NCBI GenBank assembly: GCA_026419775.2
Contig: JAOPGA020001460.1
Location: forward strand, 1-56,969
Source: Acrasis kona
Taxonomy: Eukaryota; Heterolobosea; Eutetramitea; Acrasida; Acrasidae
Direction of reading: 5' to 3'
Length of the DNA: 56,969 bases
A model generated the notes under the pieces. The model saw nothing but the letters and a program-made list of their open reading frames with translations, did not search any database and was not told the origin of the DNA. Positions 1-56,969 of this stretch are shown here, one piece after another; position 1 is the stretch's first letter; every line of letters starts with the position of its first letter. Both the position numbers and the translations under genes were made by a program.

Positions 1-966
1 CACGAGAAGACTCGTCATTGTTTACAAACAAATAGAATACGTGGTCTGGATATAAACCTTGGCTCACTAAAAAATCAAGGTGAGCTGTTGTGGTGGGGAA
101 GTCGTCCATGATCCATCCCTGCGTGACGCAGTCCTGCTGAGCTAGGCGCCACTCTAGTAGTTTTTCAAAGAAGTTCTTTGGTGGTTTGTCCGAATCAACA
201 TACGTAACACACATTTCTACAATAGGCTCAGGTACGTTGTCAACTTGATTTACAACTTGATATGGAATTTGGAGTGGATTGATGTATACCAAATTAAATG
301 CATCTCTGATGCGCTGGCATTGTGTAGTTTTGCCCGATCCCGGTGGACCCAGTATAACTACCTTGGTGTTGTTCTGTAATCCTTGTATGGACCTCTTTGC
401 TTGTGAAAAGGCTTTTAGCTGATTTTGAGAATCTACCATCACTACAGATTCTCCAAAGCAATGTATCACCTGTTGTATGTTGTTGTCATTTGCTTGTTTC
501 TGTTGCACAAAAACATGGTCAGGATACAGACCTAATTCTTGCATTTTCAGTGCTTGGATTTTGTTGTTTGGAAATCCACTCATCACCCAACCCTTGTTAT
601 AATCACTTTTAGTGGACAATGATTCCAGTTCTTTTTTCAACTCAGCACCCGATAAATCCTAACTTGCATTAGACGAATACGTAATGGAATGCATCAAACC
701 TGAGATAGTTGAACATGTACCATCCCAAACTCCTTTGCCATACTATCGCACAGCTGTTTACTTGAATCTCCAATCATTACAATTCTTCGAAATGATTCTT
801 TCGGTTTGTCCAAGACGCTTAGAAGAAATTCTATTGGATCAGATGGTTTGTGTATTGCAATCTGCCCCATCAATCTTTGAAACAATGGTCCAATGTCATG
901 CTCCACAATATAACGGTTGGAGGAGTTACGGAACTCTTCTTCATCAATGGGATCGAGACTGGTCAT
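1..966 (-). CDS. AK8: Adenylate kinase 8-like protein, partial at left edge
   Basis: Tandem adenylate kinase-type protein, probably ciliary, moving phosphate between adenine nucleotides. Exon 1 is 966-700 and exon 2 runs from 658 off the window edge; the 41-nt intron (659-699) joins in phase 0. Residues about 15-50 match the dimerisation-like start of AK7/AK8 (segment YIVEHDIGPLFQRLMGQ). The first nucleotide fold is degenerate: its P-loop reads MIGDSSKQL instead of GxxGxGKT, and its NMP-binding part is missing, although the GWVMSGFP strand remains. The second domain has an intact P-loop, GPPGSGKT, at about residue 193, followed by a GWIMDDFP motif. AK8 is known from motile cilia of animals and protists. 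Start ATG is 966. The C terminus lies outside the window. Confidence 0.85.
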
Positions 967-2532
967 AGTAATATAAAATGGCGGGATGTTTGTAACTTTT
1001 ACAACAGCATGAAGAGATTGACATCCAAAAATTAAGTTTGTTTATAGACCCTCTGAACGGTCTATGTATGGACACGATAACCACATATAATGAACAACAA
1101 ATGCAAGCTGTTTAATTTATAAATGGCGATGTGAATATCTTTCCGCGTTTTATTGTGACAATTCACCGTGCAGTTTATTTAAAATTAATGTAGTTTCACG
1201 CCTCCTTAAGCATTGTCAACGCACACCACAGTATAGATAGACATTTTATAAACTCCATACGTTGTTAATCTGATAAAGTAATTGGATCGTCCTCCTTTGA
1301 ACTCTTCATCAAGAATATCCTACTTGCAAAAATATTTTTGACTTGACAACTCAAAGCAGTCTATTTTGACGTCTATTACAATGATCAGCACTACTTTAAG
1401 AATTTAAGACATGACATGTGACCATATTTCACTATTGTGAGACAATGTATGTTAGTCCGAGGAATCTTGAACTAGACTATTTAAAGCACTTGTTTGGCAC
1501 ATGCGATCCACAAAATCAAAAAAACACAACACACACACATCATGACTAGTCTCATCCGCTGATGACCCTGCTACCTACTTTACTTCGCTGCTACTATCGC
1601 TGCTGAGAACTCTTCATAGTTTTCGCTACTGCTACGGATAACGACTCTGCTATCTATTTCGCTCCTACAGGATTTTTCAGTTAGTACATAGAACGTAGGG
1701 TCTCACAACCTGTAACATCGTTCAGTGGAAACTGTTAATCGATGCCACTGCTACATCAAGACACCAAGACGCACATTCGCATTCCTGGAAGATCTCACAT
1801 AGTTTCAGACATCATCAACAGCTCACACAACACTTCCGCCATCATTACCTGTCAAAACTACCCACTTTCTGTGCACATACACACAACACATTCAAGCAGC
1901 GCTGCCCTTTTCAATTCAACTAACAACGAGTTACGTTTGCTGATCATTCCTACATTCGCGAACGATCGACATTACTACAATAATCCACGATTAACCTCCA
2001 TAACATTGTCAAAATTCTTTGATGCCCTGAGTGTCTAATATAAACCCTAACAATTCTACTTAAAGCAGCTAATAGTAAAGTGTTGATGTTTAATAAATGT
2101 TGAAAATCAATAAACCAATTGTTTGATAAATTAAAAAATGTACAACTTTAATGTCCAAATACGATGTCACATGTTTTTAATTCGAAAAAATGAGTTCATA
2201 ATAACGTCGTTTGTTTCCTGTTGTTCAAACTATCGCTACATTAGAAAAGTTTGGAATTTCTTTCTTGAAGAGTACCGCAAACTATAAAAGTATATTTATA
2301 CACGTACCAAGAATTTCCTGTTGTTTCAACCACCTCTTGGCGAAAAAAACAATATCCATTTCAACTTGCATTATGTCTCAGCTCCATAAAAGTTTTTGTT
2401 GTAACGAATATTAAAATCAAGATAGAAGTCTCAAACTACAATAATACTCGTATGTTTGTCCTACGAGTACTAAAATTAATCGATATACGAAATCCAATAG
2501 ATATCATCTCTTTGATTAAAAATAAGAAAATT
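967..2532. other. Long intergenic stretch, no supported gene
   Basis: About 1.6 kb without a convincing protein gene. It holds ATG-started open frames, the longest being 98 codons at 1742-2038 on the plus strand, rich in His, Ser, Thr and Asn with no recognisable domain. Between 1560 and 1680 there are loose repeats of GCTGCTA/GCTACT-type triplets. It may hold a noncoding transcript or promoter and UTR sequence for neighbours. Confidence 0.4.
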
Positions 2533-2614
2533 TGTCGTTCACGAGAATCGAACTCGTGTCTCAGGTGCCACAAACCTATATTCTACCAATGTTCAACTAT
2601 TAAACTAGAACGAC
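2533..2614 (-). tRNA. tRNA-His (GTG) with enlarged D-loop
   Basis: A cloverleaf fits on the minus strand. The 7-bp acceptor GTCGTTC/GAACGAC is fully paired. The D stem is GTTT/GAAT (2605-2602 with 2583-2580). The anticodon stem is TAGGT/ACCTG with loop TTGTGGC, giving anticodon GTG, and the T arm is ACGAG-TTCGATT-CTCGT. The discriminator A is at 2533 and a TTTT Pol III stop follows at 2530-2527. The D-loop is 18 nt (2601-2584) instead of the usual 8-9; about 10 nt are inserted just 5' of the conserved GG. The rest matches ordinary eukaryotic tRNA-His. It could be an active gene with a D-loop intron, an active gene tolerating a large loop, or a pseudogene; full stem pairing argues against the last. 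Confidence 0.85.
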
Positions 2615-2745
2615 GTCATAATCAAACTTATTATTTTTACATTTTAAAATTATGTATAGTAATGTTAAAATTATCCGCGAGCAGCTCATTTTTTGACATG
2701 CCATAATAAATATCCGCTGTCAGATACGAACATTTAGTTTGTAAA

Positions 2746-3516
2746 ATGGACAGATTGGTTTTGGCGACAGTGGTTTGCTGTATGGCCATCACTGTGATTG
2801 CAAGCGATCCAAGTTGTGCCAGAAGCGCAGCAAAATCTTCCGGACGTGCCGTGCTAAGCTCACCAAATGTTCAAGAAGCTGCAGTTACCAACAAAAGGCC
2901 ACCATCATTGTTTTTCGAGTATGCTCTAAATGATAAGAACACAGTGGCAGGGAGACAAATCATAACAACTAGAGGAGGTTACAATGGGCACACCGGCCCC
3001 ATGACAGAATCAGATGTTTTCACATTTGGCCTCATGTACATCAGAGCAGGAACGGACAAGAATTCTGAGAAGACAGCAAAGCTGGTGTATCCTAACATTG
3101 ACTACTCTGGACTAAACTGCAGAAACTGCGTGTTTGATTGTCAATTCACCGTTCCCGCTCCCTACGCAAAGCCGATGACGGGTTGGGGTGTGGAGTATAA
3201 TAAGAAGTGGATCCCGACCGTGTTTGACCAGTGCGCACCCTCTGGCGCCCCCTATCAGAGCTACAGTTTTTACTCTTATGCGTGCGTTGATGTTGGGTTC
3301 GAGTGTGATGATTATAGTTCAGTTAGCGATCGTGATATTGACTTGATGTTGAACATTTGTAGAAATGTTAATGGGTGCCGCTTTAACCCTGTGTATAGCC
3401 GCGAAGACATTTACGCAATGATCAGGAAGAACAAGATAGGTCACATGCCTTCTGTAAGTCAAGCCTTAGGTTTCTGGAAGAGAGGGAGGATTGGTCAAAG
3501 TGCTATTGTGAGGTAA
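2746..3516 (+). CDS. Small secreted cysteine-containing protein
   Basis: 256-residue protein that I do not recognise. It starts with a clear signal peptide: a hydrophobic run of about 20 residues (LVLATVVCCMAITVIA), then SDPSCARS. The mature part has about eleven cysteines, including CRNCVFDC near residue 125 and CVDVGFECDD near 180, so disulfide bonds are likely. There is no transmembrane segment after the signal peptide, so it is probably secreted or vacuolar. Single exon; ATG follows AAA at 2743-2745. AATAAA overlaps the stop codon region at 3515-3520, typical of this window. Function unknown; the spacing of cysteines does not match any family I know. Confidence 0.75.
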   Translation: MDRLVLATVVCCMAITVIASDPSCARSAAKSSGRAVLSSPNVQEAAVTNKRPPSLFFEYALNDKNTVAGRQIITTRGGYNGHTGPMTESDVFTFGLMYIRAGTDKNSEKTAKLVYPNIDYSGLNCRNCVFDCQFTVPAPYAKPMTGWGVEYNKKWIPTVFDQCAPSGAPYQSYSFYSYACVDVGFECDDYSSVSDRDIDLMLNICRNVNGCRFNPVYSREDIYAMIRKNKIGHMPSVSQALGFWKRGRIGQSAIVR

Positions 3517-3919
3517 ATAAATTTGATTTTAGTACCTATCAAATACATAACAAAAATACATTAATACTTTCTTCGAAATATGATCCAACAGTTCAACTCA
3601 TCCGTTTTCACAATTACTGGTATGTAACATTACTATTCTTCCAGGCTTGTTTGTTGAATTTGAGCGAGAAACCTTCGATTGCCTGATAGTCGCCTTTTCC
3701 TGGAGATAGTATCCATTAACTTTCACTGAAATTCTACAACGTTGTGATTTGAACAATTTTTGTAAAAGTGAAGAAATGGAACTTGTGATCATTAACAGAA
3801 TTGTGAGGGGGTCAGCATTAATTTTTATGGTAATAAACTCATTGAAAATTACTTGGGCACCGAAAGAGAAAAAAAATGACAATGTACCAAAAAATATATT
3901 TATTTATTAAAATCAAAAT

Positions 3920-4750
3920 TTACTTTCTTCCAATCATGTGTGAGATTGATCCAAGAATTATCAAACCCATGGAGATAATCCACAAGACTCCAGTAAAGTT
4001 CTCGAAGCCTTGTTTGGTAACACTTGGCCACATCATATACATGGCGTATGTTGCAATCCAGAAAGCAGTGGCACCTGCAAGATAGAAACTGGAGGCCAAA
4101 GCATTACCCCAAATGGCCAATTTGTGAGAGCCAGTTGGTTTGAAATCAACAAGAGCTCCCTCATTGCGACGTAAAGGTAAAGACTCATTGGGTAGATAGG
4201 TTTCGTGCTTGTACAAGTCAGTTGCGTCCCAGAAGACTCCCAAAACTCTAATGAAGAAGGAACCTGTCAAAAGTCCACCTCCGACTAACCACATAATACG
4301 ACCAGCATACTTTGTGTTGTCGTAGTAACTTAACCAGAAGGCAGAGCCCAGAACCAAGCAAGCGCTGGCGGCGAAGAACATGATGCTTGAGATGAGATTA
4401 GACCATACATATCCCTTCTTGTTGTTGCGTCTGAAGGATCCTACCAAACTGAGAACGGATGCCAATAACCAAAGACCAAAACCAATGGTCATAACAATGC
4501 CGATGGTGTTGTAGAAGTATCTCCAATCGCTGAGTATCATACCGGCACCGGCCAATACCATAGAAGCACCAGAAAATACCAAAAAGGCACCCAATGAAGT
4601 AATCACGTGCATGGCACGTGTCACCTTGTCTCCTCCAATCTCGTATTCAATCACTCTGGCCACTGGGCGTACTTCTGGCATGGTAATCATGCCAGGGGAA
4701 TTAAAACGCTTTGCATTAATCTCTGCATGTTGTGTTGGTGTGCGAATCAT
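3920..4750 (-). CDS. Multi-pass membrane protein, YrhK-like, paralogue of the 36.2 kb gene
   Basis: 276 residues with about eight hydrophobic segments after a roughly 50-residue cytosolic N terminus. It aligns along its length with the protein at 36253-37065: both have a helix pair followed by SD(W)RY/SDYTRY, a central GSFFIRVLG/GSALILLHF helix, then a loop with YLPNES/YLPINN, and two closing helices. The pattern of paired helices with Gly-Ser-rich turns resembles the bacterial YrhK membrane domain, but this is a weak assignment. Single exon; ATG at 4750, AATAAA-like signals just past the stop. Transport, sensing or scaffold roles are all possible. The two copies are 32 kb apart, so this is a dispersed family rather than a tandem array. 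Confidence 0.7.
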   Translation of the reverse strand: MIRTPTQHAEINAKRFNSPGMITMPEVRPVARVIEYEIGGDKVTRAMHVITSLGAFLVFSGASMVLAGAGMILSDWRYFYNTIGIVMTIGFGLWLLASVLSLVGSFRRNNKKGYVWSNLISSIMFFAASACLVLGSAFWLSYYDNTKYAGRIMWLVGGGLLTGSFFIRVLGVFWDATDLYKHETYLPNESLPLRRNEGALVDFKPTGSHKLAIWGNALASSFYLAGATAFWIATYAMYMMWPSVTKQGFENFTGVLWIISMGLIILGSISHMIGRK

Positions 4751-4899
4751 TATTGTGTTTGTTTATTTGTATCGTACCTATCTCCACTCTATTTTTATAC
4801 TGCTCAATCTCTAATAATAAAACGACTTTTTTTAGAACTCCTGAATCGGAGTTCACACTTCCGATATATCAAAAATCAAAATTAAAAATAGAATAATAT

Positions 4900-7800
4900 T
4901 TATTTGTGAGTATTACATTTACAATGACAATCGCTAACACTACATTCTTGATGCTTCTCGAACCACTGCATCAAGTGATTCACGTGACCACCATGTTTAC
5001 ATTTGGTGCACCAAGAAAAACAATAATCGAGAGCACCATATTCGTTTTCTGATTTGGTGCCACCCAAGCTCTGACTAGGACTTCCGAAGCTCATCAAACA
5101 CACTGCACACTTTGGCAATGGCTTACGACAATTGGGACACCCAGTGGCCTTCGGTCTCGTTGCAAAATTACCATATCGACTGGTAAACGTGCTCATCCTG
5201 CCACCACGACTGCTCAACAGTGCGTGATGAACGAGCGCTTGATCGCAAAAGGCACACTTGACGCTGACCATGGCGCTCTTTGGAATGGTCAACGTGTTGT
5301 CGTTGTGTTCGTGTAATCGATTGGCAATGCTGCAATCCAATAATGCTCTCTCTTCGAACATTTGCCATCGATCCAATAAATCTCTATACTCCTCTAACCA
5401 CTTATCGGCCAACGACGAACAAGATGGTGGCGATGGCGATGGCGAAGGCGACGGCTGCTGTTGTTGCTTCATGGTCAAACTAGCCAATTGAACGTCGCCT
5501 GTGCGATCCACGTAACTCTGCATGAGCTGAATGCCAGATTGATCGATTCCAGTCAGCAGAATACCTTCCAGCGATCCATTCTTTGTGTACTTTTCGGTCA
5601 TGTCGTACAAGTACTTGTTGAGATCGTCGTCGTTGAGATAGATACTTGCGAATGCAATTCGATCGTTGAGCGATATGGAATGTTCTTGTAATACGCATGA
5701 TAAGGAGTGATGATGAAGATCCAAATGATCCAAATCTTCGTGATCATCTAATTCTGGACTACTGCTGGTGCTCGATGGCGGTAGCAATTGATTGGTGGCG
5801 TTGTTGGATGACGATTGGTTGTTGGTGGTGGTGGATGTAGATTGAGATTGTGATTGATGATTAGATCCACCATAGGATAAGAATCCAAGGGCAGCTTTTA
5901 GATAGGGATCAATGTTGGTGAGCGATTCAAAAACTTGACGAAATTCAAATCTTCGATCTTCGCTGTAACCGCTCAGGGCATAGGCCAAGAATTTGTAATT
6001 GATCATGTCTTGATTCATTTGAGTCAGCAGTAATGTTGCTTTTTTTAATTCCAAATTAAAGATGGCGATGGCAATGCTTCGAAATGATACTTGTGATGCG
6101 TGATCGTTCCATCCGCATATTTGTAACATTAATGTGCGCGAGGGTGACGAGTAGGTTTTGATGCTGGGCATGATGTTGTTCTTCTCGTTGGAAGGTAGGA
6201 TGGGAATGGGTTTGTATGGTAATGATGATGAATTGAATAAAGAAGTGATGCCGACGTATTCGTATTCGTTGCGCTTCTTGTCCATGTTTTCGTTGAGTTG
6301 ACGTAATTTGCTGAACCATGACCATACGAATGTGGAAGGCGTGTCGTTGAGCTTGATGGATATTTCCAAGTTCTTGTCAATGTCTATTCCAATTTGATTC
6401 TTCGCTCTCGTTCTCATCAACACCGAACAATCCACCAGTAGGTTTGATTCGATTAATGATTCCTTGACGTTTGATCTGTGTGGTACGTTAGTAACCAGGA
6501 TCATGATTAATACTTACGATATGCAACCTAATGGAGATAACGAATACTTGACGTGATCGGTGATGAATAATTGTCGCACCACTCCAATGTTGGATGCGAT
6601 CAGCACGCAGTTGGGAACGGTTGGATGGAACGAAAAACTGGTCACGTTGTCGTCGCTCAAATAGACTGTTTTGTATGGACTGATCTTGTATTGGAGTGAT
6701 TTGTTGGCAGAGTCGGACAGGTCCCATAATTTGATGCTTGACCTAAAGTGAGCGTTAATGATGACTGTGTGAAAATGAAAATTACTTTGCTAACACGCAT
6801 AAACAATTGTTTTGATTGGGAGACCACTCCACATGATTAATGGGCTTGGTTGCTGATGTGGAGGATTCCTTTTCCATGTTTCCCACTGTGAATTCCTTGA
6901 CGGGTGCTATCCTTCTCATATCCCATACCTTGACGGAATTGTCGTCACTGTATGACATGAAGTAATTTTTATCATTTGGGTTGAACTGTAATCCATATAC
7001 GCTCCTGTTGTGTGCTTGGAAGTGATGTGTTTGTTTGAGGTTCTTTGCGTTGGTGTATTCTCTAAAGTCAAACACTCTAATGTATTTGTAACTAGTCCCA
7101 ACAAGAAGTGTTAATGGCGTTGATGGCATCCATGTGACGGAATTCTACGTGAATGGTTAACAAAAGTAACACCGTATGCACTTACAACTGATTCTGTTGG
7201 CATCTCGTATAAGGGTCTGGTCACAACTTCAGTATTACCGGTTTGAATGGTTTGCTGCTTGATACCGGAAGCTCATTGCATCACTGCGATCAGTTTGGTA
7301 GGAGCTGGCCGTATCCAAATTAGTCACCACGCTTGATTCTGCGTCTAAAAGACAGAGTTAATGAATGTAAAAAATAAAAATATATTCTTACCAACGCTAT
7401 TAATGTCCCATACCAAACAATTATTATCGTTTCTTGCCTTTTCATATCCTGCAGCAATTAGATTGGTGTGAACAGGATTCCACGATAGGCATCTACAAGC
7501 ACGTTGAGCTCTTGGTACAAACTCCATTACAATCTCTTGGCGTTGTGAGTCGTCCAATACAATGCGTCCGCTCTGCAGACCAAGAGCTAATGTCGTCTGC
7601 GACTCTGGAGACCAAGCTACACACTGCGTCATCATGTAAGCGGTTTTGAATGTTAAATTGATTACCTTGGCTGGGGTTTGAAGATTGGTGCTACTAACGA
7701 CCGAAAAAACTTCATTAGGATCGTATAATTCGTCGTTCAAAATGTTCGCACTCTGCGATGATTGCTTTAAAAACTATAATTGATTCAGTACAGTTTTTTC

Positions 7801-7981
7801 TCGCTGCACATACTTCTTCTTTAACGTTATAATAATGCACACTGGCCTGCGAAACTACACAAAATTTGTTTGTAGCGAACGGATTCCAACTTATGATATG
7901 AGAGTTGTCAAGAAGCGCACTGATTGGAGCATTTGATGATTGTGATTGTAGAGAAAACGAAGTGGAATAGTATGGATGCAT
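4900..7981 (-). CDS. MIOS: GATOR2 complex protein MIOS
   Basis: Subunit of GATOR2, which relieves GATOR1 inhibition of TORC1 at the lysosome when amino acids are present. Exons on the minus strand: 7981-7814, 7752-7392, a problem exon ending at 7186, 7144-6786, 6742-6518 and 6475-4900. Introns are 61, about 47, 41, 43 and 42 nt. The N-terminal half is WD40 (SHIISWNPFATNKF, CLSWNPVHTNLIAAG, VEWSPNQNN). The middle carries the strongest signature, GILLTGIDQSGIQLMQSYV. The C terminus has the zinc-binding CAFC...CPNCRKPLPKCAVCL and CTKCKHGGH...CHCKC modules of MIOS. The reading frame breaks between about 7265 and 7344: either one extra base, or a longer 120-nt intron (7272-7391) that bypasses it. 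Poly-Ser/Pro/Gln stretches sit near the middle of the last exon. Confidence 0.9.
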
Positions 7982-8098
7982 TCATGTATCTGAAGTTGAC
8001 GAGGTTACAAAATAATATTAAATTTTATTTACATAACTCTGTTGTTGCCTGACCTTACTGAACCTCAACCCGACTTGACCTATCAGTGTTGATATTAA

Positions 8099-8655
8099 TT
8101 ACTGACTGTATAAATCGCCCATATTTTGTGTGTTTGCATCTTCGTATTGGGAGTCTAATTGGGTCTGGGTGTCTACTTGCGAGTCCCCATTAGTCATCTC
8201 CACATCTTGGATTTGTGATGCTTCTATCTTGGGTTCATCTTTTAATTCTTGGTTAGATTCCTCCTCCGCCTCTTCTTCCTCTTCTTCCTCTGCAGTTCCG
8301 CTTTTACTATTTTTCCAGTTCCGAACCTCATCGTCAGAGACTTAATATATTAATATTATTCATATGAATTCATATGAAGAGTCATACGTTTAATCCACTT
8401 TGGGGCTATGAAATTACCCACCACACCGCGGACAAGTTTATAGGGTCTTGTCCGCAAATTTCTGTTCTTTGATAACCAGTTTGTAGATCCTGAGGAACTT
8501 GTTGTTGGCTTTGATACCCTTTCTCTTGGTGCCGCCCTCTCTGTTCTATTTGGTACGTATGCTCCATCATCGCTTTCCTCGCCATGATTGGAGTCTTCGC
8601 TATTATCATTGATAAATGAACCAACACTGGATCTGGTTACCCTCCTCTCAGACAT
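8099..8655 (-). CDS. Small acidic/basic protein, probably nuclear
   Basis: Two exons, 8655-8388 and 8340-8099, joined over a 47-nt AT-rich intron (8341-8387) in phase 1. About 169 residues; an in-frame ATG 33 nt upstream (8688) is an alternative start. The N-terminal half is rich in Arg, Ser and acidic residues (SERRVTRSS, EESDDGAYVPNRT). The middle holds what looks like the conserved core, RPYKLVRGVVGNFIAPKWIK followed by LSDDEVRNWKN across the splice. The tail is a run of glutamates and then Gln/Asp-rich low complexity. I do not recognise the family. Charge pattern suggests a chromatin or RNA-associated protein; this is inference. It is divergent from the gene at 8702, with less than 50 bp between start codons. 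Confidence 0.7.
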
Positions 8656-8701
8656 GTTCTGTAGATTGTAACGAAAGTCAACGAGCAACAGTTTAAATAA
8701 G

Positions 8702-9472
8702 ATGTCTAACCCTGAAGAAGTTGCGAAACCATTCCATGAGCCCCTTGGAAGAGAGAGATCTTTCGCAATAGAACACTATCCCGAAGTTGAACCGAGACCA
8801 ATAAGACGAATCAAATTTTTCAGAGGCCTTTTCGAAGAACCAGAAACTCCTTACAGCAGATTCTTAGTTCTCTCTGGTTTCTCAGTCTTTGCTGGAGCTA
8901 TGTCTGGCTATGTTCACAACTGGTGGTACGAGTCTCGTAAACCAGCAAATGTGAGTGCCGGAACGTATTCCAGGTTTGTTTGGAGATATTTTAAAAGACC
9001 TTTCGCCTTTGTATCATGTGCAGGTATTTTATGGTCTGGTACCTCAATGGCAATGGAACAATATAACACTTACCAAGTAGCACCCATTGGTAAGTACAAA
9101 CCACAGGACCTCCGCCAACGTGTTTCTGCAAGCATGACTGTTGGTGCAGTTGTTGCCTTGTTCACTAAAAACCTAAACAAGGGTCTCGCCACATCTGCAG
9201 TGATTGGATTCTGGCACTATGTCTTTTTGGCTTGGTACTTTGCAAGAGGAGACTATTATGTTAGATTGAGAAGATTAAACATGAAGGCCCACCGCAACGA
9301 TCCATTAAGTGGACCCGTACCTGAAGCCATTGCAAACTACAAAATATATGACAATGTATTCGTCAACAACCCCTTCCTTCCCAATCTAGACGAAAACAAC
9401 AACACAAACGTTTTACCCAAACACATTAACCACATTGTCTACACGAACGAAGAGAAGCCTGGTTTTAACTGA
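8702..9472 (+). CDS. Predicted mitochondrial membrane protein
   Basis: 256-residue protein with no certain family. A roughly 55-residue N-terminal soluble part is followed by hydrophobic segments at about 57-75 (FLVLSGFSVFAGAMSGYV), 95-115, 140-155 and 160-180. The GILWSGTSMAMEQY segment and the later ASMTVGAVVALFTKNLNKG helix recall the Gly-rich helices of Tim17/Tim22/NDUFA11-type inner-membrane proteins. A YFARGDYYVRLRRLNMK stretch and a hydrophilic tail end the protein. Single exon; ATG at 8702 is 46 bp from the nearer divergent ATG on the other strand, so the two genes probably share a promoter. The complex I subunit NDUFA11 is one candidate; confidence in that is low. Confidence 0.65.
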   Translation: MSNPEEVAKPFHEPLGRERSFAIEHYPEVEPRPIRRIKFFRGLFEEPETPYSRFLVLSGFSVFAGAMSGYVHNWWYESRKPANVSAGTYSRFVWRYFKRPFAFVSCAGILWSGTSMAMEQYNTYQVAPIGKYKPQDLRQRVSASMTVGAVVALFTKNLNKGLATSAVIGFWHYVFLAWYFARGDYYVRLRRLNMKAHRNDPLSGPVPEAIANYKIYDNVFVNNPFLPNLDENNNTNVLPKHINHIVYTNEEKPGFN

Positions 9473-9512
9473 AACATTAATACACTTTGGGATATACAAA
9501 AATAAAAATTGT

Positions 9513-11201
9513 TTAATAAGTCATCATGTTAATTAATCCTTGGTGAACTTCACAGAACACTGGTGCATAATCCAACTTTTCTCCGTCAATGGCTACATAA
9601 CTTCCGTCCTCGATGGGATAAAACGCAAAGGCACGAATCTTGCGAACCTCCACAGAATCACTCTCAACGTGTTTTCCTGTTTCAGTGTCTGTGAAAAGTT
9701 TTAACATTTCCGCTCTCTTCATTTTCTTCCTCATCATGACGAGGTCCACAGCACCATCATGCATGTGAGCGGCAGGAGACGCCACAAAGTCATATGATAA
9801 ATGTGTAATGTTGCTGACGATGAACAAGAAAAAGTCATCTTCGATGGTCTTGACCTGCGCAGGTATTGATGCTTGTTGGCTGACTTCAAAACTTTTTTGG
9901 ATCGCAAATTGTTTGGGACAGTGGGACTTGAACTCTTCGGATAAATGTTGCGTAAGTAGATGACACGCTGGTGCCTCTGGTTTGTTTGATGTCGGCGTCG
10001 TTGTATCTTTTCTGTGAGTGAATGGACTAATGCGTTCCTGGGATGGTCTGTTGTACTCGTCTGCTTCAATGTATTGTATTTTGCCTCTGTAGTATTTTTG
10101 CTTCAAGATGGATTTAACTGCGCCCACCAAGTTTCTTGCACCTCCCATCCAACGTAGATTTTCTGTTCCAAGATCAACATCGGCTATTGCAGCCCAAGTG
10201 ATGCTTAGGAACGAAAATGCTCTCTTGTCTTTTTGGTAAACGCTCATTAGATCTAAAGGACTATAAAAACCTCTAGCAACAATGAAGGCTGCCCTTTGTG
10301 GTGTTGATGCATGTGAAATGTTCGGTATGGCACCTGTTACAGTTGCGAGTCCATTACCTGTACCAGCCGGTATAACACCAAAACGGATCTTGGCACTTAC
10401 TTCCCTCCAGTCTGGTCTTGACATGATTCCATTAATGGCCTCATATAGTACACCGTCCCCTCCCATGGTAACAATCTCATCGAAAGCACCAAGTGGCAAG
10501 CTCTTGCAGTAGTCAAAAGCATGATTAGCATACTCTGTCTTGAATATGGTATACTTCAAGTGTGCGTGATCCAAAATGGGTTTCACATGCTTAGCAAAGT
10601 AACTGTTTGCAAGCTTTCTTCCTGAATTTGGATTTATAATAACAAGTACCTTTCTTTCTTTGAATAAGGCTGAGGTGTCTGCACTTTTGCTGGATACCTT
10701 AAATATTTTGCATTTTAACTCAAAAACCCAAGTATCACATTGTTCAGACGTGGGACAAACGTACTCTTGTATTAGCCTGAGCTCTTTCTTTAAATCTACA
10801 GCATATATTACAAATGTATTGGGGTGATCCTGCTTTTTGTGGACGGCGAACATCGCATCATATCTGATAGATCCTGTTCTCTTGTTATCGGTAAATGTGA
10901 ATGCCTCTTTGTCCAGCGAACAAATCACAGTAATCTTGTTATGAACAAGTACCGACTGTATTACTTTGATTTGTGTGGCAGCTTCTGTTGTGTCCATTGA
11001 GGCTATGTCCTGTTTGCCTTTCTTCATGTGCTGCCTTGGTTTACCGATATGAAAGTTCAGTAGGAAGGATATAAAGATGGTTGCACTCTGGATACCAATG
11101 ATGACCTGATAGATTGATGCTATGATAGTCAACAGTGATATTGGCTTGATCGGCGAACCGAGCCTGAAGTCAAATGGCCTATTGTGCGAGACAACTTCCA
11201 T
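9513..11201 (-). CDS. Sphingosine/diacylglycerol-type lipid kinase
   Basis: Lipid kinase of the sphingosine kinase group, making sphingosine-1-phosphate from sphingosine and ATP. The catalytic domain starts with VLVIINPNSGRK (about residue 185), then the ATP-binding TMGGDGVLYEAINGI and VIPAGTGNGLA. The C-terminal DGAVDLVMMRKKMKR and AIDGEKLDY elements are present, so the fold is complete. Upstream sits a PH-like module (about 75-170) and an N-terminal membrane helix pair (ISLLTIIASIYQVIIGIQ), so it is probably membrane-anchored. Protein is about 562 residues counting from ATG 11201; the frame stays open upstream but without ATG. The PH-like domain before an SphK domain matches plant/protist sphingosine kinases and ceramide kinase, so ceramide kinase remains an alternative. 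Confidence 0.88.
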   Translation of the reverse strand: MEVVSHNRPFDFRLGSPIKPISLLTIIASIYQVIIGIQSATIFISFLLNFHIGKPRQHMKKGKQDIASMDTTEAATQIKVIQSVLVHNKITVICSLDKEAFTFTDNKRTGSIRYDAMFAVHKKQDHPNTFVIYAVDLKKELRLIQEYVCPTSEQCDTWVFELKCKIFKVSSKSADTSALFKERKVLVIINPNSGRKLANSYFAKHVKPILDHAHLKYTIFKTEYANHAFDYCKSLPLGAFDEIVTMGGDGVLYEAINGIMSRPDWREVSAKIRFGVIPAGTGNGLATVTGAIPNISHASTPQRAAFIVARGFYSPLDLMSVYQKDKRAFSFLSITWAAIADVDLGTENLRWMGGARNLVGAVKSILKQKYYRGKIQYIEADEYNRPSQERISPFTHRKDTTTPTSNKPEAPACHLLTQHLSEEFKSHCPKQFAIQKSFEVSQQASIPAQVKTIEDDFFLFIVSNITHLSYDFVASPAAHMHDGAVDLVMMRKKMKRAEMLKLFTDTETGKHVESDSVEVRKIRAFAFYPIEDGSYVAIDGEKLDYAPVFCEVHQGLINMMTY

Positions 11202-11847
11202 TTTAAATTTCAGTTGTTTGTTATCCCGGTTGGATCTCCGTAAATTTACTGGCCGGATTGACACGTGTTAATCAAAAGCATGTAAGGGGTTGTAGTGAAA
11301 TAACCGAAAATCCTGGCTTCTGAGATATATTATCTGACCAGAGTTAAGCCATCACTATAAGATATAACTAGTAAATAATGAGCATACATCACTTTAAAGA
11401 CGTAACGCAGCTCGCAAGCAGCTTTAACAGTAACACCTGGTGACTCTTATGAAGAAGCACATAAGAATTTGATTCAAATTACAAATTGAGCATCATATGA
11501 TACAAGTAATTTTTATAATGATGTTGTGCAATAATGCTTCGGAGCTGAAGTAGATTTTGCAAGTCCAGACATGTTGATAAAGTTCATTAGCCCCACTACT
11601 AGATATTAACCATGAGAAGGGGAGCTTTACTTTTCCAACTTCCAATTTCATCGGTGATCGACATTAATGCAGTTTCGGTTGTTCGAAGCAATAATAAAGT
11701 AACTTATTTATTATTGAATTAGCTTGCATAATTATCACTGGCAATGCTCATTCTCTTTGATTGATTTGGTTTGTGGAACAGCAGGTGTGCTTCCCTATTA
11801 ATCCTGTATTCTATTGTAATAGTTCGACGTTTTTGACGCAACTAAAC
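11202..11847. other. Intergenic region between divergent genes
   Basis: About 650 bp AT-rich spacer between the lipid kinase and nicastrin start codons. No open frame with coding character, tRNA-like fold or repeat was seen. It probably holds both promoters. Confidence 0.5.
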
Positions 11848-13863
11848 ATGAAGCTCCACATTTTGTTGTTGTCAATTTTATATGCTGTGTACGGCCAATG
11901 GAGCTTTTCTCCACCATCCTCAGGGTCACCATCCATACAAATATACAACATGCTGTATAAGCACCTTCAAGATACCCGGAGTTGCGTATTATTGTTTAGC
12001 GAGACGGAGGCATTTGGTTGCAGAGGAACAATTGACACGAAAGATCAGGGAGTACTGATGATATTTAATCAAGCAACAGAACTAGAAAATATACGAAACA
12101 AAACATGTATTTACAAAGACACATTCACGTTGATAGCCTCGTCTGATTTTTTATTAAGCGAGAATGGAATATCAACTCTCCGTTCAATATCTAACGATAC
12201 CACCCTAGCTGATAGTATCGCAGGAGTTCTAGTTTACACAAACGGAACAAAGCCAGTACACTTCTCACCAGCTCCTACATACCCCAATAAAATTTATGGA
12301 TTGTACCCTAATAGTACAATACATTGGAACCCCAATGGGACCAACGTTCTTTTTGATCTTTTTGATTTTCCAATAGTCTTCTTGAACGAGGATGATTCAT
12401 CCACAGCCTTAAGTAAGGTTAACAGCAATTTGAATTGTGATTCGACTCAAGAGACTGTTGAATTTAAATTCGAAATGGCCGGAAGAGATCATAAGAATGC
12501 TTCAAGCTGTTTGTCAAGTGGAACATGCCAGCCTATAGGCGGTCAAAGTGTATGGAGTATAATGAAAGCTCGGCAAGAAGAAGTTGCCGACGAGATGGTG
12601 ATAAGTTCATGTAAAATTGATTCTTCAAGTTTTGTTAGAGGTGATGCTAGAGGTGGCTCCGCATACCAAAGTTCGGTAGTTGTTAATCTGGCTGTTGCCG
12701 AGGCAATATCTAAACAAACACAAAAAAAACATTTCAAAAGAGATTTAATGTTTACTTTTTTCGACGCCGAAACTTGGGGTTACTCTGGGTCACAAAATTT
12801 TTTATATGACTTGAAGAATTTTACTTGTGTTGTTAAAAGTACAGAAGATGAGGATATATGCGAAAGGCCTTATAAAACATCATTGGCTTTTGTAAAAAAC
12901 ATTGATTACAAAAAAATAAAGTATGTTGTGGAGGTCGACCAAATAGGCACACAGGGGGATGTCAATAATATTTATGTTCATTATGATAATAGTTTGGTTG
13001 ATGTCAATCGTACTTCAGAAATAATTAGCGCTCTAGGTAGTGGTGTCATCAAGTCCGATGCTAAAGAAATACCTCCTTCTTCTTTGCAAAGCTTCCATTC
13101 GTATCTGCCAAAGGGCTCGTTCGGAAGTGTGCTTGTTGCGGACTATGATACCAAATTCAAGAACAAATATTACTTTGATGTAAATGATGACATTAATAAT
13201 ATTGATGTCGACGAAATCTGTAGGGTGTCTTCTAAATTATCGAATGCTATATATACTCTTGTGTCAGGAGACACAACGATGAATCTTTCTGCTAATTGTA
13301 CTTTTGTTGAAATCATTGTTGGTTGTGTCTTGAATAGTTCTTCATGCGAGTACATACCAAATGATTCGAATGTTGAACCAAACCACTATTCTGGTGTATT
13401 TTCTTGGGATGCCACCACTCGCAGGACATCTTCCATCATAAACAATGTAATGGGTAGTTTGACATTGTTTGGAGAGCAACCAAAAGATGTTGTATCTTGT
13501 TCCACCAAATTAGATTGTCCTAGTAATCAAACATGCGTCGGTGGCACGTGCGTTAAAAGCACTACTTACTTTCATGACGCAATAAGCCCTGCATTCTACT
13601 TTGATAACGACGAGTACAAATGGAAGATTAGAAACTTGTCAGAATTTGCGACAATAACATCACAAAGGCCGAGTATTTATGCAGAAAGTAATTGGGTTTC
13701 TGTTGGTGTTAGGTCTTTTTCCAAAAATTATGGCTATTACGAGGGCACTGTTACTTTCTTCGGTGTTGTTTTGACTGTATTATCAGGATTCGTTATTGCT
13801 GTTGTTAGGACTATATTGAGTAGGATTAATGATTATCGTAGTAGTAGTTCATTTATAAAATAA
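11848..13863 (+). CDS. NCSTN: Nicastrin, gamma-secretase subunit
   Basis: Large glycosylated subunit of gamma-secretase, which receives substrate N termini for intramembrane cleavage by presenilin. 671 residues from ATG 11848, which begins a clear signal peptide (KLHILLLSILYAVYG). The N-terminal part has the nicastrin pattern RSCVLLFSET, HFSPAPTYPNKIYGLYPN and WNPNGTN. The aminopeptidase-like lobe carries MFTFFDAETWGYSGSQNF at about residue 300, equivalent to the human FVFFQGETFDYIGS region. There are many N-glycosylation sequons (NGT, NST, NDT, NLS). A single transmembrane helix (GVVLTVLSGFVIAVVRTIL) lies near the C terminus with a short cytosolic Arg/Ser tail. Single exon. Length is close to human nicastrin (about 709). 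Confidence 0.88.
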   Translation: MKLHILLLSILYAVYGQWSFSPPSSGSPSIQIYNMLYKHLQDTRSCVLLFSETEAFGCRGTIDTKDQGVLMIFNQATELENIRNKTCIYKDTFTLIASSDFLLSENGISTLRSISNDTTLADSIAGVLVYTNGTKPVHFSPAPTYPNKIYGLYPNSTIHWNPNGTNVLFDLFDFPIVFLNEDDSSTALSKVNSNLNCDSTQETVEFKFEMAGRDHKNASSCLSSGTCQPIGGQSVWSIMKARQEEVADEMVISSCKIDSSSFVRGDARGGSAYQSSVVVNLAVAEAISKQTQKKHFKRDLMFTFFDAETWGYSGSQNFLYDLKNFTCVVKSTEDEDICERPYKTSLAFVKNIDYKKIKYVVEVDQIGTQGDVNNIYVHYDNSLVDVNRTSEIISALGSGVIKSDAKEIPPSSLQSFHSYLPKGSFGSVLVADYDTKFKNKYYFDVNDDINNIDVDEICRVSSKLSNAIYTLVSGDTTMNLSANCTFVEIIVGCVLNSSSCEYIPNDSNVEPNHYSGVFSWDATTRRTSSIINNVMGSLTLFGEQPKDVVSCSTKLDCPSNQTCVGGTCVKSTTYFHDAISPAFYFDNDEYKWKIRNLSEFATITSQRPSIYAESNWVSVGVRSFSKNYGYYEGTVTFFGVVLTVLSGFVIAVVRTILSRINDYRSSSSFIK

Positions 13864-13935
13864 AAGCCCTTCTGCATAAACCTGATTGTTTTGATGTTTG
13901 ATGTTTGACGTATTCGAATTGACAGCAAACAAACC

Positions 13936-16599
13936 ATGCTCAAGAGGCTTGGGTTGAAGAAAGACAAAGATGATCCAAACAAGAAGGTTGTTGAGGAGAG
14001 TGCAGGTGATGCCAATGGTGATTGGGATGCTGCAGTAAAAGCAATTTCAAACATTAAAGATGCTGAGGAAGTATCGACGGTATCCTATGTCAAATCTGGA
14101 CAAAAAAGTAGAAAGCTCAAAGACCTAAAAGCAAAAGCCTTTATACATGGATTTTTATATAAAAGAGGAGGATCAGTAAAATCATGGAAGAGACGTTACC
14201 ATGTTCTGGTCGGGAAAAAACTGTACTATTTTAAAACAGATAATGATGAATTGGAGCCGATTGACTCCATCAAGCTTGATGCACCCAATGTAGATGAAAT
14301 GATTGTAAGATGTGACGAAGAGACCGGAAAGGAGTATAGTTTCAAGATTATATCTTCACAAAGAACTCTATACTGCTATACCGAGTCAGCAGCATCATTT
14401 GTCAGTTGGAGCGACAACATATTACAAGGTTACAAACAATCATTCAGTCTTGACGTTCTCAGAGACGCCAAACTTCAAGGATATGTTGAGGTCAAATCAC
14501 CAAACACTGACAGTTGGCTTGAAAAATTTTGTTGCATTTACAATACCAAACTATACGTTTATGTTGACGATGAATTTGACAAGGAGAATGTATGGACTGA
14601 GTGTTTTGATTTAACTGGAGCGGTCGTCAAGAGGAGAGATGTTGCAGAGTTTAATGGCTGCGTTAATCTCATTCCGGCCGGTAGTTTGGAGAGCAGAAAG
14701 AGCGTCGCCCTAAACAGAGGATCAAGTTTTGTTAATGCAACGCCAAGAACGAGTAGAAAATCGTTTGTATCACGCAAGAGCTTCGTCGCGAAGACAAGCG
14801 ACGCTACTAGTGTATCATCTCCAATGTCTCCTTCGTCACCAGATGGAAACGGACAAAATTTAAACTCGCCTACTTCCCCAGGAGTTACTTCTGCTTCACC
14901 AGATTCAGACGATAATAAGGCACAAGATGTAACTTCGCCAGTAGTAGAGCCCAAAAAGAATCCATTGGTCCCATCACTCAAGAAATCATTCTTCTCCGGT
15001 CTAAGTAACATGGCACAACAACAACAGCAACAAATTGCAGCGAACAAAACGGAAGCATTCAGAGGCTTCTTGTTCTATAGCCACGGCGAGGATAATGACA
15101 TTTGGGAGAGAGTGTTAGTCGAAGAGGCTGTCAATGCATCCATCTCCAAACAGTCACAAAACGCACAAATGAGAGGTTTCTTATATTTGAAGGATCCAGC
15201 TGCACCCATGCCCAGAAATGCACCTCCGGTCATGCTTCCCTACTACTTTACGTTATCCAACAGCCAATTGTATTACTTTTTGGATGATCAAGCGCTGACG
15301 CATGAAGGCATAATTGAATTAGAAGGTCGCCTTGTGACCCGATGTGATAGGGAGGTCCGAACAGACTTTGCATTCAAAATTGCAACTCTTTCACACGCAG
15401 CCTATCTTCACGCAGAATCAGACGATGAAGCCGACTGTTGGGTGGAACAGTTAAAAGAAATTACAAAAAACACAACCATTAAGACCAGCAAATACTTGTA
15501 CACAAAATCAGGATGGATGATCAAGCAAGGAGGTTCGATCAAAACTTTAAAAAAGAGGTTCTTTGTTCTGAAGAAGGACAAATTGTATTACTTTAAGCAT
15601 CCAACCGACAGCGTTCCTAAAGGTGTTGTGTCCATGGCCGGAAATCATGTTAGACATTTACCAAAGAAGGAGGCCAAGTTAGAGATTGACTATGAACATG
15701 TCATTAAAGTTTTCACTTCCAACAGAAATTACTTTTTGATCGGAGATGACGAACAAGATGTTATTGAATGGACAAATGTATTAAGAAAAGCGGCTTTGAT
15801 GTTCCGTAATAAAGTTTTTACTGTCGATCCGAGTGCTCAAGCGTCTGACGCTCAAAATAATCGTTATCCTAGTATTCAGCAAGCGATCGCGCAGGCGCGT
15901 GACCTTGACGTGATTACCATCTTGCCCGGAAGGTACACGGAAAGTCTTCACATCAAAAAGAGTGTTATTATTGAGGGTGTCGGGTCAGTGTATATTGAAA
16001 ATAGAGTAAGTGCTCCTGTTGTTACTTTTGAAATGTCCGCTTGTAAACTAGTCAACGTGATCGTTTCCAACGTGAAGGGAAAGAAGGAAGTAAATGCAAT
16101 TGAAATAAAAGAAGGAAATGTTGTTCTTGAACATTGTGATATTTCCAGTGGTAGCGCTAGTGCTGTTAACGTTGTTAACGCTGCACAAGTTACCTTGTTA
16201 GATTGTAATATTCATCACGCAGCTCATTATGGGTTGTGGTTGTCTAACAAAGCCAGCGGCATCTTGGAAGAAGGAAACGTAATTACTAACTGCATGTGGG
16301 ACGGAGTCATGTTGATGGGTGAGAGTGATGCCGTCATTAGACAAACAAAGATCCATCACAACGAGTATAATGGTGTTGCCATATCAAGTTCTGGACGTGT
16401 TACTGTTGAGAATTGTGAAATTTACAATAACAAATGGGATGGATTGAGTATTAATAGTGACAAGTGTGCTGTTCGTTTGTACGATAACAAGAGTCATCAT
16501 AACGAAGGATTTGGAATTTATTTTGCAAAGAAACTGGAAGGTTTGAAGGTCGACAATGATGTGTATTTGAATGGAAAAGGTCAAATTTACACATTATAA
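13936..16599 (+). CDS. Multi-PH-domain protein with C-terminal beta-helix
   Basis: 887 residues, single exon. PH domains are visible at about 68-170 (GFLYKRGGSVKSWKRRYHVL), 412-515 (GFLYLKDP, QLYYF) and 522-620 (GWMIKQGGSIKTLKKRFFVL). A further PH-like half at about 180-250 appears to be interrupted by a Ser/Pro-rich insert (about 255-375, with RKSFVSRKSFV repeats and a Gln run) and resumed at GFLFYSHGED, so it may be a split PH domain. From about 630 the protein becomes a right-handed parallel beta-helix (NNRYPSIQQAIAQA, ITILPGRYTESL, then repeated N-rich coils such as NGVAISSSGRVTVENCEIY). PH domains bind phosphoinositides or proteins; the helix is a pectin-lyase-like fold of the type used by F-box and carbohydrate-binding proteins. 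No signal peptide, so cytosolic. Function unknown. Confidence 0.85.
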   Translation: MLKRLGLKKDKDDPNKKVVEESAGDANGDWDAAVKAISNIKDAEEVSTVSYVKSGQKSRKLKDLKAKAFIHGFLYKRGGSVKSWKRRYHVLVGKKLYYFKTDNDELEPIDSIKLDAPNVDEMIVRCDEETGKEYSFKIISSQRTLYCYTESAASFVSWSDNILQGYKQSFSLDVLRDAKLQGYVEVKSPNTDSWLEKFCCIYNTKLYVYVDDEFDKENVWTECFDLTGAVVKRRDVAEFNGCVNLIPAGSLESRKSVALNRGSSFVNATPRTSRKSFVSRKSFVAKTSDATSVSSPMSPSSPDGNGQNLNSPTSPGVTSASPDSDDNKAQDVTSPVVEPKKNPLVPSLKKSFFSGLSNMAQQQQQQIAANKTEAFRGFLFYSHGEDNDIWERVLVEEAVNASISKQSQNAQMRGFLYLKDPAAPMPRNAPPVMLPYYFTLSNSQLYYFLDDQALTHEGIIELEGRLVTRCDREVRTDFAFKIATLSHAAYLHAESDDEADCWVEQLKEITKNTTIKTSKYLYTKSGWMIKQGGSIKTLKKRFFVLKKDKLYYFKHPTDSVPKGVVSMAGNHVRHLPKKEAKLEIDYEHVIKVFTSNRNYFLIGDDEQDVIEWTNVLRKAALMFRNKVFTVDPSAQASDAQNNRYPSIQQAIAQARDLDVITILPGRYTESLHIKKSVIIEGVGSVYIENRVSAPVVTFEMSACKLVNVIVSNVKGKKEVNAIEIKEGNVVLEHCDISSGSASAVNVVNAAQVTLLDCNIHHAAHYGLWLSNKASGILEEGNVITNCMWDGVMLMGESDAVIRQTKIHHNEYNGVAISSSGRVTVENCEIYNNKWDGLSINSDKCAVRLYDNKSHHNEGFGIYFAKKLEGLKVDNDVYLNGKGQIYTL

Positions 16600-16625
16600 A
16601 AATTGATTCTTTTTATAAATCTATA

Positions 16626-17327
16626 ATGTTGCATTCTTCTTGGTGTATGATTGATGATAAAGGTTCTATAGTGTTAATTAACATCAACCTGTCTATTAAT
16701 CTTGGATTACGAGCAGCTGTTTCTAATATTGCAAATGCACCAACACAGTTTTATAACCGTAATTGTTTGTAATATTAGGTCAACCGTCAAACACATAACC
16801 TCAAGACTGTACTAGAAAGATCCGAAGTAGAGAGAAGTGATCAGAATGGGAAATTCACCTATGACCTTGGAAGGTACTTCAACAACTTTGCAAAGAGAAA
16901 AAATCCTGACAGACCGAGAAATAATACCGCGAAGCAACAATTCATTAATACGATTTCCAAAAAGGCACAACAAATGGATATATCACCTGTCATAGTAACG
17001 TTGTCTAGTAAAAAGATCATGCCGATAATTGTATCACAAGAAGCGTTTATGTCACAGTTAAGCCAGCATCCAATTAGAACATCACAAACCGCAGAACAAT
17101 ACGTGTGGGAGGAATACCGATTCCTAATAGAGCGACATACCAGGGGCTTCGTAGTTAGGGTTATAAATGGTCGAACAATTCCCATACCAAACCTGCTTTA
17201 TATCAAACCGGAAGATCACACCAAAGCTGTGGCGTCATTTGTGTTGGCTACAATGGACGAGCATTTCCAACACCCACCACATAATCACCTTAGGGAATGG
17301 TATACAGAAGAGATGTATGATTATTAA
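16626..17327 (+). CDS. Uncharacterised protein, 5' exon uncertain
   Basis: The frame from 16779 to 17327 is open and coding-like, beginning right after a 3' splice signal (TAATATTAG, 16770-16778). Its own first ATG is internal (16974). A candidate first exon 16626-16718 begins with ATG and joins in phase 0 over a 60-nt intron with donor GTTTCT, giving 213 residues. The donor is weak, so this model is tentative. The protein is basic in its first half (NFAKRKNPDRPRNN) and has a conserved-looking core, QYVWEEYRFLIERHTRGFVVRV, ending HNHLREWYTEEMYDY. I do not recognise it. Its stop codon lies in the left copy of a 15-bp direct repeat that flanks a retroposed insert just downstream. Confidence 0.45.
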
Positions 17328-17555
17328 ATAACATCATATCACTGACAAGCGTAAAGCTACTATTTATGCTAGTGTACTTGGTTACACTAGTATGGATGTA
17401 GTTAAGCGTTTTTCTAGTAAGATACCAGTCAAAAAGCCACTCCAAGTGTTGAGGAAGATATCAACCATTTTGATGGAGATACTGTTGATGATTCTTATAG
17501 TTTTCTCCAATGGATTGGATGTCTTTTATACAAAAAAAAAGATTATTAAATAACA
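17319..17555 (+). mobile_element. Retroposed fragment with poly(A) and 15-bp target-site duplication
   Basis: The direct repeat GATTATTAAATAACA occurs at 17319-17333 and 17541-17555. The 207-bp segment between (17334-17540) ends in nine A residues immediately before the right repeat. A target-site duplication plus a terminal poly(A) is the known signature of target-primed reverse transcription. The insert looks like degraded coding sequence: one frame reads KATIYASVLGYTSMDVVKRF and a second, shifted frame reads INHFDGDTVDDSYSFLQWIG. I take it to be a 5'-truncated, frameshifted retrocopy. The source gene is not in the window. The left repeat supplies the stop codon of the upstream gene. Confidence 0.6.
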
Positions 17556-17614
17556 AGATTCCGTTTCAATTATAAACTTCTTTTCACCGTCACTTCACAA
17601 CATACCTACACATC

Positions 17615-17740
17615 ATGCCTTTGGGTAAATGACCATGATAATTGTAAACTGTTCATGTCATTTTATTTTTAGATGACCTGCCATTTCAAAATAGAACCCC
17701 TGCTGTATTAAAGCATCTGACTGTCACTTGTCAATCATGA
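17615..17740 (+). CDS. Spliced short upstream ORF, 25 codons
   Basis: ATG at 17615 starts a reading frame (MPL...) that continues after a 48-nt intron (17625-17672, GTAAAT...TTTTTAG with a strong pyrimidine tract) and ends with TGA at 17738-17740. The stop overlaps the main ATG of the next gene in the order ATGA (17737-17740). The intron signals are good. The peptide (LDDLPFQNRTPAVLKHL) has no known family. The arrangement suggests a translated leader controlling the downstream C2-like gene by termination-reinitiation; this is inference. Alternatively the leader is simply a spliced 5' UTR. Confidence 0.45.
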
Positions 17741-18848
17741 ATACCTCATCAATCTCGGTACGACTACTAGTGCAAGGTGCGAAAAACATCTCGTTAGACA
17801 ATATACGACTTCCATCTCCAACTAATGCAATCAATAATGAATATAACGAGTGCCCTACAGTAACAGAATTTGAGGATTTGACAATAAATGAAGACGACAA
17901 TACAGATCTTGACATCCGCACAGACATGACGATGCCATATGTAAACGATGAAGCTATAGAGAATAAAGCTAGTACGTACCTCAGACTACCACAAATTAAC
18001 CGGCAGAACTCTACTATGATATAAAAAATGGTAGTTTTAAAGCCCAATCCATGGCGAGCAAAGGAAATGATCCAATGTGGCAACAAGTGACTTTCATCCC
18101 AGTGGAAAACTGTATTCAAGATAACTCCATCAACATTAAATTATACACGAAGAGGTTCTTCAGAAAAAAGATTGTCGAGAGGTTTATAATATCTAACCTT
18201 CAACAATTACCTCGTGGGGTTCTAATAAGTAAGGCACAAGTTACGATTCACTCAACATTTTTAGCCAACTCAATTAAAGGAATGATTGATTCGGAAAGTA
18301 CACTCAACATCTTAATAATAATAGAGGAGTGGGATAAGCTGCTTTTCAGAAAAACTAATCCTTTCAAGGACGACTATAACATGTGGTCCAAATCAACCTC
18401 CATCATGATCGATGTTAGTGGTTGTTACAAAATCAAATTCAACAACGACAAGTATACACATTTTGGGGAATGGGAATCATTAAAAATCGTTAATGTGAGA
18501 GATCAACACCAAATGCTGTTCACTATAAATGTCGTGTATAACGAAGGCCCGGACACAGTTTATCACGTCAAAATAGGTCAAAGATCAATAGCCATCTGCT
18601 ACGAGAAGCAATTACAATACCTCAGTTTCACTTATCATAGGCTGGACTATCCTGATTTGTTCGAAGCAGTTTGCGCTGAATCAAGCCAGTCAAGCCTTCC
18701 TATTTTCCGCTTACTGCATAATCGCAACAAACGAATCGGAAGAGCGCATAAAAGGTATATTGGGCCAATCATGAATTTGTTAACATTCTTAGAGTTAGAA
18801 AAACAAAAGAAAAGAATGAGATCGAAATACAACTCAACGAAGAAATAA
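17737..18848 (+). CDS. C2-like domain protein
   Basis: Two exons, 17737-17971 and 18007-18848, over a 35-nt intron with a near-perfect donor (A|GTACGT) and acceptor CCGGCAG, joined in phase 1; 358 residues. Read separately, the two parts look like unrelated ORFs. The joined N terminus resembles a C2 domain: SISVRLLVQGAKNISL as first strand, TMPYVN, then GSFKAQSMASKGNDPMWQQ matching the xxNPxWNE region that follows the second C2 strand. Calcium-binding aspartates are not obvious, so it may be calcium-independent. The remaining 230 residues are a beta-rich part without a known signature (IEEWDKLLFRKTNPF) and a very basic tail (LEKQKKRMRSKYNSTKK). A membrane-associated cytosolic protein is a reasonable guess. 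Confidence 0.6.
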
Positions 18849-18856
18849 ATCAGTAC

Positions 18857-19057
18857 ATGAGTTCTGCGAATTTGGGTACATCCATGCACTTGATGGCTTT
18901 AGTCATCATTTGTGATATGGTAAGTTGATTGATTTACCTTTGTTAATAGTAATAGAAACAACAACTTGAATCAAGGGTGAGGATGAGGGCTGTCCATAAT
19001 GATGGCGGCACTGGCGTTAGGATTGTCACTGGTATTCTAGATAATTTGTTGTTATAA
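18857..19057 (+). CDS. Candidate small spliced gene, 54 residues
   Basis: Exons 18857-18919 and 18956-19057 flank a 36-nt intron (18920-18955) with donor GTAAGT; joined in phase 0 they give a 54-residue peptide that starts with ATG and ends LDNLLL. An alternative acceptor 7 nt upstream would give an immediate UAA, so splice choice would switch the product off. The N-terminal half is hydrophobic (MHLMALVIICDM), the second basic (ESRVRMRAVHNDGG). It starts 9 nt after the stop of the C2-like gene, so it could also be an alternative 3' exon or UTR segment of that gene. Not recognised. Confidence 0.35.
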
Positions 19058-19148
19058 AAAATACATTTTGATTCATCTTGTTATTGAACCATTCAATTCT
19101 TCTACTCTGGTTGACATGTGATTACAAAAATTACCATCGTTTTCGAAA

Positions 19149-20219
19149 ATGGATCCATCTGTCATCCTCGCCATAGTGGTTTTGATAACGTTTATATTTC
19201 TGCCCCTAATCATTCGTTATATGAGCTCTTATTACTTTATGAAAGCATACATATACATTTGCGCAAAATACGAATCATTTTTCGGCAATACTAAAAGTGT
19301 TATTACTCCAGAAGCCATCGTACTTGGCAGAGTATTAAGAAAAACAAAACAACCAACAGATTTACAAGAGCTACGAAGCACAACAGCAGGTGCTGCCGTT
19401 TTCACAAGCTGCGCGATGAGCACGAGACGTTATTCCCGTTTGATATTCGAAAAAATGAACTTTTCAACATACATTATCGACAGAGTCGTCAAACAAAACC
19501 AATTTAAGAATGTCATCTTGTACGTACACGGTGGAGGGTTAGTTTCTGGAACTCCAGATGCTGGTAACTCCGTCTACAAGATCATCTCCGAACAAAAAAA
19601 TACCGTTGTTGATTTCTTTGGTGTCAACTACCCAGTCCTTCCAGAATTTACGGTGGAGAAGGCCGTTAGCGATGTAGTCGACGCGTTCAAGTTTGTGGTT
19701 TCACAAAAGTACAAATCTGTCATTTTGATGGGCGACGACGCAGGGTGCAATCTGATCTTACTTTCATTAGCCAACCACATTCAAAAAGAAGAAGTGTTGC
19801 GTAATAAAGTACATTCTTTAATTTTATTTTCACCATGGACTGATCTCACAATGAGCACAAAGAGTTTCAGAGAAAGAGTTAACATTGACGTGTGTTTTTC
19901 GAAACAATTTGGAACCACGTTAGAATCCGTCCTGGACCTCACTCAAGAAGAAAAAATAAAATATTCTTTTAATCATCTCATCAAGAAAAAGGATTTTCAA
20001 TTTGAATTAGGACCGACGACACGAATATTTGTTTCGTATTCAGATTGTGAGAGGACTGCTGATGAGTGCGAAGACTTGTCTAATTTCTTAAAAAAGAGAT
20101 TTGATGAGAGATGCACCATCAGGATACAAAGAGGACTTCCAATACATGGCTTCCAACTATGGGCGCCTTTGATACCGGAAGCAGTGGCTGTTTGCAGGGA
20201 AGCATCTAGATATGTATGA
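19149..20219 (+). CDS. Alpha/beta hydrolase, HSL-like, nucleophile missing
   Basis: 356 residues, single exon, in the hormone-sensitive-lipase/AB hydrolase-3 group of esterases. An N-terminal membrane helix (AIVVLITFIFLPLIIRYM) suggests anchoring with the catalytic fold on one face. The oxyanion-hole motif HGGG is intact in VILYVHGGGLVSGTPD (about residue 120). The nucleophile elbow, normally GDSAG, reads MGDDAGCNL: the codon at the serine position is GAC (Asp). The C-terminal histidine region (PIHGFQLW) is kept. With an Asp nucleophile this could be a pseudoenzyme, or chemistry like haloalkane dehalogenase where Asp is the nucleophile, although family context argues for the former. SPWTDLT is typical of the family. 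Confidence 0.85.
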   Translation: MDPSVILAIVVLITFIFLPLIIRYMSSYYFMKAYIYICAKYESFFGNTKSVITPEAIVLGRVLRKTKQPTDLQELRSTTAGAAVFTSCAMSTRRYSRLIFEKMNFSTYIIDRVVKQNQFKNVILYVHGGGLVSGTPDAGNSVYKIISEQKNTVVDFFGVNYPVLPEFTVEKAVSDVVDAFKFVVSQKYKSVILMGDDAGCNLILLSLANHIQKEEVLRNKVHSLILFSPWTDLTMSTKSFRERVNIDVCFSKQFGTTLESVLDLTQEEKIKYSFNHLIKKKDFQFELGPTTRIFVSYSDCERTADECEDLSNFLKKRFDERCTIRIQRGLPIHGFQLWAPLIPEAVAVCREASRYV

Positions 20220-20278
20220 TAAAAAAGTATTTCGTTCAAGTTGTCAATTTTTTAATTATTATTTATTAAATAATTACG

Positions 20279-20902
20279 TTAATAATAAATGATAATGTAT
20301 CTTGGTACGGCTTTGTAGTTTGATACTACGTTTTCTCCCATTGGTTGATATTTCTCGCCGATATTGATGTCTGCAACAAGCATGCTAAAGAAAGCGGCTC
20401 CGCCCTTCTTTAGGCTAGCATAGCCATGACTCAATAAACTACTGCCACCAAAGAAATTATTGTTTCTATTCCATCCATTCATTATTATTTGCTCAACAGC
20501 GGCCCAAGAAGTACCGTGGTAAACTCTTTTAACATTATTCTCGTTTTTTAAATTCTTTTCAAATTTGTGAATGTTTTTTGGTGTGAATGCTATTTTTCCA
20601 ATTCTAATTTCTTTTAGTTTATTAATACGTGGAGTCGTCATTCCTGTGCCCGTAAAACCCTCCAAGACCTCTACATACTGCGGATCATCAGTTTCAAGCC
20701 ATCTAATTGAGTTGTTTGGTTTTATAAAGTAGGGTGATTGGGTGGGTTCGATATAGGATGGTACTATGGTTGTCAGTGGTGCTGAGATCGGTAGAGGTGT
20801 CGCGGATGGTGCTTGTGGTACTTTTGATCTCTGCTTGCGAGAGAAGATATCCTTAATTCTTCTTAGTAAGCTTGTTTTTTCTTTACCTGTTTCGAATTCC
20901 AT
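20279..20902 (-). CDS. PARP-fold ADP-ribosyltransferase-like protein
   Basis: 207 residues. The C-terminal half (from about residue 125) fits the catalytic fold of poly/mono-ADP-ribosyltransferases: VKRVYHGTSWAAVEQII supplies the NAD-binding HGT, then FFGGSSLLSHGYAS at the glycine-rich acceptor strand, FSMLVADINIGEKY, and the closing YIIIYY strand usual for PARPs. The protein ends at that strand. The third triad residue (Glu in polymerases) is not evident, so mono-ADP-ribosylation or no activity is more likely. The N terminus is basic and Pro-rich (KRQRSK-like, SATPLPISAP). Single exon; ATG at 20902. It is convergent with the hydrolase gene, with 59 bp between stops. Confidence 0.7.
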   Translation of the reverse strand: MEFETGKEKTSLLRRIKDIFSRKQRSKVPQAPSATPLPISAPLTTIVPSYIEPTQSPYFIKPNNSIRWLETDDPQYVEVLEGFTGTGMTTPRINKLKEIRIGKIAFTPKNIHKFEKNLKNENNVKRVYHGTSWAAVEQIIMNGWNRNNNFFGGSSLLSHGYASLKKGGAAFFSMLVADINIGEKYQPMGENVVSNYKAVPRYIIIYY

Positions 20903-21486
20903 TTTTTTATGATGAAACAGCTCGAAGAAGTCGCTTTTGAATAACTCTTCTAAGTAAAACTTATTGTTACAATATCAAGTCGACAACTTAGTATACGCGA
21001 ATATCTCAAAACGGAAAGGATTTAGTAACTGCGTAAATTTATGAAAAATGTAGAATGGAAGTTGCATCATGTAAATTAAATATTTATTATTCGAACTAAC
21101 AATTCCAAGTCGTTAGTTTGAAAAGCTATTCTATATGCAATTGCATCCTTACTTCTTGAAGCTATTTGATCTTCTATACGATCGGATGTCTCTTCTTTCA
21201 ATCTCCCATAAATACCAATCGCGTGTTTCTGTTTTGCTATTGACAATATTGCTCTTTGGTTTCAAATTTGGTAGAGATCTGTGATTCATTATGTCCTCTC
21301 TCTCATATGATGACAAGAGCATTGTTTAAATTTTGTTTGTGGGTTATAATAAGAAAATATCTTCTAAAATAGTACAGAGTATATTTAGTTTTGTAAAAGT
21401 ACGGATTTCTTGACTTTTCGATCATTGCCCGACCACGAATCCTTCAAAGTGATATCCTAATGCGACACAAGTATTGCGTAAAATAA
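20903..21486. other. Intergenic region with a possible micro-gene
   Basis: About 580 bp. On the minus strand, 21289-21149 is an ATG-started frame of 46 codons (MNHRSLPNLKPKSN, ending SYRRSNSFKK). A second frame overlapping it, ending at 21076, is also coding-like (DAIAYRIAFQTNDLELLVRI). Both cannot easily be real. AATAAA follows closely on that strand. This is either a small gene with an unseen splice or a decayed one. Confidence 0.3.
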
Positions 21487-23469
21487 TTAAACTTTATTAC
21501 AAACAATTACCGCTTCTTTAGTATCTTTGACGCTATACGAAAGATCCAGGTAGGAACCACGACGAACTACTTGATAACCAGGAAGTGCCTTGTCCCCATC
21601 CCAAACAAGTTGGTTGTTCAATTTTATTGTAACCTTTTCACCAAACGTGGGAACGCCAGCCTTCACCGAAGAGTTTGATGGTGCATTCAACTTCATGGTA
21701 AAGTTTTCGGATCTCTTCCATTCAGCGGTTACTAAGCCTGCAGGAACAGTAATGCTCCCTTGTGCAAATTTAAGATTAGAAGGTTGTGGAATGAAACTTA
21801 ATTGTTGATCTCTATCAACATTCAAACCCAATACATAAAAAGTTAATGCAGCAGTAGGACCAGCAGCCCATCCATGCGCCGTGCTCATGAAAGGCGCTCC
21901 ATTATCGAATGAACCATCCAAGAGGACACCCTCCCAGAATGTACTGTTCGTTCCGATAGGAGAGTCAAGCATGTAACCCCATTGGGTTTTGATCTGTTCA
22001 ACACCAAAGTCAGCATGACCTGCAGTGAAATGTGCGTGTACTTCCATTCCTCCAACGAAAGGCGAAACACTATTCTTCTCAACTGTTCTTCCTCCGAATT
22101 TTGTCCATCTGGCCTTCAAGTTGTTTGATATCTTGGTTACGCGGTCACCTCCATCTACAAGATCGTACCAAACGGATAAGGAATTCCCATCCTGTGGATA
22201 TGTGGTTGATGTTGGATTGTCTTTGAATAAACCAACTTTTTCGTCCCAAAGAATGTTGTTTGCTGCCTTCTTGATCCTTGATGCAAGATTAGTGTATTTC
22301 TTTGCACTCACTTCATCTCCAACCTTTGTGGCCAAATGGACGCTAGAGGTGAGGACCTTGTAAAGAAGTGCGTTCGCCTCAATGTTAAGTCCACCCATTC
22401 CTCCTCTTGCCCAGTCTTTTGTTAATGTAACTTCCATCAAATCATCTTTTGTAACTTTTGCAGCGCTAAATTCGATACCCAACTTGATGCGAGGCCAGTT
22501 CTTTGTCAACCATTCAGTGTTTTGTGTGTAGTCATAATACAAAGCACTACCAAGTAGAGTCCACAGATGGTAAGTGTCTGATCCCCAAAGATTGAAAACA
22601 GGACCGGACCATGGCAGCTCTCCAGTGTTCTTTTGAACACTGTACAACGTATCCATTGCATTTTTAATGGCGTCTAGATCATTTGTACTTGCGAATGCTG
22701 AGGGAATGGACACACCAAGATCACCAGCCCAAATTGTGCGATCGCGCTTGGCGCCGTCGACAAGTACACTGCTTCCTAAACTTACAACCACGTTGTTATT
22801 CCAGAGAGATTTCGGAGGAGGCCATGCTCTTCCTTGACTGCTTTTGATCGTACACATTTGAATGGTGTATGCACCGGCATACCATATACGGTTCAATAAA
22901 TCATCACTACAATAAAAATAGTTGGGGTAGTCTCTGGGATTCTTCATGTCTGGGCTAGGTGTCCATTCGAGCGAAACTCGGTCAATGTTGATGCGACCAG
23001 TAGAGTTGTTGGATAAAGTTAAATATTTGAAACCACCACGTAGGTATTCTGGGGGTGTGGTCCACACTTCCTTTCCTTTAAATGTTTTTAGAAGGACTCC
23101 GTCCGAATTGCAGCAGTTGGCCGACGAGTCACTAGCAACACCGACAAACAGACTACTTTCAGAAAATCCCAAACCCAACTCTACACCTTGTCCACTTATT
23201 GAATGTACACTGAGTGTGATGATTCCACCAACTTCTTTTCCAAAGTCCAACGTGATGTATGAGCCTGGATCAATCCCAGTGGGTTTTCCCGTGAGCACAG
23301 CGCTTGGGTCAACAATACTACCGGTAGTTTTGTACACAGACACAGGGTAGATGGTTCTTGATGATGGAGCAAGGTTAAATCTGTCCCATGGCTTTTCTGA
23401 TACACAATAGCAAACAGATATGGCGCACAAGACAATGGTCGCAGCAAACCACCTTGACATGACCGTCAT
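21487..23469 (-). CDS. Secreted alpha-L-rhamnosidase-type glycoside hydrolase (GH78)
   Basis: 660 residues. Inverting hydrolase that removes terminal alpha-L-rhamnose from polysaccharides or glycosides. A signal peptide (WFAATIVLCAISVCYC) leads to an N-terminal beta-sandwich (about 25-170), an (alpha/alpha)6 barrel (about 180-555) and a C-terminal beta domain. The diagnostic VDGAKRDRTIWAGDLGV motif (about residue 245), equivalent to the catalytic-acid region of GH78, is present, as are WSGPVFNLWGSDTYHLW and the STFWEGVLLDGSF and MSTAHGWAAGPT motifs of the barrel. The version of the motif (GAKRDR rather than CPQRDE) is the one common in fungi. Single exon. An L-rhamnose mutarotase gene lies at 45.1 kb; together they suggest use of rhamnose from plant or bacterial polymers. 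Confidence 0.88.
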   Translation of the reverse strand: MTVMSRWFAATIVLCAISVCYCVSEKPWDRFNLAPSSRTIYPVSVYKTTGSIVDPSAVLTGKPTGIDPGSYITLDFGKEVGGIITLSVHSISGQGVELGLGFSESSLFVGVASDSSANCCNSDGVLLKTFKGKEVWTTPPEYLRGGFKYLTLSNNSTGRINIDRVSLEWTPSPDMKNPRDYPNYFYCSDDLLNRIWYAGAYTIQMCTIKSSQGRAWPPPKSLWNNNVVVSLGSSVLVDGAKRDRTIWAGDLGVSIPSAFASTNDLDAIKNAMDTLYSVQKNTGELPWSGPVFNLWGSDTYHLWTLLGSALYYDYTQNTEWLTKNWPRIKLGIEFSAAKVTKDDLMEVTLTKDWARGGMGGLNIEANALLYKVLTSSVHLATKVGDEVSAKKYTNLASRIKKAANNILWDEKVGLFKDNPTSTTYPQDGNSLSVWYDLVDGGDRVTKISNNLKARWTKFGGRTVEKNSVSPFVGGMEVHAHFTAGHADFGVEQIKTQWGYMLDSPIGTNSTFWEGVLLDGSFDNGAPFMSTAHGWAAGPTAALTFYVLGLNVDRDQQLSFIPQPSNLKFAQGSITVPAGLVTAEWKRSENFTMKLNAPSNSSVKAGVPTFGEKVTIKLNNQLVWDGDKALPGYQVVRRGSYLDLSYSVKDTKEAVIVCNKV

Positions 23470-23525
23470 TTTATATTAATATTCACAGCATTTCTCGGAG
23501 AATTTTATCAAACTCCGGTTGATTG

Positions 23526-23846
23526 TTACGAGATCAAAAAATTCAAAAAAAATATCGTGACTCTCTCTTTGATGTAAGATACACAATGACCTTCATTCAC
23601 ATGCTCTATTAGTGTATGTTCATTGCCGCAGTGATAAACCTTCTGTTTGCACTGGTTACAGAACCTTGCCCCATACTCCCCAACATCCTCCAAATCTTCG
23701 AATTTGAGAGGACATAAAAAGTCAAACTCTGGACAGTTTTCAATAATGCGGGCATCACTATCGTCATGATCGAAAGGTCCAGTGTTAATGAATGCACTCT
23801 TAGGATGCTTTTTAACAAAAAGAGCTCTTCTTTTATAAGCCCCCAA
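23526..23846 (-). CDS. Small cysteine-motif protein, likely zinc-binding
   Basis: About 100 residues ending in the pattern CPLKFEDLEDVGEYGARF, then CNQC, YHC and EGHCVSY. The order CPxxWEDL...RxCxxCxxxVYxC...GxCV is one I know from small bacterial and protist proteins in which four or five cysteines are thought to hold zinc. The last 15 residues are hydrophobic. No ATG is present in the open frame upstream; the first codon must come from another exon or the start lies differently, so the 5' end given is only the edge of the coding-like sequence. Function unknown. Confidence 0.55.
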   Translation of the reverse strand: MGAYKRRALFVKKHPKSAFINTGPFDHDDSDARIIENCPEFDFLCPLKFEDLEDVGEYGARFCNQCKQKVYHCGNEHTLIEHVNEGHCVSYIKERVTIFFLNFLIS

Positions 23847-24049
23847 CCAGTTTTTAATTAATAACCCTTAATAGAAGCATCTTGCATAAATCGATATAAG
23901 TGAAAGCTACGTTGAACCAGCTAGCTGCGACAGTCTTGACCAGATTTGTTTTAATAAAACTTATTCCATTTTTGTAGTAGTCATTTTGGTTCATAAACTC
24001 CGATAAAATCTACGAAAATCGAGCAACCACAGGGCCAGCTTGATGAGTT

Positions 24050-25036
24050 ATGCATATTCCTGTCAAATTGGAGCCATTAAAAATAAACGAATGTCTTAAA
24101 AATCATGAGCATACCAATCCCTCTACAAAGTTTGATTTATATGGTGGGAAAAACCATTGCCAGTTAGAGGAGATAACAACAGCGAGAGAGATTTCAAAAA
24201 AAGACCTAAAACAAATCAAAATAATATCTGAGCTTGACAATCTAGGCTCTAGAAGACCGAGGATAGTTAGGAGTGAAAGTCACTTAAAAAAAGATGTGAA
24301 GAATTTTATTTTGAAGCAGAAGCTTATTAGGTATGAATTTCCAGACAGAGTAATTTTGGACGCAATGAGAGAATTTGAGGAATTGATTGATGACCATGTC
24401 GAGGGCACCGAAGCAAGTGGTGAGATAAAATTACCGGGTGCAAAGAAAGGACAATCGCTTGATGATATGATGAAGATGATTGAGGAGATGGCACAAAATG
24501 ACAGGGAGACAGGTGCAAACAACTTCCCTACAGCCCAAGCAAGTACCACAAACATTCTACGCAGGGGTGCTTTGGAGGAGAGGTTGAAATGGACGATGGA
24601 GCAGAACCGTCAAAATGGTTATGACAGCTCATTCTTGTTAGAAGAAAATTCTCCAACAAGTCTAAATAAGAAGAAGGTTTACTTGAGAGCAAGCGAGCAG
24701 CGCTATACTGCCATGATGCTGAGAGAAGAACTTAGAATACAAAAATTGAGGGAGAGCAAATTGTCGAGGCTTCATAAAAAACTTACAAAGAACAAAGAAA
24801 TTCGTGATGGTGCGTATTATGTTCGTAAGCCTTCAAGAATAGGTGGTGGAAACTGGCTGCCACTTGATGGTAGTAGCTCAAACTCGCCCGTGGTTGAGTT
24901 AGACTTTGATGACAATGATGACGACTTTTTAGAGGAGCTAATTTTGAACAATTTTGAGATGGGAACAAGAAAGTTTGCAGTTCCTTTAAGGCCTTACGAA
25001 TCTAAAAGTAAATACATGAGCCCAGAAGATTTTTAA
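24050..25036 (+). CDS. Hypothetical charged helical protein
   Basis: 328 residues, single exon, no domain recognised. Long charged segments predict coiled coil or extended helix: SLDDMMKMIEEMAQ near 150 and REELRIQKLRESKLSRLHKK near 235. It has a Gly-rich GGGNWLPLDG stretch near 275 and an acidic patch (DFDDNDDDFLEEL) near 295, with SPEDF at the end. No signal peptide or membrane segment, so cytosolic or nuclear. Codon use resembles neighbours and the frame is uninterrupted, so it is very probably real. Confidence 0.7.
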   Translation: MHIPVKLEPLKINECLKNHEHTNPSTKFDLYGGKNHCQLEEITTAREISKKDLKQIKIISELDNLGSRRPRIVRSESHLKKDVKNFILKQKLIRYEFPDRVILDAMREFEELIDDHVEGTEASGEIKLPGAKKGQSLDDMMKMIEEMAQNDRETGANNFPTAQASTTNILRRGALEERLKWTMEQNRQNGYDSSFLLEENSPTSLNKKKVYLRASEQRYTAMMLREELRIQKLRESKLSRLHKKLTKNKEIRDGAYYVRKPSRIGGGNWLPLDGSSSNSPVVELDFDDNDDDFLEELILNNFEMGTRKFAVPLRPYESKSKYMSPEDF

Positions 25037-25289
25037 ATAAATATTCAAAATTGAATGCAACACTCAAGTACACCTGAATGTTGTTCCGCTCGCTGATATC
25101 TTCATCCCACCGAGTCTTGCCTCTTGTATCTTTTAATTTGGTTCAATTATTTGGAGCCGACGTGTTATTATTATTGTCAATAAGGACTGCTTGTAAATCC
25201 ATTTTTCGATGATTGGAAAAGAGACAACGATATGAAAGATCTAGAGGAGCAAGCAAATGTAAAAGTGGATCAAAGTTTAGTAGTTGTCT

Positions 25290-26423
25290 TTATTGTTTGA
25301 AGAATTCATGATTTAATGCCTCTTCAGCTGTTATTCTTTCACTGGGATCCACTTTGAGCAATTGAAACAGCAAATCATAAACACTGTCCGGGTAGTTTTC
25401 AAGATCTGGATTGATACTATTCAAGTTCTTACACAATAACTTTACGGAATCTACATCGGTTATTACCGGTGGGTCAAAGTCAACATTTTGAAAAAAAAGA
25501 ATTTTCTTTTCTAATTTTTTGGCAAGTTTTTTGACCTCTTCTTCGCCAAACAATGCAATGATTTCCGCAACTGCAGCTTCATTTTCCTTGGATTGGAAGA
25601 TGGGATACCTGCAAGAGAGAATAGATAACAGTATGATGCCAGCACTCCAGACATCAACAGCACACCCATAATCGTTTGACTCTAAAAGAAGCTCTGGTGC
25701 GCGGAAACCTCTGGTGCCAACATTTCGCCGATTTTGTTTTTTAATGTTGTCGGTATGTTCGGCGAGACCGAAATCAGTCAAGACGAACTCATTAGAAGAA
25801 GGATTAAATAAACAATTTGCGGGTTTTACATCCCTATGAACAATGTTATGTTTATGTACATTTCTTAGAGCAACCATTAATTTATACATGAATTGTCTGA
25901 CCGTGGCGACCACCATGCAACGAAAGTAAGTTGTGAATGAGGCGTGTGCAACATAATCGAGTATCAATGTAACTGCATCCCTTTCTCTAACTCCTCCTTC
26001 CATTTTAACAATGTGTTGTTCACCTCTTAATAAGTACAAAATTTTAACCTCCTTCATCGTATTTACAGCATTTTGCGAACATGTGATGCGCTTAAGGGCA
26101 TAATGTTTACCAGCTTTTAAATGAGAACAAGTGCTTGTATCCTGCACCTGTTTAAATATACAATAATATGGCTTTCTACTCTCTAATTTAACGCGTTTTA
26201 TTGCTTGATATACAACACTAAATGAACCATTTCCCACTTCGCGCTTCATATCAAAATGTTGTGTATATTCCGAGAATGACAAATTATCCTTAGTTTGTGA
26301 TACTTGCTCAAACTTTCTTTTGTGTGGTGATACAGGAGGCAGCATTGAAGCTGAACTTTTTGGGCTGAATGACTTGGATAGAACATTCAACGTGTGCTTG
26401 CTCCCCTCAGAAGACCCCTTCAT
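25290..26423 (-). CDS. CDC7: CDC7-like cell-cycle protein kinase
   Basis: 377 residues, single exon. Ser/Thr kinase of the CDC7 (DDK) group, which phosphorylates the MCM helicase to fire replication origins. Visible motifs: glycine loop VGNGSFSVVYQA (about 58), ALKRI lysine (about 112), catalytic loop NIVHRDVKPANCLFN (about 196), DFGLAE, and the group-typical NVGTRGFRAPELLLES plus AVDVWSAGIILLSILSCRYP. CDC7 normally has large kinase inserts; here the inserts are short (one with KRVKLESRKPYYCIF between beta strands, one after the RYP motif), giving a compact form. The regulatory partner DBF4 is not in the window. Convergent with the gene at 24050. Confidence 0.85.
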   Translation of the reverse strand: MKGSSEGSKHTLNVLSKSFSPKSSASMLPPVSPHKRKFEQVSQTKDNLSFSEYTQHFDMKREVGNGSFSVVYQAIKRVKLESRKPYYCIFKQVQDTSTCSHLKAGKHYALKRITCSQNAVNTMKEVKILYLLRGEQHIVKMEGGVRERDAVTLILDYVAHASFTTYFRCMVVATVRQFMYKLMVALRNVHKHNIVHRDVKPANCLFNPSSNEFVLTDFGLAEHTDNIKKQNRRNVGTRGFRAPELLLESNDYGCAVDVWSAGIILLSILSCRYPIFQSKENEAAVAEIIALFGEEEVKKLAKKLEKKILFFQNVDFDPPVITDVDSVKLLCKNLNSINPDLENYPDSVYDLLFQLLKVDPSERITAEEALNHEFFKQ

Positions 26424-26728
26424 TCTAATTTTAGTTTACACAGTCAACTTTTTTTGTGAACTTCACAAAGACGAAAGATGCATAGTTTTTAACCAAATGC
26501 GAATACATCATGACAGACATTTTGTATTAAGCATAAAATGAGTACAAACTACATGAGAGACAGATATTGCAACCCGATAAACATTTAAACATGTCCTGGC
26601 TCTAAATGCATTCTATAAGCGATTGATGATTTAGAAGACGTAGAAGTCTCAAAGCTTGGTATAATAATGTTAATGTTTATATTCTTTACGCACCAAACGG
26701 TAGGTTCTTTACGTGTTTCGAAGTTCGC

Positions 26729-27406
26729 ATGAACATGAATTGTAAAATACTTGTAAAAATGGACACAATCAAAAGTTGGGCGTCCAAAACCATCAAATAC
26801 TTGACAAACCAAACACAAAATCATATAGACATGGAGCAAAAGGAAGTTGATGATGTTCTCCAAGTTGTAGAAATGCTCACTCAAACGGGCAGGTACGAAC
26901 AATCGAGAGTGCTATGCCCGATACCATTAGACATTGTCATTAATATACTTGAATTTGCAAACTATACTGCAAGCATTACCGGGGAAAATGCACAGAGTTT
27001 TAGGGAAGTAAATGCCAATCATAATTATTTGAGCATAAAGGCTCCAACAGGGACTTCACCAATAACAGGTGAGCCTTTTAAAATAACAAAAATTGCATTT
27101 GAAGTAAGTTCTCACGACCAAGGGTGGAGTGATGTTAGGGAGCATCATGGCACCTACAATGGAAGTTATACTTATGGTGAGATTTCTCTCCTTAGAAATA
27201 ATGAAGAGGTGGGGAATAGAACCAGGTGTTACACCAACCTAACAGCAACAAGCAGCTGGCAATTGCACAAGAAGGATTTTTTCATGGACAGTGACTTTAT
27301 AAAATCTATTCAACCAGGAGATGAAATTGCTGTCTTTCTAAGGTCTGAATATCCTGGCTGGTGTAACTTTACAAATTTTGCGAGCATCAAGCTGTTCTAT
27401 ATTTGA
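26729..27406 (+). CDS. F-box-like protein with a SHDQGWS domain
   Basis: 225 residues, single exon. A short F-box-like helix (CPIPLDIVINILEFANY, about 63-79) precedes a domain with FEVSSHDQGWSDVREHHGTY, SWQLHKKDFFMD, IQPGDEIAVFLRSEYPGW and a final INF-type strand. I know this pattern (SHDQGWS...HGTY...PGD...PGW) from fungal proteins of unknown function, often fused to ankyrin or F-box parts; it appears to be a beta-sandwich. The F-box suggests a substrate receptor for an SCF ubiquitin ligase, with the C-terminal domain binding the target; this is inference. A second ATG at residue 11 is an alternative start. Confidence 0.65.
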   Translation: MNMNCKILVKMDTIKSWASKTIKYLTNQTQNHIDMEQKEVDDVLQVVEMLTQTGRYEQSRVLCPIPLDIVINILEFANYTASITGENAQSFREVNANHNYLSIKAPTGTSPITGEPFKITKIAFEVSSHDQGWSDVREHHGTYNGSYTYGEISLLRNNEEVGNRTRCYTNLTATSSWQLHKKDFFMDSDFIKSIQPGDEIAVFLRSEYPGWCNFTNFASIKLFYI

Positions 27407-27564
27407 TTTCTGTATGAATAAATGTACATTAAACTGTCATTCTCTATAGTATAACTGCCATGATGTAATTATAGTGATGTGAATCAACAACCATACTGCT
27501 TATATGCATGTTTAATCATCATGATTGTAAACACTAATGCGGGAAATAAGGTTCACATAATAAA

Positions 27565-28742
27565 ATGAAACTGTTGTGTGTGCTACTCCTTGTAGTAACA
27601 ATCACATATGCCGAACAACACAAGTACATTATCAAAACATTAACAAACAATGCGCTTGATAACATTTCGACTCAATTCAAATCAAACATGGTCATCAAAG
27701 GAGAATTCAATTTCGGTGAAAAATCAGGGATAATAGGATTCGTTGCAGTTATGGACGAGCAGACTGCCGCTGCGCTAGGAAAAGAAAATAACATCATCTC
27801 CATCACCAAATCACAAGAGTTACCACCCATACGCACCATAGACATACCCTACAAAAACAGTCTGGCGCGTGTAGTACAGAAAAATGTAACATATGGTCTC
27901 GACATGATTGATCGCGTCATGGATGGAAATTATGTTTTTAATGGAACAGGAGAAGGAGTAAACATTTTTATTGTCGATTCTGGAGTCAAAGATGACCATC
28001 CAGAATTCGAAGGTAGAGTGAAATGGGGATTTTCAATCTCTGACCATAAAGATACAACAGAGCACGGAACACACGTCGCAGGTTAGTTTTTACACATCTT
28101 CAATGTGTTGAATCAAACTTAGGGATTGCTGCATCAAAGACATTTGGTGTTGCCAAAAAGGCCACATTGATTTCGGTCAAGGTCATGAATGACGATCGTA
28201 AAGCATCAACCGCAGATGTTATTTTGGGACTAAACTACGTCTTATCGGAACACAAATCTAGTGGTAAGCCGAGCGTGGTTAACATGTCATTCGGTGGATC
28301 TCATTACGTTTTCGGTGTGTTGCAAGAGCCTATTATGGCACTTGTTGAGGCTGGAATTGCCTTTTCGACGTCGGCTGGAAATAATAGCGAAGATGCATGT
28401 TCGCATGCACCTGGTGGTCGCCTTAAGGGTGTGTTATGTGTTGCGGCTTCTGATAAAGACTATAATCTTTCCATGTTTAGTAACTTTGGAGAGTGTGTGA
28501 ATATTGTTGCACCTGGTGATGAAATCCTGTCAACTTGTGTCAACACGCCAACTTGTTACAAAACTGGAACATCAATGGCATCACCTGTTGTTGCGGGTGT
28601 ACTTGCACAAGCTTATTCAATGAGAAAATTTAAAAATGTTCAGGAGGCTTATGACTTTGTCCTCAAGAACTCTCAAACTGGTGTTTTAAAACATCTTATA
28701 AGACAAACACCAGATCTTTTAGTTTCAACACCAAAATATTAA
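27565..28742 (+). CDS. Secreted subtilisin-family serine protease (S8)
   Basis: Exons 27565-28081 and 28123-28742, 41-nt intron, phase 1; 378 residues. Proteinase K-like subtilase. Order of parts: signal peptide (LLCVLLLVVTITYA), I9-type propeptide (about 18-100, YIIKTLTNNALDN), then the catalytic domain. The triad is complete: Asp in IFIVDSGVKDDHP, His in EHGTHVAGIAAS (the splice lies inside this motif), Ser in GTSMASPVVAG. The oxyanion Asn is in STSAGNNS. Protein length is typical of proteinase K relatives (about 380). Likely digestive, acting in the food vacuole or outside the cell. No C-terminal extension. Confidence 0.92.
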
Positions 28743-29082
28743 AATACTTTTACTAAATTCTTGTTTTCTTTCGGTTCAATAACTTCAATTACTCCTTCGG
28801 TCGAAATAGAATGATTTGAGTGCGTAGGATTCCTTTTCATGTTTATTGGTCTGAGTCTCCTGAGACATCATTGATATTACAAAACAAAGGAATCATTCTT
28901 CCTTTTTCGGGGTGGTTAGTGTCTTGATTTCTGACAATTGGGGAGCAATCCAATCGTAATATCCGAAAATGATTTGTGACAGAGAGACGGTGATACCATC
29001 CAATGGCACTTCACTCCTGACACCTCGCCAATATCATAAATAAGTTGATCGGACTCGGGCTATCCAAAATTAAAAAAACAAA

Positions 29083-47376: not shown

Positions 47377-49058
47377 TTAATCAATTTCTGTCAAATATTT
47401 ATTAGTCAATTTTGTCTCAGTTATAAAAGAAGGCAGCTCTTTGATTTTGTCAGTCTGTTCCGAACCTGTTATATCAATTTCTTTCAATGACAACTCGGAG
47501 GATTGTATAACGTCCTTTGTTATGATCGGTGATTCTGAGACAAATGACGCTTGGGTAGTTACAACGTTATCACTACTGCTCAATTCCTCTACAAAGAGTG
47601 GTGTCTCATCTTTTGTATTCTCGTCCATCCTTTCCTCGTCCTGTTTCTTCGGCTCTTCTTCCTCCACTTCTACCGCCGGTGGCTCTGGGTAACTAAATGT
47701 CTGTACTTGTGGCTTATAGTCTACCATCAAAGTCACAACCAATTCATGTTTATTCTTATCAAATTTTGCATTACCAGCGTCATCAAATACTTTGAAGGGT
47801 AGATTAATACTTAATTGGTATTCAGAATGACTCAAATAAATCTTTTGTTGAGTAATATCCAAATCGATACCCTTTGCTGAATCTAACGTAGGTAAGCTAA
47901 TCTTCACAACAAGTGATTTTGGAATTCCCAATGGCTTTGTCTTCATCCTCTCAAAAGTATAGTCTGAAAAGTCGAATTCACCACTGTGAATGATCTTATA
48001 TTCAGGAGTCCTTACTGTAGCTTTACTACCTAGCTCAGTAATTAGATTCTTATTACTGTTCTTGTCTGGTACGCTCATTTTAATGTTAGATTGCTCTTCT
48101 TTCGGTTTAATGTTGTTCAAGCTATCCATTGTCTTTGATAAAATGTCATCTTTTTGGTCCTTTGCTTTGGGTTTATTGGTAGAAGGTGATTTGATGTGGT
48201 CAATCTTTTGTTCGCTACTCTTATTTGCTGGTGAACCGTCCTCGTTTAGTGTGCGATAGGTTTGAGGAGAAATTGAGTCCTTACACTTGATTTTAAGAAC
48301 CTCATACTCTAATTTGTAATGTTAGACTAGAAATTAACAAGCAGTTACTTTACTTGAATCTAGCTTTAGCTTGTCTCGATTGTAAATCTGTTCTAAGCTC
48401 AAATCTACAATAATCTTCATGTATCTGGGATCAATAGTTCTTAAAACTGTTTCGGGGTGGAATGCAATATCAAACACCAAATAGCTATCGTCTTTCACAG
48501 GTTAATGATGATAGAGAAAATTAGATGTTACCTCTTCCTATTATTCTTTGTTCCTTCAGTGGGGCAAGGCTCAATGGGATGCTAATGCTGACGCCATCTA
48601 CGTCTTGTTAGTCAAAATTGATGTAGACACAAACTCTTTGGACCAGTTGCCTTCTTCTCTACTAGCTTATTTATTTTATCCGATTCACACACATTTACAA
48701 ATGCCATCTTATCTTTAATGTTCTTTTCTTTAACGTCCCTTTCGTCCAATATCACTTTGGTTTGAAAACAAAATGACTTTGAAATAATTAATAATTAAGT
48801 ACAAAATGTAATTACTGGAGTGGGGACAATAATTTGATGTGTATATGTTCCATTTGATCCAGTCTCTCTTTGTTCCCTTTCTAATTGTCTTAAATACTCT
48901 TCTTGCTCTTTGAGGTTGTTTGGATCACTAATTTCTTTTGCATACTCGTTTAAAAGATCGAGAAATTCTTTTTGTTTCATGCATTCTTGCAATCTTTTCG
49001 CTTCATCAGGTTGTAGTTTGAAATCTTCTTTATTATTAGAAGCATCAAAAGGATTCAT
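47377..49058 (-). CDS. DNAAF2: Dynein axonemal assembly factor 2 (Kintoun, PIH1 domain)
   Basis: Five exons on the minus strand: 49058-48816, 48776-48635, 48597-48532, 48491-48354 and 48308-47377; introns 39, 37, 40 and 45 nt. All phases agree and give 506 residues. Cytoplasmic co-chaperone (with HSP70/HSP90) that pre-assembles axonemal dynein arms. The N terminus (KEFLDLLNEYAKEISDPNN, then the VPTPSFCFQTKV splice) matches the Kintoun start; the PIH1 domain includes KMAFVNVCESDKI, ISIPLSLAPL and YLVFDIAFHPETVL; the C-terminal CS-like domain has SLPTLDSAKGIDLDITQQKI and LSINLPFKVFDDAGNAKFDK. Acidic tail. Conserved only in ciliated organisms, so it implies motile cilia or flagella. Confidence 0.87.
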
Positions 49059-49121
49059 ATTAAATGTTTGGTACCGGTTAGTTGAGCGCTAAAGTAGGAT
49101 TGTAAACTAAAACTTTACAGG
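49059..49121. promoter_or_regulatory. Divergent promoter between DNAAF2 and an axonemal-like gene
   Basis: 63 bp between two divergent start codons, with one cilium assembly gene on one side. Contains GGTACCGGTT (49068-49077). Any cilium-specific control element should be in here or in the 5' parts of both genes. Confidence 0.4.
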
Positions 49122-49665
49122 ATGACGAACAAGACTGTGAGGGAAGGGCAAGAGCCAACTCGTACTGGATCTACTGTAGCAATTATCAGAAGAAATGGAG
49201 AGCTCTTCGCAGTACCTCATAAGGTTAATAAAAATTCTCAAAGTTCTGCAAATCAGAACGATAAATTTTCTTCATCAACGTGAGATTTAGAACCATGCAC
49301 AACTAAAGTATTAGAACTTATAAGCAGCATTATGTTAAACCAATGTCTAAGGATTCTAATAAACCACTCGCTCCATATACTATGAACCATCAGAGGAGCA
49401 GGCTACCAGTTCATTTTGACCGAGAGCCAGATAAATACATTAGATTTTGCGCTGAAAGAAATATCTCGCATGACGTCAAGTGAGTTGCAACACTAAGGTT
49501 TACTAATAGATTAGAATAAAAGATGGTAGCAATTCAGACAGAACTAGATTTGTCACCACAAACAGATCTACATACACGGAGCATAGAGGTCCCCCTGTTG
49601 GATTTTCGAATACTGGAATTGTTGCTGAGAAAACCCAATGGGTGCACAAGAGACAAACAGATTGA
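49122..49665 (+). CDS. Probable axonemal microtubule-associated protein
   Basis: Exons 49122-49279, 49315-49479 and 49515-49665, introns of 35 nt each (donors GTGAG); phases match; 157 residues. Each exon alone is too short to stand out. The protein is basic, aromatic and Pro-rich with short motifs such as TTYKQHYVKP, PLAPYTMNHQRSRLPVHF, RFVTTNRSTYTEH and GFSNTGIVAE. The TTYxxxY/TYxEH-style, N/P/Y-rich, unstructured character is that of microtubule inner proteins and SAXO-like axonemal proteins. It is divergent from DNAAF2 with 63 bp between ATGs, supporting a cilium role by shared regulation. The family is not identified. Confidence 0.6.
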
Positions 49666-49783
49666 AGAGGAACTTTTCTAGCCATAATATATTGTAAAGT
49701 AAAATCCAATCGTCATACGGTTGGCTTCGTCAATTGTTGTGTTCAATAACGTCTTTTCCACCTTCAATATCCTTAATTCGAAC

Positions 49784-51169
49784 ATGCAGTTCCACGACTA
49801 TTCATACAAACACGGGAGCGGACCTGGCTCAGATGATGATAAGAAAAAAACTCTGTTCGTCAACATTCCCCCAGATCAGAATGAGAAAGAAAAGAAACCT
49901 AAGAAGAGAGGAAGACAGCCTAATTCTGCACGTGTGGAGATTACGAATCCTACCATAACCACTTCAAACGCGCCCCAAATACCAGACTCACCAACAGAAT
50001 TAGATGATGGAAAAAGAAGAAAGTTTAGGGCTACTTTTCCTATGGTATATCAATCTTCAATGTAAACAGATGTTAACAATCACCTAAAGGCTCGCATCAA
50101 GAAAATTATGCAGTTGGACGATGATGTTGGTAAAATAGCGGCCGCAGTGCCAGTGCTAGTGTCCAAGTGTTTAGAAATGTTTATAGGATCTCTAATAGAT
50201 AATGCAAAGGAAGTAACCAAGACGAAAGGTGCAAAGACAATGACACTACAACATCTAAAAGAGTGCATTGATGGAAATGAAAAATTTAACTTTTTAAAGG
50301 AGAAGGTGAAGGATATACCAATGAACTGGGCAGCTCCAGAACAACCCACCAAACCAAAACGGACAAGACAACCAAAGGCACCCAAGGATCCCAACGAACC
50401 CAAAGTACCAAAAAAGAGAGGAAGGAAAAAGAAGGTTGAAGAAAAGGAAGAAGAAGATGAAGAAGAGGATGAGGAGGATGAAGACGATGATGCCACTCCT
50501 CAACAGGCTGCTTTAATGAATACCTTTAGCTTCCAACCCAGCCTACAGTCTCCTAACCGAACACAGCCGCCTCCATTCCTAATGGGATCAAAGCCTCAAC
50601 CGACGTTCATGCCTCCACCTAGCTCACCAGGAATGAAAATACCAGAAGGATCTCCCATCAAGAGGAGAAAGCTTAGCATGGACAATGAAGAGGGTCAGAT
50701 GCAAGCAGCAGATCCACAAAAGAACATGATGAATACGTTTTCGTTCAACAGTCAACAATTACCATCATCACCGAAACTTTCACCAACTACTTTTAACCAA
50801 CAACAACCAGCTCAACCTCCTCAACAAATGATGTTTTTCGGTCCATCTTCGAACGCACGTAACCAGACCCAACCTGACACGCCCAGACCCAACACATCTC
50901 CTTTCTTCCCAACGACAGCCTCTCCCTCTTCAAGCATGATACAGCCACCGCAATTCAGCTTGCCAACATTCACATCAAGTCCTAATACTTCCTTACCTTC
51001 ATTCGCTCCGCCAGCTTTCCAAGGTCTAGGTAGCTCAATGATTAGTCCCCCACCAATGTTAGGATCCACTGGTGCTGCACCTCCACCTTTCTTAATGCCA
51101 CAGTTTTTGGAGAATAACAATAATAATGAAAACACAACCACGACCCAAAGTGATGTACACAATGAATAA
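49784..51169 (+). CDS. DRAP1: NC2-alpha / DRAP1-like histone-fold repressor
   Basis: Exons 49784-50044 and 50090-51169, 45-nt intron, phase 0; 446 residues. The splice restores FPMARIKKIMQ, almost the DRAP1 sequence, at about residue 84. The histone fold continues VGKIAAAVPVLVSKCLEMFI and KTMTLQHLKECIDGNEKFNF (about 85-165). NC2 (alpha with beta/DR1) binds TBP on DNA and blocks TFIIA/TFIIB. After the fold come an AT-hook-like KKRGRKKK, an acidic run of about 20 residues, and a long Pro/Ser/Gln/Asn-rich tail to the end; the human protein is only about 205 residues, so the tail is much extended. The N terminus is also disordered, with PKKRGRQP. Confidence 0.87.
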
Positions 51170-51204
51170 AATGTAATAACTTTATATACTTTTATGTTTG
51201 ATGG

Positions 51205-51520
51205 TTATTTGACTTGTTTAAAGCTGGTCTCTCCTGACTTTTCGTCCACTTCTTTTGTTTCTACCTTATCTACTCTTGATGGAGGATATCCCTTCTCTAG
51301 ATTTTTGATGAATTGCGATATTTTTTCGTTATCTCCTTGAGCTTCTCCTTCAACTGTGTTATGTTGTGTATTTCTTACAAATCCTGTTATTGATCCGAGT
51401 GATTTGGCCATATCTACGGTGTTAGCTCTAAAGCAGACCCCCTGGACTAGATAATAAGTAATTAGAATGCAAGACACTTCTCTTACCCTTGCCGAAGACT
51501 TGATATTGTATTCTGACCAT
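51205..51520 (-). CDS. Acylphosphatase
   Basis: Exons 51520-51487 and 51446-51205, 40-nt intron, phase 1; 91 residues, normal for the family. Hydrolyses acyl phosphates such as 1,3-bisphosphoglycerate. Splicing restores VFGKVQGVCFRANTVDMA, which holds the catalytic Arg in GVxFR; the catalytic Asn is in GFVRNTQHNTVEGEAQG. C-terminal SRVDKVETKEVDEKSG strand as usual. The frame upstream of ATG 51520 stays open and encodes a hydrophobic segment (ATAVGVALLLLQ) but has no ATG, so the cytosolic start is preferred. Confidence 0.88.
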
Positions 51521-51543
51521 TTTGTTAAAAATAGATTGGAACG

Positions 51544-51810
51544 ATGCTTGTAACAACAGGAGAGCAACACCAACAGCGGTAGCGACTTGGAAATTGTTTC
51601 CCGCAACTAGCAAGCAGACATTAACAACAATTGTTGAATCCTGCTACATTGATAATATCACGACGGTTTAGGGTCAGACTCAATCAAGAAGTCTACGGAA
51701 TTAGAGGATTTCCTAAACAAAAGGATCGGCATAAATCATACGCTCAGAAAAGGAGTTGGTTTCGTGTGAAGACATTCTATTGTATACGAACACAATCAAA
51801 TTGGAGTTAG
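51544..51810 (+). CDS. Candidate small basic protein gene
   Basis: Candidate exons 51544-51578 and 51672-51810 over a 93-nt intron (GTAGCG...GGTTTAG), phase 2, giving 57 residues. The second-exon frame is coding-like: LNQEVYGIRGFPKQKDRHKS and SYAQKRSWFRVKTFYCIRTQ, strongly basic, as in a small mitochondrial ribosomal or RNA-binding protein. The first exon is a weaker choice and the intron is longer than others here. It starts 23 bp from the acylphosphatase ATG on the other strand. Confidence 0.3.
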
Positions 51811-51826
51811 TTTATTAAACAAATCT

Positions 51827-53671
51827 TTATACAGCTTGGTTGTTCATTTCAATATCCATGTTTTCTGCCAACTTTTCAATAGCATATCTTATTTGTTCTT
51901 CTTTGACATTGTTTCCAGGTATTGGGAATGACCAACCAATGTGCTTTTTGCCACTATCAAACCGTTTGCAATCAACCCACCTACTAGCCTTAAGTGACAT
52001 ACCACTAGGCCATATCAGATCAAACATCTTTACATCTTGTTCTCTTCCGTCTCTCTTCAACACACCATTTGCTGCCGCACGTGCAGCCTCTGTTGCAGCT
52101 TCCATACATGCCACATCAGTTTTTGTTTGAACATAGTCGGAAGCAAGGAACAAATTATTAATTTCTGTTATTGCCTGTGGACGTTTGTTCCATGAACCAA
52201 CAGTGTTAATTAAAAGAGGTTCGTCGTTGCTGTCGACGCTTCTACCATCTTTATTGAATTTAATGTCAGGATCCATAAATACACTTGTTACAATGCTATT
52301 CATATCTTTAGGGAAAATATTTGGCAGATGTCGATGTAACTGATACCAGACCTCATCAATAATTTCTTGTTTGGAACATTTTGAAGCAGTCTTACCACCA
52401 CTAGGACCTTCTTTATAACCAGGAACGTTCCAATCGGATATATCAACGGAGAGGATGTCAATTGCGGTTCCATCACCAGTTTCGGATACTTTAATGTCAT
52501 CCCAGAATTGTTGTTGAGATATACTGGTAAGAGCCCAAGGAGAGTCAAAGTAACCAACATGACCACGGTTGAAGCCAATGTTTGATTTTGTGAAGAATTG
52601 AATGCCATTCATCCAGTCAACCCTTAGATCTTTGAGTTGAGATAAACTTGGTGCAGCCTGTGCAATCTCTTCAGTAACTAACTTTGACATTCTTTCAACA
52701 GGAACACCGCTCACATAGTGGTCGGCTGTGACTTTTATTAATTGATTCTTTTCGTTTAACACATTAACACATTGTATCTGGTTGTCTTTTTTATTGTAAT
52801 CAAAGGACATGACAGTATGAAGAGGATGGAACTTTACATTGTATTTTTCTTTTAAATGTTTTACCATTGGCGATAACCATTTCTCATTTGTAGGTCCGTT
52901 TAAAAGTCTGTCCAAATGATTGCTGGCTGTGCTCTGAAGGAGACGAATAAATGTTCTCCCGATTGTCTTCAAACTGGCACTTTGTGCTTTCGCAGCCACA
53001 ATGTTTCTGGTCAAACCAATCACGAGATACTTTGCATATTGCTCAGAGAGTTTGTCTGCGTTCATGAAATCCCAGTAGCTAAGTTGATCGTATTCAGTAT
53101 CCCATCTCCTTTCACATGTGGTCGCCATCACAGTGATCCTTTCGGCGAAATAAAGGAATTCTGACATTGACACATTTAGTGTTTTAAAGTGTACAATTTC
53201 CTTCAAGTCTTGCAGAAGCTCGCTTGTTGAATGAGGTCTGTGTGTGGGAAACACCCAAGGGTCTTTGCCATCTCTGGCGAGCATGTCAAAGTCAGCATGT
53301 ACCAAATTATCTAACACACTTTTGTTTGTGCCAAAAGGTACTCGAGAGAACATATCGTCCATGTGGGCATAAAAACCTGGGAAAAATCTGAAACCCTAAT
53401 TTTTGTGAAACAATATAAATTTTGTACAAACATGTTCTCCGTATAAATCAGTTCTACCCTGCTTTCCTGACCCAAATACGGGTATGCTTCTTGCTTTTCC
53501 TCCAAAAACTTCCTGACGATCATAGACTTCAACTTGGTAGCCCCTCTGTGCGAGTTCCAACGCTGCGCTCAGCCCACCGACTCCTCCACCAAGTACGGCG
53601 ACTGTTTTATGGTCTGCGCAAACAATTGAGCTCACACAGATCAATATTGACAACAGGAAAAGGGGTGTCAT
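51827..53671 (-). CDS. Secreted/ER FAD-dependent amine oxidase-like protein
   Basis: Exons 53671-53432 and 53395-51827, 36-nt intron, phase 0; 602 residues. Flavin oxidoreductase of the phytoene desaturase / hydroxysqualene dehydroxylase type. A signal peptide (LFLLSILICVSSIVCA) precedes the dinucleotide-binding TVAVLGGGVGGLSAALELAQ and YDRQEVFGGKARS. The splice restores GEHGFRFFPGFYAHMDDMF, typical of the hydroxysqualene dehydroxylase-like group. The second FAD motif near the end reads NNLFLASDYVQTKTDVACME with AATEAARAAANGVL. A signal peptide is unusual for this enzyme group, so substrate and compartment are open. The frame is intact. Confidence 0.8.
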
Positions 53672-54825
53672 CGTTTGTGGTCAATCAATTTATGTCAACC
53701 CAGGTTCGTCCTTGTGGCAGTGCAACAACATGAGAAGGAGATAAAAAAGTAGTTATTCTTTTGGTGCAACATCATATGCTTCAAATGTCGGGTAATTAGA
53801 TAATAATTGTTGTTCGTGGATGGATCACCATCCAAAAACCAGTTTAATTGTACATATATTACATTGAAGCTTCTTGCAAAGTAAGGCCTCTATCCCTGCG
53901 GCATAAAGAACCTAAAGGGCTTGACGGTAAACTCCCACAAAGTAACGATGGTGCAAAAAGGTCTCTAGTTAATATCGTCTTTTGTGTAACAACTGTATTA
54001 TTTAAAAGTAGCTTCTCTATCCTTATGCTCAGTTCCATTTGGACACTTCTCAATTCATCTACCTTTGGGCTTTGCATTTGCATTGTTTTATTGTTGAGCA
54101 CAAACCCTGAAGGCAAATTCAATCATGATTTAAAAACACACAACCTGAATATATGGGGGAATAATCTTCCTGTTAGAAATTGGACCCATACAATAAAGGA
54201 TTTGTATAACAAACCGGCTAATTGATCTCCAAATATGAATTACCCATTCAACCGCTATATTCCGGACTCTCCTTTATCGATAATTTTAGAATTTCTAATA
54301 CTCCTTAATCCCTCTCGATATCCGGGCTGTTTTTTTATATTAAAACTCCTGCTAGTTGATACCAACCTTAACTAAAGAAATACAACCTATTAAGTGGGGG
54401 AACAGAAGAGTACACAGAATTGTGTCGTGTAAGGCGTTTTCAAAACTATGAATACACACTAACATAATCACATTCTATGATAAAGTGACTATTACATACC
54501 AACCTAACCAGCACTTTTAAAACAACAAATCATCAATAAGAGGAATAAACATTCATCAGGGAAATTTACTACTCAACGTAAAACTCGAACCTATGGAAAG
54601 TTGCCCATTACAGATTAAGTTAAATTCAAATAACCATTTTTTAAATTACAGATATACCAATTATAAATAAGCTTAATTCAATTCGTAAATATAATGAAGT
54701 ACCGTGTTCTAGAAAAAGTTTAGTTTTTTATTGATAGAATAGTTCAATTTTGCACGCGCCCATAAAAGGGTGTGTAATTTAATCAAATTATCATTAAGAT
54801 AAAAAAAACAAGATTTATAGTTATA
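53672..54825. other. Long AT-rich spacer with ambiguous ORFs
   Basis: About 1.15 kb. From 53848 to 54225 both strands are open without an ATG (plus 125 codons; minus about 88 codons at 54122-53859, coiled-coil-like VDELRSVQMELSIRIEKLL). One may be an exon or a decayed gene; I cannot choose. From 54240 to 54825 the DNA is AT-rich with no coding sign and leads into tRNA-Ala. Confidence 0.35.
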
Positions 54826-54910
54826 GGGCGTGTAACTCAGTTGGTCATCAATGATATAGAGTGCTTGCTTAGCATGCAAGAAGTCTCCGGTTCAATTCCG
54901 GACTCGTCCA
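54826..54910 (+). tRNA. tRNA-Ala (AGC) with enlarged D-loop
   Basis: Cloverleaf: acceptor GGGCGTG/CTCGTCC with one T-T mismatch at pair 6-67 and the alanine identity pair G3:U70; D stem ACTC/GAGT (54835-54838 with 54859-54862); anticodon stem CTTGC/GCAAG with loop TTAGCAT, anticodon AGC; T arm TCCGG-TTCAATT-CCGGA; discriminator A at 54910; TTTT at 54912-54915. The D-loop is 20 nt (54839-54858) instead of 8-9. The extra bases (about TCATCAATGATA, 12 nt) follow the conserved GG and can form a tiny hairpin. Removing 12 nt would leave a standard D-loop. The identity elements and Pol III stop suggest a functional gene. Confidence 0.87.
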
Positions 54911-55365
54911 ATTTTCCTCTCTAATAAATTTTAAGTCCGCACTAACATTTTTAAAACAAATTACTGAGAAGGGATTGCAACACATCGAACGGTCTAAATG
55001 GAAAGTTTCCTTATGTCTATATTGTTGAGATTTTACGGAGCGCAGAGGCTTGAGAACTATGAACTGCTTGTTGAATATTCAACATGTGTCCATACTTGCA
55101 TATCTAAGTAATTCGAATTAGTGTTCACTTGAAGTCTATACAAGGATACATCCATTAGAGAATATTTATGGATGACACAACAATCACTGAAAGACACTAA
55201 TAAAAAGTCTACCTCCACAAATCATTTTCTTTTCAATAATGGTATTTCAATATTTATTTTACAAAGTATTTATATGCAATACGAGCCAAAAAGTCATATG
55301 CGAAGGGATCTCCATGATACAAAAAGAACCAACCAATTTTGTTTATTGTGTGATCCACAGTAATT
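54911..55365. other. AT-rich spacer
   Basis: About 455 bp between tRNA-Ala and the hAT-related repeats. No gene, fold or repeat was seen. Confidence 0.4.
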
Positions 55366-55490
55366 TCCGATAGGGGTCTTATCGGTAGTGGCCGGTAATC
55401 CGATAGGAAAATTATCGGCTAACGGGCCTTCTCCGGCAAAAATTATCGGATTTTGTAAGATATCAAAAAGATATCGGTCCCATCCGATAA
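55366..55490. repeat. Clustered CCGAT/ATCGG motifs, probable hAT end
   Basis: Seven copies of CCGAT or its complement ATCGG within 125 bp, some arranged as CCGATA...TATCGG inverted pairs (for example 55368-55385 and 55400-55417). Short motif clusters just inside the ends are typical transposase-binding subterminal repeats of hAT elements. It sits downstream of the transposase gene, where the element's end is expected. Confidence 0.5.
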
Positions 55491-55508
55491 CATCTGATAA
55501 TAAAGAGG

Positions 55509-55596
55509 TGGAGAGAATATGGCGCATGAAGTATGTAAATGCCTCACCAATAATGACTGCAAGAACAAAATATTGGCTGTTACTTGTGATAACGCA
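55509..55596 (+). repeat. Inverted 88-bp copy of transposase coding sequence
   Basis: 86 of 88 bases match the reverse complement of 56847-56934, which lies in the coding region of the hAT gene. Here the sequence is in plus orientation and still encodes the same stretch (NMAHEVCKCLTNNDCKNKIL) with one changed residue. It is therefore a piece of a second hAT copy or an internal rearrangement, forming an inverted repeat about 1.25 kb apart. Confidence 0.85.
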
Positions 55597-55684
55597 TTTG
55601 TTTCAAGCTCAGACACACAAGCAACAACAAGAACACGTGACAACACACGCCGTGACTACAAAACAACATTGATCAAATCTTCGT

Positions 55685-56969
55685 TTATTCATTAATAATC
55701 CATGATCTGAGGGAAATCAAGGTTTTCATTGTTTCCGCGTGAAGAGAAAACCTTCTATGACCAAGTACATCTCTTCCGCTACTGAAGCAGCGCTCTACAG
55801 AAACTGAGGCACAAGGTATGGCCAAATAATCGCGAGCAACGCGAGCCATGACTGGATATTCCGTCTGGTGATCTCTCCACCATTGGAGAATGTTGCATTC
55901 CTCTGGAAGATCGAGATAATTTGAGTCAAAATATCGATCAACGTCACTTGTTTTAAATGATGCTTTTTGTCTGTTTGCAAGCATTTTGCTAAGAAGTCCT
56001 TTTGGCTCTGTTGTATTCACAGCCTGATCAGATTCTTGTGGGTACATCTTCTTTAATTTGTTCTTTAAGTGTGACTTGATATCATTGACATCGTCTTCAT
56101 GACAGACTTGTTCAATTAAACTCATCTTGAATCTTGGGTCAAGGGAGGCTGCAATAAAATAGGTGTCATTCGCATCCATTCCATCATAGTACTTTTCAAT
56201 GTGAATACCCAACTTTCACAGCTGAAATAATTCTGTGATCAAAATCTTTGTACTCTTTTTCTTGATCTTTGATATCAGAAAGATGATCACACAATGCATA
56301 ATAAATTGGCAGGCTCATAGTAATCTGGGGATCATTTTTAGACACTATGCATGTAAATTCATCAAATTTTTCAAATACTTGTTTGATTTGTCTTAAATAT
56401 GACCACTCATCCTGTGACATTTCAAACACATCAAGGCTACACACACTGACATATTCGTTGTATTCATCAATAAGATCAAGAGCGTTGCAAATCATACGAT
56501 ATGTAGAGTTCCACCTGATTTTGATGTCATACTGGATGTGTTTAATAGATGTGTTGTGAATTTGACAAATTCTAGACCACTTGTCAAATCTCTGCGGACT
56601 ACGGTTACAGTGTATAGATACCGAACGGATCTTAAGAATGGGACTGATGTCGTAGTCACTTGGGTCATATTTCTCCTTCTTTGCAAGCGTATCGGCTTCC
56701 TCAATTGTTCCTGTATTTAGCTCCTTGAGTATGGTTTTGCACACAAGATTTAGAACATGGCCAAGGCATCGAATGAATGAATCAGCGTCCATCCTAGATT
56801 CTGGCAGCTTTTCTTTAATGCGACCAATCATGTTTTCATTGTTCATTGCATTATCACAAGTAACAGCCAATATTTTGTTCTTGCAGTCATAATTGGTGAG
56901 GCATTTACATACTTCATGCGCCATATTCTCTCCAGTATGAGCGCCGTTGAGTTTCACAAAATCCAATAT
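55685..56969 (-). pseudogene. hAT-family transposase, frameshifted and cut by the right edge
   Basis: The minus strand encodes a hAT transposase in two frames: from the window edge to about 56200 and from about 56212 to 55685. The first has NKILAVTCDNAMNNENMIGR (catalytic Asp region), the DIKIRWNSTY Arg-Trp motif and a helical core. The second holds ASLDPRFKMSLIEQ and the C-terminal dimerisation domain (ARDYLAIPCASVSVERCFSS, then LHAETMKTLISLRSWI). The frame shifts by one base near 56205-56212 (an extra G fits), so this copy is probably dead, unless repaired or supplied in trans. The N-terminal zinc finger lies beyond the window. Confidence 0.88.

Follow-up and report, generated by a model that had tools for sequence, protein, structure and literature searches.

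Both tRNA genes in the stretch of Acrasis kona DNA studied here (56,969 nucleotides of contig JAOPGA020001460.1, hereafter the window) carry an insert in the D-loop, and the question that they raise is whether such inserts belong to the mature tRNAs or are cut out of their precursors, and whether they are an accident of this locus or a property of the genome. An earlier note on this DNA had described an 18-nt D-loop in the tRNA-His gene, and direct reading together with Rfam confirmed it: tRNA-His(GTG) lies at 2533..2614 on the minus strand (82 nt; RF00005, 31.6 bits, barely above the cut-off of 29 bits), and its D-loop, AATAGTTGAACATTGGTA, has 18 nt if the D-stem is taken as GTTT/GAAT. The 10 extra bases that the note had placed before the GG do lie 5' of G18G19, but there are 11 of them when the gene is compared with the eight uninterrupted His copies in the genome, each 71 nt long and with an exon body identical to that of the window gene. 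The putative intron, between positions 15 and 16, is TAGTTGAACAT (2589..2599, minus) or the same stretch shifted by one base (2588-2598), which the comparison makes equally possible; this ambiguity is settled by the A at intron position -2 and the helix rule described below. The other gene, tRNA-Ala(AGC), occupies 54826..54910 on the plus strand (85 nt; RF00005, 51.6 bits), and here the insert was correctly said to follow the GG: it consists of 12 nt, CATCAATGATAT, 3' of GGT, and makes a putative intron at 54846..54857 (plus), between positions 20 and 21. Its junctions, with GGT on one side and AGAG on the other, were fixed as the ones shared by 12 distinct interrupted Ala-AGC D-loops among the junctions that each of them allows, and one uninterrupted Ala copy elsewhere in the genome (L058) has the exon body of the window gene. 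Neither gene was called when ARAGORN was run on the window in its bacterial setting.

In the 37.35 Mb assembly (1021 contigs), interruption of the D-loop is genome-wide yet isotype-specific. We read 91 interrupted genes on many contigs, belonging to seven amino-acid families (Ala, Lys, Asn, Ile-AAT, Arg-TCT, Ser-GCT and Ser-TGA, and His), and all 91 inserts are located in the D-loop. Duplicates, that is, loci identical in the D-loop and the 12 bases upstream, were counted once (30 fetched Lys loci became 29); a truncated Ala copy, L059, was left out, and an Arg copy with a deletion in its 3' half, L119, was kept, its D-arm being whole. Of 12 genomic places for His, 4 are interrupted and 8 uninterrupted; of 24 for Ala, 22 are interrupted, 1 is uninterrupted and 1 is truncated. 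Since 4 of 12 His and 22 of 23 full-length Ala genes are interrupted, the inserts are not chance. The pattern that the earlier note had named as speaking against it, with D-loops of 8-11 nt in most other tRNA genes and normal His and Ala copies elsewhere, holds by half: normal genes are present for both His and Ala, but interrupted ones greatly outnumber them in Ala (22 of 23 full-length), Arg-TCT (13 of 15) and Asn (10 of 11 read), and no other kind was seen in Lys and Ile-AAT. The note had also supposed a genome-wide feature of tRNA genes rather than a local accident. That it is no local accident stands; its extension to tRNA genes in general does not, for the copies read of Asp (8), Met (8), Trp (4), Gly (4), Arg-TCG (1), Thr-TGT (1) and Gln-TTG (two loci, 1 by flank) are all normal and uninterrupted. 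A family search, in which 63 of 2352 candidates were scored, listed 59 matches, and part of these were read; the set of genes read does not extend to Val, Pro, Leu, Phe, Tyr, Cys, Glu, initiator Met or further isoacceptors.

The remaining families differ in how completely they are affected. Lys genes occupy 40 genomic places: all 30 fetched are interrupted (29 distinct by flank), and the other 10 span 84-87 nt, which makes them interrupted by match length. All 20 places for Ile-AAT span 83 nt, and the 5 that were read are all interrupted. Asn accounts for 18 places among 41 matches, the remainder being Lys cross-matches and short pieces, and 10 of the 11 read are interrupted; the 15 Arg-TCT places, each of them read, comprise 13 interrupted and 2 uninterrupted genes. 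Six of the 7 Ser-GCT genes read, from 12 strong places, are interrupted, and four of the 5 others span 92-98 nt. Among the 8 Ser-TGA genes read (3 further places are weaker), 2 (L137 and L138) have D-loop inserts of 16-20 nt and 6 are free of them; the putative intron therefore varies among copies of one isoacceptor. No uninterrupted Lys or Ile-AAT copy was found among the 40 Lys and 20 Ile places, of which 30 and 5, respectively, were read and the others judged by span. A gapless pattern for the uninterrupted Lys/Asn/Ile D-arm, which substituted copies would escape, had one match in the genome, an Asn gene, and its reversed control had none. The Lys first-site pattern had no match in viral contigs. 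A vertebrate-type tRNA-Ile query matched nowhere in the genome in spite of the 20 Ile places, so that empty answers to foreign queries are uninformative here.

Several of these loci have features of their own. The truncated Ala copy (L059:1496-1640) retains an insert, GATTAAACAT, and the 3' half, joined to an unrelated 5' half, and the Arg-TCT copy L119, with a D-loop insert and several bases of the variable loop and T-stem missing, is probably dead. U2 spliceosomal RNA genes (L063:596-798 and L064:501-703) adjoin interrupted Ala-TGC genes, and a stretch of large-subunit rRNA (L079:1744-2309) shares a contig with a nearby Lys-TTT gene.

The interrupted genes combine near-invariant exon bodies with inserts of 64 unique sequences, 9-20 nt long. 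A single exon body serves all genes of each of Ala-AGC, Ala-TGC, Lys-TTT, Lys-CTT, Ile, His and Ser-GCT, while Asn has 2 and Arg-TCT 3; the 18 Ala-AGC genes have 13 different D-loops, the 18 Lys-CTT genes 10 and the 7 Ser-GCT genes 7. Junctions were determined by listing, for each gene, every junction that yields the uninterrupted sequence and intersecting these within a class, a procedure that makes no structural assumption and leaves a one-base ambiguity only in His, at the second site of Lys-TTT and in the single first-site Asn gene; for Lys, Ile, Ala-TGC and Ala-CGC, in which an uninterrupted copy was not seen, the mature D-loop is itself inferred. The sites so defined are 15/16, 17/18, 20/21 and, in Ser, behind the second T following GG. 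Lys-TTT and Asn use two of them: the insert lies at one site in 6 Lys-TTT genes and at the other in 5, and likewise in 1 and 9 Asn genes, and removal from either site, between CAG and TCGG or between CGGT and AGAG, restores the same mature D-loop. A run of four Ts begins within 25 nt downstream of 59 of the 61 interrupted genes that have 45 flanking bases (61 of 91; 39/39 and 20/22 in two sets) and of 12 of 12 uninterrupted genes of the same isotypes, against a background of 19%. The earlier note had not said what the inserts are; taken together, these properties of the genes point to introns and not to enlarged mature D-loops.

If the inserts are introns, their junctions may be marked in the precursor, and a single rule was found that relates them: the exon-1 bases -6 to -3 pair with the intron bases -6 to -3, each set ending two bases before its junction. 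In the window tRNA-His, the predicted helix joins GTTT, the 5' strand of the D-stem (positions 10-13; 2602..2605, minus), to GAAC (2591..2594, minus), which is followed by AT and the 3' junction; all four bases pair, and GAAC resembles GAAT, the 3' strand of the D-stem. In the window tRNA-Ala, GTTG (positions 15-18; 54840..54843, plus) is predicted to pair at all four bases, G-U included, with TGAT (54852..54855, plus), again followed by AT and the junction. Class by class, Ala-AGC and Ala-TGC pair GTTG with NRAY, Ser pairs GTGG with CCAY, Lys and one Asn pair GCTC with GAGN, His pairs GTTT with GAAC, Arg pairs TCAG with CTGA, and Asn, the Lys second site and Ile pair GTCG with, mostly, NGAA. 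One Ile insert (L130) has an unusual tail, ending in AAG and pairing as CGGA with GTCG. All 64 unique introns have A at position -2, whereas position -1 varies, with 49 T, 8 A, 5 C and 2 G.

The 64 unique introns make four pairs in 43 cases, three in 19 and two in 2, with a mean of 3.64 out of 4. This is the highest value among 30 registers, the runner-up (3.42) being the same helix one base outward; other 4-mers of the introns average 1.88 pairs, and shuffling the tails among introns gives a mean of 2.47 and reached the observed value in none of 10000 trials. The 57 introns from classes whose junctions are independent of the rule have a mean of 3.65. The real assignment of introns to exon classes is the best among 5040 permutations, with three of the seven intron columns tying with another exon: the GTCG-class introns pair equally well with the exon GTTG (2.87), and the GCTC- and AGTG-class columns also tie with the exon GTTT. 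The GTCG class (Asn and the Lys-TTT second site, Ile) is the weakest, with a mean of 2.87 over 15 unique introns, none of which makes four pairs, and its exon pairs better with the Ala introns (3.31). Predicted folding backs the helix to a similarly uneven degree. The mean pair probability is 0.93 for Lys-CTT, 0.87 for the first site of Lys-TTT, 0.82 for Ser-GCT, 0.75 for Arg and Ala-TGC and 0.61 for His; it is poor for Ala-AGC (0.44), the second site of Asn (0.41), Ile (0.37), Ser-TGA (0.31) and the second site of Lys-TTT (0.06), and the single Ala-CGC intron and the single first-site Asn intron showed no helix support.

The structure so predicted can be compared with the bulge-helix-bulge (BHB) motifs and their relaxed forms. 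A 4-bp helix between exon 1 and intron, at a fixed distance to both junctions, is present, more weakly in the GTCG class, and the junctions deduced from uninterrupted copies and class intersections fit a predicted cut between the second and third base past the helix. The strict hBHBh' form, with two 3-nt bulges and flanking helices, is not seen; an outer helix would need more bases than most of the introns have, and a hairpin loop holds the 5' junction. Since there is no second bulge or outer helix on the loop side, the motif would be the relaxed one, bulge-helix-loop (BHL), and not a strict BHB. None of the inserts is at the canonical location: with 91 of 91 in the D-loop, we rejected the reading of these elements as 37/38 introns. 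Spliceosomal introns were discarded as well, the inserts being 9-20 nt long and those listed not of the GT..AG type. An origin by target duplication was considered, and the inserts of Lys, first-site Asn and His do include a stretch almost identical to the D-stem's 3' strand; those of Arg (CTGA) and Ser (CCAT), however, do not repeat exon 2, and target duplication therefore fails to explain the pairing rule.

We regard it as highly probable that these nuclear tRNA genes are interrupted in the D-loop by very short introns, which an endonuclease and a ligase would remove. In the precursor, the four exon-1 bases would pair with the four intron bases, giving the bulge-helix-loop, and both cuts would fall after the second base past the helix; the tRNA splicing endonuclease, of which a Sen34-like domain is encoded, would cut at the two junctions, after which the exons would be sealed, probably by the ligase RtcB, to give an ordinary tRNA. 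The genes form two groups. In one (Ala, Ser, Ile, most Asn and some Lys-TTT), the intron lies 3' of G18G19 and the helix would form around positions 15-19, so that the D-stem could form alongside it. In the second group (Lys-CTT, the other Lys-TTT, His, Arg-TCT and one Asn), the intron lies 5' of G18G19 and the helix would use the D-stem bases 10-13 (12-15 in Arg), so that the intron would imitate or displace the D-stem until excised. The inserts, their distribution, the pairing rule and the protein domains are direct observations; excision, joining and the identity of the enzymes are what we infer from them.

The genome encodes candidates for both enzymes of such a process. The tRNA endonuclease domain (PF01974) occurs at two genomic places, and the one that was read is Sen34-like: its best match is an archaeal enzyme, Sen34 is the only eukaryotic subunit that it matches, and when it is aligned with Sen34 (chain 6z9u) it keeps the Tyr, His and Lys columns, which we take to be the catalytic ones. 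RtcB (PF01139) has one match at C620 (E 5e-119) and another, split in two, on C179. The predicted geometry is, moreover, that of known endonuclease substrates, moved into the D-loop. A structure of the ARMAN-2 enzyme is described with the scissile bond 5' of the third bulged base (PMC12397907), and human pre-tRNA-Arg is described with a 4-bp helix between anticodon and intron followed by a three-base bulge, the opposite side being a flexible loop (PMC10539383).

What this reading has against it concerns the mature domain. Human TSEN is described as reading the D-arm, elbow and acceptor stem (PMC10539383), and an intron in the D-loop would disturb the contacts to the first two of these; the puzzle is that the introns proposed here would sit within the very domain that the eukaryotic endonuclease reads. 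It is eased by the statement, in the same paper on human TSEN, that a bulge-helix-loop mimic of the anticodon domain can be cut (PMC10539383). The same difficulty gives what force it has to the idea that the inserts are removed not by the tRNA splicing endonuclease but by some different cleavage-ligation system, as eukaryotic enzymes are said, in a review (PMC6379350) and in the human work (PMC10539383), to depend on the mature domain when the intron is of the BHL type, and one review has the yeast enzyme cutting at 37/38 only. A 4-bp helix with a 2-nt offset on both strands is nevertheless described as the signature of this endonuclease family, whose domain the genome encodes, and we give such another system very little credit. 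Pseudogenes or tRNA-derived repeats come to mind since the review that discusses insertions in the D- and T-arms of eukaryotic tRNA genes deems them mostly pseudogenes, with nucleomorphs and Cyanidioschyzon merolae as exceptions (PMC4090602), and since a truncated Ala copy and an Arg copy with a deleted stretch do occur. The near-invariant exon bodies, the T-runs downstream of 59 of 61 genes and the failure to find any intact alternative among the 40 Lys places (30 read) and the 20 Ile-AAT places (5 read), the others being judged by span, make this account of the interrupted genes as a whole barely credible.

Natural D-loops vary by a few bases in length near G18G19, which is where the inserts are, and they might accordingly be retained in mature tRNAs with D-loops of about 17-29 nt. 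Retention leaves much unaccounted for: the inserts are unconstrained in sequence and length save at the 3' end, while the exon bodies hardly vary; two sites in Lys-TTT and Asn give back one sequence; the pairing rule is locked to both junctions, which would be pointless if nothing were cut; and the helix would take up G15-G19 or the bases of the D-stem. We consider retention unlikely, and excision as introns the better account. Somewhat less firmly, we favour a joint reading of the whole, in which the D-loop would be the main tRNA intron site of this heterolobosean nucleus, the tRNAs for Lys and Ile-AAT and most of those for Ala, Asn and Arg-TCT would be made only via excision, and one group of introns would work through strand exchange, standing in for the D-stem's 3' strand up to the moment of excision. 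If it is true, an endonuclease would be needed that reads the local bulge-helix-loop, in the archaeal style, more than the tRNA body.

Genes of this type are easily overlooked. With introns allowed, ARAGORN recovered all 46 uninterrupted genes but only 14 of the 82 interrupted ones in a set of 128 genes from our own finder; the latter has 82 interrupted genes and not 91, having missed the Ile and Ser-TGA copies with inserts, L119 and L139. In a set of 20 loci, the interrupted Lys-CTT genes at 6 (L090, L091, L094, L095, L096 and L097, around 1501-1586) go unrecognised as tRNAs by Rfam at its curated cut-off, and standard annotation would therefore miss them. Comparable interrupted tRNAs may sit unannotated in other protist genomes. 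The window has other features, which we noted by eye: two open frames on the minus strand (55685-56966) resemble pieces of a hAT-type transposase, and two on the plus strand (27565-28742) resemble one subtilisin-type protease gene whose halves are separated by a few bases that may be a spliceosomal intron. Protein comparisons suggest that the assembly is heterolobosean. Its GatB protein has Naegleria lovaniensis (49%) and Willaertia magna (48%) as its nearest named relatives among the best 120 of 8000 matches, where two metagenome proteins reach 61%; bacterial GatB proteins, at about 47-48%, come as close, which leaves GatB by itself with little weight. A six-TM protein of the window has only four database matches, one from Acrasis kona (47%) and three others, of which the best reaches 76%.

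Introns in the D-arm as such are already known, from Cyanidioschyzon, a nucleomorph and archaea; it is the extent, the use of two sites and the mimicry of the D-stem that look new for the introns proposed here. Nuclear tRNA introns off the anticodon loop are deemed rare in eukaryotes and are best known from a red alga and nucleomorphs (PMC4090602, PMC3978253). A literature search for D-loop introns in Heterolobosea gave no paper among the matches listed, although others may exist; in the Acrasis kona genome paper, tRNA is mentioned only in synthetases (2 occurrences), and the passage on the 924 tRNA genes surveyed in Naegleria gruberi does not mention introns (PMC2888827). In a heterolobosean, which belongs to a distant branch, such introns seem to be the usual condition of entire tRNA families, and dozens of natural variants already define the motif, which makes endonuclease recognition inside the tRNA body directly testable.

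The canonical 37/38 introns, as described for human pre-tRNA-Arg, share with those proposed here the 4-bp helix between exon 1 and intron, the 3-nt bulge on the 3' side and the flexible loop (PMC10539383), whereas the A. kona site is in the D-loop, within the body that human TSEN contacts. Archaeal introns (BHB, hBH and HBh') are alike in their 4-bp helix, 3-nt bulges and many sites, and one of the A. kona positions, 20/21, is also listed for archaea; the archaeal positions named do not include 15/16 or 17/18, and A. kona differs further in being a eukaryote with multicopy families and a 5' junction in a hairpin loop. With a range of 11-129 nt given for archaea, the introns proposed for A. kona are at the short end and hardly outside it. 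The nucleomorph of Guillardia theta likewise has insertions of only 3-24 nt away from the canonical position, in 9 tRNA genes and with excision reported as confirmed by RT-PCR (PMC4090602). Its genome, however, is that of a reduced endosymbiont, and many of its introns are described as being without a defined BHB (PMC3978253), whereas one pairing rule covers nearly all of those in A. kona. In the nuclear tRNAs of C. merolae, introns outside 37/38, the D-arm included, are reported with BHB motifs and RT-PCR intermediates (PMC9602550, PMC4090602), and both organisms would therefore have introns off 37/38 in a eukaryotic nucleus. The D-arm intron quoted for C. merolae, however, lies at 12/13, has the hBHBh' form and belongs to a gene with three introns, whereas those of A. 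kona would be single introns of 9-20 nt with a relaxed motif, filling most copies of several multicopy families.
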